NCBI GenBank assembly: GCA_903828455.1
Contig: CAIKMJ010000027.1
Span: forward strand, 62,001 to 126,000
Reading direction: 5' to 3'
Source of the DNA: an uncultured Acidobacteriia bacterium
GTDB taxonomy: Bacteria; Acidobacteriota; Terriglobia; Bryobacterales; Bryobacteraceae
DNA: 64,000 bases
A program made the translations under genes and the position numbers. The notes under the pieces were generated by a model. The model was not told the DNA's origin. It ran no database searches and saw only the letters and a list, made by a program, of their open reading frames with translations. Positions 1 through 64,000 of this stretch are shown here, piece after piece (the first letter of the stretch is position 1; each line of letters opens with the position of its first letter).

Positions 1-2
1 CG

Positions 3-470
3 CGCGGGGCGGGGAGCGGCAGGATCGAGGCGATTGTGTATCAGCATCTGCCGGTATTTCACACGGAGCATTGTGTGTTCTGCCGGTTTCTTTCGAGCGG
101 AACCAGTTATAAAGACTGCGGGCGGCCGTGCGAGAAGCATCGCGTGGAGCTGCGCGACCAGGCGGGGCGGCTGCATCCGGTGATGGCGGACGTGGGGTGC
201 CGCAATACGGTGTTCGGAGCGGAGGCGCAGGAGGCGAGCGCGCATCTGGAGGCGTGGCGCAGGGCGGGGATCCGGCACTTCCGGCTGGAGTTTGCGCACG
301 AAACGGCGGAGGAGGCGGGCGAGGTGACCGGGCTGTTCGCGCAGGCCATTGCGGGAAAGATGACGGGCGCGGAGCTGGGGCGGCGGCTGAAGGCGATTGC
401 GCCGGGCGGGACAACGCAGGGGAGTTTGCACGTGGCGCCGCGCTACGATGTGCTGCCGGTATTGCAGTAA
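3..470 (+). CDS. Peptidase U32 family protein, C-terminal part (truncated by window edge)
   Basis: The reading frame is open from the first bases of the window, so the GTG at 36 in the ORF track is internal and the gene begins upstream. The visible part carries the cysteine-rich region typical of U32 proteins: HTEHCVFC, then KDCGRPCE, then DVGCRNTVF. In characterised U32 members such as UbiU, UbiV and RlhA, such cysteines bind an iron-sulfur cluster and the proteins act in RNA or ubiquinone hydroxylation rather than proteolysis. Which of these roles applies cannot be told from a C-terminal fragment. The stop is TAA. Confidence 0.75.
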   Translation, partial: RGAGSGRIEAIVYQHLPVFHTEHCVFCRFLSSGTSYKDCGRPCEKHRVELRDQAGRLHPVMADVGCRNTVFGAEAQEASAHLEAWRRAGIRHFRLEFAHETAEEAGEVTGLFAQAIAGKMTGAELGRRLKAIAPGGTTQGSLHVAPRYDVLPVLQ

Positions 471-548
471 GAGCGGGCGGGCGGCGGGGAGCGGGCGTTT
501 TGCCAGTGTGGCGGGGCTTTGGTATGCTGAGCCTCGGAAGGAATCCAA

Positions 549-1142
549 ATGAACATGAAAATGACCTACGTTTTTGGCGCGGTGGGGCTGCTGGCGATTG
601 CGAGCCTCGGGATCGGACTGGCGCAGGCGCCGGCCGGCGGCGGCGAGAAGAAGGCGGCGACGCCCGGCCTGACGCTGACGTCGAGCGATTTTGAAGACGG
701 CGGCATCATCCCGAACCGGTTTACGCAGGCCGATCCCAATGCGGTTTCGCCGAAGCTGGACTGGACGAACGTGCCGGAGGGCACGGTGAGTTTCACGCTG
801 ATTTTCCACGATCCGGATGCGGCGCTGCAGAAGAAGACCGACGACGTGCTGCACTGGATGATCTTCAACATTCCGGGCACGGCGAAGGGTCTGCCGCAGG
901 GCGTGCAGAAGGTTGCGACGATGCCGGACGGGACGGTGCAGGGCAAGAACCGGGCGGGTAATGTGGGCTACATGGGTCCGGGCGCGCCGGCGCAGGGTCC
1001 GTATCATCACTACACGTTCGAGCTGTTCGCGCTGGATACGAAGCTGGACCTGAAAGAAGATGCGACGCGGGCGGATGTGCTGAAGGCGCTCGACGGGCAT
1101 ATTCTGGGCAAGGGCGTGCTGGAAGGCCGGTTCCATCGCTAG
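549..1142 (+). CDS. YbhB/YbcL family Raf-kinase-inhibitor-like protein (PEBP fold), secreted
   Basis: A 197-aa protein with an N-terminal signal peptide (hydrophobic stretch of about residues 7-24, then AQA) followed by the PEBP fold. Recognisable elements are DWTNVPEGTVSFTLIFHDPDA in the first ligand-pocket strand, LHWMIFNIP, and GPYHHYTFELFALD near the C-terminus. Bacterial YbhB/YbcL proteins bind small anionic ligands, but their physiological role is not established. An AAGGAA ribosome-binding site lies just before the ATG. The protein is probably periplasmic. It appears monocistronic, with no obvious functional link to its neighbours. Confidence 0.85.
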   Translation: MNMKMTYVFGAVGLLAIASLGIGLAQAPAGGGEKKAATPGLTLTSSDFEDGGIIPNRFTQADPNAVSPKLDWTNVPEGTVSFTLIFHDPDAALQKKTDDVLHWMIFNIPGTAKGLPQGVQKVATMPDGTVQGKNRAGNVGYMGPGAPAQGPYHHYTFELFALDTKLDLKEDATRADVLKALDGHILGKGVLEGRFHR

Positions 1143-1201
1143 AAAGATCGCCAGAAAGAAAGCCGAACCGAGGCAATGACGCGGCGGCGGGCCCTTGCGG
1201 G

Positions 1202-1251
1202 CTTCGCCGCCGTTTGTTTTGAGGGACTTCGCCGCCGTTTGTTTTGAGGGA
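1202..1251. repeat. Exact 25-bp tandem duplication, two copies
   Basis: The unit beginning CTTCGCCGCCGTTTG occurs twice head to tail (1202-1226 and 1227-1251) in the gap between the PEBP gene and the GT87 gene. The copies are identical, so the duplication is recent. The unit length is not a multiple of 3 and it lies outside coding sequence. Confidence 0.85.
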
Positions 1252-1325
1252 CATGGGGGGCTGGCGGGGCGGCCCTATCCGAAGTCGATCTTGACCGCTT
1301 GCGGGGGTGCGCCGAGACTGGGAAC

Positions 1326-2444
1326 ATGTCGCGTACCGGCCGAGCCGGCGTCATCATCCTTTGCCTCGCCGGACTGGCGGTGAATGCCGCGCTGATCGGG
1401 CCGGCGTGGATCTATACGGCGACGGCGCAGACGGACTTCATGGATCTGTACGCGGGCGGCAGGCTGGCGTTCACGCACGATCTGTATGTGCCGGCGAAGG
1501 TGATGGAGGCCGAGCTGCAGGCGGAAGGCAAGTACAGCCCGACGCGGCTGTTCATGCGGCTGCCGTGTTTTTCGCTGTTCTACTGGCCGCTGGCGCAGTT
1601 GCCGTATCAGGCGGCGTCGAGAGTCTGGGAGGCGCTGTGCGGGCTCAGCGTGGCGGCCTTCGCGATGCTTTGGCCGGCGCGGCGACGATGGCACACGGCG
1701 GTGGCCTGCAGCTGGTGTCTGCCGCTGATGATGACGGTGGCGGAGGGGCAGGACATTGGCTTTGTGCTGCTGGCGATGGCGGGTTCGGCAATGCTGCTGC
1801 TGCGGCGGCGCGCGGGGCTGGCCGGCGCGGTGGCGTCGCTGTGCCTGGCGAAGTTCCACCTGTTTCTGCTGGTGCCGGTGTGGATCTGCGCGCGGAAGCA
1901 ATGGCGGTTTGCGCGGGGGCTGGCGGCGGGATGCGCGGGGCTGGGGGCGCTGTGCTTTGTGGCGGGCGGAATGGACTGGCCGCTGCGGTACTACGCGCTG
2001 ATTCGCGAGCCGGGCAATAATCCGTACAGCGAAATCATGCCGAATCTGCACTCGCTGTTCAGCGGGCTGCCGCACGGCGGGTGGATGGAAGTGGCGGGTG
2101 CGGCGGTGGTTGCGCTGGCGGTCTGGACGGTTTCACGAAGGCAAAGCGCGGAGTGCGGGCTGGCGGCGGCGCTGGCGGGCGGGATTCTGGTGGCGCCGCA
2201 CGCGTATATGGCCGACTGCGCGATGGCGGTTCCGGCGGTGCTGCTGCTGATGCGGCGGAGGGGCAGCTTTCTGCCGATGCAGGTTCTCTTCGCGGTGCTG
2301 CTGGCGCCGGTTCCGTGGGTGCTGCTGATGATGGGCATGGGGACGCCGGCGCGCCTCGCGATCGGAGCGATGGTGTTCGGGCTGCCGTTTTACGGCCGGA
2401 TGCGGCGCGGGCCGGAAGCGCGCGGGGTGCTGCAGCCGGCGTAG
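1326..2444 (+). CDS. GT87 (DUF2029) family polytopic membrane glycosyltransferase
   Basis: About 372 aa and mostly hydrophobic, with roughly nine or ten predicted membrane segments. The first loop contains a TDFMDLYAGGR motif and acidic residues shortly after the first membrane helix, as in GT-C-fold enzymes of the DUF2029/GT87 family, which transfer sugars from polyprenyl-phosphate donors on the outer face of the inner membrane. A later PNLHSLFSG stretch is also typical of the family. I chose the ATG at 1326 (MSRTGRAGV) over the TTG at 1299 because it directly precedes the first hydrophobic helix. The acceptor is unknown and no glycan operon surrounds it. Confidence 0.7.
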   Translation: MSRTGRAGVIILCLAGLAVNAALIGPAWIYTATAQTDFMDLYAGGRLAFTHDLYVPAKVMEAELQAEGKYSPTRLFMRLPCFSLFYWPLAQLPYQAASRVWEALCGLSVAAFAMLWPARRRWHTAVACSWCLPLMMTVAEGQDIGFVLLAMAGSAMLLLRRRAGLAGAVASLCLAKFHLFLLVPVWICARKQWRFARGLAAGCAGLGALCFVAGGMDWPLRYYALIREPGNNPYSEIMPNLHSLFSGLPHGGWMEVAGAAVVALAVWTVSRRQSAECGLAAALAGGILVAPHAYMADCAMAVPAVLLLMRRRGSFLPMQVLFAVLLAPVPWVLLMMGMGTPARLAIGAMVFGLPFYGRMRRGPEARGVLQPA

Positions 2445-2447
2445 CTT

Positions 2448-2507
2448 TAACGGGTGCAGGTCTAACGGGCACGGAGCTAACGGGCACGGAGCTAACGGGC
2501 ACAAAGC
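2448..2507. repeat. 15-bp tandem repeat, four units, at a convergent gene junction
   Basis: Four consecutive 15-bp units (consensus TAACGGGCACGGAGC) run from 4 bp after the GT87 stop to the stop codon of the opposing decarboxylase gene. Units 2 and 3 are identical and units 1 and 4 are diverged. Each unit carries TAA, so the array contributes stop codons in one forward frame. Confidence 0.85.
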
Positions 2508-3931
2508 TAGCCGGCGTGGGCGGCGCAGCGGAGGATGGCCGCGGCCGAGGCGTCGATATCGGCTTCCGTGGTGGACCAGTTCGAGACGGAGATGCGCATG
2601 GCGTGCATGCCGTGCCAGTCGGTGGCGCTGAGCCAGCAGGTGCCGTCCTGCTGGACGCGGCGGATGACGGCGGCGGTATTGGCATCGGTAGTGGCATCGG
2701 TGTCGGCGGCGGGGTGGAAGCGGACGAGCACCTGGTTGAGAACGACGTCGTTGAGGATTTCGACGCCGGGGCCGGCCGAGAGGCGTTCCGCCATGCGCCG
2801 GGCGAGGGCGCAGCAGCGCTCGATCATTTCGGCAACGCCGTTGCGGCCGAGGCTGCGCAGGGCGGCGTAGACGGTGAAGCCGCGGGCGCGGCGGGAGGCT
2901 TCGGGCGTCCAGTTGTGGTTGTCGCGAATTTGGTGGGGATCGGCGGCGGGGTCGGGCTGGTAGTAGGGGGCGAGGAGCGTCATGGCGTTCCAGTGGGCGG
3001 CGCGGTCGGCAACGATGGCGAGGCCGCAATCGTAGGGGACGTTGAGCCATTTGTGGCCGTCGACGGCGAGTGAGTCGGCCAGTTCGATGCCGGCGAGCAG
3101 AGGACGGAGCGAGGGCGAGGCGGCGGCCCAGAGACCGAAGGCGCCATCGACGTGCAGCCAGCCGCGGCGGGCGCGGACGGCGGCGGCGATATCGGCAAGG
3201 GGGTCGATGGCGCCGGTGTTGACGTTGCCGGCCTGGGCGCAGACGAGGACGGGGGTATCGATAGCGGCGAGGGTGGAGACGAGCGCATCGGTGCGCATGC
3301 GGCCCTGGGGGTCGGTGGGGATGCGGAGGGCGCGGTCGCGGCCGAGGCCGAGCATCTGGAGGGCGGCGAAGATGGAGACGTGGGATTCGTCGCTGGCGAC
3401 GATGGTGACGGGGGGCGCGCCGGCGAGGCCGAGGCGTTCGACGTCCCAGCCGAGCTGGCTGTAAAGCGCATGGCGGGCGGCGGCGAGACAGGTGAAGCTG
3501 GCCATGGTGCAGCCGGTGGTGAAGCCGATGCTGTGGGTGGCGGGAAGGCCGAAGATTTCAAGCAGCCAGGCGGCGGCGACGTGTTCGGCGACGGCGGCGG
3601 CGGGCGAGGAGATGGAGGAGAAGGCGTTCTGATCCCAGGCGGAGGTGAGCCAGTCGGCGGCGAGGGCGGCGGGCAGCGAGCCGCCGATGACGAAGCCGAA
3701 GAAGCGGGGGCCGGGAGAGGCGAGGAGGCCGGGGGCGATGGCGGAGGCGAGGTGTTCGATCACCTGAGCGGGATCTTCGCCGCGGGCGGGAAGGGGACCG
3801 CCGGCGCGGGCGGCCATGGCGGCGAAGCTGGCGACGCCGGCGGGCAGGGCGACGGGGCGAGTGTCGAGGCTGTTGAGGAATTCGAGCGCGAGGTCACAGG
3901 TGCGGCGCAGCAGATCCGGAGTGGCTTGCAT
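2507..3931 (-). CDS. Pyridoxal-phosphate-dependent group II decarboxylase (aromatic-L-amino-acid decarboxylase-like)
   Basis: 474 aa, the usual length for the AADC/tyrosine decarboxylase family. Family landmarks are all present: TTGCTMASF in the cofactor loop, His184 in DESHVS (ring-stacking histidine), Asp262 in LHVDGAFG (binds the pyridine nitrogen), and the Schiff-base lysine Lys294 in VDGHKWLNVPYDCG. The protein is therefore expected to be an active cytosolic PLP enzyme that decarboxylates an amino acid or acts as a related lyase. The substrate cannot be deduced. Near residues 400-418 there is a low-complexity stretch, DTDATTDANTAA, encoded by imperfect 12-bp repeats, which looks like a local expansion. 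It is transcribed alone and convergent with the GT87 gene. Confidence 0.85.
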   Translation of the reverse strand: MQATPDLLRRTCDLALEFLNSLDTRPVALPAGVASFAAMAARAGGPLPARGEDPAQVIEHLASAIAPGLLASPGPRFFGFVIGGSLPAALAADWLTSAWDQNAFSSISSPAAAVAEHVAAAWLLEIFGLPATHSIGFTTGCTMASFTCLAAARHALYSQLGWDVERLGLAGAPPVTIVASDESHVSIFAALQMLGLGRDRALRIPTDPQGRMRTDALVSTLAAIDTPVLVCAQAGNVNTGAIDPLADIAAAVRARRGWLHVDGAFGLWAAASPSLRPLLAGIELADSLAVDGHKWLNVPYDCGLAIVADRAAHWNAMTLLAPYYQPDPAADPHQIRDNHNWTPEASRRARGFTVYAALRSLGRNGVAEMIERCCALARRMAERLSAGPGVEILNDVVLNQVLVRFHPAADTDATTDANTAAVIRRVQQDGTCWLSATDWHGMHAMRISVSNWSTTEADIDASAAAILRCAAHAG

Positions 3932-3947
3932 GTGGCCAGGATAACCT

Positions 3948-3975
3948 GGTCAGGATCATTCGGTCAGGATCATTC
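3948..3975. repeat. 14-bp tandem duplication, two units
   Basis: GGTCAGGATCATTC occurs twice head to tail just upstream of the decarboxylase start and just downstream of the DUF6152 stop (both on the minus strand). The copies are identical. Confidence 0.85.
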
Positions 3976-3980
3976 GGGCG

Positions 3981-4376
3981 CTATTTCTGGCGGCCCCACT
4001 GGAAGCCGTCGCGGCGGCGGATGCCGAGGACGTGGATGCGGTGCTCGTCGGGAGGGCGGCCGGGGTTGCCGATGACGGTGAGATCGTCGCCGGGTTTGAG
4101 TTTGTTCTTGCCGATGCCCTCGTTGCTGAGTTTGCCGGCGCCGGACCATTCGCCGATCCAGGGTTCGGGGGCGCCCTGGTCGCCGGCGACTTCGAGGCGC
4201 AGCAGGGAGTGCGGATTGCCGTACTCAAATTTGACGACGCTGGCGTGGATGCTGATGGTCTTATCGACGAAGTATTCGCCGGCCCACGAATGATGCGCCG
4301 CGAGCGGGGCGGCGAGGGCCGGGAGAAGAATCAGCAGGGGCCAGAATCGATTCAGAGACAGACCGGGCAGAAACAT
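3981..4376 (-). CDS. DUF6152 family secreted protein
   Basis: 131 aa from the chosen start. A signal peptide with hydrophobic core FWPLLILLPALAAPLAA is followed by the HHSWAGEY motif that opens DUF6152 proteins. The rest contains PHSLLRLEV, PGDDLTVIGNPGRP and a C-terminal RRRDGFQW, all normal for the family, which is predicted to be a periplasmic beta-rich domain of unknown function. The start at 4376 is preferred over 4427 because AAAGGTGG lies a normal distance upstream and the signal peptide then begins cleanly. In Acidobacteria this family often occurs near DLSGIWE-type secreted proteins, one of which is at 53.4-54.2 kb here. Confidence 0.75.
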   Translation of the reverse strand: MFLPGLSLNRFWPLLILLPALAAPLAAHHSWAGEYFVDKTISIHASVVKFEYGNPHSLLRLEVAGDQGAPEPWIGEWSGAGKLSNEGIGKNKLKPGDDLTVIGNPGRPPDEHRIHVLGIRRRDGFQWGRQK

Positions 4377-4434
4377 AGCGGCGCCACCTTTCGTTTCCAG
4401 ATACCACAATAACTCCGAACGGGGCAAATGAAAC

Positions 4435-4613
4435 GGGCCCGCGGGGCGCGGCGGGGTTTGCCGGGGCTGCGGCGGCGGGTTTGCCTGGACTGCGGCGGCG
4501 GGGTATGCCGGGACTGCGGCGGCGGCGTTTGCCGGGACTGCGGCGGCGGGGTTTGCCGGGCCCGCGGGGCGCGGCGGGGTTTGCCGGACTGCGGCGGCGG
4601 GTTTTGCCTGGAC
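4435..4613. repeat. GC-rich degenerate tandem array (about 24-bp unit, with a longer duplication)
   Basis: Almost the whole gap between DUF6152 and the protease gene consists of variants of GTTTGCCGGGACTGCGGCGGCG, about six units of roughly 24 bp. A segment beginning GGGCCCGCGGGGCGCGGCGG recurs about 123 bp later (4435 and 4558), so there is a second, longer level of duplication. ORFs through it on either strand encode only Arg, Gly and Pro-rich repeats and are not credible genes. The array ends about 100 bp before the protease ribosome-binding site. Confidence 0.85.
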
Positions 4614-4726
4614 GGGGGCCGGGACTGGCGGGGGACTGGGGCACGCCGGGCTAAACCCGCCTCAAACTTCCCTTCGCCGCGCCGATACGACTATTTCCAG
4701 CAGTTCAAACAGCAGGAGGTAGCAGG

Positions 4727-7700
4727 TTGCGAACCCAGTGTGCGCGCGTGCTCGCCGGAGCTTATCTGGCGTGCCTTTTGATCCCCGTGTCGATACTTGT
4801 TCCCGCGGATTTACGAGCCGCGGCAGCCGACCGGGTGACGGCGGCGGTCGATTCCGGCCGATTGGTGCGGCTGGAGGGCGGAGTGCATCCGCTGGCGCGG
4901 GCGGAAGCGGAGCGAGGCGCGGTGGAGGCGGAGCGGCAGATCAGCGGGATGAGTCTGGATCTGGCGCCGACGCCGGAGCAGCAGGCGGCGCTCGAAGCGC
5001 TGCTCGAAGCGCAGCGGGATCCGGGATCGGCGGATTATCAGCGCTGGCTGACGCCGGCCGGGTTTGGCGAGCGGTTTGGCGTGAGTGCGAACGATTTTGC
5101 GCGGGTGGCTTCGTGGCTGGAGGCGGAGGGGTTCACGATCGAGCACCGGGCCGAGGCGCGCAACTGGATTCTGTTCGGCGGGACGGCGGCGCAGGTGGCG
5201 CGGACGTTCCACACGTCGCTGCGGCGCTATGAGGTGGATGGCGAGATGCATTATGCCAACAGCGTGGCGCCTTCGGTGCCGGAGGCATTTGGCGGGGTGG
5301 TGACGGCGATCCGGGGGCTGGACGATTTTCGTCCGAAGCCGACGCGGACGGTGGCGAAGGTGGTGCCGGATTTCAATGCGGCGGGCGGGGTTCATTATCT
5401 TGCGCCGGACGATCTGGCGGCGATCTACGACATTGCTCCGCTGTACAAAGCCGGCTACGACGGGCTGGGGCAGAGGCTGGCGGTTGCGGGGCAGACCGAT
5501 ATCAACGTTGCGGATCTGCGGCAGTTTCGCACGCAGTTCGGCATGCCGGTGCGGGATCCGCAGGTGGTGGTGACGGGGGCGGATCCGGGCACCAGCAAGA
5601 ACGACCTGATTGAGGCGACGCTCGATCTGGAGTGGGCGGGCGCGGTGGCGCGGAGCGCGACGCTGGTGTACGTGAATTCGGGGAACGTGTTCACGTCGGC
5701 GCAGTATGCGATCAGCCAGAATCTGGCGCCGGTGCTGAGCTTCAGTTACGGGGCGTGCGAGACGGTGGCGCCGGCGGGATTCCGGGCGGTGGCGCAGCAG
5801 GCGGCGGCGCAGGGCATCACGTGGATTACGGCGTCGGGCGACCAGGGGGCGGCGGCGTGCGACTACGGGGCGGCGGTGGCGACGCACGGGCCGGCGGTGA
5901 GCTTCCCGGCCGATATTCCGGAGATCGTGGCGGTGGGCGGCGCCGAATTCAACGAGCCGGCGACGGCGTGGGCGGCGCAGAACGGGACGACGTTTGCTTC
6001 GGCGCTCGGCTATATGGCGGAGAAGGGATGGAACGACAGCGCGGCGAGCGGGGAGCTTTCGGCGAGCGGCGGCGGGGCGAGCGTGCTGTTCGCCAAGCCG
6101 TGGTGGCAGACGGGCGCGGGCGTGCCGGCCGATAATGCGCGCGATGTGCCGGATGTTGCGCTGGCGGCGTCGGCGCTGCACGACGGATTCATGATTTATT
6201 CGGGCGGGCAGCTGATGGCGGTGGGGGGAACGTCGGCGAGCGCGCCGGCGTTTGCGGGCATGGTCGCGCTGCTGAATCAGTATCTGGTGGCGAAGGGTTC
6301 GATTCCGGCGGCGGGACTGGGGAATCTCAACCCGGGGCTTTATGCGCTGGCGGCGAGTTCTGGCGGCATCTTTCACGACATTACGACGGGCAACAACATT
6401 GTGCCGTGCCGGACGGGTTCGGCGGGCTGCGCGAACGGAGCGTTCGGCTACACGGCGGGACCGGGCTACGACCTCGTGACGGGACTCGGCTCGGTGGACG
6501 CGTACAATCTGGTGACGAAGTGGACGGCGGTGCCGGCGGCCACGGGAACGACGACGACGCTGGCGGCGAGCGCGGCGCAGATTGCGGCGGCGGGAAGCGT
6601 GCTGCTGACGGCGACGGTGGCGGCGGTGAGCGGGACGGCGGCGCCGACGGGCAGCGTGACGTTCACGGCGGGGTCGGTGGTTTTGGGGTCGGCGGCGCTG
6701 GGGTCGGCGGCACTGGGCGGCGCGGGCGGCGGGGCGGCGGTCGCCACCCTGACGGTCAAAGGCAGTGCGCTGGCGAGCGGCGCAAACACGGTTACGGCGG
6801 CGTATCTGGCGACGGGCGTGTTCCGCGATTCGAACGGCACGGCGACGGTGACGGTGATTCCGGCGGCGCCGGTGGCGACGGCGACAACGGTATCGGCGAG
6901 TCCGGCCAGTGTGGCGGCCAGCGGCTCGACGACGCTGACGGTTACGGTGAAGGCCGCGAGCGGAAGCGTGGCGCCGGGCGGCGCGGTGGCGCTGAGTGCG
7001 GGCAAGACGGTGCTGGGAACGGTGACTCTGGCGGCGGCGGGAGCGAGCGGCACGGGGGTGCTGACGGTCAAGGCGTCGGCACTGGCGGCGGGAGCGAATA
7101 CGATTGCGGCGGCGTATACGGCGTCGACAGGGTTTGCGAATTCGGCGGGCACGGTGGTGGTGACGGTGACGGGGGCGACGAGCCCGACAGCGCCATCTCC
7201 GACGTCGCCATCTCCGACGGCGCCCGGCACGACAGCGCCCGGCACGACAGCGACAAGCACGACGCTGACCGCCAGCCCGGCGAGCATCGCGGCGAAGGCG
7301 TCGACGGTGCTGAACGCGGTGGTGAAGCCGCTCGGCGGCAGCGCGCAGCCGACCGGCGCGGTGCAGTTTCTGCTGGCCGGCAAGCCCGCGGGCACGGCGA
7401 ATATCGTGGTGGCCAACAGCACGGCCACGGCAAGCCTGACGCTGGCGGGGAGTTTGCTGGCGACGGGGAGCAACAGCGTGACGGCGAGTTACCTCGGGGC
7501 GGGGGGCTTCGGCGCTTCGACCTCGCCGGCGATTGCGGTGACGGTGGCGCCGCCGCTGATTGCGACGACGCTGGTGGTGGTGCCGCTGACATCGGCGGCG
7601 CAGCAGAACGGCGCGAGGCAGTTTACGGCGACGGTGATTCCGGTGTCGGGGACGGCTGTTCCGGGCGGGACGGTGACGCTGACGAGGGGAAATGTGACGC

Positions 7701-7867
7701 TGGCGAGCGGGACGCTGTCGGCGGGGGGGAGCGCGACGTTCAGTATTGCGGCGGGAGGATTGCCGACGGGGACATCGGTGATTACGGCAAGCTACAGCGG
7801 GTCGGCCACGTTTGCGCCGGCGGTGGCGACGTTTACGGTGTCGGCAGCGCAGAGTACGACGAGATAG
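4727..7867 (+). CDS. Secreted S53 family peptidase (sedolisin/pro-kumamolisin) with C-terminal Ig-like repeats
   Basis: 1046 aa. The start is a TTG with a strong AGGAGGT site 7-8 nt upstream. After a signal peptide (about residues 1-33) comes a pro-kumamolisin activation domain (about 35-200, including LTPAGFGERFGVS). The sedolisin catalytic domain follows: Glu and Asp in LIEATLDLEW (about 292-297), Asp in ASGDQGA (about 371) and Ser in GGTSASAPAF (about 500). A calcium-site-like GPGYDLVTGLGSVD closes it. From about residue 590 to the end there are roughly four bacterial Ig-like (Big_3_5-type) domains, with a Pro/Thr/Ser linker built from 15-bp DNA repeats. It is expected to be an acid-active extracellular endopeptidase. 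The Ig-like tail may act in anchoring or substrate binding. Confidence 0.9.
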   Translation: MRTQCARVLAGAYLACLLIPVSILVPADLRAAAADRVTAAVDSGRLVRLEGGVHPLARAEAERGAVEAERQISGMSLDLAPTPEQQAALEALLEAQRDPGSADYQRWLTPAGFGERFGVSANDFARVASWLEAEGFTIEHRAEARNWILFGGTAAQVARTFHTSLRRYEVDGEMHYANSVAPSVPEAFGGVVTAIRGLDDFRPKPTRTVAKVVPDFNAAGGVHYLAPDDLAAIYDIAPLYKAGYDGLGQRLAVAGQTDINVADLRQFRTQFGMPVRDPQVVVTGADPGTSKNDLIEATLDLEWAGAVARSATLVYVNSGNVFTSAQYAISQNLAPVLSFSYGACETVAPAGFRAVAQQAAAQGITWITASGDQGAAACDYGAAVATHGPAVSFPADIPEIVAVGGAEFNEPATAWAAQNGTTFASALGYMAEKGWNDSAASGELSASGGGASVLFAKPWWQTGAGVPADNARDVPDVALAASALHDGFMIYSGGQLMAVGGTSASAPAFAGMVALLNQYLVAKGSIPAAGLGNLNPGLYALAASSGGIFHDITTGNNIVPCRTGSAGCANGAFGYTAGPGYDLVTGLGSVDAYNLVTKWTAVPAATGTTTTLAASAAQIAAAGSVLLTATVAAVSGTAAPTGSVTFTAGSVVLGSAALGSAALGGAGGGAAVATLTVKGSALASGANTVTAAYLATGVFRDSNGTATVTVIPAAPVATATTVSASPASVAASGSTTLTVTVKAASGSVAPGGAVALSAGKTVLGTVTLAAAGASGTGVLTVKASALAAGANTIAAAYTASTGFANSAGTVVVTVTGATSPTAPSPTSPSPTAPGTTAPGTTATSTTLTASPASIAAKASTVLNAVVKPLGGSAQPTGAVQFLLAGKPAGTANIVVANSTATASLTLAGSLLATGSNSVTASYLGAGGFGASTSPAIAVTVAPPLIATTLVVVPLTSAAQQNGARQFTATVIPVSGTAVPGGTVTLTRGNVTLASGTLSAGGSATFSIAAGGLPTGTSVITASYSGSATFAPAVATFTVSAAQSTTR
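7190..7264 (+). repeat. 15-bp in-frame tandem repeat in the protease linker, five units
   Basis: Five consecutive 15-bp units, two of type GCGCCATCTCCGACG and three of type GCGCCCGGCACGACA, encode the linker APSPTSPSPTAPGTTAPGTT between the second and third Ig-like domains. Units 3 and 4 are identical. The unit is a multiple of 3, so copy-number change keeps the frame. Confidence 0.85.
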
Positions 7868-7906
7868 GGTTGGGGAGCGCGGCGGCGGGATGTGATGAGG
7901 CTGCGA

Positions 7907-8143
7907 TCAGGCTGCGGTCACGCCGGTGACGACGCCGGTGACGGGGATGCCGGCGCGCTGCAGCACCGCTTCCACGTCGCTTGCGCGCAGACGCGTGGCG
8001 TCGAACAGAACGGTCAGTTCCTCGCGCGAGGGCGCGATGCGGATGTGCTCGATGCCGTAGAGAGAACAGGCGTTGGCGATCTGCTCCATGAGGGGCTCAT
8101 CGAGCGGCCGCTGCAGGCGGAAATTTTTCTGAACCTTGGTCAT
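7907..8143 (-). CDS. Small HMA-like (ferredoxin-fold) hypothetical protein
   Basis: 78 aa from the ATG at 8143; an ATG at 8173 would add ten residues and overlap thiD by 17 bp. The pattern NFRLQRPLDEPLMEQIANACSL then IEHIRIAPSREELTVLFD then LRASDVEAVLQRAGIPV fits a beta-alpha-beta-beta-alpha-beta fold like heavy-metal-associated domains, but the CxxC metal motif is absent. It is the last gene of the minus-strand lpxD-thiD run, so it is probably cotranscribed. No function can be assigned; a ligand-binding or protein-interaction role is only a guess from the fold. Confidence 0.55.
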   Translation of the reverse strand: MTKVQKNFRLQRPLDEPLMEQIANACSLYGIEHIRIAPSREELTVLFDATRLRASDVEAVLQRAGIPVTGVVTGVTAA

Positions 8144-8156
8144 GTTGGAAATTGAA

Positions 8157-8966
8157 TTATAGCGAACCGGCATCGTCCGCCCAGTGGTTCAGCGGTCCCG
8201 CGCCGCGTCCAAGGCCGGGGCTGGTGGCGATGGCAGCATCGATGAAGCGCTTGGCGCGGCGAACGGCTTCTTCGATGGCGACGCCGCGCGCCAGCAGCGC
8301 TGTGATGGCGGCGGAATAGGTGCAGCCGGTGCCGTGGGTGTGGCGCGTGAGGATGCGGGGCGAGGCGTATTCGGTGAAGCGGCCGCCGCACCAGAGGATG
8401 TCGATGGCATCCTGACCCTGACTGAGATGGCCGCCCTTCACGAGCACGGCCCGGGCGCCGAGGGCGGCGATGCGGCGAGCGGCTTCACGCATGTCCTGGG
8501 TGGTGGCGACTTCGATGCCGGCCAGGCGCGCGGCTTCGGCGAGGTTCGGGGTGACGAGCGCGGCCTGGCCGATGAGGCGCTGCAGGGCGGCCGCGGCGGA
8601 GGCGTCGGCGAGGGCCGGGCCGTGAGAGCTGAGCATGACCGGATCGACGACGAGCGGGAAGGCGAGGCGGCGGGTGGCGCTGGCGTCGGCGAATGAATCG
8701 ACGATGGCATCGATGATGGCGGCGGTGCCGAGGGCGCCCGTCTTGACGGCCTGCGGGGGAAGGTCTTCGAAGACGGCATCGATCTGTTCGGCGACCAGGG
8801 CGGCGTCGAGCGTTTCGACGCGCGACATCCGCACGGTGTTCTGCACGGTGATCAGCGTGACGACGGCGGTGCCGTAGACGCCGAAGCGGTGGAAGGTCTT
8901 GAGGTCGGCCTGAATGCCGGCGCCGCCGCCGGGGTCCGAGCCTGCGATGGTGAGCGCGACGGGCAC
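8157..8966 (-). CDS. thiD: Hydroxymethylpyrimidine/phosphomethylpyrimidine kinase
   Basis: 269 aa, normal for ThiD. It opens with the hallmark ALTIAGSDPGGGAGIQADLKT and continues with YGTAVVTLITVQNT. It has VKGGHL in the middle and the ribokinase-like ATP/anion-hole signature HGTGCTYSAAITALLA near the C-terminus, containing the catalytic Cys. The enzyme phosphorylates HMP and HMP-phosphate to the pyrimidine pyrophosphate used in thiamine synthesis, in the cytosol. No other thi gene is nearby. Its start lies 1 bp after the stop of the DinB-family gene, so it is probably cotranscribed with it. Confidence 0.93.
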   Translation of the reverse strand: MPVALTIAGSDPGGGAGIQADLKTFHRFGVYGTAVVTLITVQNTVRMSRVETLDAALVAEQIDAVFEDLPPQAVKTGALGTAAIIDAIVDSFADASATRRLAFPLVVDPVMLSSHGPALADASAAAALQRLIGQAALVTPNLAEAARLAGIEVATTQDMREAARRIAALGARAVLVKGGHLSQGQDAIDILWCGGRFTEYASPRILTRHTHGTGCTYSAAITALLARGVAIEEAVRRAKRFIDAAIATSPGLGRGAGPLNHWADDAGSL

Positions 8967-8967
8967 G

Positions 8968-9474
8968 TCAGTTCAGCTTGCCCATGCCGGGCTGAAAGAT
9001 TTGTGTGCGCAGGAGGTCGGCGAGCTGGCGGACGTGGCTGAGGTCGTGGTGAGCCCAGGCGTTGAGCAGCTGTTCGAAGGTGAACTCGCCGCAGCTTTCA
9101 TGGACGCCTTTGCGCGAGAGCACGAGGGGATCGAGGCTGGCGAGCAGTTCGAGGTTGTCTTCGCGCTGCTCCTCCCAGTGGGCGAAGGATTCTTCGGCTT
9201 CGCGGCCGGAATAGGTGCCGGCGGCGTAGAAGGCGTCCTGATCGTAATCGGCGAAGAGGGGCGCGTCTTCGGCGAGTATGCGGTCGAGGCGGGCGCGGAA
9301 GCAGTGGCCTTCGACGTGGGAAAGATGCTCCAGCATTTCGGCGATGGACCAGCGGCCGGGGCCGGGGCTCCACTCGGTCTGCTGTTCGTGAAGGCCGGCC
9401 ATGAGGGCGCGGAAGATTTCCGGGGTGGCGGCGAGCTGATCGAGAGCGGGGTGGGTGAGTTTGGGTTTGGGCAT
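8968..9474 (-). CDS. DinB family protein (four-helix metal-binding bundle)
   Basis: 168 aa with the helical pattern of DinB/YfiT-like proteins. The probable metal-ligand histidines sit in IAEMLEHLSHVEGH (first helix pair) and in NAWAHHDLSHVRQL (last helix). DinB-family proteins act as metal-dependent thiol transferases or remain uncharacterised; the specific activity here is unknown. It lies within the minus-strand operon between tsaE and thiD, 1 bp from thiD. Confidence 0.85.
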   Translation of the reverse strand: MPKPKLTHPALDQLAATPEIFRALMAGLHEQQTEWSPGPGRWSIAEMLEHLSHVEGHCFRARLDRILAEDAPLFADYDQDAFYAAGTYSGREAEESFAHWEEQREDNLELLASLDPLVLSRKGVHESCGEFTFEQLLNAWAHHDLSHVRQLADLLRTQIFQPGMGKLN

Positions 9475-9505
9475 GGGTGGCCTGGGTATGGTTTCTTTTC
9501 GAGCG

Positions 9506-9940
9506 CTATTCGACTGGCGTCACGACGATTTCCCGCGATTCGTCTTCGAGCGGGCGGAGGCGGATTTCGGTGCGGCGGCGCGGCAGCAGGGCGGGGAAGC
9601 GCTCGGCCCATTCGAGGAGCACGAGCGCGCCGCCGCCGAAGAGTTCGTCGAGGCCGAGGCTTTCCACCTCGCGAGGTTCATCGAGCCGGTAGAGATCGAT
9701 GTGATAGACGACGTCCGGCGAATGCTGGCCGCCGTACTGGTGAATGAGCGTGAAGGTGGGGCTGGAGACTTCGTCGATGGTGGCGACGCGGCGGCCTTCC
9801 ACGATGCCTTTGGCCAGCGTTGTTTTGCCGGCGCCGAGGTTGCCGATGAGCAGGACGGCGCCGCGGAGTGCGGGCGCGAGGCGGCGGCCGAGGGCGATGG
9901 TCTCCTCTTCAGTCCGGGTCGTGAAGGTTTGTGATTCCAC
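9506..9940 (-). CDS. tsaE: tRNA threonylcarbamoyladenosine biosynthesis ATPase TsaE
   Basis: 144 aa from the GTG at 9940. The P-loop is GNLGAGKTTLAKG, followed by SSPTFTLIHQY, the HIDLYRLDEP switch motif and LVLLEWAERFP, all diagnostic of TsaE. It is the ATPase of the TsaBDE complex that makes t6A37 on ANN-decoding tRNAs. The track ORF starts further upstream, but family length and a GAGG element upstream of the GTG favour 9940. The gene then overlaps the 3' end of nnr by 32 bp. nnr-tsaE adjacency is common in bacteria. Confidence 0.92.
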   Translation of the reverse strand: MESQTFTTRTEEETIALGRRLAPALRGAVLLIGNLGAGKTTLAKGIVEGRRVATIDEVSSPTFTLIHQYGGQHSPDVVYHIDLYRLDEPREVESLGLDELFGGGALVLLEWAERFPALLPRRRTEIRLRPLEDESREIVVTPVE

Positions 9941-11495
9941 CGATTGCCTCGCCGAAAGTTTCGAAAAGATCTGTTGCCAGCACGGCCTGTTCGCCGCGTT
10001 GAGCCGCGGCAAGTTCGCCGGCTTTGCCGTGCAGGAAGACGGCTCCGGCAATGGCGTGCTCGCCGAGGCCGGGGTGCTGGGCGAGCAGAGCGGCGATCAT
10101 GCCGCAGAGTACATCGCCGGTGCCGCCTTTGGCGAGGGCGGGTGAGCCGGTGGGGTTGATCCAGACGCGGCCGTCGGGAAAGGCGAGCAGGGTGCGTTCG
10201 CCTTTGAGTACGACGGTGACGCCGGATTGGGACAGCGCGCGGGCCGCCGCGATGCGGTCCGCCTGAATTTCGGGGATGGTGCGGCCGGTGAGGCGCGCCA
10301 TTTCGCCCGGGTGCGGGGTGAGGATGCGGGGATGGCGCGGCGTGCTCCACGTTGTGCCGGCGATGGCGTTGAGGCCGTCGGCATCGAGGACGAGCGGCAT
10401 TTCCAGTTCGCCGAACAGTTGCCAGGCGAGTTCGCGCGTCTCGTCATGGGTGCCGATGCCGGGGCCGAGCGCGGTGAGCGTGCGGGTGGAGGCCAGTTCG
10501 AGGATGCGCGGCAGAGCGGCGAGGGCAAGGCCGCCGGATGCGGTTTCGGGCAGCGGTTCGGTCATCAGTTCGGGGCACTGACGCGCGATCTGCGGCAGCA
10601 CCGATTCGGGGCACGCGACGGTGACCAGACCGGCGCCGGCGCGCAGGGCAGCGATGCCCGTCATGGCGGCGGCACCGCTTTTGCCTTTCGAGCCGGCGAC
10701 GACGAGCACGTGGCCGAAGCGGCCTTTGTTTGAGTCCTTCGCGCGCGGCGCGAACAGCGGCGCGAGGCTTTGCGGGGTGACGAGGGCGAGGCGAAGGGCG
10801 GGGTCGCTTTGGTAGAGCGATTCCGGTGAACCGATGGCGGCCACATGAAGCTCGCCCAGCAGGTTGCAGGCGGGCGGCATGGCGTGGCAGAGCTTGGGCG
10901 CGGTGAAGGTGACGGTGGCGTCGGCGCGGACGTAATCGCCGGGCGGGGTGCCGCTGTCGCCGGCGAGGCCGGAGGGGAGGTCGACGGCAACCACTTTGGC
11001 GAGGGGGAAGCGGGTGTTGATGGCGAGGATGGCTTGATGCGCCGCGCCGCTGGCGGCGCCGCGGAGACCGGTGCCGAGCACGGCGTCGACGACGAGCGTT
11101 GCGGTGGCGGTTGCGGTGGAGGTTGCGGTGGAGGTTGCGGAGGTGAATTCGCGGGTTTCGCGAAGTCCCGCGGCGTGCAGCATCCGGAGATTGGCGGCCG
11201 CGTCGCCGGACAGTTCGGCGGGATCGCAGGTGAGCACGACCTGCAGGTGGGCCGGCCGGAAGCGAACGTGCAGGATGCGCGCAATGGCGAGGCCGTCGCC
11301 GCCGTTGTTGCCCTTGCCGCAGACGACGACGATGCGCTGCCGCGAGACGGGCGCAAAACGCGCGGCGAGGAATTCCACGACGCGGTGGGCGGCGTTTTCC
11401 ATCAGGATGAGGCCGGGGATGCCGGCCGCGACGGTGGCGCGGTCGACGGCGCCCATCTGCTCCGGAGTGAGAACTTTGATTGGTTCAGGCATCAT
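9909..11495 (-). CDS. nnr: Bifunctional NAD(P)H-hydrate epimerase / ADP-dependent NAD(P)H-hydrate dehydratase
   Basis: About 528 aa. The N-terminal YjeF epimerase domain (about 1-220) has VVCGKGNNGGDGLAIAR and VDAVLGTGLRG. The C-terminal ribokinase-like dehydratase domain has VVAGSKGKSGAAAMTG, LTPHPGEMARLTG and GGTGDVLCGMIAALLA. Together they repair hydrated NADH and NADPH. The start at 11495 avoids running into the LOG gene, whose stop is at 11527. An unusual Ala/Thr/Ser run (TSATSTATSTATATA) between conserved blocks of the first domain is encoded by a 12-bp tandem repeat and looks like a tolerated loop expansion. Confidence 0.92.
   Translation of the reverse strand: MMPEPIKVLTPEQMGAVDRATVAAGIPGLILMENAAHRVVEFLAARFAPVSRQRIVVVCGKGNNGGDGLAIARILHVRFRPAHLQVVLTCDPAELSGDAAANLRMLHAAGLRETREFTSATSTATSTATATATLVVDAVLGTGLRGAASGAAHQAILAINTRFPLAKVVAVDLPSGLAGDSGTPPGDYVRADATVTFTAPKLCHAMPPACNLLGELHVAAIGSPESLYQSDPALRLALVTPQSLAPLFAPRAKDSNKGRFGHVLVVAGSKGKSGAAAMTGIAALRAGAGLVTVACPESVLPQIARQCPELMTEPLPETASGGLALAALPRILELASTRTLTALGPGIGTHDETRELAWQLFGELEMPLVLDADGLNAIAGTTWSTPRHPRILTPHPGEMARLTGRTIPEIQADRIAAARALSQSGVTVVLKGERTLLAFPDGRVWINPTGSPALAKGGTGDVLCGMIAALLAQHPGLGEHAIAGAVFLHGKAGELAAAQRGEQAVLATDLFETFGEAIGGITNLHDPD
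11101..11136 (-). repeat. 12-bp in-frame tandem repeat inside nnr, three units
   Basis: Read on the plus strand, GCGGTGGCGGTT, GCGGTGGAGGTT and GCGGTGGAGGTT lie head to tail, with a diverged partial unit after them. They encode the Thr/Ala/Ser run in the epimerase domain of nnr. The unit is a multiple of 3. Confidence 0.8.
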
Positions 11496-11526
11496 CTGTG
11501 TATAACTCTGCAACTGAGGGGCCGCA

Positions 11527-12339
11527 TCAGGAGCGGCGACCGCCATTGGCCGGTTCGCCGGGCTTCAGGCTGCTCGAGATTGCCGGAATTTCGGCGTCGG
11601 CCGCTTCGGCGTGTTCGCGCAGGCCCGCCTGGAGAATTTCGAGCGCCTGCTCCGGGGTGTCGGCGAAGTGGAACAGTTCCAGATCTTCGCGCGCGATGGT
11701 GCCGTACTTCACCAGCGCCTCAAAGTTGACCACTTCCTTCCAGAAGGCCGAGCCGTAGAGGACGATGGTGATCTTCTTGGCGAGTTTCTTCGTCTGCACG
11801 AGCGTGAGGATTTCAAACAGCTCGTCCATGGTGCCGAAGCCGCCGGGAAAGACCACGAGGGCCTTGGCGAGATAGGCGAACCAGAACTTGCGCATGAAGA
11901 AGTAGTGGAACTCGAAGTTGAGTTCGCGCGTGATGAAGGGGTTGGGGAACTGTTCGAACGGCAGGCCGATGTTGAGGCCGATGGTTTTGCCGCGCGCATC
12001 GGAGGCGCCGCGGTTGGCCGCTTCCATGATGCCGGGCCCGCCGCCGGAGCAGATGACGAAGCGGTAGGCGCGCTCGCGGAAGGTCTTGGACCAGCGCGTC
12101 AGCATGGCGGCGAGCGTTCGCGCATCGGCGTAATACTGCGCCAGCGGGCCGTCTTCGCGAATGCGCGCCGAGCCGAAGAACACGATGGTGTCGCGCACGC
12201 GCTGGCGGCGGAAGTGCGAGAGCGGTTCCAGATATTCGGACAGGATCCGCATGGGGCGGGCGTCGGGCCCCTTGAGGAAATCGTCGTTCTTATAGGCCAG
12301 AGGCGCGCGCTGCGGCGGGGGAACGGACTGGTCGCTCAT
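11527..12339 (-). CDS. LOG family protein (TIGR00730-type, lysine-decarboxylase-like fold)
   Basis: 270 aa from the ATG at 12339, which overlaps the lpxD stop in an ATGA arrangement; the longer track ORF is therefore rejected. The LOG signatures are present: ICSGGGPGIMEAANRGA and, further on, VFPGGFGTMDELFE (PGGxGTxxE). LOG-domain enzymes hydrolyse cytokinin nucleotide monophosphates or other nucleotide 5'-monophosphates. Larger bacterial members like this one have a broad role or none assigned. It is translationally coupled to lpxD and precedes nnr, so it may belong to general nucleotide housekeeping. Confidence 0.88.
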   Translation of the reverse strand: MSDQSVPPPQRAPLAYKNDDFLKGPDARPMRILSEYLEPLSHFRRQRVRDTIVFFGSARIREDGPLAQYYADARTLAAMLTRWSKTFRERAYRFVICSGGGPGIMEAANRGASDARGKTIGLNIGLPFEQFPNPFITRELNFEFHYFFMRKFWFAYLAKALVVFPGGFGTMDELFEILTLVQTKKLAKKITIVLYGSAFWKEVVNFEALVKYGTIAREDLELFHFADTPEQALEILQAGLREHAEAADAEIPAISSSLKPGEPANGGRRS

Positions 12340-13385
12340 GAGTTGGCTTCGTCTTCCGCAGGCTCGCCGGCGGGCATGTGCTTGTTCAGTTCCCGCGCGT
12401 TTTTCAGTTCCCGAACGGTGCGCAGAATTTCGGGCAGCTTCTGGAAGGCGGTGACGGCGCGCAGCCACTCCGCGGCGTTGAACGCGGGCGAGCCGGACAT
12501 GCGGGAGCCGGCCGGCACATCGCCGCCGATGCCGCTCTGGGCGTAGACGGTGACGCCTTCGTGGATCGTGAGATGGCCCGAAATTCCCACCTGGCCGGCG
12601 AGCAGCACGTTTTTCTCCAGAATCGAGCTGCCGGCAAGGCCGGTCTGGGCGCAGATGATGTTGTCTTCGCCGACGACGCAGGCGTGACCGACCTGGACGA
12701 GACTGTCGATCTTGGCGCCGCGCCTGACGCGTGTTTCGCCGATGGTGGCGCGGTCGATCGAGGTGAGGCTCTGGATTTCGGCGTCGTCCTCGATCACGGT
12801 GACGCCGGACTGCACGATCTTGTGGTGGGAGCCGTCGGCGCGGCGGGCGAAACCGAAGCCGTCGCCGCCGATCACGACGCCGTTCTGCAGGATGACGCGA
12901 TTGCCGACGCGGCAGAATTCGCGGACCACGGAGTGGGAGTGGGCGGTGAAGTCATCGCCGATCTCGGCGCCTTCATAGATGGTGACGTGCGGGTGCAGCA
13001 CCGCGCCCCTGCCGATCCGCACATTTTCGCCCACCGCAACGAAGGCTCCGATGGAGGCGCCCTCGCCGATTACGGCGCTTTCGGCCACCGCGCTCAGGGG
13101 GTGGCGGCCCGGCTTCGGGCGCGGCGGCTGGTAGAAGAGTTCGAGCGCCCGGGCGAAATCGTGGTACGGATTGGCGGAGATCAAAGTGGGGATGCCGCTG
13201 ACCGCCCGCGCGGCGATGACTGCGCTGGCGCGGGTGGTCTTCAGGCGCGGCGCGTACTTCGGGTTGGCGAGGAAGGTGATGTGGCCGTCGCCGGCCTGCT
13301 CCAGCCCGCGGACGCCGGTAATTTCGATTGCGCCGTCCCCTTCGAGTTTCGAATTCAGCGCGACTGCCAGTTCGCTCAGTTTCAT
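12336..13385 (-). CDS. lpxD: UDP-3-O-(3-hydroxyacyl)glucosamine N-acyltransferase
   Basis: 349 aa, the standard LpxD length. An N-terminal uridine-binding domain (about 1-100, with ITFLANPKYAP) precedes a left-handed beta-helix made of hexapeptide repeats such as VIGEGASIGAFVAVGENVRI. The catalytic His lies in the DDFTAHSHSVV region and GGDGFGFA is conserved. It transfers the second acyl chain to the lipid A precursor in the cytosol, which supports a Gram-negative host with LPS. lpxA, lpxB and lpxC are not in the window. It is the first gene of the minus-strand run that ends at 7.9 kb. Confidence 0.93.
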   Translation of the reverse strand: MKLSELAVALNSKLEGDGAIEITGVRGLEQAGDGHITFLANPKYAPRLKTTRASAVIAARAVSGIPTLISANPYHDFARALELFYQPPRPKPGRHPLSAVAESAVIGEGASIGAFVAVGENVRIGRGAVLHPHVTIYEGAEIGDDFTAHSHSVVREFCRVGNRVILQNGVVIGGDGFGFARRADGSHHKIVQSGVTVIEDDAEIQSLTSIDRATIGETRVRRGAKIDSLVQVGHACVVGEDNIICAQTGLAGSSILEKNVLLAGQVGISGHLTIHEGVTVYAQSGIGGDVPAGSRMSGSPAFNAAEWLRAVTAFQKLPEILRTVRELKNARELNKHMPAGEPAEDEANS

Positions 13386-13859
13386 CCATCCAACAGGTTA
13401 GCTGAAGCGGTGGTGGTGCGGTTGGCGGCGCTGCTGAATTCGGGGGGAAGCTGGTCGATCGGTTGAGATATTGAAAAGATAAAGGGTTGCCCGCTGCAAA
13501 AATCAGGTTTCGCTGGATTTGCGTAACAGAAATGCAATTCGCCCATGCTATGTTCAATTGAGTATGTCTCGGTGTTGACGGGACAAGGGGTCACGGACAG
13601 ACACCGGAATTCTGCAAGGCCACAGCGTTCGCGGCCTGAGTGCGTGCGGGTCTGGTGGCGCGGTGCGTTTCGGCTATCGTTTTTTCGTTTCAATCAGTTT
13701 TCGTATGACGGGTATCGATCGCAACAAATCTGCAATTCGGCCGCTCGCCGCGGGTGCGGGCATTTATCCGCTGTGTGTTGAGCGGCGTGGCGATCGGTTT
13801 CCTGTTCCGCAGTATTCATTTTCCAGGTCTTTATTTCCGAAGGAGGTTCAGTCTCACTC
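13386..13859. other. Intergenic region between divergent lpxD and TonB receptor gene
   Basis: 474 bp with visibly lower GC (stretches such as GATATTGAAAAGATAAAG). It must hold promoters for both flanking genes, but I cannot place a convincing -35/-10 pair. Short ORFs here (for example 13545-13781) have no recognisable content. The plus-strand gene has a clear AAGGAGGT ribosome-binding site at 13839-13846. A long 5' untranslated leader for the receptor gene is possible. Confidence 0.6.
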
Positions 13860-16800
13860 ATGACAAAACAAAGCAGACTATTGGCAGTTTTCGCAGCGGC
13901 CCTCGCGCTGACAACAATCGCAACCCGCCAGGCCTATGGCCAGGCCGCAACCGCCGCCATCAGCGGCACCGTACTCGATGCCACGGGCGCAGTGGTGCCC
14001 GGCGCGGAAGTGGAAGTGGTCAACAAGCAGATCGGTGTGGACCGCAAGATCCAGACCAGCGGCGCCGGCGTGTTTACGGCTCCGGATCTGACGCCGGCTT
14101 CCGGCTACACGGTGACGGTCACCAAGACCGGATTCAACAAGTATCAGGTGAATGAATTTTCGCTCGAAGTGGGCCAGGCACTGAGTTTCACCGTGAATCT
14201 GACGGTCGGTTCGGGCGCCACGCAGATCAGCGTGACGAGCGACGCGCCGGTGATTGAAGCCACCAAGACGGACGTTTCCGGGGTGGTGGATTCGCGGCAG
14301 TTGCTCGATTTGCCGATCAACGGCCGCCGCGTGGACAGCTTCGTGCTGCTGCAGCCGGGCGTGACGGCGGACGCCGCGTTCGGTCTGCTTTCCTTCCGCG
14401 GCACCACGGCGGGCAACAGCTTCCTGACCGATGGCGTCGATACGACGAACAATTTCTACGACGAGAATGCCGGCCGCACGCGCACCTATAACATCGCGCA
14501 GGATGCGGTGCAGGAATTCCAGGTGGTCACCAGCAACTTCCTGCCGGAATACGGCAACGCCTCGGGCGGCGTGGTCAACACGATCACCCGCAGCGGGACC
14601 AACGACATTCACGGCACCGGTTACTGGTTCTTCCGGAACCGCACGCTGAATGCGACGGACCCGACGGCGCTGGGCGTCAATCCGCCGGAATGGCGTCACC
14701 AGGCAGGGATCAGCGTTGGCGGTCCGGCCATCAAGAACAAGCTGTTCTACTTCTTTAACGGCGAAGTGACGCGGCGCAACGATCCGATTGTTTCGTCGAA
14801 TATCTCGTCTTCGCTGTTCAACTCGGCGGGCGCGCCCACCGGCGCAATCGACCCGGTGTCGGGTTGCGGCGGCAGTTCGTTCGGCGCAACGAAGGCGACG
14901 GCGGCACAGTGCGCCGCGGCAATTAACTTCCTGAAGTCGCGCGTGGCGCCGCAGCTGGTGCCCCGCAGCGTTGACGTCAACCTGCTGTTCGGCAAGATCG
15001 ATTATCAGATCAACGACCGGAACCGCTTTACGACTGAGATGAACTATCTCGATTTCCATTCGCCCAACGGCATTCAGACGCAGGGCGTGCTGACCAACGG
15101 CGGGGCAGTTGGCAACAACGCGGACACGACGGTGTTTGACCGCACCCTGAAGTCCAGCCTGACCACGGTGGAGGGTTCCAACGCGGTGAACGAACTGCGG
15201 TTCGGCATGTTCAAGGATCGCCAGTACGATCCGGCGAGCCCGAGCCTGTTCCCGGTTACCGGACCGTCGTCCTACTCGATTTCGAGCGGCAGCCTGAGCA
15301 ATATCGGCGTTCCGACCGGATATCCGCGCCTGCATCCCAGCGAGCTGCGCTTCCAGATTTCCGATACGTATGCCAAAACGCTCAGCAAACACGCTCTGAA
15401 GTTCGGCGTGGAGTGGTCGCACACGGAAGATTACGATTACCAGCGTTCCAACCAGTTCGGGACGTACACGTATTCCAACATCAACGCGTTTGCGCTGGAC
15501 TTCAGCAATCCGGTCAACGGCAAGAACTGGACCAGCTACTCGCAGACGTTCGGCAACCCGCTGTGGGACGGCAACGCGCGCAATCTCGGCCTGTTCGCGC
15601 AGGACGAAATTCACGTGACGTCGAATCTGGTGCTGAGCGCCGGCGTGCGCTACGAACACCACACGCTGCCCCAGCCGGCAGCCCCGCAGGCCCTCGGCGC
15701 GCTCAACATTCCGGCCGACTGGCCGCAGGTGGCGACGCTGAATTATCAGGCCAATAACTGGGCGCCCCGCATTGGCGCGGCGTACAGCCTCGACAGCAAG
15801 ACCGTTATCCGCGTCGGCTACGGTATGTTCTACAACCGGTACATTTCGCAGATCACCGACGGTCTGGCGAAGGGCAACGGTTCCTACCAGCCGTCCTACT
15901 CGCTGTCCGCCACGGTGGCCTCGCAGTTTGCGGCGGGCCCGGTGTTCCCCACCTATCTTTCGACGCAGCCGAGCGGCGCGGCGAATGCTCCGACGGTGCA
16001 GTTCAATACGAAGGACTTCCGCAACTCGTACACCGAACAGGCGCAGCTTTCCATTCAGCGCGAGCTGGATAAGAACACCAGCCTGACGGTGTCCGGTATC
16101 TGGAGCCGCGGTCTGCACATCGCCTCGGCGTACAACGCGAATCTTTCGGAACCGACGACCAGCTATACGTATGTGGTCGATAACGCCGCGCTGCAGCCGG
16201 TCGGCAGCTTTACCGTGCCGCTCTACACGCGCGCCAACCTCATCAATCCGAACTACAACAGCGTGATTGCGATGAGTTCGAATGCCAACAGCTGGTACAA
16301 CGGTCTGATCGTGGCGGTCAACCGTCGCTATGCGAGCTGGTTCCAGGGGGCGGCGAACTATACGTGGTCGCACTCGATCGATGACAACCTCGGCGGCGCG
16401 GGCGGCGCCAACGGGTCGAGCGGCATTCTGTTCGCACAGAGCTACCCGACGTCGTTCTACAACAACAACTTTGCGGCGGAAAAGGGCAGCAGCGCGACCG
16501 ACCAGCGTCATCGCCTGGTGCTGACCGGCATCCTGAATCCGAAATTCACGAAGGGCAGCAGCTGGGCCGAACGCAATGTGATCAACGGCTGGCAGGTGTC
16601 GTTCGTTTCGACGTTCGCTTCGGGCTTCCCGCTCAACTCCACGATTGGCGGCGTTTCTTCTTCGACGCTGCCCACGGTGGCGGGGACGTCGCTGTTCGGT
16701 ACGGCCTCGATCAACGGGCTGGGACCCTCCAGCAGCGCTTACAACACGCAGCGCGTGCCGTTCCAGCCGGTTGGCAATGTGGATGTACCGGCGACGTTCC

Positions 16801-17063
16801 GCACGGACGCCCGCATTGCGAAGATCTTCAGCATTCAGGAACGCGTGAAGGTTCAGCTGGCGTTCGAAGCGCAGAACATCTTCAACCACCTGATTGTGGC
16901 GGGCTCCGCTCCGCTGAACGAGCAGGAGTACACGCTGACCAAGCAGGGCACGCAGTCGGTGCTGGTGCCGTACGCGCTGTACGGTCAGATTCTGCAGACG
17001 CAGGGACCGCCGGACGGCACCACCGCCCGCCGCGCCCAGGCGTCGCTCCGCATCACGTTCTAA
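13860..17063 (+). CDS. TonB-dependent receptor with N-terminal carboxypeptidase-regulatory-like domain
   Basis: 1067 aa. The signal peptide ends near AYGQA. A Cna-B/carboxypeptidase-regulatory-like domain follows (about 30-115, with ISGTVLDATGAVVPGAEV), then the plug domain, where PINGRRVDSFVLLQPGV and FLTDGVDTTNNFY stand out. A long beta-barrel ends in terminal Phe (RITF), the usual outer-membrane sorting signal. This is the Oar-like receptor type greatly expanded in Acidobacteria. The substrate is unknown; polysaccharide or peptide uptake is the usual suggestion. It has its own promoter region, a strong ribosome-binding site and a strong terminator, so it is monocistronic. Confidence 0.9.
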   Translation: MTKQSRLLAVFAAALALTTIATRQAYGQAATAAISGTVLDATGAVVPGAEVEVVNKQIGVDRKIQTSGAGVFTAPDLTPASGYTVTVTKTGFNKYQVNEFSLEVGQALSFTVNLTVGSGATQISVTSDAPVIEATKTDVSGVVDSRQLLDLPINGRRVDSFVLLQPGVTADAAFGLLSFRGTTAGNSFLTDGVDTTNNFYDENAGRTRTYNIAQDAVQEFQVVTSNFLPEYGNASGGVVNTITRSGTNDIHGTGYWFFRNRTLNATDPTALGVNPPEWRHQAGISVGGPAIKNKLFYFFNGEVTRRNDPIVSSNISSSLFNSAGAPTGAIDPVSGCGGSSFGATKATAAQCAAAINFLKSRVAPQLVPRSVDVNLLFGKIDYQINDRNRFTTEMNYLDFHSPNGIQTQGVLTNGGAVGNNADTTVFDRTLKSSLTTVEGSNAVNELRFGMFKDRQYDPASPSLFPVTGPSSYSISSGSLSNIGVPTGYPRLHPSELRFQISDTYAKTLSKHALKFGVEWSHTEDYDYQRSNQFGTYTYSNINAFALDFSNPVNGKNWTSYSQTFGNPLWDGNARNLGLFAQDEIHVTSNLVLSAGVRYEHHTLPQPAAPQALGALNIPADWPQVATLNYQANNWAPRIGAAYSLDSKTVIRVGYGMFYNRYISQITDGLAKGNGSYQPSYSLSATVASQFAAGPVFPTYLSTQPSGAANAPTVQFNTKDFRNSYTEQAQLSIQRELDKNTSLTVSGIWSRGLHIASAYNANLSEPTTSYTYVVDNAALQPVGSFTVPLYTRANLINPNYNSVIAMSSNANSWYNGLIVAVNRRYASWFQGAANYTWSHSIDDNLGGAGGANGSSGILFAQSYPTSFYNNNFAAEKGSSATDQRHRLVLTGILNPKFTKGSSWAERNVINGWQVSFVSTFASGFPLNSTIGGVSSSTLPTVAGTSLFGTASINGLGPSSSAYNTQRVPFQPVGNVDVPATFRTDARIAKIFSIQERVKVQLAFEAQNIFNHLIVAGSAPLNEQEYTLTKQGTQSVLVPYALYGQILQTQGPPDGTTARRAQASLRITF

Positions 17064-17079
17064 CCAGACGCAGGACCAG

Positions 17080-17117
17080 AACGGCCGGGATCCCACACCA
17101 GGGATTCCGGCCGTTTT
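17080..17117 (+). terminator. Rho-independent terminator of the TonB receptor gene
   Basis: AACGGCCGGGATCCC, a 6-nt loop ACACCA, and GGGATTCCGGCCGTT form a 15-bp stem with one G-T pair, followed by a short T run. It starts 17 bp after the receptor stop. Because the stem is nearly symmetrical it may also serve the convergent polyketide synthase gene. Confidence 0.85.
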
Positions 17118-17133
17118 GCATTTGCGGCGAGTT

Positions 17134-18183
17134 TTACCAGCGCAGCAGAATCAGTTCCGAACAGAAGCCGGGGCCCATGGCGGCGAGCACGCCCCAGGTA
17201 CCGGGATCGGGCCGCCGGTTCTGCATCACTTCTTCGAGCACCATCAGGACGGAGGCGGAGGAGAGGTTGCCCATCTTCCGCAGACAGTCCCAGGAGGCGC
17301 GGATCTCGCCGCCGCGCAGGCCGAGGGCGACTTCGGTGGCGCGCAGGATTTTGGGGCCGCCGGTGTGCAGAATCCAGGAGCCGATGTCGGCGCGCGTCAG
17401 GCCGTGCGGCGCGAGCAGGTGGTCGGCATCGTCGCCGATGTGGCTGGCACTGACGTCCGGCACTTCGGGCGACAGAATAATGCGGAAGCCTTTTTCCGAG
17501 ATGTGCCAGCCCATGGCGTCTTCGGTGTCCGGATAGAAGGTGGACTGGGTGGCTACGATTTCGGGCCAGCCGGAGCCGGGACACCGGTCGCCGGCGACGA
17601 TCACGGCGGCCGCGCCGTCGCCGAACAGGCCGATGGAAATCAGATTGGCCATGGAGAAATCGTCGAGCTGCAGGGTGAGCGAGCAGAGTTCGACCGAGAC
17701 GAGAACGGCGTATTGATCGGGGAAGGCTTTCACGTAGTCGGCCGCGCGCGCGATGCCGGCGGCTCCGGCGACGCAGCCGAGGCCGAAGATGGGCATGCGC
17801 TTGATGCGTGGCGAAAGGCCGAGGCGGTTCACCAGGCGGGCGTCAATGGAAGGGCTCGCCACGCCGCTGACCGAGACGAAGATGATGGCGCCGAGTTGTT
17901 CCGGCCGGAGGCCCGCCCGGGCGAGTGCGCCGCGGACGGCGGTTTCGCCGAGGTCGAGCGCGACGCGGATCCAGACGTCGTTGGCTTCGCCGAAGGTCAG
18001 CGAGGTGTAGCGTTCCATGGGCAGCGCGAGGAAGCGCTCCTCGACGCCGACATTGGCGTGCAGCAGTTCGATTTTGCGCGGTTCGGGAAACTGCTCGCCC
18101 CAATGGTCGAGCAGGCCGCGGACCAGTTGCGGCTGGGTATAGCGATGTTCGGGGAAGGCACTGGCTACGGCCGCGATTCTCAT
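17134..18183 (-). CDS. Type III polyketide synthase (chalcone/stilbene synthase family)
   Basis: 349 aa with the full thiolase-fold catalytic triad: Cys137 in FGLGCVAGAAGIARA, His273 in ILHTGGPK and Asn306 in MGNLSSASVL, plus the C-terminal GPGF loop (AMGPGFCSE). It should condense a CoA starter with malonyl-CoA units to an alkylpyrone, alkylresorcinol or small phenolic. Usual partners of bacterial type III PKSs (an isoprenylcysteine methyltransferase or a phenol oxidase) are not adjacent, so the product cannot be inferred. A DUF169 gene lies upstream on the same strand, 84 bp away, and may be cotranscribed. Confidence 0.88.
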   Translation of the reverse strand: MRIAAVASAFPEHRYTQPQLVRGLLDHWGEQFPEPRKIELLHANVGVEERFLALPMERYTSLTFGEANDVWIRVALDLGETAVRGALARAGLRPEQLGAIIFVSVSGVASPSIDARLVNRLGLSPRIKRMPIFGLGCVAGAAGIARAADYVKAFPDQYAVLVSVELCSLTLQLDDFSMANLISIGLFGDGAAAVIVAGDRCPGSGWPEIVATQSTFYPDTEDAMGWHISEKGFRIILSPEVPDVSASHIGDDADHLLAPHGLTRADIGSWILHTGGPKILRATEVALGLRGGEIRASWDCLRKMGNLSSASVLMVLEEVMQNRRPDPGTWGVLAAMGPGFCSELILLRW

Positions 18184-18267
18184 GACTTCTCCGTTTGAAG
18201 GGGCACGGTTCCTGGACGCCGCACGGCGCCGTCCCGTTCCCGGAATCGGCGCGGGCCGGTGCGGCGG

Positions 18268-19023
18268 CTATTGTGCCATGAGAGCGGCGAGCGACTGTTC
18301 AATGGTGGGATTGCCGCCCGCTTCCACGTCGCGCCGCCGGATCTGGTGGAACTTGCTGAGGATGCCGTTGGCCTTCGCCAGAGCCGCCACGCGTTCGGCG
18401 AAGGCCGCAATGGAGGCGCCCGGCACGGTGTAAATTGCGATGTCGTCCGTCATGGTGTCCAGATAAGCGCGGGCGCCGCAGCAGCCGAGGCTGAGCGCGG
18501 AGCGGCCCGAATTCTTCGTCTGCGGAATGACGGCGCAGGCGGGGCGGCCCATCGCCGGCGGCATGCCGCTTTCCAGTTGCTGCGAGGCTTCCGAGAGGAT
18601 CAGCGTCTGATCGGCGCGGACGAAGAGCATGACGACGTCCGGAATCACCGGGATTTCCGCCAGCGGGCCATAGACGACGTGCTGCGGCTTCGAGGCGAGC
18701 ACGGGGATCTGCGGCACGTCTTCTTCGCGAACGTAGCCGAGGTCGTTGAACACCTTGAGCGCATCGCCGAGTTCCTTGCCCGCGGCGGGGCTGATCTCAA
18801 GGCCGTGCGTGTAGAGTCCGATGGCGCAGAGATTGTGATCGGCGGCCGAGGTGGCGAAGACGCGCGTGGCGGCCTCCTGCCAGAAGCGGCAACCGGCCGG
18901 GGCATGGCCCGACCAGGCGGCGACGCCTGCCGGAATGCTGTCGGTCAGGCAGATGGCCACGGGGGCCTGGCTCAGCTTCAGGGAATCCGTTAGCGATTGC
19001 GCGATTGCGGAAAATTGGGACAT
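18268..19023 (-). CDS. DUF169 domain-containing protein
   Basis: 251 aa spanning a complete DUF169 domain. Recognisable blocks are QAPVAICLTDSIP, HAPAGCRFWQEA, DHNLCAIGLYTHG (paired conserved cysteines) and the late SLGCCGARAYLDT. DUF169 proteins are soluble and conserved in anaerobes and soil bacteria, with no established function. Conserved Cys and His residues suggest a cofactor or metal. The start ATG at 19023 faces the divergent MFS gene. The next gene on the same strand is the type III polyketide synthase. Confidence 0.8.
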   Translation of the reverse strand: MSQFSAIAQSLTDSLKLSQAPVAICLTDSIPAGVAAWSGHAPAGCRFWQEAATRVFATSAADHNLCAIGLYTHGLEISPAAGKELGDALKVFNDLGYVREEDVPQIPVLASKPQHVVYGPLAEIPVIPDVVMLFVRADQTLILSEASQQLESGMPPAMGRPACAVIPQTKNSGRSALSLGCCGARAYLDTMTDDIAIYTVPGASIAAFAERVAALAKANGILSKFHQIRRRDVEAGGNPTIEQSLAALMAQ

Positions 19024-19100
19024 TTAAGAGCATGGTAGCGTGCCCTGGCGGCGCGGCGAATGACAGCGCTGTTAAACTCGGTCTTCTGCCCGCTCATTCG

Positions 19101-20333
19101 ATGCTGCCCGAACCCGCCCCGCGCCACAACGCCCCCTGGCTGTTCGGCGTGCTGCTGATTCCGTATGGCTTCACCAGTTCGGTGGCGACGATTCTGATGC
19201 CGTATTTGCTGCGCAAGAACGGTGTGCCGGTGGATAAGATCGCGCCCGTGGTGGCGATTGCGACGCTGCCGGCGATCTGGTACTTTCTCTGGTCGCCGCT
19301 GGCCGATGCGGGACTGCGCCGCCGCACGTGCGTGCTGCTTTCCGCCGCCGCGGCCGCGCTGGCGGGCGCCGCGGCCGTGCTCAGCGTGCATGGTTCGCTC
19401 AGCTTCCTCACGCTGCTGCTCTTTGTGGCCAACGCGTGTTCGGGGCTGCTGGGTTCGGCAAACGGAGCGCTGCTGACGGCGATGCCGGATGCGCTGCGCG
19501 GGCGCTCGGCCGGCTGGTATCAGGCGGGCAATCTGGGCGGAGGCGCGGTGGGCGGCGGGCTCGTCATCTGGCTGGCGGATCACGCGTCGCTGCCGGTGCT
19601 GGCGCTGGGAATTGCGGCGGTGATCTTCGTGCCGGCGGTAGCCGCGTTTCGCATCGAAGAGCCGGCGCCGCCGCGCCGCGCGGTGGGTCCGCTGATGCGA
19701 GGACTGTTTCACGATATGCGCGAGGTCTTTTCGGCGCGCCGCACGTGGCTGGGGCTGGTGTTTTTCCTTTCGCCGGTGGGCAGCGCGGCCGTCGGGAACC
19801 TCATCTCCGGCGTGGGCCCCGATTATCACGCTTCCGGCAACGTTGTGCTGTGGGTCAGCGGGATTGGCGGCGGGCTGCTCGCGGCCGGCGGCAGCTTCCT
19901 TGGCGGTTATGCGGCGGACCGCATGAATCGCATGTACGCGTATGCGCTGGCGGGAATCCTCGCGGCCGGCTGCGGGCTGTGGCTCGGCTTTGGTCCGGCC
20001 AATGTGTTCACCTACGCGGCGGCGTACTCGGCCTATTCGATTTCATCCGGCATTGCGTATTCGGTGTACACAGCGCTGGTGCTGGATGTGGTGGGCCGCG
20101 GCCGCCATGCCGCCGCCGTTGCGTATTCCACGCTGAACGCGGCGGGCAACGTACCCGTTTCGTACATGACGTGGCTCGACGGCGTGGGCTACAGCCGCCG
20201 GGGCGCGCGCGGACTGATGTTCACGGATGCGGCCGCGAACGGCATCGGCGGGGTGATCCTGCTGGGTGTGGCGTTCTTTGCCGGGCACTACTGGCACGAC
20301 CGGCGCGCGGCGACGGTTTCCGCCGACGCCTGA
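19101..20333 (+). CDS. MFS transporter (AmpG-like/PAT type)
   Basis: About 410 aa with some twelve hydrophobic segments. PYGFTSSVATILMPYLLRK in the first helices and the loop TLPAIWYFLWSPLADAGLRRR resemble the acetyl-CoA/AmpG (PAT) branch of the major facilitator superfamily, whose members carry muropeptides or CoA derivatives. The substrate here is uncertain. I placed the start at 19101 (MLPEPAPRH) because upstream codons overlap the divergent DUF169 gene and encode a non-membrane tail. No clear ribosome-binding site is visible there, so the start is uncertain. Confidence 0.75.
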   Translation: MLPEPAPRHNAPWLFGVLLIPYGFTSSVATILMPYLLRKNGVPVDKIAPVVAIATLPAIWYFLWSPLADAGLRRRTCVLLSAAAAALAGAAAVLSVHGSLSFLTLLLFVANACSGLLGSANGALLTAMPDALRGRSAGWYQAGNLGGGAVGGGLVIWLADHASLPVLALGIAAVIFVPAVAAFRIEEPAPPRRAVGPLMRGLFHDMREVFSARRTWLGLVFFLSPVGSAAVGNLISGVGPDYHASGNVVLWVSGIGGGLLAAGGSFLGGYAADRMNRMYAYALAGILAAGCGLWLGFGPANVFTYAAAYSAYSISSGIAYSVYTALVLDVVGRGRHAAAVAYSTLNAAGNVPVSYMTWLDGVGYSRRGARGLMFTDAAANGIGGVILLGVAFFAGHYWHDRRAATVSADA

Positions 20334-20381
20334 TCTGTTCTCGCGCGAGATCCGGCCGGCGGCGCGCGCTAATCTGTTGTC

Positions 20382-20996
20382 TTGATCCGGACCGTTATCT
20401 TCGACCTCGGGCGCGTGATCGTGCCATTCGACTTCGCCCGCGCCTACGAGCGCGTCGAGCGGCTGACCGGCATCCCGGCGGCGGAAATTCCGGTGCGCAT
20501 CGGCGCCACCGATCTGGTGCAGCGTTTCGAATCCGGACTGATCGAACCGGCGGATTTCGTGGACGAATTTTCGCGGCAGCTGGGACTTTCCATCACCTAC
20601 GCGGAATTCTGCGAACTGTGGAGTTGCATCTTCCTGCCGGAGACGCTGATTCCGGAATCGCTGCTGGCCGCGCTGGCCGCGCGTTACCGGCTTGTGCTGC
20701 TCTCGAACACGAATGCCATCCACTTCGAAATGATCCGCGACAATTACCCGCTGCTGCGCCATTTCCACGCGCTGGTGCTTTCGTATGAAGTGGGTGCGAT
20801 GAAGCCGGCGCCGGCGATTTATCAGCGCGCGATTCAGGCGGCGGGCTGTCTGCCGGCCGAGTGTTTTTTTACCGATGATATTGCGGCGTACGTGGACGCG
20901 GCCAAAGGGCAGGGCATCGACGCGGTGCAGTTCCGTTCGGCGGCGCAGATTGAAGCCGAACTGCGCGCGCGCGGCCTCGAGTGGGACAGCGAATAA
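20382..20996 (+). CDS. HAD family hydrolase/phosphatase
   Basis: 204 aa with a TTG start directly before the HAD motif I block, IRTVIFDLGRVIVPFD. In that block the second Asp of the usual DxD is replaced by Gly, as in other YihX-like HAD proteins whose motif reads DLG. Motif II is VLLSNTNAIH, motif III is around GAMKPAPAIY, and motif IV is FFTDDIAAYVDAA. It is probably a small-molecule (sugar) phosphatase of the HAD-IA group. It sits between the MFS gene and the convergent rpiA. Confidence 0.8.
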   Translation: MIRTVIFDLGRVIVPFDFARAYERVERLTGIPAAEIPVRIGATDLVQRFESGLIEPADFVDEFSRQLGLSITYAEFCELWSCIFLPETLIPESLLAALAARYRLVLLSNTNAIHFEMIRDNYPLLRHFHALVLSYEVGAMKPAPAIYQRAIQAAGCLPAECFFTDDIAAYVDAAKGQGIDAVQFRSAAQIEAELRARGLEWDSE

Positions 20997-21003
20997 AGCG
21001 CCG

Positions 21004-21705
21004 CTATTCGGCGGGCAGCACGACTTCGATATCGCGCCCCATGAACAGGCCGGATTCGACGACGCCGGTGATGGTCTTGATTTCGCGTTCCATGGTGGGG
21101 CGGATTTCGCCGAACTTTACGTCGAGAATGAAGTTCCCGCTGGCCGTGATGACCGGCCCGTCCTTCTTCACCGCGAGGCGGAGGGCGACGTCGGTGGCGC
21201 CGATGCGGAGCAGTTCGCGTTCGACAAGATGGAGCGCATCCGGCAGCAGTTCCACCGGGACGGCGAACTTCTGGCCGAGCTTTTCCACCAGTTTCGAGCG
21301 GTCCACCAGAATATAGGTCTTCGGCGCCGCATCCATGATGACCTTTTCGAGGTACATGGCGCCGCCGCGGCCTTTGATCATGTTGCGCCGGGGATCGACT
21401 TCATCGGCGCCGTCGAAATACCAGTCGGGCCGCGACTGCAGCAGGGTGGTGACGGGAATCCCGTTGGCGGCGCAGGCGAGCGTGACTTCGGCCGACGTGC
21501 AGACCGCCGACACCCGCAGCTTTTCGCGCCGAACGCGTTCGGCAATCGCCAGTACGGCGAGGTAGGCGGTGGAACCGGAGCCGACGCCAATGACGTCCCC
21601 GTCCCGCACGTGTTCGGCGATCTGGCGCGCCACCGCCTCCTTCGACTCGCGGTTGGAGATGGCTCCGTTCCATTGCGCAAAGCGCTCGGTGTTATCCCAG
21701 TTCAT
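21004..21705 (-). CDS. rpiA: Ribose-5-phosphate isomerase A
   Basis: 233 aa, usual length. Active-site motifs GVGSGSTAYLA, DGADEVDP and IKGRGGAMYLEK are intact, as is ITASGNFILDVKFG near the end. It interconverts ribose-5-phosphate and ribulose-5-phosphate in the cytosol. It lies 28 bp downstream of kdsD on the same strand. KdsD uses ribulose-5-phosphate, so the pair supplies the first steps from pentose phosphates toward Kdo. Confidence 0.93.
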   Translation of the reverse strand: MNWDNTERFAQWNGAISNRESKEAVARQIAEHVRDGDVIGVGSGSTAYLAVLAIAERVRREKLRVSAVCTSAEVTLACAANGIPVTTLLQSRPDWYFDGADEVDPRRNMIKGRGGAMYLEKVIMDAAPKTYILVDRSKLVEKLGQKFAVPVELLPDALHLVERELLRIGATDVALRLAVKKDGPVITASGNFILDVKFGEIRPTMEREIKTITGVVESGLFMGRDIEVVLPAE

Positions 21706-21713
21706 GCTGATTT

Positions 21714-21733
21714 TCCTGTTCGGTCCTGTTCGG
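21714..21733. repeat. 10-bp tandem duplication between kdsD and rpiA
   Basis: TCCTGTTCGG occurs twice head to tail in the 28-bp gap, ending next to the kdsD stop. It is another example of the short junction duplications seen across the window. Confidence 0.7.
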
Positions 21734-22729
21734 TCAGGCGAGATCTGCCTGATACAAATCGTGCAGCCGGACGAGGCCCGCGCAGCGGCCCGTCTGCGGA
21801 TCCACCACCGGCAGCACGGAAATCTGCGACGGCCTGTCTTCCATCATCTGCAGCGCCTCGCGCAGGGTTGCGCCGGGGGCGATGGTCACCGGATGCTTCG
21901 TCATGACATCTTCGGCCCGCACGTGACGGATGTCTTCGTTGCTTTCGAGCGCGCGCCGCAGATCGCCGTCGGTAATCAGGCCCATCAGTTGTCCGGCGCC
22001 ATCGACCACGCAGGCCGCGCCCAGCGGATAGCGGTTCAGCGCGATGATGACGGCGTGCATGGAACTTTCCGGCGTCGCCCAGGCCACGTCGCCGCCCGAG
22101 TGCATGACCTGTTCCACGTAAACGCGCAGATTGCGCCCCAGCTGGCCGGCCGGGTGGCGGGCGGCGAAATCTTCCGGCGTCCACTGCCGCGCCTGCATGA
22201 CGGCGAGCGCGAGAGCGTCGCCCAGCGCAGCGGCCACGGCGGTGCTGGCCGTGGGCGCCAGATTGAAGGGATCGGCTTCGGCACGCACGGAAGCATCGAG
22301 CGCGATGTCGACGGCCTTGCCGAGCGGCGAGTGCCGGTTGCCGAGAATGCCGATCAGCGGTGAGCTGACGCCGCGCAGGGCCGGCAGCAGGCCGACCAGT
22401 TCACTGGTATTGCCGCTCTTGGAAATGAGAATCGTGGGATCGCCTTCGGCGTAGATGCCGAGGTCGCCGTGGCTGGCGTCGCAGGGATGCAGGAAAACGG
22501 CGGGCGTTCCGGTGCTGCAGAGCGTGGCCGCGAGCTTTTGCGCCACGCAGCCGGATTTGCCGACTCCCGTGACCACCACCTTGCCCGCGTGAGCCCGCAG
22601 CAGTTCTACGGCGCGCGCAAAATCGCCATCGAGTCGGGCGGCCGCGAGACCGATCGCTTCCGCTTCCAGTTCCATGGCCGCTCGCGCCATCGCGACGGGG
22701 TCGTGCTTGGTCTGTGTATGGAGAGACAA
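21734..22729 (-). CDS. kdsD: KpsF/GutQ family arabinose-5-phosphate isomerase
   Basis: 331 aa: an N-terminal SIS domain (about 35-185, with VVTGVGKSGCVAQKLAATL, THPCDASHGDLG-like and SKSGNTSELV motifs) followed by two CBS domains (about 215-330, with MHSGGDVAW and LMGLITDGDLRRAL). This is the standard KdsD architecture. It converts ribulose-5-phosphate to arabinose-5-phosphate for Kdo of LPS. With rpiA immediately downstream it forms a compact pentose-phosphate pair. Other kds genes are outside the window. Confidence 0.92.
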   Translation of the reverse strand: MSLHTQTKHDPVAMARAAMELEAEAIGLAAARLDGDFARAVELLRAHAGKVVVTGVGKSGCVAQKLAATLCSTGTPAVFLHPCDASHGDLGIYAEGDPTILISKSGNTSELVGLLPALRGVSSPLIGILGNRHSPLGKAVDIALDASVRAEADPFNLAPTASTAVAAALGDALALAVMQARQWTPEDFAARHPAGQLGRNLRVYVEQVMHSGGDVAWATPESSMHAVIIALNRYPLGAACVVDGAGQLMGLITDGDLRRALESNEDIRHVRAEDVMTKHPVTIAPGATLREALQMMEDRPSQISVLPVVDPQTGRCAGLVRLHDLYQADLA

Positions 22730-22803
22730 CCAGTTTATTCTAGCCGAAGCGGGGCGGGGTCACTTTCGCGTCCCGCCCTGCTCCGGCCCGGAAAGCCGGG
22801 TCC

Positions 22804-24387
22804 TTAGGACATTTCAATGGCGCGAGCCAGCTTGACGGCGGGATTGGACAGCAACTGATCCAGCACGCCCTGCGGAACCAGCGTATCGGTGGTGACCACC
22901 GAGATGGCTTCCACCGGTTCACCGGAGTCGCGGCGGCCCAGCGAGAAGTTGGCGATGTTGATGCCGCTTGAACCGAGCAGCGCGCCGACGAAGCCGATCA
23001 CGCCCGGCACGTCGATGCTCTTCATGCAGACCAGCGGCCCGACGAGCGGCGCTTCGCAGTAAATGCCGTCCACATGCATCAGGCGCGGCTTGCCGAGGAC
23101 GACGGCGCCTTCCACAACGGTGGTGGTGGCGTCGGTCTCGATTTCGAGGCGGATCGAATCCATGTGGCCCGAACGCTTGTCGTGCGCTTCGGCCACGTTC
23201 CAGCCGCGGTCGTCGGAAATCTGCAGCGCGTTGACCAGATTGGCGCGCGCACCGGCGGCCGTGGAGCGGTTGAGCACTCCGGCGAGGCCGGCGTTCCGCA
23301 GCAGGCTGGTATTCATTTCCGCAATGCGCCCGAAGTAGGTGAGGCGCACGCCCTTGGGATTGCCCGTGACCATGTGCGAGGCGAACTTGCCCAGCCGTTC
23401 GGCCAGTTCGATGAACGGACCCACCGCCTTGTACTGCTCCGGCGACATGGCGGGCATGTTCACGGCGTTGATGGCGATGCCGTTCTGCAGGTATTCCACC
23501 ATCTGCTCGGCAATCCGCACGCCGACGATTTCCTGCGCTTCTTCGGTGGAACCGCCGATGTGCGGCGTGGCCAGCACGGCGTCCAGACCGAACAGCGGGT
23601 AGGAAGCGTCGGTGGGCTCCTTCGAAAAGACGTCCAGCGAGGCGCCGGCCACTTTGCCCGATTCCACCGCTTCCTTCAGCGCGCCTTCATCCACCAGTTC
23701 GCCGCGGGCGCAGTTGACGATGCGCACGCCCTTCTTCATCTGAGCGAAGGCTTCCTTGCCCAGCATCTTGTCGGTTTCCGGAGTCAGCGAAACGTGGACG
23801 GTGATGTAGTCGGCCTGCTTGTAGAGTTCGGCGAGACTCACCAGTTCGAGCCCGAGGTCTTTGGCAAACTGCGGGGTCACGTAGGGATCGTGCGCGACAA
23901 TGCGCATTTCGAACGCGCGGGCCCGCTTCACCACTTCACGGCCGATGCTGCCGAGGCCGACCACGCCCAGCGTCTTGCCGCGCAGTTCGCTGCCGAGGAA
24001 CTTCTTCTTTTCCCACTTGCCGGACTTGGTGGAGGCGCTGGCCTGCGGGATGGAGCGGGCCATGGAAAGCATCAGCGCGATGGTGTGCTCGGCCACCGAG
24101 ATGGCGTTGCCGCCCGGCGTATTCATCACGAGCACGCCCGCGGCCGTGGCGGCGGGCAGGTCCACATTGTCCACGCCCACTCCGGCGCGGCCAATCACGC
24201 GCAGTTTCGGCGCCTGTTTCAGGACTTCCGGCGTCACCTGCACGGCGCTGCGAACGACGAGCGCTTCGCAGTCGGCAAGGTGTTTGGAATACTCTTTCGG
24301 GTTGGAAACGATTACGTTCCAACCCTGCTGTGCCTGGAACAGTTCGATACCGGCCTGAGCCATCGGCTCGGCGATCAGGACATTCAT
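22804..24387 (-). CDS. serA: D-3-phosphoglycerate dehydrogenase (long form with ASB and ACT domains)
   Basis: 527 aa, the long SerA form. The NAD-binding domain has VGLGSIGREVVKRA; the substrate and catalytic residues are in VRSAVQVTPEVL, NCARGELVDE (Arg), DVFSKEPT (Glu) and TPHIGGSTEEA (His). An intervening ASB domain (about 315-450) and a C-terminal ACT domain (about 455-527, VPGVIGFVGALLGSSGINIANF) follow. It catalyses the first step of serine synthesis, and the ACT domain usually gives feedback control by serine. It appears monocistronic. Confidence 0.94.
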   Translation of the reverse strand: MNVLIAEPMAQAGIELFQAQQGWNVIVSNPKEYSKHLADCEALVVRSAVQVTPEVLKQAPKLRVIGRAGVGVDNVDLPAATAAGVLVMNTPGGNAISVAEHTIALMLSMARSIPQASASTKSGKWEKKKFLGSELRGKTLGVVGLGSIGREVVKRARAFEMRIVAHDPYVTPQFAKDLGLELVSLAELYKQADYITVHVSLTPETDKMLGKEAFAQMKKGVRIVNCARGELVDEGALKEAVESGKVAGASLDVFSKEPTDASYPLFGLDAVLATPHIGGSTEEAQEIVGVRIAEQMVEYLQNGIAINAVNMPAMSPEQYKAVGPFIELAERLGKFASHMVTGNPKGVRLTYFGRIAEMNTSLLRNAGLAGVLNRSTAAGARANLVNALQISDDRGWNVAEAHDKRSGHMDSIRLEIETDATTTVVEGAVVLGKPRLMHVDGIYCEAPLVGPLVCMKSIDVPGVIGFVGALLGSSGINIANFSLGRRDSGEPVEAISVVTTDTLVPQGVLDQLLSNPAVKLARAIEMS

Positions 24388-24594
24388 CTGCTGATTTCTC
24401 CTCAGTACTTCGTCGGGGTCTGATTGATTTCCGCTACGCGAATTCAGTTAAGCCGATGCCATCCTGCGGCCCGAAGTGCCGTACACTGCTTTCATGTCCG
24501 CCGGGTGGCCGGGCAGACAGAGAGGGCAGGGTGTGAGCAATCCTGGATTTCCGATGTGCATGGGATAGCTTAGAACCTTTAGAATATCAAACGA

Positions 24595-25041
24595 ATGTTG
24601 ATTTCCGATCAAATCCAGAAAGACCTCGTCACCGCCATGAAGGCGAAGGACGAGGCGCGCCTGAGCGCCATCCGCATGATCAAATCCGCCCTGATGAAGG
24701 CGAAGGTGGATTCGTCGAAGCCGATGGACGATGCCGCCGAGCAGCAGATCCTGAAAAGCCTCGTGAAACAGCGGATTGACGCCGCGGACATGTTCCGCAA
24801 AGGCGGCCGCGAAGACTCCGCGCTGAAGGAAGAAGCCGAGAAGGCGATCATCGAGAGCTATCTGCCGGCCGGCGCCACCGAGGCCGAAATTCTGGCCGCT
24901 ATCGAGGCCGCCATGGCGGAAACCGGAGCGACGGAAGCCAAACAAATGGGTCTTGTGATGAAGGCCGTGCAGGCGAAACTGGCCGGTAAGACAGTGGACG
25001 GCCGCCTCGTCAGCGAGAAAGTCAAAGCGAAACTCTCATGA
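24595..25041 (+). CDS. GatB/YqeY domain-containing protein
   Basis: 148 aa. The full-length YqeY domain is visible: IQKDLVTAMKAKDEARLSAIRMIKSAL at the start, KQRIDAADMFRKGGRED in the middle, and YLPAGATEAEI and KQMGLVMKAVQAKLAGKTVDGRLVSE at the end. The domain resembles the tRNA-binding tail of GatB, but free-standing YqeY has no firmly established role. The gene overlaps the OPT transporter start by ATGA, so the two are probably cotranslated, an odd pairing without an obvious functional reason. The 207-bp gap upstream holds no gene that I can support. Confidence 0.9.
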   Translation: MLISDQIQKDLVTAMKAKDEARLSAIRMIKSALMKAKVDSSKPMDDAAEQQILKSLVKQRIDAADMFRKGGREDSALKEEAEKAIIESYLPAGATEAEILAAIEAAMAETGATEAKQMGLVMKAVQAKLAGKTVDGRLVSEKVKAKLS

Positions 25042-27071
25042 GCCAAAAACACCAGCCTCCCGTGCATCAGCCGTTCGTTCCTCCTTCCGTGCAGATGAAG
25101 GAGTTCACCCTCCGGGCGGTGCTGCTGGGGCTGGTGATGTGCGTGGTGCTGGGCGCGGCCAATGCCTATCTGGGGCTGCGCGCGGGCCAGACCATTGCGG
25201 CGACCTATCCGGCCGCGGTAATCGGCATGGCGGTGCTGCGCGTGTTCAAGGGCTCGATCCTCGAAGAAAACATTGCCCGAACCGCCGGTTCCATCGGCGA
25301 ATCGGTGGCTGCCGGCGCGATTTTCACGGTACCGGCGTTTGTGATTTCGCATTCGTGGCTGGATTTTTCGCCGGGCACGGCTTACTGGAAGTCCACGGCG
25401 CTGATGCTGGTGGGCAGCGTGCTGGGCGTCCTGTTCGTGTCGCTGGTCCGGCGCGTGCTGGTGGAGGATCCGGATTTGCCATTCCCCGAATCGGTGGCGG
25501 CCTCGCAGATCCACAAGGCCGGCCAGGTGGGCGCGGAAGCGGCGAAGCACCTGTTCTACAACATGGCGTTCGGCGCGGCCGTGTTCCTCGCCGGCACGTT
25601 CAACTTCTTCGCCACCGATAAAGACTGGCTGATTCCCGTTGGCGAAGCCGGCCGCAGTTCGTTGCGGCTCGGTCCGCTCGGCTCCACGAAATCACTGCCG
25701 ACGGGCGGCCGAACGCTCTTTTCGGGGCCGACGGTGAGCCCCGCGTATATGGGGGTCGGCTACGTGATCGGGCCGAAGCTGGCGTCGCTCAACTTTTCCG
25801 GCAGCATCATCGCCTGGGGGCTGCTGATTCCGCTGCTCATCTACTTCCTCGGCCCGCAGTTGCAGGGCTTTTTGCCGGATCAGGGAGATGAATCGTGGAT
25901 CGGCACGGCTAATTCGGTCTGGCGGTACATTGTGCGTCCGGTGGCCGTGGGCGGGATGCTGTTCGGCGCGGCCTACACGCTGTTCCGTATGCGCAAGTCG
26001 CTGTTTTCCGGCCTCGCGCGCGCGTTTGCGGAGATGAAGACCGGCGCGGCGCCCGCCGAAGCCACGGCGCGTACAGAGCGCTACATGAGTTCGCGCGTGG
26101 TGCTGCTGGGAATTTTCGCGGTCTTCGGCGTCATGATCGTTCTGTACCGGTATCTTTCGGGCGGGATGGTGGCGGCGCTGGTGGCGGCCGTCGTGATGCT
26201 GATCGTGGGCTTCTGCTTTGCCACGGTTTCGGGCTACCTGGTGGGCGTGATCGGGTCGTCGAACAATCCGATCTCGGGCCTGACGCTTTCGACCGTGATT
26301 ATTGCGGCGCTGCTGATGGTTGCGCTCGGCGTCTCGGGCACCGGCGGCGTGGTGGCGGTGCTGGGCGTGGCGGCGGTGGTCTGCGTGTCGAGCGCGGTTG
26401 CCGGCGAGCTCCTGCAGGACTTCAAGGTCGGCTACATTCTCGGCGGCACGCCGCGGAGCATTCAGATTGTGGAACTGATCGCCGTGGTGCTGGCGAGCCT
26501 CGTCATGTACTTCCCGCTGCTGGTGCTTCACCAGGGCAACATCAACGCCGGCGGCATCGGCTTCGGCGACAAGGCGCTGCCGGCCCCGCAGGCGGGCCTG
26601 ATGGCGGCGCTCGCGCAGGGCATCGTGGGTGGCGACATGGCCTGGCCGCTGATTGTGGCCGGAATCCTGATGGGCGTCGCGCTCGTGATGATCGGCGTGA
26701 AGAGCCCCATGCTGGTCGCGATCGGCATGTACCTGCCGATCGGAACCACGTTCGCCATTTTCATCGGGGGCATGGTGCGCTGGCTGACGGATACGATCGC
26801 CGAACGTCGCCAGCTGAATGAAGCGCAGCGCACGCGGGTGGAAAGCGTGGGCGTTCTGGCCGCATCGGGACTGATCGCCGGCGAGGCGCTGACCGGCCTC
26901 GTCACGGCCACGTTCAGCTTTCTCCGGCTGAAGATTCCGGCGCTGTTTGCCAGCCCGTCTTACCTCGCCGGGCTCGCGGTGATGGCGGTCATCGCCTTTG
27001 CCATGATCCACGTGCCGCTTTCGAATGCCGGGCGGCCGGAAGACCCCGCGCCGCCGGCTGTAATCATGTAG
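25038..27071 (+). CDS. OPT family oligopeptide transporter
   Basis: 677 aa with about fifteen or sixteen hydrophobic segments. OPT landmarks are FTLRAVLLGLVMCVVLGAAN followed by AYLGLRAGQTIAATYPAAV at the N-terminus, FPESVAASQIHKAG in the first loop, the NPISGLT signature (SSNNPISGLTLST), and GGTPRSIQIVEL later. OPT proteins import small peptides or metal chelates across the inner membrane by proton coupling; bacterial members are rarely characterised. It is ATGA-coupled to the YqeY gene. Confidence 0.92.
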   Translation: MSQKHQPPVHQPFVPPSVQMKEFTLRAVLLGLVMCVVLGAANAYLGLRAGQTIAATYPAAVIGMAVLRVFKGSILEENIARTAGSIGESVAAGAIFTVPAFVISHSWLDFSPGTAYWKSTALMLVGSVLGVLFVSLVRRVLVEDPDLPFPESVAASQIHKAGQVGAEAAKHLFYNMAFGAAVFLAGTFNFFATDKDWLIPVGEAGRSSLRLGPLGSTKSLPTGGRTLFSGPTVSPAYMGVGYVIGPKLASLNFSGSIIAWGLLIPLLIYFLGPQLQGFLPDQGDESWIGTANSVWRYIVRPVAVGGMLFGAAYTLFRMRKSLFSGLARAFAEMKTGAAPAEATARTERYMSSRVVLLGIFAVFGVMIVLYRYLSGGMVAALVAAVVMLIVGFCFATVSGYLVGVIGSSNNPISGLTLSTVIIAALLMVALGVSGTGGVVAVLGVAAVVCVSSAVAGELLQDFKVGYILGGTPRSIQIVELIAVVLASLVMYFPLLVLHQGNINAGGIGFGDKALPAPQAGLMAALAQGIVGGDMAWPLIVAGILMGVALVMIGVKSPMLVAIGMYLPIGTTFAIFIGGMVRWLTDTIAERRQLNEAQRTRVESVGVLAASGLIAGEALTGLVTATFSFLRLKIPALFASPSYLAGLAVMAVIAFAMIHVPLSNAGRPEDPAPPAVIM

Positions 27072-27209
27072 GACGCCGGGCGCGGGGCCGGGCCCGTCAG
27101 GCGCGGCTCTTCCGCCCCCGCATGCTAACCTGAAAAATCCCCCGCCGGCTGCTTCGGTTCAGAAGTTTTTCGCCGCTCCGGTTGAAGCATATTCGGTTCA
27201 TAACACTCA

Positions 27210-28466
27210 ATGATTCGTGCCGTCAAAGGAACCAGGGACTTACTGCCTCCCGATACCGTCATCTGGAACCGCGTCGAAGCCGTCGCGCGCGAAGTCTTCG
27301 CTTCCTACAACTACCAGGAAATCCGCACGCCGATCCTCGAAGAAACGCAGCTGTTCGCCCGCGGCGTGGGCCAGGAGACCGACATCGTCTCGAAGGAAAT
27401 GTACACCTTTGAAGACCGCGACGGATCTTCGCTGACGCTGCGCCCCGAAAACACGGCCTCCGTGATCCGCGCGTATATCGAGCACCGGCTCGACCAGCGG
27501 CCTGGCGTCCAGAAGCTTTATTACATCGGCCCGATGTTCCGCCGCGAGCGGCCGCAGAAGGGCCGCTACCGCCAGTTCTTCCAGATCGGCGCCGAAGCCA
27601 TCGGTTCGGACTCGCCGTTCATCGATGCCGAATGCATTGAACTCGTCGTCGAAATTCTGACGCGCGCCGGACTCAGCGGATTCCGGCTCATCATTAATTC
27701 GGTGGGCTGTCCCAATTGCCGCCCGCAGTATGTGGAGAAGCTGCGCGAAGCCACGCGCCCCATCGCGTCGCAGTTGTGCGCGGATTGCCAGCGCCGCTCC
27801 GAAACCAATCCCCTGCGCGTGCTCGATTGCAAGGTCCCCGAAGATCAGCCCGTCATCGACGCGCTGCCTTCCATCCTGGATAATCTGTGCGACGTCTGCG
27901 CTCCGCACTTTGCAGCCGTGCAGACCTACCTGCGCGACCGCAACATCGATTTCGAAATCCGCCCCCGGCTCGTCCGCGGACTCGACTATTACATGCGCAC
28001 CACGTTCGAAGTCACGCACGGCGAACTGGGCGCGCAGAATTCCGTGCTCGGCGGCGGCCGTTACGACGGGCTGGCCGAATCGCTCGGCTCGCCGGTTCAT
28101 TCGCCCGGCATCGGCTTCTCCATTGGCGAGGATCGTCTGGTGATGACCGTCGATCAGACGAACGTCCGGACTCTCGATATTTTTCTCGCCCCGCTTGGCG
28201 ATGCAGCGCTGCGCCACGCCGGTACACTCGCGCGCGATCTGCGGCGCTCCGGCGTGTCCGTGGAAGTCTTTCCCGGCGGCAAACTGAAGCGGGCCATGGA
28301 ACTTGCGAATAAGCTCGGCGCCCGCTATACGCTGATCCTCGGTGACGATGAAATCGCCGCCGGCATTTATTCGCTCAAGGAAATGCTGTCCGGCGAGCAG
28401 CACCGCGTCTCGCTCGAAGAACTGTTTCACAAGCTCAGTAACCAGAATCTTAGTAACTCGAATTAA
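27210..28466 (+). CDS. hisS: Histidyl-tRNA synthetase
   Basis: 418 aa, the usual length. Class II motifs are present: IRAVKGTRDLLP at the start, TLRPENTASVIRAYIEH (motif 2 entry), FRRERPQKGRYRQFFQIGAEA (motif 2) and the histidine-specific LVRGLDYYMRTTFE. A C-terminal anticodon-binding domain starts near RTLDIFLAPLGD. It is followed 21 bp later by aspS, and the two are probably cotranscribed, as in many bacteria. The 138-bp gap upstream holds the probable promoter. Confidence 0.95.
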   Translation: MIRAVKGTRDLLPPDTVIWNRVEAVAREVFASYNYQEIRTPILEETQLFARGVGQETDIVSKEMYTFEDRDGSSLTLRPENTASVIRAYIEHRLDQRPGVQKLYYIGPMFRRERPQKGRYRQFFQIGAEAIGSDSPFIDAECIELVVEILTRAGLSGFRLIINSVGCPNCRPQYVEKLREATRPIASQLCADCQRRSETNPLRVLDCKVPEDQPVIDALPSILDNLCDVCAPHFAAVQTYLRDRNIDFEIRPRLVRGLDYYMRTTFEVTHGELGAQNSVLGGGRYDGLAESLGSPVHSPGIGFSIGEDRLVMTVDQTNVRTLDIFLAPLGDAALRHAGTLARDLRRSGVSVEVFPGGKLKRAMELANKLGARYTLILGDDEIAAGIYSLKEMLSGEQHRVSLEELFHKLSNQNLSNSN

Positions 28467-28487
28467 TCCGATCGGACTCAACTAACT

Positions 28488-30275
28488 ATGGAACCCGGTA
28501 TTCCACTCGACTTTCTCGGCGACTTACAGCGCACCCACACTTGCGGCGAACTCCGGCCCTCGGACGCGGGCAAACGCGCGCTGCTCATGGGCTGGGTCCA
28601 TCGCCGCCGCGACCTCGGCAGCCTCGTCTTCTTCCATTTGCGGGACCGCGAAGGCATCACGCAGATCGTGGTGCGCGACCGCCCGGACCTTGCCGCGAAG
28701 GCCGACCTCATCCGCTCCGAATTCGTGATCGCCATTGAAGGTCTGGTGGAGCTGCGCTCGAAGGACACTATCAATCCCGCGCTCGCGACCGGCGAAGTCG
28801 ATCTGGTGGCCGACAGGATCTGGATCCTCAACGAATCCCGCACGCCGCCGTTCCCGATGGAAGACGCGGTCGAGGTTTCCGAAGACCAGCGCCTGAAGTA
28901 TCGCTACGTCGATCTGCGCCGCCCGCGCATGCAGCGCAACGTCATCCTGCGTTCGAAGATCGCCTTCGCCGTGCGCCAGTATCTGGATACGCGCGGCTTC
29001 CTCGAAATCGAAACGCCGTTCATGACGCGTTCCACGCCGGAAGGCGCGCGCGACTACCTGGTTCCGAGCCGCGTTCAGCCCGGTTCGTTCTATGCGCTGC
29101 CGCAGTCGCCGCAGATCTTTAAGCAGCTTCTGATGGTGGGCGGTTACGAAAAGTATTTCCAGATCGTGCGCTGTTTCCGCGATGAAGATCTGCGCGCCGA
29201 TCGCCAGCCGGAATTCACCCAGATCGATCTGGAGATGAGCTTCCCGCAGCAGGAAACGATTTTCGGCGTGGTGGAACCGCTGATGCAGAAGGCATGCGAG
29301 GTGGCGGGCCTGCATGTGCCGCTGCCGTTCCCGCGCCTTACTTTCGCCGAAGCCATGCAGCACTACGGCAGCGATAAGCCGGATCGCCGGCTGCCCGCCA
29401 TGGTTCAGGTGAACCACCTTTTCGAAGGGGAAGGCCTGTACGCGCATGGTCTGCCGCTCATGATCATTCGCATTCCGAAGGTCGGCGCCATCAGCCGCAA
29501 GGAACGCGACGAAATCAAAGCCTGGGGCCAGGAAAAGGGCCTGCGCGTGTTCGACGACATGAAGCGCCTCGACCGCGATTTCCCCGCCGCCATGCAGCAG
29601 GTTCGCGAACTGACTTCGGCCACCGAAGAAGATCTGCTGATCATGGCCACCTGGGCCGGGGAGCCGAAAGGCCATCGTCCCGAGTTCACCACTTACATGG
29701 CGTGCGGCCAGTTGCGTCTCTTCATGGCACAGAAGTACGCCGATAAGCACGGCCTCTTCAGCCAGAATAAGTTCGAATTCCTCTGGGTTACCGACTTCCC
29801 CATGTTTGAGTGGGACGAAGAAGAGAACCGCTGGAATGCCGCGCATCATCCCTTCACTTCGGTGCTCGACGAAGATCTCGAAAAGCTGACGGCCGATCCC
29901 GCGCATTGCCGCGCCAAGTCCTACGATCTGGTTCTCAACGGCACCGAACTTGGCTCCGGCTCCATCCGTATTCATCGCCGCGACGTTCAGGCCAAGGTCT
30001 TCGCCGCACTGGGATTCACCGATGACGAAGCCCGCCGCCGCTTCGGCTTCCTGCTCGACGCGCTCGAATACGGCGCGCCTCCGCATGGCGGCCTGGCGCT
30101 CGGCCTCGATCGCATCGTGATGCTGCTCTGCGGCGAATCGTCGATTCGCGACGTGATTCCGTTCCCCAAGACGGCCAAGGGCACGGACCTCATGTGCGAA
30201 GCCCCGTCCACCGTTCCTGAAAAGAACCTGCGCGACCTCGGCATTGCGCTGCGCGTGAAGCCGCCGGCACAGTAG
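28488..30275 (+). CDS. aspS: Aspartyl-tRNA synthetase (bacterial type)
   Basis: 595 aa with bacterial architecture: an N-terminal OB-fold anticodon domain (about 1-115, including [17 protein letters not shown]), class II catalytic core (motif 2 [20 protein letters not shown]), an inserted GAD domain around residues 290-400, HHPFTS, and motif 3 [13 protein letters not shown]. It charges tRNA-Asp. Whether it is discriminating or also mischarges tRNA-Asn cannot be decided by eye. It lies directly behind hisS. Confidence 0.95.
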
Positions 30276-30366
30276 GCGCAACAGGCGCTGTATCGGGAAG
30301 CAGGACCGCGGCGATTGCGCCGCCGCACTGTTAAGCTGGTGCTGGAAGATTCGGGTTGAGGCGCTG

Positions 30367-31431
30367 ATGGTCGAACTGGAAATCAAGCCCTCCGGGCGGG
30401 CGCAGATGCGTGTTCTGGCGGTCCTGGCTGCCGGCGTGCTTTTCCTCGGGTGGCTTAGTTTCCTGCTGAGCGGGGGCGGCGCGGACCTGCTGGCCCGCAA
30501 GGCCTACATCACCGGCTATCTGACCGATGCGACCGGCGTGGCGCCCACCTCCGAAGTTCATCTCAGCGGGCTCATCATCGGCACGGTCACCGGTGTTCGC
30601 ATCTCCGGCTCGCTCGATCCGCTGAAGGCCATTCGCGTCGATATGCGCATTACCAGCCGCTATCTGAAGAACATTCCCGCCGATTCGCTGGTCAGTGTCG
30701 GTTCCGATACGCTGGTGGCGTACAAATTCATCAGTATCGCGGAAGGGAAGAGCACCGCGACGCTGGCCGATGGCGGCGAACTGCGAAGCGAACCGCTGCA
30801 GGACGCGATTTTCCGCGCCGATCTGGTGGGTGCGCTGCAGAAGGATCTGGCGGATCTCGACCATCTGGTAGGCGATCTTTCCTCGCGCGATACGGCGGTC
30901 GGGCACTTCATCGTGGGCAGCGAAGAATACGATCGTGTGCTCGGCGACGTCCGCGGCTTTCAGGATTCGCTGCACACGTTTCTCACGCCAAAGAGCGACC
31001 TCGGCCAGGCATTTTATTCGTCGAAACTGTACGACGACATTCACGGGCAAGTGACGCGGACCGACGACGCGCTGGCCGCCATTCAGCGCGGAGAGGGCGC
31101 TGCCGGCCACCTCTTCGCCAGCGATGAACAATACCAGACGCTCGTCCGTCAGCTCAGCGAACTGCGCGCAACGCTTGCGGAGGCTAACAGCGGCAAAGGT
31201 AATCTTGCGCCGCTGCTGCACAGCGATGCGGACTGGCGGAATCTCCGGAAGCTGCTGCGCAGCGCCGACACCACCCTCACGGCGCTGAATGCCGGACATA
31301 CGAAGGCGGGCGAACTGCTGGCCAGTCCGCAGCTGTATGAATCGCTGAACGGCTCGCTGCGTGCGGTGACGGAATTGCTGAAGCAGGTGCGTGAGCACCC
31401 CGAAACGCTGCAGCACTATCGGGTTTTCTGA
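30367..31431 (+). CDS. MlaD/MCE family protein
   Basis: 354 aa. A single N-terminal membrane helix (about residues 15-35, VLAVLAAGVLFLGWLSFLL) anchors an MCE domain (about 45-135: YLTDATGVAPTSEVHLSGLIIGTVTGV, then SLVSVGSDTLVAYKFISIAEG). A long helical C-terminal region follows and may form the lipid channel seen in other MCE proteins. Such proteins bind the periplasmic face of ABC lipid transporters for outer-membrane lipid traffic. No permease or ATPase gene is next to it here. A 6-bp GCGGCG/CGCCGC hairpin at about 30308 may attenuate read-through from aspS. Confidence 0.85.
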   Translation: MVELEIKPSGRAQMRVLAVLAAGVLFLGWLSFLLSGGGADLLARKAYITGYLTDATGVAPTSEVHLSGLIIGTVTGVRISGSLDPLKAIRVDMRITSRYLKNIPADSLVSVGSDTLVAYKFISIAEGKSTATLADGGELRSEPLQDAIFRADLVGALQKDLADLDHLVGDLSSRDTAVGHFIVGSEEYDRVLGDVRGFQDSLHTFLTPKSDLGQAFYSSKLYDDIHGQVTRTDDALAAIQRGEGAAGHLFASDEQYQTLVRQLSELRATLAEANSGKGNLAPLLHSDADWRNLRKLLRSADTTLTALNAGHTKAGELLASPQLYESLNGSLRAVTELLKQVREHPETLQHYRVF

Positions 31432-31450
31432 TTGCTTCCGAACAGCCGCG

Positions 31451-32338
31451 CTACTTGCTGTAGAGCGTTGGCCGCGCAACCTGCGGTTCGGCGGACTTCA
31501 CCGTCATTCGATTCAGCCGTTCCCGCATCTCCTCGTATTCCGAAGTATTGACCACGTATTCGCCGCGCGCCGGGAGCAGGGAATCGATATTTTTCTCGGT
31601 CTTTGCAATGCGGTCTGAGGTCAACGGGTGCGAACGGAACAATTGCGAGACGCTTCCGGGATGCCGCCGCTCGGTCGATTCCACGGCTTCAAAAAGGTCA
31701 ACGCTCGCGCCCGGGTCGTAACCGGCCTTCCACAGATATTCCACGCCCAGCAGATCGGCTTCGGTTTCGAACTCGCGCGAAAAATTAAACAATGCCATGG
31801 GCGCGGCGGCCGTCGCCACTTCGCGCGCCGCAAGTCCGGCCCAGCCGCCGATCACCGCCAGCGGCAGCGTTCCGGCTTCGATCAGATCGCTGCGCGTGGC
31901 CTGCCGGGTTGCGTGCCGCGCGGCCGCGTGCCCCAGTTCGTGCGCAATCGCCGATGCCAGCTGCGCTTCGTTTCCCGACAGCCTGATCAGTCCGGTGTTG
32001 ATGAAGATGTGCCCGCCCGGCAGCGTGAAGGCATTGACCTCATCCGACTCGATCAGCCGGAACGTCACCGGGAATTCCACATCGGAGTTGCGCACCAGAT
32101 TCTGCCCGATCCGGTTGATGTATTCGGTCAGGATCGCGTCGTCCACAAGGCGCGCCTGCTTTTCCACCTCAATGGCGAGTTGCCGGCCGAGCGCGATTTC
32201 TTTCTCGATGCTGAAAAAGTTGAGTGAGCCCGATACCGAACGTGCGCCGATCGCTCCGGGGTCTTTCAGGCGCGCGTCCGCCGCGCCGGCAGGAAGCGCC
32301 GCGCCGAGCAGAACAATGGTGGCCAGCAGACTCCGCAT
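31451..32338 (-). CDS. M48 family metalloprotease, secreted
   Basis: 295 aa from the ATG at 32338. A signal peptide (LLATIVLLGAALPAGAADA) precedes the M48 catalytic domain with the zinc motif HELGHAAARH and a downstream Glu in FETEADLLGVEYL. SHPLTSDRIAKTE near the end is typical of BepA/LoiP-type periplasmic proteases. It is probably in the periplasm or bound to the outer membrane, degrading misfolded outer-membrane proteins. The track start (TTG at 32398) would add 20 residues before the signal peptide and is less likely. It lies 79 bp downstream of the response regulator gene. Confidence 0.88.
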   Translation of the reverse strand: MRSLLATIVLLGAALPAGAADARLKDPGAIGARSVSGSLNFFSIEKEIALGRQLAIEVEKQARLVDDAILTEYINRIGQNLVRNSDVEFPVTFRLIESDEVNAFTLPGGHIFINTGLIRLSGNEAQLASAIAHELGHAAARHATRQATRSDLIEAGTLPLAVIGGWAGLAAREVATAAAPMALFNFSREFETEADLLGVEYLWKAGYDPGASVDLFEAVESTERRHPGSVSQLFRSHPLTSDRIAKTEKNIDSLLPARGEYVVNTSEYEEMRERLNRMTVKSAEPQVARPTLYSK

Positions 32339-32417
32339 CGCGTTCAGACGGAAAAATCCCGTCCGCAGTGGACGCGCCACCGGCCTGCCTGGTTTCAAGA
32401 TTTTTCCGTTCCGGACA

Positions 32418-33767
32418 TCAGCTTTCGATCCCCATCTGCGTCAGCCGGTAGCGCAGCGCATTTCGCGTCAGCCCGAGGATGCGCGCCGCCTGGCTCTTAT
32501 TGCCGCTGGCCTGATCGAGCGCCTTTTTGATCAGCTCCTGTTCAAAGGCGTCGAGACTCATGCCTTCGGGAAGCCCGATTTCACTGGTGGCCGGGCGGCG
32601 GCGCAGGTTGAGGTCGAGCCGAATATCGTTTGCATCGAGCTTCCCGCCGGCGGCCAGCACCAGACTGCGTTCGATCACGTTCTCCAGTTCCCGCACGTTG
32701 CCGGGCCAGGAGTACTGGATCAGTTTTTCGATGGCTGCATCGGTGATTCCATGCGCCGTCGAGCCCGTCTCCGGCGCCAGCTTTTCCACGAAATGATGCG
32801 CCAGATATGCGATGTCTTCCCTGCGCTCCCGCAGCGGCGGAATGTCGATCGGCACCACGTTGAGCCGGTAGAAGAGATCTTCGCGGAACGTTCCGTCTTC
32901 GAGCGCCATGCGCAGATCGCGGTTGGTGGCGGCGATGACCCGCACGTCGATGTGCTGGGTCCTGTTGGAGCCGAGACGCTCAAACTCGCGTTCCTGCAAT
33001 ACGCGCAGCAGCTTCACCTGAATCGCCGGCGGCACGTCGCCAATCTCATCGAGCATCACCGTGCCCGAATCGGCCTGTTCGAACTTGCCCGGCTTCGACG
33101 TATTCGCGCCCGTGAACGCGCCCTTTTCGTAACCGAAAAGTTCGCTCTCCATGAGGTTTTCCGGCAGCGCCGTGCAGTTGATTTTGACGAACGGCCGGTC
33201 CTTGCGCGGCGAATGAAAATGAATGGCGCGCGCGATCAGATCCTTACCCACGCCGCTTTCGCCCGCCAGCAGCACAGTCGCGCGCGACGGCGCCACGCGC
33301 ATCACGGTGGCGAAAATCTCCTGCATCTGCGGGCTGCGGCCCACAATGTTGTCCCAGCGGTATTTGCGGCCGAGTTCCTCTTTGAGCTGGCGGTTTTCGT
33401 CCCGCAGCGTCCGGATCTCCAGCGCCTTGTTCACCACCGTGACCAGCATGTCGAGCGAAAACGGTTTGAGCAGGAAGTCGGCCGCCCCGGACTTCATCGC
33501 CTCCACCGCATTTTCCACGGTGCCGAAAGCGGTCATGAGAATCACCGGCACGCGCGAATCGGCGCGGCGGATGATCTGCAGCATCTCGAGCCCGGTCATC
33601 TTCGGCAGCTTGAAGTCGGTGAGTACGAGGTCGGCGCGGTCGATCAGCGGAAGCGCCTCCTCGCCGGAGCCCGCCTTCACCACGTCGAAGCCCGCATCGA
33701 GCAGCTGAAGCTCCAGAATCCTGCGAAGTTTTTCTTCGTCTTCGACGACCAGCACGCGCTTCTTCAT
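32418..33767 (-). CDS. Sigma-54-dependent response regulator (NtrC family)
   Basis: 449 aa: receiver domain (1-120, phospho-acceptor Asp51 in VLTDFKLPKMTG), AAA+ domain (about 140-375, Walker A GESGVGKDLIAR, sigma-54 contact motif GAFTGA, Walker B-like GTVMLDEIGDVP, arginine finger region LFYRLNVVPI) and a C-terminal Fis-type helix-turn-helix (KSQAARILGLTRNALRYRL). It should activate sigma-54 promoters when phosphorylated. The histidine kinase gene 15 bp upstream on the same strand is the likely partner. Targets are not evident. The arrangement resembles PilS/PilR or NtrB/NtrC pairs. Confidence 0.93.
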   Translation of the reverse strand: MKKRVLVVEDEEKLRRILELQLLDAGFDVVKAGSGEEALPLIDRADLVLTDFKLPKMTGLEMLQIIRRADSRVPVILMTAFGTVENAVEAMKSGAADFLLKPFSLDMLVTVVNKALEIRTLRDENRQLKEELGRKYRWDNIVGRSPQMQEIFATVMRVAPSRATVLLAGESGVGKDLIARAIHFHSPRKDRPFVKINCTALPENLMESELFGYEKGAFTGANTSKPGKFEQADSGTVMLDEIGDVPPAIQVKLLRVLQEREFERLGSNRTQHIDVRVIAATNRDLRMALEDGTFREDLFYRLNVVPIDIPPLRERREDIAYLAHHFVEKLAPETGSTAHGITDAAIEKLIQYSWPGNVRELENVIERSLVLAAGGKLDANDIRLDLNLRRRPATSEIGLPEGMSLDAFEQELIKKALDQASGNKSQAARILGLTRNALRYRLTQMGIES

Positions 33768-33781
33768 TTGGGTGGTTGTGC

Positions 33782-34978
33782 TTAATTTTCGGGCAGGGTG
33801 ATCCGAAACGTCGTCCCCTTGCCTGGTTCGCTTTCGACCGTCATTTTACCGCCGTGCCCGTCAATGATCTTGGCCACAATCGCCAGCCCGAGTCCCACGC
33901 CGTCCTGCTTCGTCGTGAAAAACGGATTGAAGATCGCTTCCAGCTTATCGGCCGGAATGCCGCTTCCCTGATCGATGACGCAGATCTCGGTCTGCCCGCC
34001 CGCCTCGCGTGTGCGGACCGTGACGGGCGCCTCCGCCGAAGAGGCCTGCCGCGCATTGGTCAGCAGGTTGATGAAGACCTGCTCCATGAGCGCAGCATCG
34101 AGCGGCAGCGGCGGCAGCGCGCCGAAGTCCCGAACGATCTCCACGTGTGCGCGGGAGGCCGCCTGATCGATCACCGCCGCGAGTTCGGTCGGTTCGCGCC
34201 GCGGTTCCAGCGGCCGCGCGAAATCGAGGAAGCGCGTCACCAGCAGATTGGTGCGGTCCACCTCCGTGCTGATGATCGACGCCAGTTCCTGCGCGATCGG
34301 ATTGTCCTTCGCGGCTGACCGGACCAGCAGATCGGCCGAGCCCTTGATCGAGCCCAGCGGATTGCGCAGTTCATGCGCGAGGCCCGCCGAAAGCTGCCCG
34401 AGCGCCGCCAGTCGCTCCGTGCGCCGCACCTCGGCTTCGGCGGCCGAAAGATTCCGGTTGGCCTCCGCCAGTTGCTCCGCCGTCTTTTTGTAGCGCGCCG
34501 ATTCCCTGCGCGCCGCGTCGCCCAGCGAATTCACCAGCACGGCGGCGACGGCCGGCAGCAGGCAGCGAATCGTCAGCACGTGCATCGCTTCCGGGTCGAT
34601 CACCCACTGGTTCCAGTCGATGAAGAGGAGAAACGAAAGATAGGCGCCGATGGCGACAACGGAGCTGATGACGGTGCCGGTGAAGCCGAGATAACTGGCG
34701 GTCGAGACGATCGGCAACAGCAGGGTGAGGTAATACGGACTCTCCACGCCGCCCGTGATGCCGATCAGCAGATAGCCGATCACCAGTTGCAGAATCACCG
34801 ATGCCGCGCGGCCCCAGTGCCGGTCGAGAAACGCCACGCGACCCTCGATCAGCTGCAGCGCCGCGAGCGCGGCCATGAAGCCCATCTCCCAGGCGTCATG
34901 GGTCAGAAAGATCAGCGCGCCGAACATCACGGCGAGCAGCAGGTCCTGAACACGGAGCTGAAATTGCTTCTGCAAGCC
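33782..34978 (-). CDS. Membrane sensor histidine kinase
   Basis: About 398 aa if the TTG at 34978 (LQKQFQLRV) is the start. The longer track ORF runs into the divergent arsR gene and its leader is not protein-like. Several hydrophobic segments (about 15-175) are followed by a coiled linker, the HisKA phospho-acceptor box GLAHELRNPLGSIKGSADLL, N box NLLTNARQASS, G1 DQGSGIPADKLE, and F/G2 PFFTTKQDGVGLGLAIVAKI. It has no PAS domain, so sensing is probably by the membrane part, as in PilS-like kinases. It is coupled to the NtrC-type regulator downstream. Confidence 0.87.
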   Translation of the reverse strand, partial: GLQKQFQLRVQDLLLAVMFGALIFLTHDAWEMGFMAALAALQLIEGRVAFLDRHWGRAASVILQLVIGYLLIGITGGVESPYYLTLLLPIVSTASYLGFTGTVISSVVAIGAYLSFLLFIDWNQWVIDPEAMHVLTIRCLLPAVAAVLVNSLGDAARRESARYKKTAEQLAEANRNLSAAEAEVRRTERLAALGQLSAGLAHELRNPLGSIKGSADLLVRSAAKDNPIAQELASIISTEVDRTNLLVTRFLDFARPLEPRREPTELAAVIDQAASRAHVEIVRDFGALPPLPLDAALMEQVFINLLTNARQASSAEAPVTVRTREAGGQTEICVIDQGSGIPADKLEAIFNPFFTTKQDGVGLGLAIVAKIIDGHGGKMTVESEPGKGTTFRITLPEN

Positions 34979-35023
34979 CCTATTGTCGCCCGAAGCAGAG
35001 ATTTCCCGCGGGCTGCTTGCTTT

Positions 35024-35048
35024 TATAATTCCAAAAGTGTAGAAATAT
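35024..35048 (+). promoter_or_regulatory. Candidate ars promoter -10 with overlapping ArsR operator
   Basis: A consensus TATAAT lies at 35024-35029, about 30 bp before the arsR start. An imperfect dyad ATAATTC-N10-GAAATAT (35025-35031 and 35042-35048, 6 of 7 positions matching) overlaps the -10 and the expected start point, where an ArsR repressor would block initiation. No good -35 is visible. Confidence 0.5.
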
Positions 35049-35059
35049 AGAAACAGCCC

Positions 35060-35407
35060 ATGGCAGTGAAACCGACCGAAGCACAGATCACCCGCTACGC
35101 CGACATGTTCGCCGCCATGGGGACCGACGCACGGCTCCGCATCGTGCGCCTGCTGCTGGCGGCGCATCCGGACGGAATGGTGGCCGGAGAAATCGGCGCC
35201 GAACTGGGGATTCCGGCCTCCACCCTTTCGCACCATCTGGAAAAACTGCGCAATGAGGATCTGGTCAGGGTGCGGCGCGAAAGTACGTTTCTCTGGTATT
35301 CGGCCAACGCCGAAGCTCTGCAGGAGCTGCTCGGCTTTCTCTACGCCGAATGCTGCACGCGGAACAAGGCCATTCAGCCGCAGGCGATCGTGACGCTGTG
35401 TAAGTGA
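35060..35407 (+). CDS. arsR: ArsR family metalloid-responsive repressor
   Basis: 115 aa winged-helix protein: [16 protein letters not shown], then the recognition helix region [20 protein letters not shown] and wing [14 protein letters not shown]. The classical ELCVCDL arsenic site is missing. Instead there is a C-terminal cysteine set, Cys98-Cys99 (AECCTRN) and Cys114, like the C-terminal As(III) site described for Acidithiobacillus ferrooxidans ArsR. It should bind DNA without metalloid and release it with As(III). It heads the arsR-arsM-aquaporin-arsC operon and is divergent from the histidine kinase gene. Confidence 0.88.
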
Positions 35408-35415
35408 GGAGGCGA

Positions 35416-36252
35416 ATGGAAATCAAAGAAGTCGTAAAAGAAAAGTACGGGCAGGCCGCGCTTCGCGTGAACAGCGGCGGCAGTTCCTGCTGCGGCGCCG
35501 GTGCCGCGCTCGATGGCTGCTGCGATCCCATCACCTCCAACCTGTATGACGCTTCGCAGACCGGTGTGCTGCCGGAAGAAGCCGTGCTGGCCTCGCTTGG
35601 CTGCGGCAATCCCACGGCGCTGGCTGAACTGCGGCCCGGTGAGATCGTGCTCGATCTCGGTTCGGGCGGCGGCATCGACGTCCTGCTCTCCGCGCGGCGC
35701 GTGGGGCCGGCCGGCAAAGCCTACGGGCTCGATATGACGGATGAGATGTTGTCGCTCGCCCGCGAGAATCAGCGCAGAGCCGGTGCGGAGAACGTTGAGT
35801 TTCTGAAGGGCGAGATCGAACACATTCCGCTGCCGGCCGCCTCCGTTGACGTCATCATCAGCAACTGTGTCATCAACCTTTCGGCCGACAAGGATCGCGT
35901 TCTCCGCGAAGCCTTTCGCGTAATGAAGCCTGGCGGCCGTCTCGCGATCTCGGACGTTGTGACGCGCGGCGCGATCCCGGACGAAGTTCGTCGCAACATG
36001 CTCCTCTGGGTGGGCTGCATTGCGGGTGCCCTGCAGGATGACGAATACGCTCAGAAGCTTGCCGCCGCGGGCTTCAAAGACATCGAAATCGAGCCGACCC
36101 GCGTCTACAGCGTGGAAGATGCACGTGCGTTTCTGACAGGGCAGGGCATCGACGTGGACGCCATGGCGCCGCAGGTGGAAGGCAAGTTCGCCAGTGCGTT
36201 TATCCGCGCCACGAAGCCCGCGTCGTGCTGCGCGCCGGGTTGCTGCGAGTGA
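35416..36252 (+). CDS. arsM: Arsenite S-adenosylmethionine methyltransferase
   Basis: 278 aa from the ATG at 35416, close behind an AGGAGG site. The SAM motif is [20 protein letters not shown]. The ArsM cysteines are present: Cys-rich [14 protein letters not shown] near the N-terminus, LGCGNPT (Cys63), ISNCVINL and WVGCIAGAL. The C-terminus SCCAPGCCE is another metalloid-binding-like tail. It should methylate As(III) to methylated species using thiols, in the cytosol. Its stop overlaps the aquaporin start (TGATG) and arsR is 8 bp upstream, so the operon is translationally coupled. Confidence 0.9.
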
Positions 36253-36299
36253 TGCCGCCAGTGACGCCGCCAGTGATGCCGCCAGTGATGCCGCTTCCC
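36252..36299 (+). repeat. 12-bp tandem repeat at the aquaporin start, four units
   Basis: ATGCCGCCAGTG, ACGCCGCCAGTG, ATGCCGCCAGTG and a diverged ATGCCGCTTCCC lie head to tail from the start codon. Three units carry an in-frame ATG, so the array multiplies possible start codons just after arsM and encodes [16 protein letters not shown]. Confidence 0.85.
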
Positions 36300-36968
36300 G
36301 TAACCATGGCGCGGCGGGCGGCCGCCGAGGCTGTTGCCACGGCGCTGCTGCTGGCAGCTGTCGTCGGCTCCGGCATCATGGGCGAACGTCTGGCCGGCGG
36401 CAATGTGGCCGTGGCGCTGCTTGCCAACACGCTTGCCACCGCGGGCGCGCTGGTGGCGCTCATCTTCACTTTCGGGCCTGTTTCCGGAGCGCATATGAAC
36501 CCTGTCGTCACGCTCGCCGACGCGCTGCTCGGCGGCATGCGGTGGAGCGCCGTTCCCGCATATGTGGCGGCGCAGATCGCCGGGGCGTTTGCGGGCGTGG
36601 CCTCCGCGCATGTCATGTTCGGTGAGCCGCTGTTCGCCGCTTCGCAACATGTGCGGTCGGGCGGCGCGCAGATGTTCAGCGAATTTATTGCCACCTTCGG
36701 GCTCATGAGCGTGATCGGCGGCTGCGCCCGCACGCGCTCCGCCGCCGTGCCATTCGCGGTCGCGGCCTACATAACCGGCGCCTACTGGTTCACGGCATCC
36801 ACGTCATTCGCCAACCCTGCCGTCACGCTCGCGCGCTCTTTCACCAACACGTTTTCCGGAATTCGGCCCGCCGATGCGCCCGGCTTCATCGTTGCCCAGC
36901 TGGCGGGCGCCGCGGCGGCGACTCTCCTGTTCCGCTGGCTCCTGCCTGCAACCGAGTCATCAGAATGA
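36252..36968 (+). CDS. MIP/aquaporin family channel (AqpS-like, putative arsenic efflux)
   Basis: 238 aa if started at the ATG overlapping the arsM stop. An ATG at 36306 (MARRAAAEAV) would remove an 18-residue Met/Pro/Val leader made of 12-bp repeats. Six membrane helices and the two pore motifs NPVVT and NPAVT are present. Aquaglyceroporins in ars operons, such as AqpS of Sinorhizobium meliloti, replace ArsB/Acr3 pumps and let As(III) leave down its gradient after ArsC reduction. The location between arsM and arsC supports this role. No ArsB or Acr3 gene is in the window. Confidence 0.85.
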   Translation: MPPVTPPVMPPVMPLPVTMARRAAAEAVATALLLAAVVGSGIMGERLAGGNVAVALLANTLATAGALVALIFTFGPVSGAHMNPVVTLADALLGGMRWSAVPAYVAAQIAGAFAGVASAHVMFGEPLFAASQHVRSGGAQMFSEFIATFGLMSVIGGCARTRSAAVPFAVAAYITGAYWFTASTSFANPAVTLARSFTNTFSGIRPADAPGFIVAQLAGAAAATLLFRWLLPATESSE

Positions 36969-36991
36969 CTGCAAAAAAGGCTTCGAAATGA
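36965..36991 (+). CDS. Eight-codon mini-cistron created by duplication of the arsC start
   Basis: ATG ACT GCA AAA AAG GCT TCG AAA TGA encodes MTAKKASK. Its ATG overlaps the aquaporin stop as ATGA, and its TGA overlaps the arsC ATG as ATGA. The true arsC begins ATGACTGCGAAAAAG, so the mini-cistron is a 23-bp tandem copy of the arsC start in another frame. It could pass ribosomes from the aquaporin gene to arsC. Whether it is translated is not known. Confidence 0.55.
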   Translation: MTAKKASK

Positions 36992-37422
36992 CTGCGAAAA
37001 AGCGCGTCCTGATTCTCTGCACCGGAAATTCCGCCCGCAGCCAGATGGCCGAAGGCCTGCTGCGGCATGACGCCGGCGCGCTCTTCCACGTTGAAAGCGC
37101 CGGAACCAGGCCCTCTCTCGTGCGCCCCGAAGCCGTCGCCGCCCTGCGCGATCTCGGCATCGACATTTCCGGTCACCGCTCGAAATCCGTTGCCGAATTC
37201 GACGGCCAGCCCTTCGACTTCGTCATCACCGTCTGCGACAACGCCCGCGAAGTCTGCCCGGTCTTTCCCGCCGCCGTCACGAAGATCCACCACAGCTTCG
37301 ATGACCCCGCCGCCTGCGCCGGCACCGAAGCCGAGCGGCTCGCCGAATTCCGCCGCGTACGCGACCAGCTGCGCGAGTGGCTCAGCGCGTTCGCGCAACA
37401 GAACGGCGCATCACTCGGCTGA
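36988..37422 (+). CDS. arsC: Thioredoxin-coupled arsenate reductase (LMW-phosphatase-like)
   Basis: 144 aa from the ATG at 36988; the longer track ORF starts inside the aquaporin gene. The catalytic P-loop is CTGNSARSQM (Cys11, CX5R) and the redox cysteines are Cys83 and Cys90 in TVCDNAREVCP. These correspond to Cys10, Cys82 and Cys89 of the Staphylococcus pI258 enzyme. It reduces arsenate to arsenite with thioredoxin. It is the last gene of the ars operon and its 3' end overlaps the convergent folK by 12 bp. Confidence 0.93.
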   Translation: MTAKKRVLILCTGNSARSQMAEGLLRHDAGALFHVESAGTRPSLVRPEAVAALRDLGIDISGHRSKSVAEFDGQPFDFVITVCDNAREVCPVFPAAVTKIHHSFDDPAACAGTEAERLAEFRRVRDQLREWLSAFAQQNGASLG

Positions 37423-37923
37423 TCGCCGCCGCGCCGTCTGGCCCTTCAGCGCGCCCAGCATTTCCGCCATCGTCCGGCCCGTCACCGGATCCCGCATCTC
37501 GGGCGCGAGTTCCGCCAGCGGCGCCAGCGTGAACCGCCGCTCCCGATAGCGCGGATGCGGCACTTCCAGCTCCTCCGCACGGATCACCGACGTGCCGTAC
37601 AGCAGAATGTCGATGTCGATCACCCGCGGGCCGTTCTTCACCGTCCGCTCGCGGCCCATGGCGCGTTCCACCCGCTGCATCCGCGCCAGCAGTTGCTTCG
37701 GAAACAATTCGGTTTCGAACTCGCCAACTAAATTGAGAAACCAGCCCTGATCGCGAAAGCCGACCGGCTCGGTCTCGTAGATTCCCGACGTCCGCAGCAG
37801 ACGCAGCTTCGGACTTTCCAGTTCCGCCAGCGCCCGCCGCAGTTGCGCGTCCCGGTCGCCGAGGTTGGAACCGAGCCCCAGGTACACCAGTCTTCGCGTC
37901 CCATCCACACGCCCGCTCGCCAT
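37411..37923 (-). CDS. folK: 2-amino-4-hydroxy-6-hydroxymethyldihydropteridine diphosphokinase
   Basis: 170 aa. HPPK motifs are intact: VYLGLGSNLGDRDAQL, YETEPVGFRDQGWFLNLV, the metal and ATP site GPRVIDIDILLYG and LEVPHPRYRERRFTLAPLAEL. It pyrophosphorylates hydroxymethyl-dihydropterin for folate. Its start overlaps the ruvB stop (TGATG), so it is translationally coupled behind ruvA-ruvB, an unusual partnership. folB and folP are not adjacent. Confidence 0.93.
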   Translation of the reverse strand: MASGRVDGTRRLVYLGLGSNLGDRDAQLRRALAELESPKLRLLRTSGIYETEPVGFRDQGWFLNLVGEFETELFPKQLLARMQRVERAMGRERTVKNGPRVIDIDILLYGTSVIRAEELEVPHPRYRERRFTLAPLAELAPEMRDPVTGRTMAEMLGALKGQTARRRSAE

Positions 37924-38951
37924 CAGAACAAGTCGGGCTGCGCGCCGCCGCCGAAGCGCCGGGGAACCTGAAAATATTCGTACGCCCCGTCGGTCGCCAT
38001 GCGGCCGCGCGGCGAGCGATGCAGAAAGCCGAGCTGGATCAGATACGGCTCGTACACTTCTTCGATCGTCTCCGGCTCTTCGCCGATCGACGCCGCAATG
38101 GTGTTGATCCCCACCGGCCCGCCGCCGAACTTTTCGAGCACCGTCCGCATAATCTTCCGGTCGATCTCATCGAGCCCGAACGGATCCACTTCCAGCAGAT
38201 TCAGCGCCTTCGTCGCCACGCCCGCATCGATGCGGCCGCCCGCCCGCACCTGCGCATAATCGCGCACGCGCCGCAGCAGCCGGTTCGCGATCCTCGGCGT
38301 GCCGCGCGAGCGCCGCGCCACCTCCGCCGCGCCCGCCGCGTCAATGTCGGTATCGAGCAGCTGCGCCGAACGGATCACAATGTGCTGCAGCTCCGGCACG
38401 TCGTAGTGATTCAGCCGCAGCACCAGTCCGAACCGCCCGCGCAGCGGCGCGCTCACCAGGCCCTGCCGCGTCGTTGCCCCGATCGCCGTGAAGTGTTTGA
38501 TCGGAATCGAATGCGTTCTCGCCCCCGGCCCCGTGCCGATCAGAATATCCAGCCGGAAATCTTCCAGCGCCGAATACAGCATCTCCTCAATGTCCGGCAG
38601 CAGCCGGTGAATCTCGTCGACGAAGAACACCTGCCGGTCCTGAATCGTGCTCAGGATGCCCGAAAGATCGAGCTTCTTCTGCAGCACCGGCCCCGACGTC
38701 TGCTGGAACCCGACCTCCAGTTCCTGCGCGATGATGCTGGCCAGCGTTGTCTTGCCCAGTCCCGGCGGCCCGTACAGCAGCACGTGGTCCATCGCCTCGC
38801 CGCGCTGCCTTGCCGCATCGATGGCGATCTGCAGATTCTCCTTGAGGCGCTCCTGGCCCGTGAAGTCCTGCAACCGCCGCGGCCGCAGCCCGGCTTCGAA
38901 CTGCTGCTCGTCGTCGCTGATGCGTGCGGATACCAGTCGATCGGCCGACAC
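37923..38951 (-). CDS. ruvB: Holliday junction branch migration ATPase RuvB
   Basis: 342 aa, usual length. The LRPRRLQDFTGQERLKENL opening, Walker A GPPGLGKTTLAS, Walker B VFFVDEIHRL, sensor GATTRQGLVSAPLRGRFG and the C-terminal winged helix (GPVGINTIAASIGEEPETIEEVYEPYL, quoted in part) are all recognisable. It drives branch migration of recombination intermediates with RuvA. It starts at a GTG overlapping the ruvA stop (TAGTG), so the subunits are coupled. ruvC is not in the window. Confidence 0.96.
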   Translation of the reverse strand: MSADRLVSARISDDEQQFEAGLRPRRLQDFTGQERLKENLQIAIDAARQRGEAMDHVLLYGPPGLGKTTLASIIAQELEVGFQQTSGPVLQKKLDLSGILSTIQDRQVFFVDEIHRLLPDIEEMLYSALEDFRLDILIGTGPGARTHSIPIKHFTAIGATTRQGLVSAPLRGRFGLVLRLNHYDVPELQHIVIRSAQLLDTDIDAAGAAEVARRSRGTPRIANRLLRRVRDYAQVRAGGRIDAGVATKALNLLEVDPFGLDEIDRKIMRTVLEKFGGGPVGINTIAASIGEEPETIEEVYEPYLIQLGFLHRSPRGRMATDGAYEYFQVPRRFGGGAQPDLF

Positions 38952-39538
38952 TACCGCACCACCTCCAGCGCCTTGCGGAACAACGGCTCGAACTCTTCCG
39001 CCACACCCGCCGCGCGCGCTTTACGAATCGCCGTTTCCGCCGCCGGCCGCGCGCAGCCCAGATTCAGCAGCGCCGAAAGCACGTCGTCCTGGAGTCCGGA
39101 CAGCGCCGGCAGCGCCTCCGCCGCGTCGCCCGAAGGCGCCGGCAGCTTGTCGCGCAGTTCCAGCACCATGCGCTCGGCGGTCTTTTTGCCGATGCCGGGA
39201 ATCCGCACCAGCTTCTCCAGTTCGTTGTGGCGGAGCGCGCTCAGCAGTTCGGGCGCCGCCATCCCGCTGAGTACCTTCACCGCGAGGCTCGGCCCGATGC
39301 CGCTCACCCCGATCAGCTTTTCGAACAGATTCTTTTCGTCCTGCGTCAGAAACCCGTACAGCGCCAGCGCATCCTCGCGAACGTGCGTGTGGATGCGCAG
39401 CAGCGCGGTGGCGCCTGCGTCCGGCAGGCCGGAAAACGTGGAAACCGGAATGGTGACGTCGTATCCGACGCCTCCCACATCGAGGATCGCCTGGTTGGGA
39501 TGTTTCTCGACCAGGGTCCCGCGAAGCAGTGCAATCAT
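38951..39538 (-). CDS. ruvA: Holliday junction binding protein RuvA
   Basis: 195 aa with the RuvA three-domain layout: N-terminal OB fold (MIALLRGTLVEKHPNQAILDVGGVGYDV), the double helix-hairpin-helix (LIGVSGIGPSLAVKVLSG and LVRIPGIGKKTAERMVLEL) and a small C-terminal RuvB-binding domain. It targets RuvB to four-way junctions. It is first in the ruvA-ruvB-folK unit and divergent from rsmE. Confidence 0.96.
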   Translation of the reverse strand: MIALLRGTLVEKHPNQAILDVGGVGYDVTIPVSTFSGLPDAGATALLRIHTHVREDALALYGFLTQDEKNLFEKLIGVSGIGPSLAVKVLSGMAAPELLSALRHNELEKLVRIPGIGKKTAERMVLELRDKLPAPSGDAAEALPALSGLQDDVLSALLNLGCARPAAETAIRKARAAGVAEEFEPLFRKALEVVR

Positions 39539-39560
39539 GGCAATGGCGTAAACATTGAAT

Positions 39561-40349
39561 ATGGCACGAAGGCGGTTCTTTGTCGATCAGGTCCGGAAGG
39601 GCGAGGCGGAAATCACGGGCGACGAGGCGCACCATCTCACGCGCGTCCTCCGCGTCGAAGCCGGGCAGAAGTTCGAAATCAGCGATGGCGCGCGCGTCTG
39701 GCTGGCCAGCGTGGAAGAGGCGCGCAAGGCCGTGGTGCGCTTCGCCGTGCTCGAAGAACTTCCCGCCGGGCCCGAACTCCCGCCCGTGACGCTCTATCTT
39801 GCGCTGATCAAGTTCGATCGCTTCGAGTGGGCCGTGGAGAAGGCGACCGAGCTCGGCGTGGCGCGCATCGTTCCCGTCCAGGCCGAGCGCAGCGACTACG
39901 GCCTGTTTCAGGGCTCGCAGAAGCGCGGCGAGCGCTGGAGGCGCATCGCGCACGAGGCCGGCGAACAGTCGCGCCGCCTTCGTCCGCCGGAAGTTGCCGA
40001 GGCCGTGAAGTTTGCCGATGCCGTGAAGTCGGCCGCCGCGCATCGCATCTGGCTCGATGAGCAACCCGGCGCAAAGCCGCTCGCCGCGGCGTTTTCTTTT
40101 GCGCCGGGCGATACTGTTTCGCACGACACTGATTCGGGCGATACGCTTCCGGGCGATACTCTTCCGAACGACAGCTGCTCCCTCCTCATCGGCCCCGAAG
40201 GCGGCTGGGCCGATTCCGAACGCCACGCCCTGGCCGCCGCCGGCTGGACCGGCGCCTCGCTCGGCCCCATGGTGCTGCGCGCCGAAACCGCCGTCTGCGC
40301 CGCGCTGGCCGTGGTCAGCCAGATGTGGATGGCCGCACATGCCGAATAG
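39561..40349 (+). CDS. rsmE: 16S rRNA (uracil(1498)-N(3))-methyltransferase
   Basis: 262 aa from the ATG at 39561. RsmE features are ARRRFFVDQV, HHLTRVLRVEAGQ (PUA-like part), KFDRFEWAVEKATELGVARI, ERSDYGLFQGSQKRGERW and the SPOUT knot LLIGPEGGWADSER with LGPMVLRAETAV. It methylates 16S rRNA near the decoding site. An unusual Asp-rich insert (PGDTVSHDTDSGDTLPGDT) just before the knot is encoded by a 15-bp tandem repeat and is not part of the normal family alignment that I know. Confidence 0.93.
   Translation: MARRRFFVDQVRKGEAEITGDEAHHLTRVLRVEAGQKFEISDGARVWLASVEEARKAVVRFAVLEELPAGPELPPVTLYLALIKFDRFEWAVEKATELGVARIVPVQAERSDYGLFQGSQKRGERWRRIAHEAGEQSRRLRPPEVAEAVKFADAVKSAAAHRIWLDEQPGAKPLAAAFSFAPGDTVSHDTDSGDTLPGDTLPNDSCSLLIGPEGGWADSERHALAAAGWTGASLGPMVLRAETAVCAALAVVSQMWMAAHAE
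40107..40166 (+). repeat. 15-bp in-frame tandem repeat inside rsmE, four units
   Basis: GGGCGATACTGTTTC, GCACGACACTGATTC, GGGCGATACGCTTCC and GGGCGATACTCTTCC lie head to tail and encode the (G/H)DTxS/P insert before the SPOUT knot. The unit is a multiple of 3. Confidence 0.85.
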
Positions 40350-40403
40350 CGCCGTCGCCGGAAACCGCCGGCCTGCGCTGCCCCGCCGCTACAATCGGAT
40401 TGG

Positions 40404-41645
40404 GTGACCTTAAACCGTTTTCTGGAGTTTTTGATTCAGGTGGTCGTGTTCACCGGTCAGGTGATCATCGGCCGCCGGTATCTCCCCGCGTGGCGTCGCC
40501 AACTGAGCTCTCCGTGGCGGATGCTCGCGACCGCTGCGATCTGCGCGCTTTGGTCGGTTCAGGCCATCGGCCTCGCCTTTGCGATCGTCGGCGAACGGAG
40601 ATCGATCCCCTGGTTTCCCTCTGGCCTCAAAAGTTCGCTCGGCGCGATCGGCTTCATCTGGGGCGTCGGTTCGGTTGCGTCGCTCGTGATCTGGTGGCTC
40701 TTTTCCACTCTTGCGCGGCGGCCAGCCATGGAGCACCAGCCCGCGCGCCGCCAGTTGCTGCTCGCCGCCGGACGCGCCGGCGTGGTCGCTCCGTTCGCCG
40801 GTTTCGCCTACGGCGCCATCGTGGAGCGGACCAATTTTCAGGTGAAGGAAACGGTTCTTCCCGTGCCCGGCCTGCACCCCGATCTCGAAGGTCTGCGCAT
40901 CGGGCAACTCACCGACCTCCACGTCAGCAGGTACCTTTCGCCGCGGGATCTGCGCCGCGCCGTGGACATGATGAACGAACTTCGTCCTCACCTCGTGGCC
41001 GTCACCGGAGACCTGATCACACGCCGCGGCGATCCGCTGGACGAAGCGATCCGCGAACTCTCCCGCCTGCGCGCCGACGCGGGCGTGGTCGGCTCCATGG
41101 GCAACCACGAAGAGTACGCCGCCGCCGAGCAATACGTCACCGAGCAGGCAGCCCGCTACGGCATCGCATTCCTGACGGATCAGAACCGCCAGTTTCGCTT
41201 CGGCAACGGCACGCTCAATATCGGGGGCGTGCCGTTTGAAACCTTCAGTCATCGAAGGAACTACATTCCCGGCGCCGAAAATCTCCTTGTGCCCGGCGCC
41301 GCCAATCTGCTGCTCTCGCATAATCCCGATGTTTTCCCCACCGCCGTCCGCCAGGGCTGGGACGCCATGCTCTCCGGCCACACCCACGGCGGCCAGGTGA
41401 CGGTGGAATTTCTCAATCAGACTATGAATTTTGCCCGTCTTATCACGCCGTACGTCGCCGGACTCTATCGCCTCGGCGGCGCCAGTTGCTACGTCTCGGC
41501 CGGCCTCGGCACCATCGCCATGCCCGTCCGCCTCGGCGCGCCACCCGAGGTGACCCTGCTGAAACTCACTCGCGCCGAACGCCCGGCACGTCCGGCCGCG
41601 CCGTCTTCGGTGCTCGATTTCCGCGGAAAGCCGCTGGTTGCCTGA
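40404..41645 (+). CDS. Membrane-anchored metallophosphoesterase (YkuE-like)
   Basis: 413 aa with a GTG start. Three hydrophobic segments (about 5-25, 40-60, 78-100) precede a calcineurin-like phosphoesterase domain: LTDLHVSRYLS (first metal site), VTGDLITRRGDP, MGNHEEY, LLSHNPD and SGHTHGGQV. All metal-binding blocks are intact. Membrane-linked YkuE-type enzymes cleave UDP-sugar lipids or other phosphoesters; the substrate here is unknown. A second phosphoesterase gene follows after 4 bp, so the two are probably cotranscribed. Confidence 0.87.
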   Translation: MTLNRFLEFLIQVVVFTGQVIIGRRYLPAWRRQLSSPWRMLATAAICALWSVQAIGLAFAIVGERRSIPWFPSGLKSSLGAIGFIWGVGSVASLVIWWLFSTLARRPAMEHQPARRQLLLAAGRAGVVAPFAGFAYGAIVERTNFQVKETVLPVPGLHPDLEGLRIGQLTDLHVSRYLSPRDLRRAVDMMNELRPHLVAVTGDLITRRGDPLDEAIRELSRLRADAGVVGSMGNHEEYAAAEQYVTEQAARYGIAFLTDQNRQFRFGNGTLNIGGVPFETFSHRRNYIPGAENLLVPGAANLLLSHNPDVFPTAVRQGWDAMLSGHTHGGQVTVEFLNQTMNFARLITPYVAGLYRLGGASCYVSAGLGTIAMPVRLGAPPEVTLLKLTRAERPARPAAPSSVLDFRGKPLVA

Positions 41646-41649
41646 TCCC

Positions 41650-42402
41650 ATGCGCTATCTCGTCATCAGCGACATCCACAGCAACTGGGAGGCTCTCGAA
41701 GCCGTTCTCGCCGAAGCCGGCGGGCTCTACGACCGCATCGTTTGCTGCGGCGACCTCGCCGGCTACGGGCCCGACCCCAACCGCGTCATCGACTGGGCCC
41801 GCGCGAACCTGAGCGCCGTCATCCGCGGCAATCACGATCGCGTCTGCTGCGGCCTCGACGACCTCGAATCCTTCAACCCCGTCGCCCAGGCCGCCTCGCG
41901 CTGGACCATGGAACAGCTCACGCCCGAAAACCTCGCCTGGCTCCGCGCCCTCGAACAAGGCCCGCTGCCCGTCGATGGCTTCCGGCTCATTCACGGCTCG
42001 CCTCTCGATGAAGACGAGTACGTCATGTCGCTCATGGACGCCCGCAACGTCTTCGGCTACCTCGAAGGCCAGGTCGGATTCTTCGGCCACACCCACATGC
42101 AGGGCGGATTCTCCTACGTCGACCGCCGCTACGGTTATGCCGCGCAGCTCAATTCGTTCGACCGCGCGCAGCGCAATCGCATCGTCGTGCGCCTCGATCC
42201 CGAAGGTCTGTATCTGATCAATCCCGGCTCGGTCGGCCAGCCCCGCGACGGCGATGCGCGCGCCGGCTGGGCCATCTACGATTCCGACGCGCAGGAAGTC
42301 CGGCTGCACCGCACGCCTTACGACTGGAACACCACGTGCGATAAAGTGATTGCCGCGGGCCTGCCGGAAGTGCTGGGAACCCGTTTGACGCAGGGCCGCT
42401 GA
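41650..42402 (+). CDS. Metallophosphoesterase family protein (YfcE/Ap4A-phosphatase-like)
   Basis: 250 aa from the ATG at 41650. The soluble calcineurin-like domain has YLVISDIHSNWEALEAVL, CCGDLAGYGPDP, VIRGNHDRV, LIHGSPLDED, FGHTHMQGGF and NPGSVGQPRDGD. These are hallmarks of the small cytosolic phosphoesterase group that hydrolyses dinucleoside polyphosphates or phosphodiesters. It follows another metallophosphoesterase of a different subgroup, so the pair is a functional cluster rather than a recent duplication. Confidence 0.88.
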   Translation: MRYLVISDIHSNWEALEAVLAEAGGLYDRIVCCGDLAGYGPDPNRVIDWARANLSAVIRGNHDRVCCGLDDLESFNPVAQAASRWTMEQLTPENLAWLRALEQGPLPVDGFRLIHGSPLDEDEYVMSLMDARNVFGYLEGQVGFFGHTHMQGGFSYVDRRYGYAAQLNSFDRAQRNRIVVRLDPEGLYLINPGSVGQPRDGDARAGWAIYDSDAQEVRLHRTPYDWNTTCDKVIAAGLPEVLGTRLTQGR

Positions 42403-42462
42403 AGCGAAAAGCTGACGCGAAAAAGCTGAACCGCCGGCCGGCGCCCGGCGTATGGAACTGAT

Positions 42463-42786
42463 ATGTACTGCACGCAATGTGGCACACGGCTCGATGACGC
42501 GGCGCGTTTCTGCATGTCCTGCGGCAAGCCGGTGGACGCGGCTCCGGGTACCCCGCCGCCGCCACCCCCTCCACCGCCGCCACCTCCACCGCCGCCGCCA
42601 CCCCAGGCCCGCCTCCGCCGCATTCGCTCGGAGAAGAAAATCGCGGGAGTCTGCGCCGGCTTCGCCGAGTATTTCGATATGGACGTGACGATCATGCGGC
42701 TGATCTGGGTCGGCCTCCTGTTGCTGCCGCCCAGCTTCGGCCTGCTGGCCTATATCGTCGCGTGGATCGTGCTGCCCGTGTCGTGA
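42463..42786 (+). CDS. PspC domain protein with zinc ribbon and polyproline linker
   Basis: 107 aa in three parts: an N-terminal zinc ribbon (MYCTQCGTRL and FCMSCGKP, four cysteines), a run of 17 consecutive prolines (about 31-47), and a PspC domain (RIRSEKKIAGVCAGFAEYFDMD) with one membrane helix at the end. PspC proteins act in envelope stress responses. The cytosolic zinc ribbon may bind a partner. The polyproline run should stall ribosomes without elongation factor P, and it is encoded by mixed CCG/CCA/CCC/CCT codons, not a pure triplet repeat. Confidence 0.83.
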   Translation: MYCTQCGTRLDDAARFCMSCGKPVDAAPGTPPPPPPPPPPPPPPPPPQARLRRIRSEKKIAGVCAGFAEYFDMDVTIMRLIWVGLLLLPPSFGLLAYIVAWIVLPVS

Positions 42787-42834
42787 ACCGGCTGGGTCTC
42801 GTGAACCGGCGGGGTCTTGTGAACCGGCGGGGTC
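42781..42834. repeat. 18-bp tandem repeat, three units, over the PspC gene stop
   Basis: TCGTGAACCGGCTGGGTC, TCGTGAACCGGCGGGGTC and TTGTGAACCGGCGGGGTC lie head to tail. The first unit contains the PspC gene stop codon (TGA), and the array ends 2 bp before the stop of the convergent rlmD. Confidence 0.85.
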
Positions 42835-42836
42835 GT

Positions 42837-44066
42837 TCAGTCGCGGCGCGTCAGCATCGCGATCGTTTCAATGTGGAAGGTTCTTGGAAACAGATCCACC
42901 AGCGTCAGTTTTTCGATGGCGTAGTCCGGCAGCAGCGCCGCCAGGTCGCGCGCCAGAGTAGAAGGGTCGCAGGCCACGATGGTGATCTTCGCCGGCCGCA
43001 GCGCCGCCAGCTTCCCCGTGGCGTGCTTGCCGAGCCCGGCCCGCGGCGGGTCCGCCAGCACGAAATCCGGCGGCGCCGCTCCCTCGCTCGCCGCCTCGCA
43101 GCGGCCCGCCAGAAACGCTTCCGTCTGATCCCCCACAATCTCTACCTGCACTCCGGCCCGCGCGGCGTTTTCGGCCAGATCCGCCGCCGCCGAGCGGCCC
43201 GATTCCACCGCCGTCACCCGCTGAAACCGCCTCGCCAGCGGCAGTGAGAACAGTCCCACGCCCGCATACAGATCCCACGCCGTTTCGCCGCCCGCATCCC
43301 CCAGCACCAGTTCGGCCAGCCGCGGCAGCAGAAACCGGTTGACCTGGAAGAATGCCGAGCCGCTCACGCGGAACAGGTCCGGCGCCACCGGATAGTCGAG
43401 CGGCCCCGGTAAAGATTCCGGAATCGCCTCCGCCAGCCACTCGAAGAAATGCTTCGCCACCGGCCGTTCGCTCTCCTGCACGTTCCACTGCACCCGCCGC
43501 TCGTCGGTGAAAATCTCGAGGTCCAGCGCAAAGCGCGGCCAGCGCGAATCCCGCACCATTTTCTGCAGCGTGCGCAGAACTTCCGTGATCTTGGGCGACG
43601 CAATCGGGCAATCCCCCACCGGCACCAGCCGCTTCGAGTGCATCTCGCGATAACCGATCCTGCCGCCTTCAATATGCAGCTGCACCCGGTTGCGATAGCC
43701 GTACGGCGCGCCCGACTCCACGCCGATCCGCTCCGCCTCGAATTCGATCTTGCCCACCCGCCGCAGCGTCTCCGCCAGTATGTCGCGCTTGAACGCCAGT
43801 TCCGCCGCGTAGCCGGCGTGCTGATACTGGCATCCGCCGCAGCGCCCGAACACGTCGCACTCCGGCGTCACGCGGTCGGCCGACGCGCTCTGCACGCTCA
43901 CCAGCCGGCTGCGCTGCACCTTCTGGCGCGAGTCGGCCCGCTCGGCCTCCACAATCTCGCCCGGCAGCACGAACGGCGTGAGCACAACTTCGCCGTTCAC
44001 GCGGCTGAGTCCTTCGCCGCCGTAAATCATCTTTTCGATATTGAGTGTTTCGGTTGAAATCTGCAC
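42837..44066 (-). CDS. rlmD: 23S rRNA (uracil-C5)-methyltransferase, RlmD/TrmA family
   Basis: 409 aa. An N-terminal TRAM-like domain (EKMIYGGEGLSRVNGEVVLTPFVLPGE, quoted in part) is followed by the iron-sulfur cysteine cluster CDVFGRCGGCQYQH. The catalytic domain has FFQVNRFLLPRL, WDLYAGVGLFSLPLA, LADPPRAGLG, and the nucleophile block IVACDPSTLARD. The Fe-S cysteines favour RlmD/RlmCD over TrmA. Which uridine (U747 or U1939) is modified cannot be decided by eye. Confidence 0.88.
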   Translation of the reverse strand: MQISTETLNIEKMIYGGEGLSRVNGEVVLTPFVLPGEIVEAERADSRQKVQRSRLVSVQSASADRVTPECDVFGRCGGCQYQHAGYAAELAFKRDILAETLRRVGKIEFEAERIGVESGAPYGYRNRVQLHIEGGRIGYREMHSKRLVPVGDCPIASPKITEVLRTLQKMVRDSRWPRFALDLEIFTDERRVQWNVQESERPVAKHFFEWLAEAIPESLPGPLDYPVAPDLFRVSGSAFFQVNRFLLPRLAELVLGDAGGETAWDLYAGVGLFSLPLARRFQRVTAVESGRSAAADLAENAARAGVQVEIVGDQTEAFLAGRCEAASEGAAPPDFVLADPPRAGLGKHATGKLAALRPAKITIVACDPSTLARDLAALLPDYAIEKLTLVDLFPRTFHIETIAMLTRRD

Positions 44067-44283
44067 GATTGATATGGAGAATGCGAAAACGCGGCCAGCC
44101 CGGCTTCCGCCGCGCCGCTCCGGCGTCCCTGTGTTGCCGGCGTTGGCTCCGGCAACCCGAGGTTACCACCCGGCCCCGCCGCGGCGGGAAACCGGCGCAT
44201 GAAGGCCAGGCTATTTTTTCGGAACCGGGATGTGAGTTAATGATGTCAAATAGGTACTAGTGCGCAACGGGTTACGCGGGGTG

Positions 44284-46749
44284 ATGAATCTTTCTCGGCT
44301 GGCTTTGGCGCTCCTGCTCGCGGTGTCCGCGTGGGGGCAGGGAACCGGCACGTCCGTGCTGGTCGTCACCACCCACACCATGGAAGGCAAGGCCATCACC
44401 GATGCCACGGTTTCCGTCAGCTCGGGCGTTGTGCCCCGCACCGCCGTGGCCGACAGCAAAGGGGTCGCCCGCATCGCCGGCCTCACCCCCGGCCGCTACA
44501 CGCTCACCATCCTGGCAAAGGGCTACGACGAACTGACTACCGACGTGGACGTCGGCACCGAGCCGGAAACCAGCATCGACGCGCTCCTCTCCGAATTCCG
44601 CACCGAGAGCATCACCGTGCAGGGCGTCATCGAAGCGCCGCTCGACGAAGCCAACACGCCCTCGGTGCTCGAACGAACCCAGGTCAGGAATATGCCGGAT
44701 CGCCCCCGCACCGTCACCGAGGCCCTCCCGCTCGCTCCCGGCATCGTTCGCCTGCCCAACGGACAGCTGCGCCTTTCCGGCAGCGGCGAACACCGCAGCG
44801 CCCTGCTGGTCAACTCCGCCACCGCCACCGACCCCGCCACCGGGCAGTTCGGCGCCACCGTCCCCATCGACAGCATCGGCTCCATGAGCATCCTTTCCAG
44901 CCCGTTTCTGGCTGAATACGGCGGTTTCACCGGCGATGTGGTCTCGGTGGAAACCCGCAAGGGGGGCGACAAATGGAACTTCGAGCTCAACGATCCCCTG
45001 CCGGAATTCCGCTGGAGAAGCTGGCACATGGTCGGCCTGCGTTCCTCCACGCCGCGCGTCGTGCTGGGCGGCCCGATCGTCAAAAACAGGCTGTTCATTC
45101 TGGAGTCGATCCAGTACGACATGCGCGAATACCCGGTCATCACGCTCCCGTTTCCGAATAACGAATCGCGCCGCCAGGGCCTGAATTCGCTCACCGCCCT
45201 CGACTACACCATCAACGGAACCAACGTGCTCACCGGCACCGCGCACGTCGCCAATCAGCGGACGCGTTACGACAACCTCGATTTCTTCAACCCGCAGCCA
45301 GTCAGCCCCGACACCGCCTTTTCCACCTACGCGGCCGAGATCGCCGAACACTCCCAGCTTCGGGGCACCGTGCTCGACAGCCAGATTTCCGGCACCAGTT
45401 TCCGCGCCGGTGTCTGGCCCCAGGGCGATCTGCCCATGGTCCTCCAGCCGCAGGGCAACAGCGGGAACTACTTCAGCCGGCAGACCCGCACCTCCTCGCG
45501 CGTCGAATGGCGCGAATCGTGGTCGCTCGTCCGCCAGTTCTGGGGCACGCACAATTTCAAGGTCGGTTCGCGGCTCGGGTGGACGAACGAACATGCGAAC
45601 GTGAATGCCGACACCGTCCGGATCGAAAACTTCAGCGGCCGGTTGCTGGAAAATATCGATTTCATCGCCGGCCGCCCCATCGCCCGCAGCGATCTCGAAT
45701 CGGCCTTTTTCGCCCAGGACCAGTGGGTCATGAGCTCGCGCTTCTCGCTCAATTACGGCGTGCGCGCGGGTCAGCAGGAAGTCACCGACGTATTTCAGAT
45801 CGGCCCGCGCGCCGGTTTCGTCTTCACTCCCACCAGGTCCGGCAAAACCATTCTGCGCGCCGGAGCCGGCGTCTTTTACGACCGCGTTCCGCTCAACGTT
45901 TACGGCTTTGCCTTCTATCCGAACGAAGTCATTACAACCTACAATCCGGATGGTTCCGTGTTCGCCGGGCCGGACCGTTATTTCAACATCACCGAAGCCG
46001 TCGCTCCCCACCGCTCGCCCTTCACTTACCGCAAAAGCGACCAGCCCGGTGATTTCGCGCCCTACAGCATCAATCTCAACATTCAGCTGGAGCAGATTGT
46101 CACCGCCCGCATCCGGCTGCGGGCGAATTTTCTGCAGAGCCGTTCCGAGGGCCTCATCGTCATGGCTCCGCGCGTCACCGATGCCGAACACGCCTACGTG
46201 CAGTCGGGCGACGGCAACGCCCGGCTGCGCCAGTTCGAACTGACGGCGGCCGGCGCCTGGGGCAAGGACAGTCAGTTCAATATTTCTTACGTACACAGCC
46301 AGTCGCTCGGCAACCTCAACGAATTCAATAACTACCTCGCCAACTTCCCGCCGGCCGTGATTCTGCAGGACGCCCACACCAACCTGCCGGGCGATACGCC
46401 CCACCGCTTCATCGGCTGGGGAACCATCCAGTTGCCGCATAAGTTCCGCATCATGCCCAAGCTGGAATACCGCTCCGGCTTCCCCTGGTCTTCGTATACG
46501 GCCATCCAACAATACGCGGGCCTGCCCAACTCCGCCCGCTTTCCGGCATTTCTTTCGCTCGATGCCCGCATCACCAAGGACTTTCGCGTCACCGATAAAT
46601 ATTCCTTCCGTTTCGGCGTTACGGCTTCGGATCTGAGCAACCATTTCAACCCCGTCAGCGTCCATTCCAACGTCGCCGACCCGAACTACGGCGTGTTCTT
46701 CGGTACGTACCGGCGCCGCTATACCGCCGATTTCGACGTCCTGTTCTGA
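44284..46749 (+). CDS. TonB-dependent receptor with carboxypeptidase-regulatory-like domain (second)
   Basis: 821 aa from the ATG at 44284, which directly precedes the signal peptide (LALALLLAVSAWG); a GTG at 44260 is the alternative. A regulatory-like domain (about 25-105: GKAITDATVSVSSG, GLTPGRYTLTILAKGYDEL) leads to a plug-like domain (SVLERTQVRNMPDRPRTVTE) and a beta-barrel ending in Phe (FDVLF). It belongs to the same superfamily as the receptor at 13.9 kb but is shorter and clearly diverged. The 217-bp region upstream contains an 8-bp hairpin (GTTGCCGG/CCGGCAAC at 44133-44156). Confidence 0.87.
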   Translation: MNLSRLALALLLAVSAWGQGTGTSVLVVTTHTMEGKAITDATVSVSSGVVPRTAVADSKGVARIAGLTPGRYTLTILAKGYDELTTDVDVGTEPETSIDALLSEFRTESITVQGVIEAPLDEANTPSVLERTQVRNMPDRPRTVTEALPLAPGIVRLPNGQLRLSGSGEHRSALLVNSATATDPATGQFGATVPIDSIGSMSILSSPFLAEYGGFTGDVVSVETRKGGDKWNFELNDPLPEFRWRSWHMVGLRSSTPRVVLGGPIVKNRLFILESIQYDMREYPVITLPFPNNESRRQGLNSLTALDYTINGTNVLTGTAHVANQRTRYDNLDFFNPQPVSPDTAFSTYAAEIAEHSQLRGTVLDSQISGTSFRAGVWPQGDLPMVLQPQGNSGNYFSRQTRTSSRVEWRESWSLVRQFWGTHNFKVGSRLGWTNEHANVNADTVRIENFSGRLLENIDFIAGRPIARSDLESAFFAQDQWVMSSRFSLNYGVRAGQQEVTDVFQIGPRAGFVFTPTRSGKTILRAGAGVFYDRVPLNVYGFAFYPNEVITTYNPDGSVFAGPDRYFNITEAVAPHRSPFTYRKSDQPGDFAPYSINLNIQLEQIVTARIRLRANFLQSRSEGLIVMAPRVTDAEHAYVQSGDGNARLRQFELTAAGAWGKDSQFNISYVHSQSLGNLNEFNNYLANFPPAVILQDAHTNLPGDTPHRFIGWGTIQLPHKFRIMPKLEYRSGFPWSSYTAIQQYAGLPNSARFPAFLSLDARITKDFRVTDKYSFRFGVTASDLSNHFNPVSVHSNVADPNYGVFFGTYRRRYTADFDVLF

Positions 46750-46805
46750 CCGGCCGCGGCGTTACCCGGCGCGGGATGTCAAAATAGAAATACTGGGTCA
46801 ATCTG

Positions 46806-48263
46806 ATGAAGAAAACGCTTTTCCTGAGTCCACCCTCTTTTGACGGCTTCGACGGCGGAGCCGGCGCGCGTTACCAGGCGAAGCGTGAAATTACGTCCTA
46901 CTGGTTCCCCACCTGGCTCGCCCAGCCGGCCGCTCTCGTCCCCGGCAGCAAGCTGATGGATGCCCCGCCGCACCACCAGACCATGGCGGATGTCCTCGCC
47001 CTCGCCAACGACTACGAACTCTTCATCCTCCACACCAGCACCCCGTCGCTCCTCAACGACGTCAAGTGCGCCGCCGCCATCAAGCAGAAGAATCCGCACG
47101 CGCTCGTCGGTTTCATCGGCGCCCAGGCCGCCGTCCTTCCCACCGAGACCATGAAGGAAGGTCAGGATGCCATCGACTTCGTCTGCCGCAATGAATTCGA
47201 CTACACCTGCCTCGATCTGGCGCAGGGCAAGCCGCTCGCGGAAATCGAAGGTCTGAGCTGGTTCGACGAAAACCGCCAGATGCGCCACAACCCCGAACGC
47301 GCGCTCATCCACGACTGGGACGCCATGCCCAGCGTCCTGCCCGTCTATCATCGCGATCTCGATATCGAAAAGTACTTCATCGGCTACCTGCAGCACCCCT
47401 ACGTATCGTTCTATACCGGACGCGGCTGTCCGGCCCACTGCACGTTCTGCCTCTGGCCGCAGACCATCGGCGGCCACGCCTACCGCACCAAGTCCCCGGC
47501 CGCCGTCCTGCGCGACGTGGAAGAAGGCAAGGCGCTGTTCGGCAGCAAGGTCCGCGAGTGGATGTTCGATGACGACACCTTCACCATCGATCGTCCCCGC
47601 GCCGTCGAAATCGCCAAAGGGATGAAGAAGCTCAAGCTCACCTGGTCCTGCAACGCCCGCGCCCATCTCGACTATGAAACGCTGAAGCAGCTCCGCGACA
47701 ACGGCCTGCGTCTTCTGCTCGTCGGCTTTGAGTCCGGCAACCAGGAGATTCTCAACCGCACCAAAAAAGGTCTGCTGCTCGATACCGCCCGCGAGTTCAT
47801 GCGCAACTGCCGCAAACTCGGCATTCGCGTCCACGGCACATTCATGATCGGCCTGCCGATCGAAACCCAGGAGACCATCGAGCAGACCATCCGCTTCGCC
47901 GAAGAGCTCGACCCGTTCTCCATCCAGGTTTCCATCGCCGCCCCGTACCCCGGCACCGAACTCTACAAACAGGCCACCGCCAACCGCTGGTTCGATTCCC
48001 AGGCCATGCTGTCCGGCAACGGAATTCAGATCTCCACGCTGCGCTACGATCACCTCTCGCCCGACGAAATCGAAGACGCGGTCGAGCGCATGTACCGCCG
48101 CTTCTACTTCCGCCACCGGCCCATCCTGCGCTTCCTCCGCGAGATGGCCACTGACCGCCAGATGCTCGTCCGCCGTCTGCGCGAAGGCGGCGAATTCTTC
48201 AGCTACCTGCGCGAACGCCGGCAAATCGTGCGCAACCGCCACACCCAGACGCAGACCGCCTGA
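46806..48263 (+). CDS. hpnJ: Hopanoid-type B12-binding radical SAM protein HpnJ
   Basis: 485 aa. The opening LFLSPPSFDGFDGGAGARYQ and then SYWFPTWLAQPAALVPGS match HpnJ as I know it. A B12-binding-like Rossmann region occupies about 1-180, the radical SAM cluster motif CPAHCTFC is near residue 210, and GFESGNQEILNRTKKG and FMIGLPIETQETIEQT follow. In Burkholderia, HpnJ is required for the cyclitol-ether head group of composite bacteriohopanepolyols. No squalene-hopene cyclase or other hpn gene is in the window. The next gene, 18 bp downstream, is a GT-C glycosyltransferase and is probably cotranscribed. Confidence 0.82.
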   Translation: MKKTLFLSPPSFDGFDGGAGARYQAKREITSYWFPTWLAQPAALVPGSKLMDAPPHHQTMADVLALANDYELFILHTSTPSLLNDVKCAAAIKQKNPHALVGFIGAQAAVLPTETMKEGQDAIDFVCRNEFDYTCLDLAQGKPLAEIEGLSWFDENRQMRHNPERALIHDWDAMPSVLPVYHRDLDIEKYFIGYLQHPYVSFYTGRGCPAHCTFCLWPQTIGGHAYRTKSPAAVLRDVEEGKALFGSKVREWMFDDDTFTIDRPRAVEIAKGMKKLKLTWSCNARAHLDYETLKQLRDNGLRLLLVGFESGNQEILNRTKKGLLLDTAREFMRNCRKLGIRVHGTFMIGLPIETQETIEQTIRFAEELDPFSIQVSIAAPYPGTELYKQATANRWFDSQAMLSGNGIQISTLRYDHLSPDEIEDAVERMYRRFYFRHRPILRFLREMATDRQMLVRRLREGGEFFSYLRERRQIVRNRHTQTQTA

Positions 48264-48281
48264 AGCATCGAGAGCCTGCCG

Positions 48282-49952
48282 TTGACCCCGTCGCAGCCAG
48301 ACGCCGCCGCCCCCGGGGACTCCGGCCAGCCGCCGCAGCGCGCCGGCGGTCTCGGTCCTCTCGTTCGTCAACTCAACCTCGGGACCGCTTTCACTCTGAC
48401 GGCACTTGCCGCCCTTCTCCACCTTGTGCTGCTGTTTCAGGCCGGCGGACTCTGGCGCGACGAAGTCAACAGCGTCCGCTTCGCCCGGATGCCGTCTCTT
48501 GCCACCGTCTTTTCTTCTTTACGCTACGATTCCTACCCCGTCGGCTCCACCCTCTTTTTCCGCCTCTGGGCGCTCGTCGCCGGCACCGACCAGAGCTTCC
48601 GGGTAGCCGGTCTCCTCGTCGGCCTCGCCATCCTCGCAGCCCTCTGGTGGAACGCCCGCATCCTGAAACCAGGCATCCCGCTCCTGAGCCTCATCCTTCT
48701 CGCCGTCAATCCCGTTTTGCTGCGCTATGGCGATTCGGTCCGCCCCTATGGGCTCGGCATTTTGTTCACCGTGCTGGCATTCGGATTCTTCGCCCGCCTC
48801 ACCGCCCATCCTTCGGCCCGCAACTTCCGCTGGGCATGCCTGTCGGCGATTCTCTCCGTGCAGTGCCTCTTTCAGAACGCCCTCCTCGTCGCCGTCTTTT
48901 GCCTGGCCGGGGTTCTGGTGTCGCTCGGGCGGCGGCGATACTTCGCCACCTTGCGCCTTGCCGGCGCCGGCGCCATCGCGGCGCTCTCCCTGCTTCCTTA
49001 CCTCGGCCCCATTCGCGCGGCCGGTGAATGGGCTGCCCTTACGCAGTCTTCCGCGGCACATGCTGTCATGTGGAAGATCCTCTCGGATGCACTGAGCGCT
49101 CAGGCCGATTTCATGCTCCCGCTCTGGTGTGGACTCTGCGTCCTGGGCCTGCTTGCCGCGGTTATCTTCGCCCGGCCAGCCTCCGCCGCGCCCGCCGACG
49201 GGAAAGATGTTCTGGTTTTTTCGGCCATCGCTCTCGCCGCCGCTGTCCCCGTGTTTCTCGCCTTCATTCGCGCCATGAATCTGCCCACCCAGGTCTGGTA
49301 TTTTCTGCCCCTGATGGCGCCCTGCGCGGCCTGTCTGGATGCGCTGTTTGCGCCGCTGCTGCGCACCAGAATCGGCCGTCTCGCCGCTCCTGTCGCGGCC
49401 CTCGCGGTCGTCATACTGCTGACGCCGCGTACCTGGGCCTCCCTGCAGCTTCGCGCCACCAATGTGGACCTGGTCGCGTCGGCCATTACCGACCAGGCGT
49501 CCCCCCATGATTTGATCGTCGTCAGCCCCTGGTACATGGGCGTCAGCTTCGCCCGCCATTACTCCGCGGCAGCGCGCTGGACCACCCTGCCGCCACTCGA
49601 AGATCGCTCCATCCACCGCTACGACCTTCTGAAACTCTCGATGCAGATGGAGGACCCGATCGCGCCGGTTCTCCAGGCCGCCCGCGATACGCTCGCCGCC
49701 GGCAACCGCCTCTGGTATGTCGGTGTCCTCGTCGCCCCGCCTGCCGGCTCGGCCCCGCCCGTTCTGCCCCCCGCGCCCCACGGCCCCCAGGGCTGGTTCA
49801 GCCCGCCGTACAACGATGCCTGGATACTCCGGTTCGGCGCGTTCCTCGCGGCCCACGCCGGCTCTGTATCTGCGGTTCCCGTCGAGGCCCCGAATCCGGT
49901 CAGCCCGCTGGAGAACGTGCCGCTTGTGGTCTTCAGCGGCTGGCGGCCTTAG
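48282..49952 (+). CDS. GT-C fold membrane glycosyltransferase (GT39/ArnT-like)
   Basis: 556 aa from a TTG start. About eleven hydrophobic segments are present. The first periplasmic loop has GGLWRDEVNSVRFARMP with the Asp-Glu pair that GT-C enzymes use for metal-dependent transfer from polyprenyl-phosphate sugars. The remainder is typical of the EpsG/GT39-like group, with a C-terminal soluble domain (about 400-556). It is probably cotranscribed with hpnJ and may modify a lipid or an exported glycan. Its 3' end overlaps the convergent GT2 gene by 20 bp. Confidence 0.7.
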   Translation: MTPSQPDAAAPGDSGQPPQRAGGLGPLVRQLNLGTAFTLTALAALLHLVLLFQAGGLWRDEVNSVRFARMPSLATVFSSLRYDSYPVGSTLFFRLWALVAGTDQSFRVAGLLVGLAILAALWWNARILKPGIPLLSLILLAVNPVLLRYGDSVRPYGLGILFTVLAFGFFARLTAHPSARNFRWACLSAILSVQCLFQNALLVAVFCLAGVLVSLGRRRYFATLRLAGAGAIAALSLLPYLGPIRAAGEWAALTQSSAAHAVMWKILSDALSAQADFMLPLWCGLCVLGLLAAVIFARPASAAPADGKDVLVFSAIALAAAVPVFLAFIRAMNLPTQVWYFLPLMAPCAACLDALFAPLLRTRIGRLAAPVAALAVVILLTPRTWASLQLRATNVDLVASAITDQASPHDLIVVSPWYMGVSFARHYSAAARWTTLPPLEDRSIHRYDLLKLSMQMEDPIAPVLQAARDTLAAGNRLWYVGVLVAPPAGSAPPVLPPAPHGPQGWFSPPYNDAWILRFGAFLAAHAGSVSAVPVEAPNPVSPLENVPLVVFSGWRP

Positions 49953-50700
49953 AAACAGGCCGTTTTCCCGCGATTCGCAGCTGCACCATCAGACCCAAAG
50001 TTTTGAATACCGTGTGCCGGACATTCATCTTGCTCGCCCCGTGCTTCCGGTCGTAACGCAGCACCATCGGGACCTCCGCGAACGAAAGCCTCATGCGCGA
50101 CAGCTTCAGCAGAATTTCCGCCATGCACGCAAAACTTCGCTCCGTCACCAGCGAATCGCCGAATTGTTCGAATCCCTCCCGGATGACACCGGCCCGGTAG
50201 GCGCGAAACCCGCACGTGTAATCCCGGACGCCGCGTATCGGCAGTGTGATCTGAAACAACGCCCTCGCCCCGTAGCACATCAAATGCCGGAACGCGCTGA
50301 GTCCCACCACCCGCGATCCGCGCCGGTAACGCGAAGCGATCACCACGTCGCTGCCTCTGCCGATCCGTTCCAGCATCTGCGGAATGAGCGCCGGACTGTG
50401 CGTGTTGTCCGCGTCCATCGTTACAATCACATCGTCCGGCCCGGCCAGTTCTCCCGCCCTCCGCAGCGCATCCCGGATCGTCTCCCCCAGCCCCCGGTTC
50501 GTCGCGTGCCGCACCAGTTCAATCGGCAACCTGGCAGACCACTCCCCGATCACCTCGCGCGTGCCATCCTCGCTGCCGTCATCCACAATGACCGCGCGCG
50601 CCGCGTATCCGCACCGTTCCATCTCCGCGCGGAAGGATTCCAGCAGCAGTGGCAAGCCTTCTTCTTCGTTGTACGCCGGCAGGGCTAAAAGAACGGTCAT
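49933..50700 (-). CDS. GT2 family glycosyltransferase (polyprenol-phosphate mannose synthase-like)
   Basis: 255 aa from the ATG at 50700. The GT-A fold is clear: LLALPAYNEEEGLPLLLES, VIVDDGSEDGTRE, VTMDADNTHSPALIPQM (DxD), ASRYRRGSRVVGLSAFR, TCGFRAYRAGV and the C-terminal RKHGASKMNVRHT. These match dolichol/polyprenol-phosphate mannose synthases, which make the lipid-linked sugar that GT-C enzymes use. The neighbouring GT-C gene, though convergent, could use its product. It lacks the C-terminal membrane domain of some homologues. Confidence 0.83.
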   Translation of the reverse strand: MTVLLALPAYNEEEGLPLLLESFRAEMERCGYAARAVIVDDGSEDGTREVIGEWSARLPIELVRHATNRGLGETIRDALRRAGELAGPDDVIVTMDADNTHSPALIPQMLERIGRGSDVVIASRYRRGSRVVGLSAFRHLMCYGARALFQITLPIRGVRDYTCGFRAYRAGVIREGFEQFGDSLVTERSFACMAEILLKLSRMRLSFAEVPMVLRYDRKHGASKMNVRHTVFKTLGLMVQLRIAGKRPVSKAASR

Positions 50701-50905
50701 CGTCGCCACTTCTTTCTATTGTGTGCCTTCGGCCCTTCCTCCGCGCTCCGGTCGTGCAGCGCGCCATTTGCAGCCGCCACGCCGGCCCGAAAACCTTCGC
50801 CGCTTCTGCCGCACTCCGTCACTTTCCTCCCGCGGCCGTACGCATCGCCGAAGTGATAGCCTGTAGTGACCAGCGCGGCCCCCGCGCCCGCCGCCCGCAG
50901 AGCCC

Positions 50906-51964
50906 ATGCCGTCACGCCGACCTCTCCTCCTCGCAATCCTCGCCGCTGCGTTCTGTCACGCAGCTTCGGCGCAACTCGGCTGGCAGCCGCTCCCGCCATT
51001 TCCCGCCCCGGCGCGGGAAATCGCCGCCGTCGCCGCCGCCGGAAAAATCTACGCCTTCGCCGGCATGGGCGAGCTTTACGCTCCCCTCGGCCTCGTTTTC
51101 GAATACGATCCCGCGGCCCGATCCTGGACGAAGAAGAAGGCCATGCCGCTTCCCGCCCACCAGGTTGCCGTCGCCGAATCCGGCGGAAAAATCTACCTCT
51201 TCGGCGGCTTCAAAAAGCCCGCCTCCGGCCCGCCCGCCTGGGAAGCCGTCGACAATGCCTGGGAATACAATCCCGCCGGCGACACCTGGAAGCCCCTCAA
51301 GCCCCTCCCCACGCCTCGCGGAGCCTCCTCGGCCGCCGCCGTCAATGGCCGCATCTACGTGATGGGCGGCGCCGCCGTCCAGCCCGGCACGCAGAACCTC
51401 CCGCTTGTCCCCGGCCCCGACGGCACCCCCAGCCGCTCGCTCTCCAGCGTCGAAGAGTACGACGTCGCCTCCAACTCCTGGCGCTCTCTCACCAGCATGC
51501 CGACGCCGCGCAACCACTTCGCCCTCGCCGCCGTCAACGGCAAGCTCTACGCTCTCGGCGGCCGCACCGGCTCAGCCTTCGCCGATCTCGCCAGCGACGT
51601 TCAGGTCGTCGAGGAATTCGACCCCGCCGCCAACCAGTGGGGCCTCGAACGCGCCAAAATGTCCACCCTCCGCGACTCCATGGCCGCCGCCGTCTACGAT
51701 GGCCACATCTGCCTCATCGGCGGCTCCATGACCGACGCCCGCGTCTCCGCCACCTTCCGCATCGCCGAAGCCTACGACGCAGCCAAAGACCAGTGGCTCG
51801 TCCTCCCGCCGGTCCCCGTCGACCGCGCCCCCGTCGCCGCCGCCGCCCTCGGCGACACCATCTATCTCATCAGCGCCCCGGACGGCTACAAACTCCAGAC
51901 CGGCGAACGCAGGCCCTCGGACGGCTCCCCTTTCGACGCCCTCCGCATCCGCATGTGGCCGTAA
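50906..51964 (+). CDS. Secreted kelch-repeat protein 1
   Basis: 352 aa. A signal peptide (LLLAILAAAFCHAASA) leads into six kelch-type blades, each with the GKIYxFGG-type core: GKIYAFAGM, GKIYLFGGF, GRIYVMGGA, GKLYALGGR, GHICLIGGS and DTIYLISAP, with the intervening EYD/EFD-P-W motifs. A beta-propeller in the periplasm or outside is expected, with a binding or oxidase-like role as in NanM-type proteins. It is followed after 11 bp by a paralog of the same length, clearly from a tandem duplication. Confidence 0.87.
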   Translation: MPSRRPLLLAILAAAFCHAASAQLGWQPLPPFPAPAREIAAVAAAGKIYAFAGMGELYAPLGLVFEYDPAARSWTKKKAMPLPAHQVAVAESGGKIYLFGGFKKPASGPPAWEAVDNAWEYNPAGDTWKPLKPLPTPRGASSAAAVNGRIYVMGGAAVQPGTQNLPLVPGPDGTPSRSLSSVEEYDVASNSWRSLTSMPTPRNHFALAAVNGKLYALGGRTGSAFADLASDVQVVEEFDPAANQWGLERAKMSTLRDSMAAAVYDGHICLIGGSMTDARVSATFRIAEAYDAAKDQWLVLPPVPVDRAPVAAAALGDTIYLISAPDGYKLQTGERRPSDGSPFDALRIRMWP

Positions 51965-51975
51965 GGATCGAACGT

Positions 51976-53040
51976 ATGCGCAGACTCGCCGCCATCTCTC
52001 TACTCATCGCCTTACTCTTCGCCTCCGCCGCCGCTGCCCAGTCGCCAAAGAACTGGCAGTCGCTCGCGCCCTTCCCCGCGCCCGTCCGCGAAGCCTCGCT
52101 CATCGCCGCCGCCGGCAAAATCTACATGTTCACCGCGCAGGGAACCGGCCTCATCCCGCTCGGCCTCGTCTTTGAATACGATCCCGCCGCCAACGCCTGG
52201 AAACAAAAGAAGCGCATGCCGCTCCCGTCGCACCACATTGCGACCGTCGAGCACAACGGCAAGATCTACTTCTTCGGCGGCTTCAAAGCCCCCGACGCCG
52301 GTCCCTCCGGCTGGGAACCGATCGACAACTCCTGGGAGTACGATCCGCAGACCGAACTCTGGAAAGCGCTCCCGCCAATGCCCTCCAAACGCGGCGCCGG
52401 CGGCGCGGCCATTGTCGATGGCAAGGTTTACGTCATCGGCGGCATGGCCGTCCACCCCGGCATGCCCAACGCCTCGGTCAACTACGGCGCCGAAGAGATC
52501 CCCCGCCGCTCGGTCCCAACCGTCGAAGAGTACGATCTCGCCACCGGCAAATGGCGTGAACGCGCCTCCATGCCGAGCCCGCGCCATCACCTCGAAGTCA
52601 TCGCCGTCAAAGGAAAAATCTACGCCCTCGGCGGCCGCCAGGGACTCTCGCCCAACGGTGTCGGCTTCAGCGACGCCGTCGAAGAGTACGACCCCGCCAC
52701 CGACCGCTGGAACGTCTCCCGCGCCCGCATGCCCGTCGCCCGCGAAGACATGAGCTGGGGCGTTTACGATGGCCGCATCTTCATCGTCGGCGGCGGCACC
52801 CGCAGCTCCATCACTTCTTTCGAAACCGTCCGCCAGCTCGATGCCTACGATCCCGCCCTCAACCAGTGGTTCGCGCTGCCGTCGCTTCCCCCCAACCGCT
52901 TTCCCGCTTCCGGCGCCGTCCTCGGCGACACGCTCTACGTTCTCAGCGACGATCATGTCGCCCGCACCACCGGTCCCGGCGGCAATGAAATCCGCCCCTA
53001 TCCGTTCGACGCCATCCGCCTCGACGGCTTCTTTAAGTAA
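51976..53040 (+). CDS. Secreted kelch-repeat protein 2 (paralog of the preceding gene)
   Basis: 354 aa; signal peptide LLIALLFASAAAAQS then six kelch blades (GKIYMFTAQ, GKIYFFGGF, GKVYVIGGM, GKIYALGGR, GRIFIVGGG and DTLYVLSDD). The ORF track shows it only as the C-terminal half of a 724-aa ORF (50866-53040), whose first half is an out-of-frame shadow of kelch gene 1. The ATG at 51976 is the real start. It is co-linear with gene 1 over its whole length (for example LGLVFEYDPAA in both), so the pair arose by duplication and diverged moderately. Confidence 0.87.
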   Translation: MRRLAAISLLIALLFASAAAAQSPKNWQSLAPFPAPVREASLIAAAGKIYMFTAQGTGLIPLGLVFEYDPAANAWKQKKRMPLPSHHIATVEHNGKIYFFGGFKAPDAGPSGWEPIDNSWEYDPQTELWKALPPMPSKRGAGGAAIVDGKVYVIGGMAVHPGMPNASVNYGAEEIPRRSVPTVEEYDLATGKWRERASMPSPRHHLEVIAVKGKIYALGGRQGLSPNGVGFSDAVEEYDPATDRWNVSRARMPVAREDMSWGVYDGRIFIVGGGTRSSITSFETVRQLDAYDPALNQWFALPSLPPNRFPASGAVLGDTLYVLSDDHVARTTGPGGNEIRPYPFDAIRLDGFFK

Positions 53041-53104
53041 GTAGCGTTTTCTGAATAGCGCTTTTTAAAACCAGCTTTGGTCACGCACGTGCTCCATCCC
53101 GTGC

Positions 53105-53260
53105 ATGAGCCATCCCGAAAAAGATCCTGGACGAGTTGCTCCGCTGCCCGGCGAACCAAAGCTCGAAGACCTTCCCGCGGAATACGAGGAAGAAAATCGC
53201 GAACTCGAAGGCCGCACTCCCGATCTGGGAGAGATCGAAGAAGATCCCTCCGAGTTATGA
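53105..53260 (+). CDS. Small acidic hypothetical protein (51 aa)
   Basis: This ORF is below the track threshold. It encodes MSHPEKDPGRVAPLPGEPKL followed by EDLPAEYEEENRELEGRTPD and an acidic end, with about 15 Glu/Asp in 51 residues. The composition is much more protein-like than the overlapping minus-strand ORFs (53065-53355, 52998-53324). There is no good ribosome-binding site and no recognised family. The rest of the 385-bp gap (53041-53425) has no other gene that I can support. Confidence 0.4.
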   Translation: MSHPEKDPGRVAPLPGEPKLEDLPAEYEEENRELEGRTPDLGEIEEDPSEL

Positions 53261-53425
53261 AGTGTGACCTGTGAGCTGTGACCGCCCCGCGCGCGCAAAA
53301 ACAAAACGCCTCGCCCGATTGCATTCACCGTGCAACCCGGCGAGGCGTCGAACACGCGCTTTCCGGAAAATCTAACGCGAAGTTCGCGGCTCCCTCAAGC
53401 GCGGAAAATGCGCGGAAAATGCCCC

Positions 53426-54160
53426 TTACTTCGCGAGGCAAATCTCTTCGGTCAGTTCCGCCCCGTCCACCAGTCGCAGCCCGATTTTCACCGTCCACGG
53501 CTTCGTATACATCTCCGGATCGTCCACCCCGATCTCCACGTCCATCCGCCCGAACGCCGTTCGCCGGAATCTCTCCGTCAGCCGCAGCGCTTCCGATACC
53601 GGATGCCCCGCGCCGTCCAGCCACGCCCGCCCGTTCACTCCGCGCGTCTCCACCACCAGCGTGTCGCCATCCCATCGCCCCACCGAATATCCATCCCAGT
53701 TCGGCAGCGGATCGCCCGGCAGCGCCCGCCCGTCCAGAAACACCTGCCGGAAAGTCGTCCCCGCCTGATAAAGGAACGACACCGCCCCCGCCGTCTGCAC
53801 GATTTTGAACGGCTCGCCCGCCGCCTCCCGCCTCGGCATCCCCGTCGGCATGCAGCGCGCTTCGGGATCGTCCTTCCCCTGCGACTCTTTGTTCTTCCGG
53901 AAAACTTCCGCGCCCCTGGCGGTAAACGCCATCTCGTCCGCCCGCAAATCGGCCGTCAGATCCGCCGCGTATCTTTTATCGATGGCTTCCCAGATGCCCG
54001 AAAGATCGGCCTTACCCGCCGCCGTCTTCGGCGCCGGCGCATCCGGATTGATCTCGCCGTTCGCCAGCCGCGGCACGTTCGCCAGCTTCGCCTGCGGCCA
54101 CTGCGCCGCCGCCGGCATCGCCAGAATCAACAACGCCGGCAGCCGAAAACGAAACTTCAT
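53426..54160 (-). CDS. Secreted hypothetical protein of the acidobacterial DLSGIWE type
   Basis: 244 aa from the ATG at 54160 (a GTG two codons upstream is possible). A signal peptide (RLPALLILAMPAAA) precedes ADLSGIWEAIDKRYAADLT, then CMPTGMPRREAAGEPFKIVQ, PNWDGYSVGRWDGDTLVVET, WLDGAGHPVSEALRLTERF and DDPEMYTKPWTVKI. I recognise this block order from abundant secreted proteins in Acidobacteria, where no function is known; the pattern suggests a lipocalin-like beta barrel. DUF6152 proteins, often found near it, occur here only at 4 kb. It ends an apparent minus-strand run from the PTPS genes. Confidence 0.7.
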   Translation of the reverse strand: MKFRFRLPALLILAMPAAAQWPQAKLANVPRLANGEINPDAPAPKTAAGKADLSGIWEAIDKRYAADLTADLRADEMAFTARGAEVFRKNKESQGKDDPEARCMPTGMPRREAAGEPFKIVQTAGAVSFLYQAGTTFRQVFLDGRALPGDPLPNWDGYSVGRWDGDTLVVETRGVNGRAWLDGAGHPVSEALRLTERFRRTAFGRMDVEIGVDDPEMYTKPWTVKIGLRLVDGAELTEEICLAK

Positions 54161-54187
54161 CGCCACTCCGCTCCCGGCCCGCGCCGC

Positions 54188-55006
54188 CTACGATTTATGA
54201 TGAATCGCGTCCACCGCGGCCTTCATGTCGAGCAGCATCTTGCTCACCGCGTCCTTTGAACGCTTCGTGCCCCACCATCCGAATCCCGTCGGAATCGGCC
54301 GGGAAAGCGAAATGCTGTCCGCCTGAATATCGATGCCGTCGCCGTTCTTCCGCACCAGCCAGTACGTGTTGGCGCGCCACAGCAGCCCGTGATCGTCGCG
54401 ATCCGGATACAGCCCCGCCGACTCGTTCTTCGGATCGTGCCACTCCCGCGAACTGATCGTATACGACGTCGAAGCCCACCGGTCAGGACTGAACCGGATG
54501 TAATGCGTGTCATACACCGAGTTGTACGCCACGCTCATCCAGATCGTGTTCTGCGTAATCGTGATCTCCGCCTGGTAGTGTTCATCGGTCGGCGTGCTGT
54601 CGGGCTGCAGCGTGCCCTTCGCGCGCGACAGGTCGCCTTTGTAGATCTTCGCGTAATTCGCGTAGTCTTCCATCACGTGGCGCACGTCTTCGATCGTGCC
54701 GCCCGGAATATGCATCGCTCCCGAAAAATGGTGGATCGAACCGCCCGCAATCTCGCCGTTCATCCGCGCTTCCACCATCGGTGTGGTGAGGCTGGCCGTG
54801 CTCTTTGTGCAGCAGCTGCGGCTGTCCATCCACATCCTGCCCGTGTCGTAATAAGGATTGGCGACTTCCTTATCGAACTTCTCCACGTATTCGTTGTAGG
54901 TGTCCAGCGTCTTCTGATCGAGATGAACGATGGGCAGAACCGACGCCATCAACAGGCCGGCAGACGACAGGGTGAGCAGGCCGACTTTGGCCCGGGAAAA
55001 CCTCAT
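54188..55006 (-). CDS. Secreted hypothetical protein, SRPBCC/START-like
   Basis: 272 aa. A signal peptide or anchor (VGLLTLSSAGLLMASVLPI) is followed by a variable region with SRSCCTKST, then GGSIHHFSGAMHIPGGTIED with DVRHVMEDYANYAKIYKGDL. This resembles the opening of SRPBCC/START-like lipid- or ligand-binding domains, which continue with paired strands such as HYQAEITITQNTIWM. I cannot name the function. It lies between folE and the DLSGIWE-type gene, on the same strand as both. Confidence 0.6.
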   Translation of the reverse strand: MRFSRAKVGLLTLSSAGLLMASVLPIVHLDQKTLDTYNEYVEKFDKEVANPYYDTGRMWMDSRSCCTKSTASLTTPMVEARMNGEIAGGSIHHFSGAMHIPGGTIEDVRHVMEDYANYAKIYKGDLSRAKGTLQPDSTPTDEHYQAEITITQNTIWMSVAYNSVYDTHYIRFSPDRWASTSYTISSREWHDPKNESAGLYPDRDDHGLLWRANTYWLVRKNGDGIDIQADSISLSRPIPTGFGWWGTKRSKDAVSKMLLDMKAAVDAIHHKS

Positions 55007-55017
55007 TTGATCTACTA

Positions 55018-55069
55018 TATCCGGCCCGTATATCCCGCCCGCATATTCGGCCCGTACATTCGGCCCGCG
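55018..55069. repeat. 13-bp tandem repeat, four units, between folE and the SRPBCC-like gene
   Basis: TATCCGGCCCGTA, TATCCCGCCCGCA, TATTCGGCCCGTA and CATTCGGCCCGCG lie head to tail, starting 11 bp from the SRPBCC-like gene start and ending 12 bp from the folE stop (both minus strand). The unit is not a multiple of 3 and lies outside genes. Confidence 0.85.
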
Positions 55070-55081
55070 CTGCCCGGCGCT

Positions 55082-55696
55082 TTACTTGCCCCGCGCCAGC
55101 GCCAGAAATTCGTCCCGCGTCTCTTTATTCGTCCGGAACGCTCCCAGCATCGCGCTGGTCACCGTTCCCGAATGCTGCTTTTCCACGCCCCGCATCATCA
55201 TGCAGAAATGCTGCGCTTCCACGATCACGCCCACGCCCACCGGATCCAGCAGCTCCTGAATGCAGTGCGCCACTTCCTGCGTGAACCGCTCCTGAATCTG
55301 CAGCCGCCGCGCGAAGGCGTCGATAATCCGCGGCAGCTTACTCAGCCCGATCACCTTGTTCTTCGCCAGATACGCCACGTGTACTTTGCCGAAAAACGGC
55401 AGCATATGGTGCTCGCACATGCTGAAGAACTCAATGTCCTTCACGATCACCATCTCGTCGTACTGCACTTCGTAAATCGCCCCGTTGACGATCGCCGGAA
55501 TATCCGCCGTATATCCGCTCGTCAGAAACCGCAGGGCCTTATCCACCCGCTCCGGCGTCCTCTGCAGACCGTCCCGCGCCGGATCCTCGCCCAGCGCTTC
55601 CAGTATGCCGCTCACCAGCGGCGCAACTGACTTATCCACCCGCCGCGAACCCGGCTGCCGGTCGATCACCTTCACCACTGCCCGTTTCTTATTCAT
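55082..55696 (-). CDS. folE: GTP cyclohydrolase I
   Basis: 204 aa. FolE type IA motifs are intact: [14 protein letters not shown], the zinc site [39 protein letters not shown] and the second zinc Cys in [10 protein letters not shown], then TSAMLGAFR. It converts GTP to dihydroneopterin triphosphate for folate and other pterins. It lies 29 bp downstream of two PTPS-family genes on the same strand, so the three probably form a pterin operon. The paralogs would act on its product. Confidence 0.94.
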
Positions 55697-55725
55697 TCGC
55701 CGTTCCGTTCCGCCCGCAATACGCG

Positions 55726-56142
55726 CTAAACCGATAATTCACAGATGTTCCGGTCCGTCTCCCGGATGCGAATCTTTTCCAGCCGCGCGCCAATCTCTTC
55801 CGTCCAGCCCGCCCGCACGCGCCGTTCCACTTCCACCGTCAAATTCTCCGTCGTCGGCACTTCCGTGCGAAACGCCGCCACTTCTTCATTCAGATTCCGA
55901 TGATGAAACGGCTCCAGAATCACCCGCCGCGCCAGTGCGTCCAGCGCCTCCAGATTCGCCGCCCGCCCCGTCACCGCATCCACCACCCCGGCCACCGTCA
56001 GTTCCACCTCGTAATTGTGCCCGTGCCCGTGCGGGTTATCGCACTTCCCGTACGTGCGCCGGTTCTCCTCGTCCGAAAGCGCCGGCGAGTGCAGCCGGTG
56101 CGACGCCGCAAACCCGTACTTCCGCGTCAGCCGTACCGTCAC
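55726..56142 (-). CDS. 6-pyruvoyl-tetrahydropterin synthase/QueD family protein A (has Cys, lacks catalytic Asp)
   Basis: 138 aa from the GTG at 56142, which overlaps the previous gene stop as GTGA. It matches mammalian PTPS closely in the first half: [20 protein letters not shown] then [14 protein letters not shown], with zinc ligands His15, His40 and His42 and the catalytic Cys34. In the second half the expected Asp-His dyad (LDHKNL in animal PTPS) reads FHHRNL, so the Asp is replaced by His80. PTTENL and the pterin anchor RETDRN are kept. Family role: dihydroneopterin triphosphate to 6-pyruvoyl- or 6-carboxy-tetrahydropterin. Activity alone is uncertain. Confidence 0.85.
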
Positions 56143-56546
56143 TTCTCCCCCCGGTACTCCACGCAAAGCTCATTCGTCTCATGCACACGCACCGAATAAA
56201 GCCGCGCCCCGGGAATATGGCCCTCAATCCGGTTCCAGATATCGATCGCGATATTTTCCACCGTCGGTACCACCTTGTCGAACGGCGTCACTTCGCGGTT
56301 CAGCAGCCGGTGGTCGTAAACATCCATCACCCGCTCTTCCAGAATGTCCTTCAGCTGTTTCAGGTCGAGGATCATCCCCGTCACCCGGTCCGGCTCCCCT
56401 TCAATCGCCACCTCCACCACATAGTTGTGCCCGTGGCCCAGCGGATTCGCCGCCGCCCCGTAAACTCGTTCGTTCTCTGCGTCCGACAGTTGCGCCGACC
56501 GGCAGATGTGCGAGGCCGCGAATTCAATCTTTTTCGAAATCAGCAT
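56139..56546 (-). CDS. 6-pyruvoyl-tetrahydropterin synthase/QueD family protein B (has Asp-His, lacks catalytic Cys)
   Basis: 135 aa from the ATG at 56546 (MLISKKIEF). Zinc ligands His13, His38 and His40 are present in FAASHICRS and PLGHGHNYVVEV. The block that should hold the catalytic Cys reads YGAAANP, with Ala32 where the partner has Cys34. The Asp-His dyad is intact (VYDHRLL, Asp78-His79), as are PTVENI and the ETNE anchor. It is the reverse of its downstream neighbour. A Cys at position 15 is unlikely to substitute by alignment. It heads the pterin operon with protein A and folE. Confidence 0.85.
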   Translation of the reverse strand: MLISKKIEFAASHICRSAQLSDAENERVYGAAANPLGHGHNYVVEVAIEGEPDRVTGMILDLKQLKDILEERVMDVYDHRLLNREVTPFDKVVPTVENIAIDIWNRIEGHIPGARLYSVRVHETNELCVEYRGEK

Positions 56547-56586
56547 GTGTAGCGGGTGATCCAATAGAATTATAGGAAAGCCTCAC

Positions 56587-57099
56587 ATGAAAGCCGACCG
56601 CATCCTTCACGCCGCCCTCGCCCTCTCCTTCGCAGCCTTCTGCGGCGCCGTCTTCTTTTCGCTCCACGACAACGTCGTCAAAGTCGGCGACAAGGCGCCC
56701 GAATTCAGCATCCGCGCCGACAGCGGCCGCACCATCACCGCGAAGGACTTCGGCGGCAAGCTTCTCATCCTCAACTTCTGGGCCAGCTGGTGCCCGCCCT
56801 GCGTCGAAGAAGCTCCCTCGATGCAGAACCTCGCCGCCGCGCTCGGCCCCAATGGCCTCGTCGTCCTCGCCGTCAGTGAAGATGAGGATGCCAACGCCTA
56901 CAAAGCTTTCATCGACAAGTACCATCTCACCTTCCTCACCGCCCGCGACCCGTCCAAAGAAATCAAAACCCGTTACGGCACCGTCCAGATTCCCGAAACT
57001 TATCTCATCGATACCAACGGCCGCGTCGTGGAAAAAATCGTCAGCTCCACCGACTGGTCCTCCGAGCAAATGATCGCGCATGTCAAGTCGCTCCTCTGA
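56587..57099 (+). CDS. TlpA/ResA family thiol-disulfide oxidoreductase
   Basis: 170 aa. An uncleaved or signal helix (AALALSFAAFCGAVFFSLH) is followed by a thioredoxin fold: GDKAPEFSIRADSGRTITAK, LNFWASWCPPCVEEAPSM with the redox pair WCPPC, VLAVSEDEDANAYKAFID, and the cis-Pro strand VQIPETYLIDTNGRV. It is membrane-tethered and periplasmic, reducing disulfides in cytochrome c maturation or similar. The stop lies 20 bp inside the next gene (glcD). It starts 40 bp from the divergent PTPS gene. Confidence 0.9.
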   Translation: MKADRILHAALALSFAAFCGAVFFSLHDNVVKVGDKAPEFSIRADSGRTITAKDFGGKLLILNFWASWCPPCVEEAPSMQNLAAALGPNGLVVLAVSEDEDANAYKAFIDKYHLTFLTARDPSKEIKTRYGTVQIPETYLIDTNGRVVEKIVSSTDWSSEQMIAHVKSLL

Positions 57100-58549
57100 C
57101 GCAGCCATCACGCCCTCCGCGATCCCGGCCGAAGCCAAACAGGCGCTTCTCGCCGCCCTCGGCCCAGGCTCCTGCCTTGACCGACCCGAAGACCTCGCCC
57201 TCTACGAATACGACGGCAGCATCGACAAAGCCCGCCCCGACCTCGTCCTCTTCCCCCGCACCACCGAAGAAGTCTCCGCCATCGTCCGCATCACCGCCGA
57301 ACACAACATCCCCATCGTCGGCCGCGGCGCCGGCACCGGACTCAGCGGCGGCTCCATCCCCCGCGCCGGCGGCGTCATCATCGGCTTCTCGCGCATGAAC
57401 CAGATCGTCGAAATCGATCTCCCCAACGAACGCGCCATCGTCCAGCCCGGCGTCGTCAATCTCGACATCACGCTCGCCGTCCAGGGCTCCGGCTATTTCT
57501 ATGCGCCCGATCCCTCCAGCCAGCGCGCCTGCACCATCGGCGGCAACGTCGCTGAAAACTCCGGCGGCCCCCACACGCTCGCCTACGGCGTCACCACCAA
57601 CCACATCCTCGGCCTCGAATTCGTCCTCCCCGACGGCACCGTCCACTGGACCGGCGGCAAAGCGTCCGACCTCCCCGGCCTCGACCTCCTCGGCCTCCTC
57701 ACCGGCTCGGAAGGCACGCTCGTCCTGGTCACCAAAATCATCGTCCGCCTCATGCGCGCGCCGGAAAAGGTGAAGACCCTCCTCGCTGTCTACAACTCGC
57801 CTTCCGACTGTGCCGACACCGTCGCCGAAATCACCGCCTGCGCCATCACGCCCGTTGCCGTCGAAATGCTCGATGGCGAAATGCTCCGCATGGTCGAAAT
57901 GGCTACCCACGCCGGCTATCCCATGGATGCCGCCGCCGTGCTGCTCATCGAACTCGAAGGCCTCACCGAACAAGTAGAAGCCCAGGCCGCCGAGATCGAA
58001 CAGGTCTGCCTCCGCTGCGGCGCGCGCGAATTCCGCATCGCCAAAACCGCCGCCGAACGCGAGCTTCTCTGGAAGGGACGCAAGAACGCCTTCGGCGCCG
58101 TCGGCCGCGTCAGCCCGTCGTACTACGTGCAGGACGGCGTCGTCCCCCGCACCCAGGTCGCCCCCACCCTGCGTTTCATCGCCGGCGTCGCTCAAAAGTA
58201 CGATCTCCGCATCAGCAACATCTTCCACGCGGGCGACGGCAACCTGCACCCCATCATCCCGTTTAATCTCCACGTCCCGGAGGAGATCGAACGCGCCCGC
58301 GCCGCCGGCGAAGAAATTCTCAACTACTGCATCTCCGTCGGCGGCTCCATCACCGGCGAACACGGCGTCGGCATGGAGAAGAACGAATTCATGCCCCGCC
58401 TGTTCTCCGCCGCTACGCTCGACTACATCGGCCGCTTCAAAGCCCTCTTCGATCCCGCCGGCCGCCTCAACCCCGGCAAAGTTCTGCCCACCGGCCAGGG
58501 CTGCCTCGAAATCCGCCAGGCCCCGCTGACAAAACGCACGGAAATTTGA
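57080..58549 (+). CDS. glcD: FAD-linked oxidase, glycolate oxidase subunit GlcD-like
   Basis: 489 aa. The PCMH-type FAD domain has EVSAIVRITAEHNIPIVGRG and AGTGLSGGSIPRAGGVII, then VQPGVVNLDI, IGGNVAENSGGPHTLAYGVT and TGSEGTLVLVTKI. The C-terminal cap has FHAGDGNLHPIIPFN and GSITGEHGVGMEKNEF. These define the GlcD/D-lactate dehydrogenase group. It would oxidise glycolate or another 2-hydroxy acid and pass electrons to GlcE/GlcF, which are not adjacent. It overlaps tlpA by 20 bp, so the two are probably cotranscribed. Confidence 0.9.
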   Translation: MSSRSSDAAITPSAIPAEAKQALLAALGPGSCLDRPEDLALYEYDGSIDKARPDLVLFPRTTEEVSAIVRITAEHNIPIVGRGAGTGLSGGSIPRAGGVIIGFSRMNQIVEIDLPNERAIVQPGVVNLDITLAVQGSGYFYAPDPSSQRACTIGGNVAENSGGPHTLAYGVTTNHILGLEFVLPDGTVHWTGGKASDLPGLDLLGLLTGSEGTLVLVTKIIVRLMRAPEKVKTLLAVYNSPSDCADTVAEITACAITPVAVEMLDGEMLRMVEMATHAGYPMDAAAVLLIELEGLTEQVEAQAAEIEQVCLRCGAREFRIAKTAAERELLWKGRKNAFGAVGRVSPSYYVQDGVVPRTQVAPTLRFIAGVAQKYDLRISNIFHAGDGNLHPIIPFNLHVPEEIERARAAGEEILNYCISVGGSITGEHGVGMEKNEFMPRLFSAATLDYIGRFKALFDPAGRLNPGKVLPTGQGCLEIRQAPLTKRTEI

Positions 58550-58650
58550 ACAATTGAAGGTCGACTTCAACGAAACGCAACGATCGGTGCGGTTCGGTAG
58601 TAGATGTTTGTACCGTTCGGCTGAATCGCTCGCATGACTTCTCGAATTCC

Positions 58651-59169
58651 CTATTTCGATCTGAGGTCGGTGAGTACCAGATGGGGCTTGAAGAGTTGCG
58701 GAAGTTCTGTAAGATAACGGTTTGGGATTTCCAGTATCGCCCCGGCGAGGCGCTCGGATCGTTTGTTGAACTGCTGAACGGCCGTAGCGTCTTGGCCCGG
58801 GAGGTGCTCCTTCGTAGTGCGGATAAACCAGATATTGCAAATAACATCATCGGCAACTTGTTTGCTGATCTCGTCCAGAGTCGTTTGCAGCGTCCGGTCG
58901 TCCCCGAATAGGAACGGCACTTCAAAACGGGCAACATCCGCCTTTCGGAGTGCTGCGTATATTTTGTCGTCGGGTCCTTCCGGGAGAATGAGCAGGAGAT
59001 CCCGGAACGCAACATAAACGGCAAGACGACGGTCATACAGGTCGTGACGCAACTTTTCTGTACTGAGCCGTTTTTGCCAGCTGTTGAAGGACCATGTCAG
59101 GCATAAAACGGCCAATGCGATCGCCGGCGAAGCTAAATCTTTTATCCATTCAAGAGCCGTAGCAGTCAT
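58651..59169 (-). CDS. Hypothetical protein with one N-terminal membrane helix
   Basis: 172 aa from the ATG at 59169 (MTATALEWIKD). One hydrophobic helix (about 12-30, SPAIALAVLCLTWSFNSW) is followed by a largely helical, charged domain (RHDLYDRRLAVYVAFRDLLL, TLDEISKQVADDVICNIWFI). I recognise no family. The gene and its surroundings are clearly lower in GC and less codon-biased than the window core (many AAA, GAT and TTT codons), so it may have been acquired. It stands alone between glcD (convergent) and the vapBC locus (divergent), at the left edge of the accessory stretch. Confidence 0.6.
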   Translation of the reverse strand: MTATALEWIKDLASPAIALAVLCLTWSFNSWQKRLSTEKLRHDLYDRRLAVYVAFRDLLLILPEGPDDKIYAALRKADVARFEVPFLFGDDRTLQTTLDEISKQVADDVICNIWFIRTTKEHLPGQDATAVQQFNKRSERLAGAILEIPNRYLTELPQLFKPHLVLTDLRSK

Positions 59170-59216
59170 TCGGTACAAGGCTACCAGTTTGGAAGGTTAG
59201 GCAATGTGCGGCGCAC

Positions 59217-59267
59217 TTTTTTCATGTCCGCAGTTCTTTCATGTGCACAGGTTTTTCATGTCCCAAT
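59217..59267. repeat. 17-bp imperfect tandem repeat, three units
   Basis: TTTTTTCATGTCCGCAG, TTCTTTCATGTGCACAG and GTTTTTCATGTCCCAAT lie head to tail, upstream of the vapB gene. The shared core is TTTCATGTSC. It may be only a slippage product, but its position upstream of a self-regulated antitoxin gene leaves an operator role open. Confidence 0.7.
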
Positions 59268-59346
59268 GCTGCGCGGCTTTCGAATTACGCACGTGCCACC
59301 CACGCCCGCCCATCCTGATGCACAATAAAAGAGGAGGTCCACATCA

Positions 59347-59619
59347 ATGGCGAACCTGACCATCGAAATGCCTGACGAACTCGCCCACCGCCTCGCCGGA
59401 ATCGCGGCGACGCATCAGAAGAGCCTCCAGCAGTTCGCCGTCGACCATCTGACTTCACTGGCCGTTGCCGCCCCCGCAGCCGGGCCCGGTTCCGCCGCAA
59501 TGGTCCTTCAGGCCATGCACGGCCAGCCGCACTTGAGCGCTTCTCTCGTCGACGAACTCGACGCAGCCATCGCTGCCGCCCGCTTGCCCATCCGCGAGAG
59601 CGAACTCTTTCCCGAGTGA
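59347..59619 (+). CDS. vapB: VapB-type antitoxin, ribbon-helix-helix-like N-terminus
   Basis: 90 aa. The N-terminus ANLTIEMPDELAHRLAGIAA is the beta strand plus first helix of a ribbon-helix-helix DNA-binding domain; the second helix is KSLQQFAVDHLTSL. The Ala/Gly linker and C-terminal ESELFPE tail would bind and block the toxin. A strong GAGGAGG site precedes the ATG. The VapC toxin gene starts 31 bp downstream, which gives the standard antitoxin-first order. Confidence 0.8.
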   Translation: MANLTIEMPDELAHRLAGIAATHQKSLQQFAVDHLTSLAVAAPAAGPGSAAMVLQAMHGQPHLSASLVDELDAAIAAARLPIRESELFPE

Positions 59620-59650
59620 AGATTCCCGCTGATCTGGTCTCTTTATTCGA

Positions 59651-60052
59651 ATGATCTGGCTCCTCGATACGAACATCGTCAGTCTGCTGATGCGCGAAGA
59701 TGCCGGCATTGCTCGCTGGCTGTCATCCGTCACGGCTGGTGACCGGTTGGCTGTTTGCCCCGTCATCCGGGGCGAGATCCTCTTCGGAATTGCCAGGTTG
59801 GCCCAGGGCCAACGGCGTCGCGAACTCGAAATGAAGGCGCGGCAACTGTTCGCTGCATTACCCTGTGAGCCCGTCCCGGCTTCCGCTGGCGACCACTATG
59901 CCGAATTGAAACTGGCACAGCAGCGCCACGGGCTTTCGCTCGATGAAAACGATCTCTGGATTGCCGCCACTGCCCTCGCAATCGGCGCCACATTGGTGAG
60001 CCGAGACAAGGATTTTGGAAGAATCGAGACCCTTCCCCTGCTGACGCCTTGA
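59651..60052 (+). CDS. vapC: VapC-type PIN-domain toxin ribonuclease
   Basis: 133 aa PIN domain. The acidic metal-binding residues are in WLLDTNIVSLLM (Asp), VIRGEILFGI (Glu), DENDLWIAATAL (Asp) and SRDKDFGRI (Asp), so all four are intact and the toxin should be an active RNase that cuts tRNA or rRNA. VapB directly upstream is the partner. The pair is at the left of a cluster of three toxin-antitoxin loci. Confidence 0.9.
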   Translation: MIWLLDTNIVSLLMREDAGIARWLSSVTAGDRLAVCPVIRGEILFGIARLAQGQRRRELEMKARQLFAALPCEPVPASAGDHYAELKLAQQRHGLSLDENDLWIAATALAIGATLVSRDKDFGRIETLPLLTP

Positions 60053-60130
60053 AGTGTCGGTTACTGCATTTTCGAAAGATCTTCCCAAGCCAGTCAGTCA
60101 TTTATCGCCAGAGGTGGTCAAAATGGACCC

Positions 60131-60238
60131 TTCCGCGTGCTATCGTTTGCCTGGCCGCCACCAGGCACGGTCGTCGTGTGCCTCGCGACTCGCCCGGCAC
60201 GTTGCTCTTTGACAATTGGCTTCGTTTTTTCAAATCGT
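60131..60238. repeat. Dispersed ~108-bp structured repeat, copy 1
   Basis: This segment (CGCGTGCTATCGTTTGCC at its start, GTTGCTCTTTGACAATTGGC near its end, then CTTCGTTTTTTCAAAT) recurs at 63603-63710 with about 90% identity. A perfect 7-bp stem TGCCTGG/CCAGGCA is kept in both copies although its loop differs (CCGCCA here, GCCGACA there). A second imperfect stem CGTGTGCC/GGCACG follows. No ORF is conserved between copies, so it looks like a REP/MITE-type or structured RNA element. It lies between vapC and the RelE/ParE locus. Confidence 0.75.
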
Positions 60239-60312
60239 CGACCGACTTAAGGAAATTGGACAACGCTCTGTTCGCCTACGGGGAAGCCGCCCCCCAGAAA
60301 AGGGAGCCCGAT

Positions 60313-60714
60313 CTAATCCGACGCATCCTCCCCAACTTCCCCCGGCACATGCCGCTCTAGCTCGCGCGCATCATGCAGCACCCGAACCACCTCAATCGCA
60401 TCTCCGCGATGCCGATACACCACAAAATGCCTCGGCCGCCCAACCCGTCCCTGTTCATTCCGTCCCCGTCCCCGGCTGAAGAACAAATGATACGTGCGAA
60501 TTCCCTTTGCCAGCTCCGGCCGCGCCACTGACCCCGGCCGCATCGGATCGCTCGCAATATCCCGAATCGCCTGCTTCACCAGTTCCCGATACCGCGCCGC
60601 CGCTCGTTCCCCGAACTGCTCCAGACTCCACACCAGCGCCTCGCGAATATCCTCCCGCGCGGCCGGCGCAAGGACGATCCCCGGCAGCTTAGCGGGCTTT
60701 GGCACGTTTGCCAT
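60313..60714 (-). CDS. RelE/ParE family toxin
   Basis: 133 aa from the ATG at 60714. RelE/ParE blocks are visible: IVLAPAAREDIREALVWSLE, ARYRELVKQAIRDIASDP with PGSVARPELAKGIRTYHLFF, HFVVYRHRGDAIEVVRVLHDARELERHV. The last block is the usual C-terminal strand of the family. It overlaps the upstream antitoxin gene by 26 bp, as is common for parDE. ParE-type toxins inhibit gyrase and RelE-type cleave mRNA; the sequence fits ParE/RelE-like without deciding. Confidence 0.85.
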   Translation of the reverse strand: MANVPKPAKLPGIVLAPAAREDIREALVWSLEQFGERAAARYRELVKQAIRDIASDPMRPGSVARPELAKGIRTYHLFFSRGRGRNEQGRVGRPRHFVVYRHRGDAIEVVRVLHDARELERHVPGEVGEDASD

Positions 60715-61000
60715 TCCCTGCCGACCTGGCCTTAACTTCCTCGCCGATCTGGTCAAGATCCCGGTCCAGGCTCTCAATGGAGCCGAACTCCATCCCCTCA
60801 CCCCGCTCCAGTTGCGCGATGCCCTCCTTGACGGCTCCCAGCAGCCACGCCAGCCTCGCCTGATCCTCCCGATTGCGCCGCTCCATCAGCCGCAACCCCT
60901 CCCTCACCACCTCGCTCGCGTTGCCGAATCTGCCCGATCCGACCTCCGCCTCCACAAAGCGATCGAAATGTTCCGTGAGGTTGATGTTTCGCGTCGGCAT
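60689..61000 (-). CDS. parD: ParD-type antitoxin
   Basis: 103 aa. The N-terminal ribbon-helix-helix block TRNINLTEHFDRFVEAEVGS and GRFGNASEVVREGLRLMERR is the ParD signature. The charged C-terminus (GIAQLERGEGMEFGSIESLD) binds the toxin. A perfect inverted repeat 27-45 bp upstream of the start is a probable self-regulatory operator. The toxin gene overlaps its end by 26 bp. Confidence 0.87.
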   Translation of the reverse strand: MPTRNINLTEHFDRFVEAEVGSGRFGNASEVVREGLRLMERRNREDQARLAWLLGAVKEGIAQLERGEGMEFGSIESLDRDLDQIGEEVKARSAGNGKRAKAR

Positions 61001-61026
61001 ATGTTTCCTGCAGTCAGCCTAACATG

Positions 61027-61045
61027 ATTGGCAATCCTTGCCAAT
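61027..61045. promoter_or_regulatory. Candidate ParD operator: perfect 8-bp inverted repeat
   Basis: ATTGGCAA-TCC-TTGCCAAT is a perfect dyad 27-45 bp upstream of the parD start on the minus strand. ParD proteins bind such palindromes to repress their own operon, so this is the likely site. A related palindrome CTCGCCAA-TTGGCGAG occurs at 61783-61798, after the YdeI gene. Confidence 0.55.
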
Positions 61046-61160
61046 TACTCGTCGGCCGCGCGGCGCTGCCCGGAACGCGCCGGGGCAGGGAATTCTCAGT
61101 GGACCGCAATCGCGCCAGGCGTCCCCGAAATATCGTGCTAAACTCCTCCCCATCCGCCGC

Positions 61161-61745
61161 ATGAACCCAAAGGTCGATTTCTTCTTCGCCAGCGACACTC
61201 CCTGGAAGGACTGCTACCAACTGCTGCGCCCCATCGTGCTCAGCTGCGGCCTCACCGAAGAGCTGAAATGGGGCTGGCCCTGCTACACGCTCAACGGGAA
61301 GAACGTCGTCCTGATCCACGGGTTCAAAGGCTATTGCGCCCTCCTCTTTCACAAGGGTGCGCTTCTGAATGACCAACACGGCATCCTGATCCGCCAGACG
61401 CCTACCGTCCAGGCGCCGCGCCAAATCCGCTTCACGGGCCCGCACGAAATCGTCAAACGCCGGCGCCTGCTCAAAACCTACCTTCGCCAGGCCGTCGAAA
61501 TCGAAAAGGCCGGGCTCAGGGTGGAGTTGAAAAAGACATCGGGCTTCCCGATGCCGGAGGAACTTGCCCGGAAGTTCAGCGCCGCACCCGCCCTCAGGAA
61601 GGCCTTCGCAGCACTGACGCCGGGACGCCAGCGCGCCTACCTGATCCACTTCTCCTCGGCCAAACAAAGCAAGACACGTGAGGCACGTATCGAGAAACAC
61701 GTCCACCGGATCATGGCAGGCAAAGGCCTCGACGACGATGAATGA
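61161..61745 (+). CDS. YdeI/DUF1801-family protein
   Basis: 194 aa from the ATG at 61161; upstream codons in the track ORF are not protein-like. YdeI/YjbR/DUF1801 features are present: ELKWGWPCYTLNGKNVVLIH at the N-terminal half and, in the C-terminal half, the OmdA-type end FAALTPGRQRAYLIHFSSAK and SKTREARIEKHVHRIMAGKG. YdeI of E. coli affects resistance to some antimicrobial peptides; the biochemical role is unknown. The C-terminal codons and stop are duplicated as a 13-bp tandem repeat. Confidence 0.85.
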   Translation: MNPKVDFFFASDTPWKDCYQLLRPIVLSCGLTEELKWGWPCYTLNGKNVVLIHGFKGYCALLFHKGALLNDQHGILIRQTPTVQAPRQIRFTGPHEIVKRRRLLKTYLRQAVEIEKAGLRVELKKTSGFPMPEELARKFSAAPALRKAFAALTPGRQRAYLIHFSSAKQSKTREARIEKHVHRIMAGKGLDDDE

Positions 61746-61756
61746 CGACGATGAAT
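61731..61756. repeat. 13-bp tandem duplication over the YdeI stop codon
   Basis: GACGACGATGAAT occurs twice head to tail. The first copy encodes the terminal Asp-Asp-Asp-Glu, and the stop TGA is formed at the junction of the copies. Slippage here would move or remove the stop. Confidence 0.75.
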
Positions 61757-62055
61757 CCGGAAGCGGGACCTTCGCCAGTGCCCTCGCCAATTGGCGAGCT
61801 TACGCAGTGATCCGGAGTGGGCGAGTTTGTACAGCAGCCTCACAATCAGTTGCGCCCGACCACCGCCAACCTCAGCCGCTCGTTCGGTGCTATTTAGTCT
61901 GCAGGTTTCACGAACCCGACGCTCTCGATTTGTTGGCGCGGTTGATTACATAGCTTAATTGCCTGTACCATTCGTCTTATGGTCATGAACGGGATCCGGA
62001 ATCTGCACAACTCGTTCAAAGACGGTTCGGCACTATGGCAATGATAGGAGGCCTT
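61757..62055. other. Intergenic region between the YdeI gene and the leader ORF
   Basis: Lower-GC stretch with no credible gene. It contains the perfect 16-bp palindrome CTCGCCAATTGGCGAG (61783-61798), a small hairpin ACCAT/ATGGT before the methyltransferase leader, and no clear promoter consensus that I can defend. An ATG at 62035 is in frame with the leader ORF and would extend it by seven codons. Confidence 0.5.
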
Positions 62056-62103
62056 ATGCTTCTGGACTCAGTTCGGATTATTGGCCGCCTCGGACAGGAC
62101 TGA
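62056..62103 (+). CDS. Leader peptide ORF upstream of the methyltransferase (15 aa)
   Basis: ATG with a perfect AGGAGG 4 nt upstream encodes MLLDSVRIIGRLGQD and stops 3 bp before the methyltransferase ATG (TGAATAATG). The downstream gene has no good ribosome-binding site of its own, so translation is probably coupled. This may be a leader peptide or an upstream control ORF. It is below the ORF track threshold. Confidence 0.5.
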   Translation: MLLDSVRIIGRLGQD

Positions 62104-62106
62104 ATA

Positions 62107-62943
62107 ATGGCAATGCGCAATGCTGTCAGGCAGATCCTTAATCTGCCCATGATGGGTGGGTCTCAGGTGTTTCTCGGCGCGCCGTGGCTTCCGACTCTGC
62201 TGGGGCTCGCTCCTGAATCCTGGAAAGAGCGTATTGCACTCGAATTGCTCGCTTTGAGCCCTCACTATTTTTATCGAACATCAGCGAATCGGGATCTTGG
62301 TCACCTCGAGTTCCTGCAATCCGAAAGGGCGCGAAACACCGGTTCGCGCCAGCACTTGATTGACGGTGTGGTACGTCCTTTTCTTAGACCCGAGTTTACA
62401 GTCCTCGATTATGGGTGTGGTCCAGGCCACCTTGCCTTTGCTGTATCAGCGTCGGTACGGAGTGTAATCGCTTGCGACATATCCAGCGGGGTGTTGGCCT
62501 GCGCCGGAATTCTCAACCGCCGGGACAATATTCAGTACTTGCCTGTGCCTCCAAATGGCGGCCTGAAGATTTGCGACCAATCAGTCGACCTGGTTTATTC
62601 GTTCGCCGTCATCCAGCATGTTGACGACACCGTCTTTCAGCAAATATTGTGCGAGCTTTGGCGCGTCATGCGGAACGGGGCCCGAGGATTGTGTCACGTT
62701 GTTCTCAACGGTGCTTACGGTTGGAAAACGGAGAACGATTGGCGGGAAGACCGGAGCTTAAAGGGCAGAGCCAAGTGGGCTGTCGGACTGCACTGTTTTA
62801 GTCGCGAGCCGGCGCGGATAATAGCGATGGCAGAAGCGGTCGGGTTTTCCGAAGTTCACATCCAGCCAATTGACGTGCCCGGTTTGGAAGATGATGTCGC
62901 TCACCAGCACTTACTGCACTTCGTGAAGCATTTGGCTGGCTGA
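62107..62943 (+). CDS. Class I SAM-dependent methyltransferase
   Basis: 278 aa. The Rossmann fold is clear: TVLDYGCGPGHLAFAVSASV (motif I), VIACDISSGVLACA (motif II), VDLVYSFAVIQHVDDTVFQQ (motif IV) and LWRVMRNGARGLCHVVL. An N-terminal 90-residue region with LSPHYFYRT is specific to this protein. Codon use is less GC-biased than in the window core (many GAT, AAT, GGT), consistent with recent acquisition. The target cannot be named. The leader ORF and a toxin-antitoxin remnant flank it. Confidence 0.82.
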   Translation: MAMRNAVRQILNLPMMGGSQVFLGAPWLPTLLGLAPESWKERIALELLALSPHYFYRTSANRDLGHLEFLQSERARNTGSRQHLIDGVVRPFLRPEFTVLDYGCGPGHLAFAVSASVRSVIACDISSGVLACAGILNRRDNIQYLPVPPNGGLKICDQSVDLVYSFAVIQHVDDTVFQQILCELWRVMRNGARGLCHVVLNGAYGWKTENDWREDRSLKGRAKWAVGLHCFSREPARIIAMAEAVGFSEVHIQPIDVPGLEDDVAHQHLLHFVKHLAG

Positions 62944-62984
62944 GGTTTAGCCAATCCACACTGCGCGGCGGGGACAAACTCTAA

Positions 62985-63212
62985 CGCGGTGCCCGGCCCG
63001 ATGATTTCAAGCCCCTGCCCACCATAGGCACGGGAGTCGAGGGGATTCGCATCTTCGATGACACCGGCGCCTGGCGCGTCACATACGTGGCCCGGCGAAC
63101 CGAAGCCGTCTACCTTCTCCACGCTTTTCAGAAGAAGACATAAGCTACATCGCAGCGCGATATCGAGACCGCAAGAAAACGCTTTACACAGATTGCCAGA
63201 GGTGCCGTATGA
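62985..63212 (+). pseudogene. HigB-like (RelE/Gp49 type) toxin remnant
   Basis: In frame, RPDDFKPLPTIGTGVEGIRI followed by FDDTGAWRVTYVARRTEAVY and LLHAFQKKT is the core of phage Gp49-like HigB toxins. It is preceded by an in-frame TAA (62982-62984) with no start codon, and interrupted by TAA at 63141-63143. The rest, ATSQRDIETARKRFTQIARG, continues the normal C-terminus to a TGA that overlaps the antitoxin ATG (GTATGAGC), as in intact higBA operons. The N-terminal half is missing, so the toxin is disabled. Confidence 0.75.
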
Positions 63213-63490
63213 GCAAATCCGAAAGCTTCGCAAGTATTTGGGACGCCATCGCGGACACGCCGGGTCAGGCCGCAAACCTGCGGGCGCGTGCCGAACTGAT
63301 GGAACAGATCGCGGCGATAGTCAAGCGTCACGCTTGGACACAGGTCGAGGCGGCGGCCTGTTGCGGCGTGCCCCAGCCTCGCATCAACGATCTGCTTCGT
63401 GGCCGCGTCTCCCGATTCTCGCTCGACGCGCTGGTGAACATCTCATCCGCGCTGGGTTGCCGTGTTCGCGTCGAAATAGAGGCTGCCTGA
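63209..63490 (+). CDS. higA: XRE-family antitoxin, HigA-like
   Basis: 93 aa. The helix-turn-helix is AAIVKRHAWTQVEAAACCGV and PQPRINDLLRGRVSRFSLDA, with C-terminal LVNISSALGCRVRVEIEAA, the form of HigA antitoxins that follow Gp49-like toxins. The ATG overlaps the remnant toxin stop by 4 bp. It is intact while its toxin is broken, so it may persist as a regulator or as protection against other HigB toxins. Confidence 0.85.
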   Translation: MSKSESFASIWDAIADTPGQAANLRARAELMEQIAAIVKRHAWTQVEAAACCGVPQPRINDLLRGRVSRFSLDALVNISSALGCRVRVEIEAA

Positions 63491-63602
63491 ACGCGACACG
63501 CGGTCCACGTCACAACCGGCTCGGTCGTTAGTTCAGCGCTTGCTTGTTTCTATTTGTAGATAGCTCAACCACTTACCGCCGAACGCCGCCGATAACGCCC
63601 CC

Positions 63603-63710
63603 TCCGCGTGTTATCGTTTGCCTGGGCCGACACCAGGCACGCCCGTCGTGTGCCTCACGACTCGCCCGGCACGTTGCTCTTTGACAATGGGTTCGTTTTT
63701 TCAAATTCGC
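63603..63710. repeat. Dispersed ~108-bp structured repeat, copy 2
   Basis: Second copy of the element at 60131, in the same orientation (CGCGTGTTATCGTTTGCC at its start, GTTGCTCTTTGACAATGGG near its end, CGTTTTTTCAAAT following). The TGCCTGG/CCAGGCA stem is intact and the loop differs. It lies in the 403-bp gap 63491-63893 between higA and the VOC gene, where I see no protein gene. The two copies bracket the parDE-YdeI-methyltransferase-higBA stretch. Confidence 0.75.
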
Positions 63711-63810
63711 CATACCGCCATTTGGGTTCGAACGTGCAAATTCGGGGAACGTGGAAGATGGACGTGGAAGATGAAAGCGCGGCGGCAACCCGCCGCCTCT
63801 CTCACCGCAA

Positions 63811-63834
63811 CTGGCTTCGTTTTTTCAAATCGCC
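63811..63834. repeat. Partial third copy of the dispersed repeat (3' end only)
   Basis: CTGGCTTCGTTTTTTCAAATCGCC matches the last about 24 bases of the 60131 element (TTGGCTTCGTTTTTTCAAATCG). It lies 100 bp downstream of copy 2 and close to the VOC gene. It suggests that the 3' end of the element is a unit of its own or that copy 2 was followed by a deleted copy. Confidence 0.6.
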
Positions 63835-63893
63835 TCCCGCCCGCCCCGTTCCCCGGCCGCCTCTCCGACGCCCCCGCGCTACAATCAGTTCTT

Positions 63894-64000
63894 ATGTTCC
63901 TGGGCGTTGAACACACCGCAATTTCATCTCCCAACCCGCAAAAACTGGCACAGTGGTACGTCGATCACCTCGGTTTCCGCATCAACTTCACCAACTCCGG
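63894..64000 (+). CDS. VOC family (glyoxalase/bleomycin resistance fold) protein, N-terminal part (truncated by window edge)
   Basis: The ATG at 63894 opens a frame that runs off the end of the window: FLGVEHTAISSPNPQKLAQW then YVDHLGFRINFTNS. HTAI (first metal ligand) and the WYVDHLGFR helix-strand are the hallmark start of VOC-fold proteins. The substrate cannot be inferred from 35 residues. Confidence 0.75.
   Translation, partial: MFLGVEHTAISSPNPQKLAQWYVDHLGFRINFTNS

What the first reader, a model, noticed from the sequence alone, without database searches (positions are those of the whole stretch)
55726..56546. Adjacent PTPS paralogs with complementary loss of catalytic residues
Both genes encode complete zinc-binding PTPS/QueD folds (three His ligands each). 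Mammalian PTPS uses a Cys and an Asp-His dyad. Protein A keeps the Cys (YGKCDNP) but has His-His (FHHRNL) in place of Asp-His. Protein B keeps Asp-His (VYDHRLL) but has Ala in the Cys block (YGAAANP). The genes overlap by 4 bp and lie directly upstream of folE. Reciprocal loss in a coupled pair suggests an obligate hetero-oligomer with a shared active site, or two subfunctionalised enzymes making different pterins. I know of PTPS-III variants with Glu at the Cys position, but not of this reciprocal pair.
Basis: partly seen in the sequence, partly recalled or inferred. Interest (0 to 1): 0.72.

Follow-up and report, generated by a model that had tools for sequence, protein, structure and literature searches.

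The report
Split active site in paired PTPS
Two neighbouring bacterial genes for the same pterin-making enzyme have each lost the half of the active site that the other keeps, a pattern repeated across many bacteria and sometimes fused into one protein, so the enzyme probably works only as a mixed complex of the two.

Summary
On the minus strand the window carries B (56546-56139, Cys->Ala, Asp-His kept), A (56142-55726, Cys kept, Asp->His) and folE, with a GTGA overlap between B and A. In 146 complete distinct pairs from the same class (Terriglobia), 59 show full reciprocal loss, 47 only B's Cys loss, 8 only A's Asp-His loss and 32 none. No A lost the Cys and no B lost Asp-His. Replacement residues are diverse, so this is decay of unused positions rather than a new motif. 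On the tree the dyad changes at least 29 times in A and never in B. The same split recurs in other Acidobacteriota classes and in Poribacteria, several times as one fused B-A polypeptide next to folE. The catalytic triad of mammalian PTPS is known to be intersubunit, so the best reading is a heteromer whose working sites take zinc and Cys from A and Asp-His from B. Adjacent SDR genes in several relatives point to a biopterin-type route. New caveat: in this lineage B's Cys42 loss coincides with a conserved new Cys at position 25 beside a zinc ligand, so B's own pocket may not be dead. Nothing was shown biochemically.

The parts
56139..56546 (-). Gene B, PTPS family (PF01242), 135 aa; zinc triad and Asp-His kept, catalytic Cys replaced by Ala
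   Evidence: AlphaFold model pLDDT 95.8, TM 0.95 to human PTPS 3i2b
55726..56142 (-). Gene A, PTPS family, 138 aa, GTG start; zinc triad and catalytic Cys kept, Asp of the Asp-His dyad replaced by His
56139..56142 (-). GTGA overlap of B stop and A start (translational coupling); a start with a 4-base NTGA overlap is present in 101 of 148 homologous pairs
55082..55696 (-). folE, GTP cyclohydrolase I, third gene of the unit
   Evidence: TIGR00063 245.5 bits, cut-off 181.6
56451..56453 (-). B Ala32, position of the catalytic Cys (rat Cys42)
   Evidence: alignment to rat PTPS
56310..56315 (-). B Asp78-His79, catalytic dyad kept (rat Asp88-His89)
56502..56504 (-). B Cys15 (rat position 25), new Cys two residues after zinc ligand His13; found in 105 of 107 Cys42-less B and in none of 39 Cys42-containing B
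56041..56043 (-). A Cys34, catalytic Cys kept (rat Cys42)
55900..55905 (-). A His80-His81 in place of Asp88-His89

Best explanation
B and A are the two subunits of one PTPS-type enzyme that assembles as a hetero-oligomer, probably an A3B3 hexamer. Each working active site lies between subunits: A supplies the zinc centre and the Cys that takes a proton from dihydroneopterin triphosphate, and a neighbouring B supplies the Asp-His relay. The mirror-image sites (B zinc side with A relay side) are idle or do something else, so B's Cys and A's dyad were free to decay. An ancient tandem duplication set up the pair, and many lineages then divided the site in the same direction. The likely product is 6-pyruvoyl-tetrahydropterin, early step of a biopterin-type route fed by the adjacent folE. 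Shown here: genes, residues, conservation, recurrence, fusions. Taken from literature: intersubunit triad. Inferred: hetero-assembly, stoichiometry, product.
For: 1) Of 146 complete pairs, 59 are reciprocal, 55 lost one half, 32 are intact, and 0 are in the wrong direction. 2) A and B are each one clade; the dyad changes at least 29 times in A and 0 times in B, while A's Cys never changes (binomial p 2e-6 after allowing for A's longer branches). 3) Lost positions carry many residues (B: A, E, G, S, D, N; A: RY, DR, EH, RH, DQ, GH, HH and others), the signature of relaxed constraint, while the partner position stays invariant. 4) A also keeps R24, K41, T106 and N137, and B keeps D71-L72-K73, R90 and W114. 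5) Fused B-A proteins show the same split: Acidobacteriota L189-L193 and L220, Poribacteria L273, L275, L300, L307, all with folE in the locus. 6) Other cases: adjacent pair L217, and unlinked copies in five genomes whose Cys-less copy also lost a zinc His and Glu133. 7) The triad in mammalian PTPS is intersubunit (Burgisser 1995 title). 8) An SDR sits beside PTPS/folE in Poribacteria, Bacilli, Armatimonadota, Acidobacteriota and a gammaproteobacterium.
Against: B of this lineage keeps all three zinc His and Glu133, and gained Cys25 where it lost Cys42, so its own pocket may still act. In 47 pairs A is complete and in 8 pairs B is complete, so those do not require each other. In Bacilli, Armatimonadota and Eiseniibacteriota fusions the B-type domain lost its dyad or both halves while the A-type domain is intact, so the direction of decay is not universal. 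The window's own A still has the His of the dyad. The intersubunit claim rests on a paper title; coordinates were not examined. No hetero-oligomer was modelled. The window's genome has no aromatic amino acid hydroxylase and no SDR in the operon, so its end product is unknown.
Confidence: 0.74

Rival explanations
1. Two separate enzymes. B is a self-sufficient homo-hexamer using a relocated Cys (position 25) with its own Asp-His, and A is a second homo-hexamer using Cys without the Asp-His relay, making a different pterin.
For: B's Cys25 accompanies loss of Cys42 (105 of 107 Cys42-less B, 0 of 39 Cys42-containing B); B's zinc ligands and Glu133 are kept.
Against: A's dyad is replaced by many unrelated residues, unlike a new function; A and B occur almost always together and translationally coupled; fusions with the same split exist; other reciprocal lineages have no Cys25; the Cys25 switch is essentially one phylogenetic event.
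Confidence: 0.13
2. Active subunit plus pseudoenzyme partner. One subunit alone carries out catalysis and the other only stabilises or regulates the hexamer; the reciprocal pattern is two independent relaxations.
For: This fits the Bacilli, Armatimonadota and Eiseniibacteriota fusions, where the A-type domain is complete and the B-type domain degenerate, and the 47 pairs with complete A.
Against: In the 59 reciprocal pairs and in the Poribacteria and f27/f20 fusions neither partner is complete, and both retained halves stay invariant, which a pure scaffold would not require.
Confidence: 0.1
3. The pair replaces FolB (PTPS-III-like, giving 6-hydroxymethyl-dihydropterin for folate).
For: FolB is missing in the window's genome and in most of the class (found in 46 of 298), while HPPK is present; some B carry Glu at the Cys position.
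Against: All eight genomes sampled of family f2, whose B carry Glu, have FolB, so Glu in B does not track FolB absence. The window genome's separate QueD-like PTPS has a Cys-Glu motif (CENLHGH) that from memory matches bifunctional PTPS-I/III, so it can fill the gap. Most Cys-less B have Ala.
Confidence: 0.03

Closest known systems
Mammalian 6-pyruvoyl-tetrahydropterin synthase (PTPS-II; rat 1b66/1gtq, human 3i2b)
   Same: Fold (B model TM 0.95 to 3i2b), zinc triad, pterin-anchoring Glu, GKCNNPxGHGHNY block in A, DH(R/K) block in B, folE as supplier
   Different: Homo-hexamer with Cys and Asp-His in every chain; here the two are divided between two genes or two fused domains
QueD / PTPS-I (TIGR03367; E. 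coli 4ntk)
   Same: Same superfamily and zinc site
   Different: A and B score 47.7 and 65.7 bits, under the 89.25 cut-off; a separate QueD passes at 108.2 bits
PTPS-III (Plasmodium, Glu in place of Cys; PMC2229834)
   Same: Change at the Cys position
   Different: Functional Glu substitution in a homo-oligomer; here the replacements are mostly Ala, with Glu, Gly, Ser, Asp, Asn, and the partner keeps Cys
Enzymes with complementary paralogous subunits sharing interface sites (from memory, e.g. trypanosomatid deoxyhypusine synthase with its paralogue)
   Same: Gene duplication followed by division of interface sites between paralogues
   Different: No report of this for the PTPS family was found in the held library

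Membership tests
PTPS family PF01242 | Profile match over gathering score | tested here: met
   A 84.8, B 114.6 bits, cut-off 22.4
PTPS family PF01242 | Three zinc-binding His (rat 23, 48, 50) | tested here: met
   Present in both; invariant in all A and in all B readable there
PTPS-II (catalytically complete chain) | Catalytic Cys42 in the chain | tested here: not met
   Met in A (148/148), not met in B (Ala32); so B alone is not a canonical PTPS-II
PTPS-II (catalytically complete chain) | Asp88-His89 in the chain | tested here: not met
   Met in B (148/148), not met in A (His-His); so A alone is not canonical
PTPS-II | Conversion of dihydroneopterin triphosphate to 6-pyruvoyl-tetrahydropterin | not testable with these tools
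   needs an enzyme assay
PTPS-II | Genomic link to folE and an SDR (sepiapterin reductase) | tested here: inconclusive
   folE adjacent in the window and nearly all Terriglobia loci; SDR adjacent only in other lineages, and no SDR reached the sepiapterin reductase equivalog cut-off
QueD / PTPS-I | TIGR03367 equivalog score | tested here: not met
   47.7 (A) and 65.7 (B), cut-off 89.25
PTPS-III | Glu replacing the catalytic Cys | tested here: not met
   Window B has Ala; Glu in 23 of 147 B homologues
Hetero-oligomeric PTPS (proposed) | Physical association of A and B | tested here: inconclusive
   Gene fusions in other lineages imply it; no complex was modelled or measured

The most novel reading that the evidence does not exclude
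The hexamer carries two chemically different active sites: the canonical one (A zinc/Cys42 with B Asp-His) and a second one in B built on its zinc and the new Cys25, so that one complex performs two steps or makes two pterins.
Probability: 0.12. Interest if true: 0.85.

Novelty: new variant of a known kind. Interest (0 to 1): 0.72.

Why it matters
PTPS is a textbook zinc enzyme thought to work as a homo-hexamer. If the pair works as proposed, it would be a repeated natural experiment in which duplication turned a homomeric interface enzyme into an obligate heteromer by dividing one catalytic triad, with every stage still visible (both intact, one half lost, both lost, fused). It would also explain many bacterial 6-pyruvoyl/6-carboxytetrahydropterin synthase annotations that look inactive chain by chain.

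Tried and rejected
Chance or sequencing error: rejected, pattern conserved in 146 complete pairs. FolB replacement by the pair: considered, disfavoured. Aromatic amino acid hydroxylase link: present in 69 of 298 genomes of the class, nearly all with the pair, but absent in the window's genome, so not decisive. Two apparent wrong-direction pairs were an ordering artefact of stop-to-stop frames, gone. Structure of A from a single sequence failed (pLDDT 48) and was not used. Literature searches for a heteromeric or fused PTPS found nothing in the held library, which lacks most subscription journals; the original 1995 structure paper is not held. No coordinates were available to measure Cys-to-dyad distances.

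Full report
What is there. On the minus strand, B (56546-56139) and A (56142-55726) overlap by GTGA and are followed 29 bp later by folE (55696-55082). Both are PTPS-family proteins, closest among solved structures to rat and human PTPS. The B model (30-sequence alignment, pLDDT 95.8) matches human PTPS at TM 0.95. A has Cys34 at the position of rat Cys42 and His-His at Asp88-His89. B has Ala32 at the Cys position and Asp78-His79 intact. Zinc ligands and Glu133 are present in both.

How general it is in the class. Protein searches found the pair in 257 of 299 genomes of the class, almost always as exactly two hits, and in most of 237 genomes of the family. I extracted 148 distinct adjacent pairs, assigned roles by gene order, and read the catalytic columns against rat PTPS. 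Of 146 complete pairs: 59 B Cys-less with A dyad lost, 47 B Cys-less with A complete, 32 both complete, 8 A dyad lost with B complete, none otherwise. At the Cys position B has A61, E23, G7, S7, D5, N4 besides C40. At the dyad A has RY14, DR7, EH7, RH6, DQ5, GH5, HH3 and many singles besides DH80. A has Cys in 148/148 and B has DH in 148/148. Loss of A's dyad is commoner where B lost Cys (59 of 106 versus 8 of 40; Fisher p 1.5e-4), but shared ancestry inflates this because B's Cys was lost only about twice.

Evolution. A tree without the three catalytic columns puts all A in one clade (support 96) and all B in one (75). The dyad state changes at least 29 times in A and never in B, and A's Cys never changes. 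A evolves faster (63% of total length), and even so 29 of 29 changes in A has p 2e-6. Other columns divide too: Y17, R24, K41 and W121 are conserved only in A, and T106 and N137 differ in the same sense; D71-L72-K73, R90 and W114 are conserved only in B.

Beyond the class. In other Acidobacteriota: five f27 genomes and one f20 genome carry a single polypeptide of two PTPS domains, the first with Cys replaced (Arg, His, Lys) and DH kept, the second with Cys kept and the dyad degraded (QG, SG, DC), with folE in the locus. L217 is an adjacent reciprocal pair. L194 has three domains in one frame (two DH-only, one Cys-only). Five genomes (G519, G558, G627, G641, G716) have unlinked copies, one Cys-less with a zinc His replaced by Tyr and Glu133 lost but DH kept, the other with Cys kept and the dyad as DR, DC or ER. 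f30 pairs are both complete. In the named genome collection, Poribacteria carry fused B-A proteins with reciprocal loss (Ala at Cys, DH kept; then Cys kept, DY). Bacilli (Paenibacillus, Bacillus xiamenensis, Metabacillus) and some Armatimonadota and Eiseniibacteriota have fusions in which the first domain lost the His or both halves and the second is complete. Planctomycetia L305 and Armatimonadota L296 have complete adjacent pairs. Constraining all first-gene and first-domain sequences to one clade gave a better likelihood than the free search (p-AU 0.87), compatible with one ancient duplication. Across all loci with a recognisable pair, at least one partner always keeps the Cys and at least one keeps the dyad.

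Mechanism. The title of the 1995 rat study, seen in three reference lists, describes a zinc site with an intersubunit catalytic triad; from memory, Cys and Asp-His come from different chains. Given that, a mixed oligomer of A and B has sites of two kinds: A Cys with B dyad, complete, and B Cys with A dyad, expendable. This predicts the observed direction of loss, the variety of replacement residues, the invariance of the retained halves, the fusions, and the loss of zinc ligands in some Cys-less copies. The assembly, its 3:3 ratio and the idle second site are inferences.

Function. folE adjacency and mammalian-type motifs point to 6-pyruvoyl-tetrahydropterin. Adjacent SDR genes in Poribacteria, Bacilli, Armatimonadota, f27, f30 and a gammaproteobacterium fit a sepiapterin reductase partner, though NCBIfam names them only as generic SDR. 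The window's genome has a second folE elsewhere (64% identity), no FolB, HPPK, a separate QueD and no aromatic amino acid hydroxylase. So folate and queuosine have other candidates, and the pair's pterin has no known consumer here.

The loose end. In 105 of 107 Cys42-less B the residue two after zinc ligand His23 is Cys (position 25); none of the 39 readable Cys42-containing B has it (all Tyr); the two exceptions (L116, L153) have Leu. It may be a relocated base or a fourth zinc ligand. It is absent from the other reciprocal lineages, so the division of the triad does not depend on it, but it leaves open that B's pocket has its own role in this lineage.

Noticed in passing
L194:2489-3781 (-): One open frame of 431 codons with three PTPS domains: two keep Asp-His without Cys, the third keeps Cys with the His of the dyad lost.
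   Followed up: partly
G000:C4:15945-16481 (L310, L311): Second folE in the same genome (64% identical), beside a DinB-family gene, an SRPBCC (polyketide cyclase-like) protein and a DUF2867 NAD-binding protein.
   Followed up: partly
G000:C78:5010-5372 (L001, L312): Separate QueD with a Cys-Glu motif (CENLHGH) in a genome without FolB; possible bifunctional QueD/FolB substitute. In two folB-positive genomes checked (L147, L148) the QueD copies lack the Glu, but L145 and L150 (no FolB found) lack it too.
   Followed up: partly
class-wide: FolB is missing from most Terriglobia genomes (found in 46 of 298), concentrated in families f4 and f8, which lack the B-A pair, and in f2 and some f1 genera.
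   Followed up: partly
window 37500-37884 (-): folK (HPPK) of the genome lies in the same window, away from folE (coordinates converted from contig C27).
   Followed up: no
L267, L292, L301: Bacillota genomes with a fused two-domain PTPS in which the first domain has Asp-Gly for Asp-His; the annotation models see only a PTPS/QueD family protein.
   Followed up: partly
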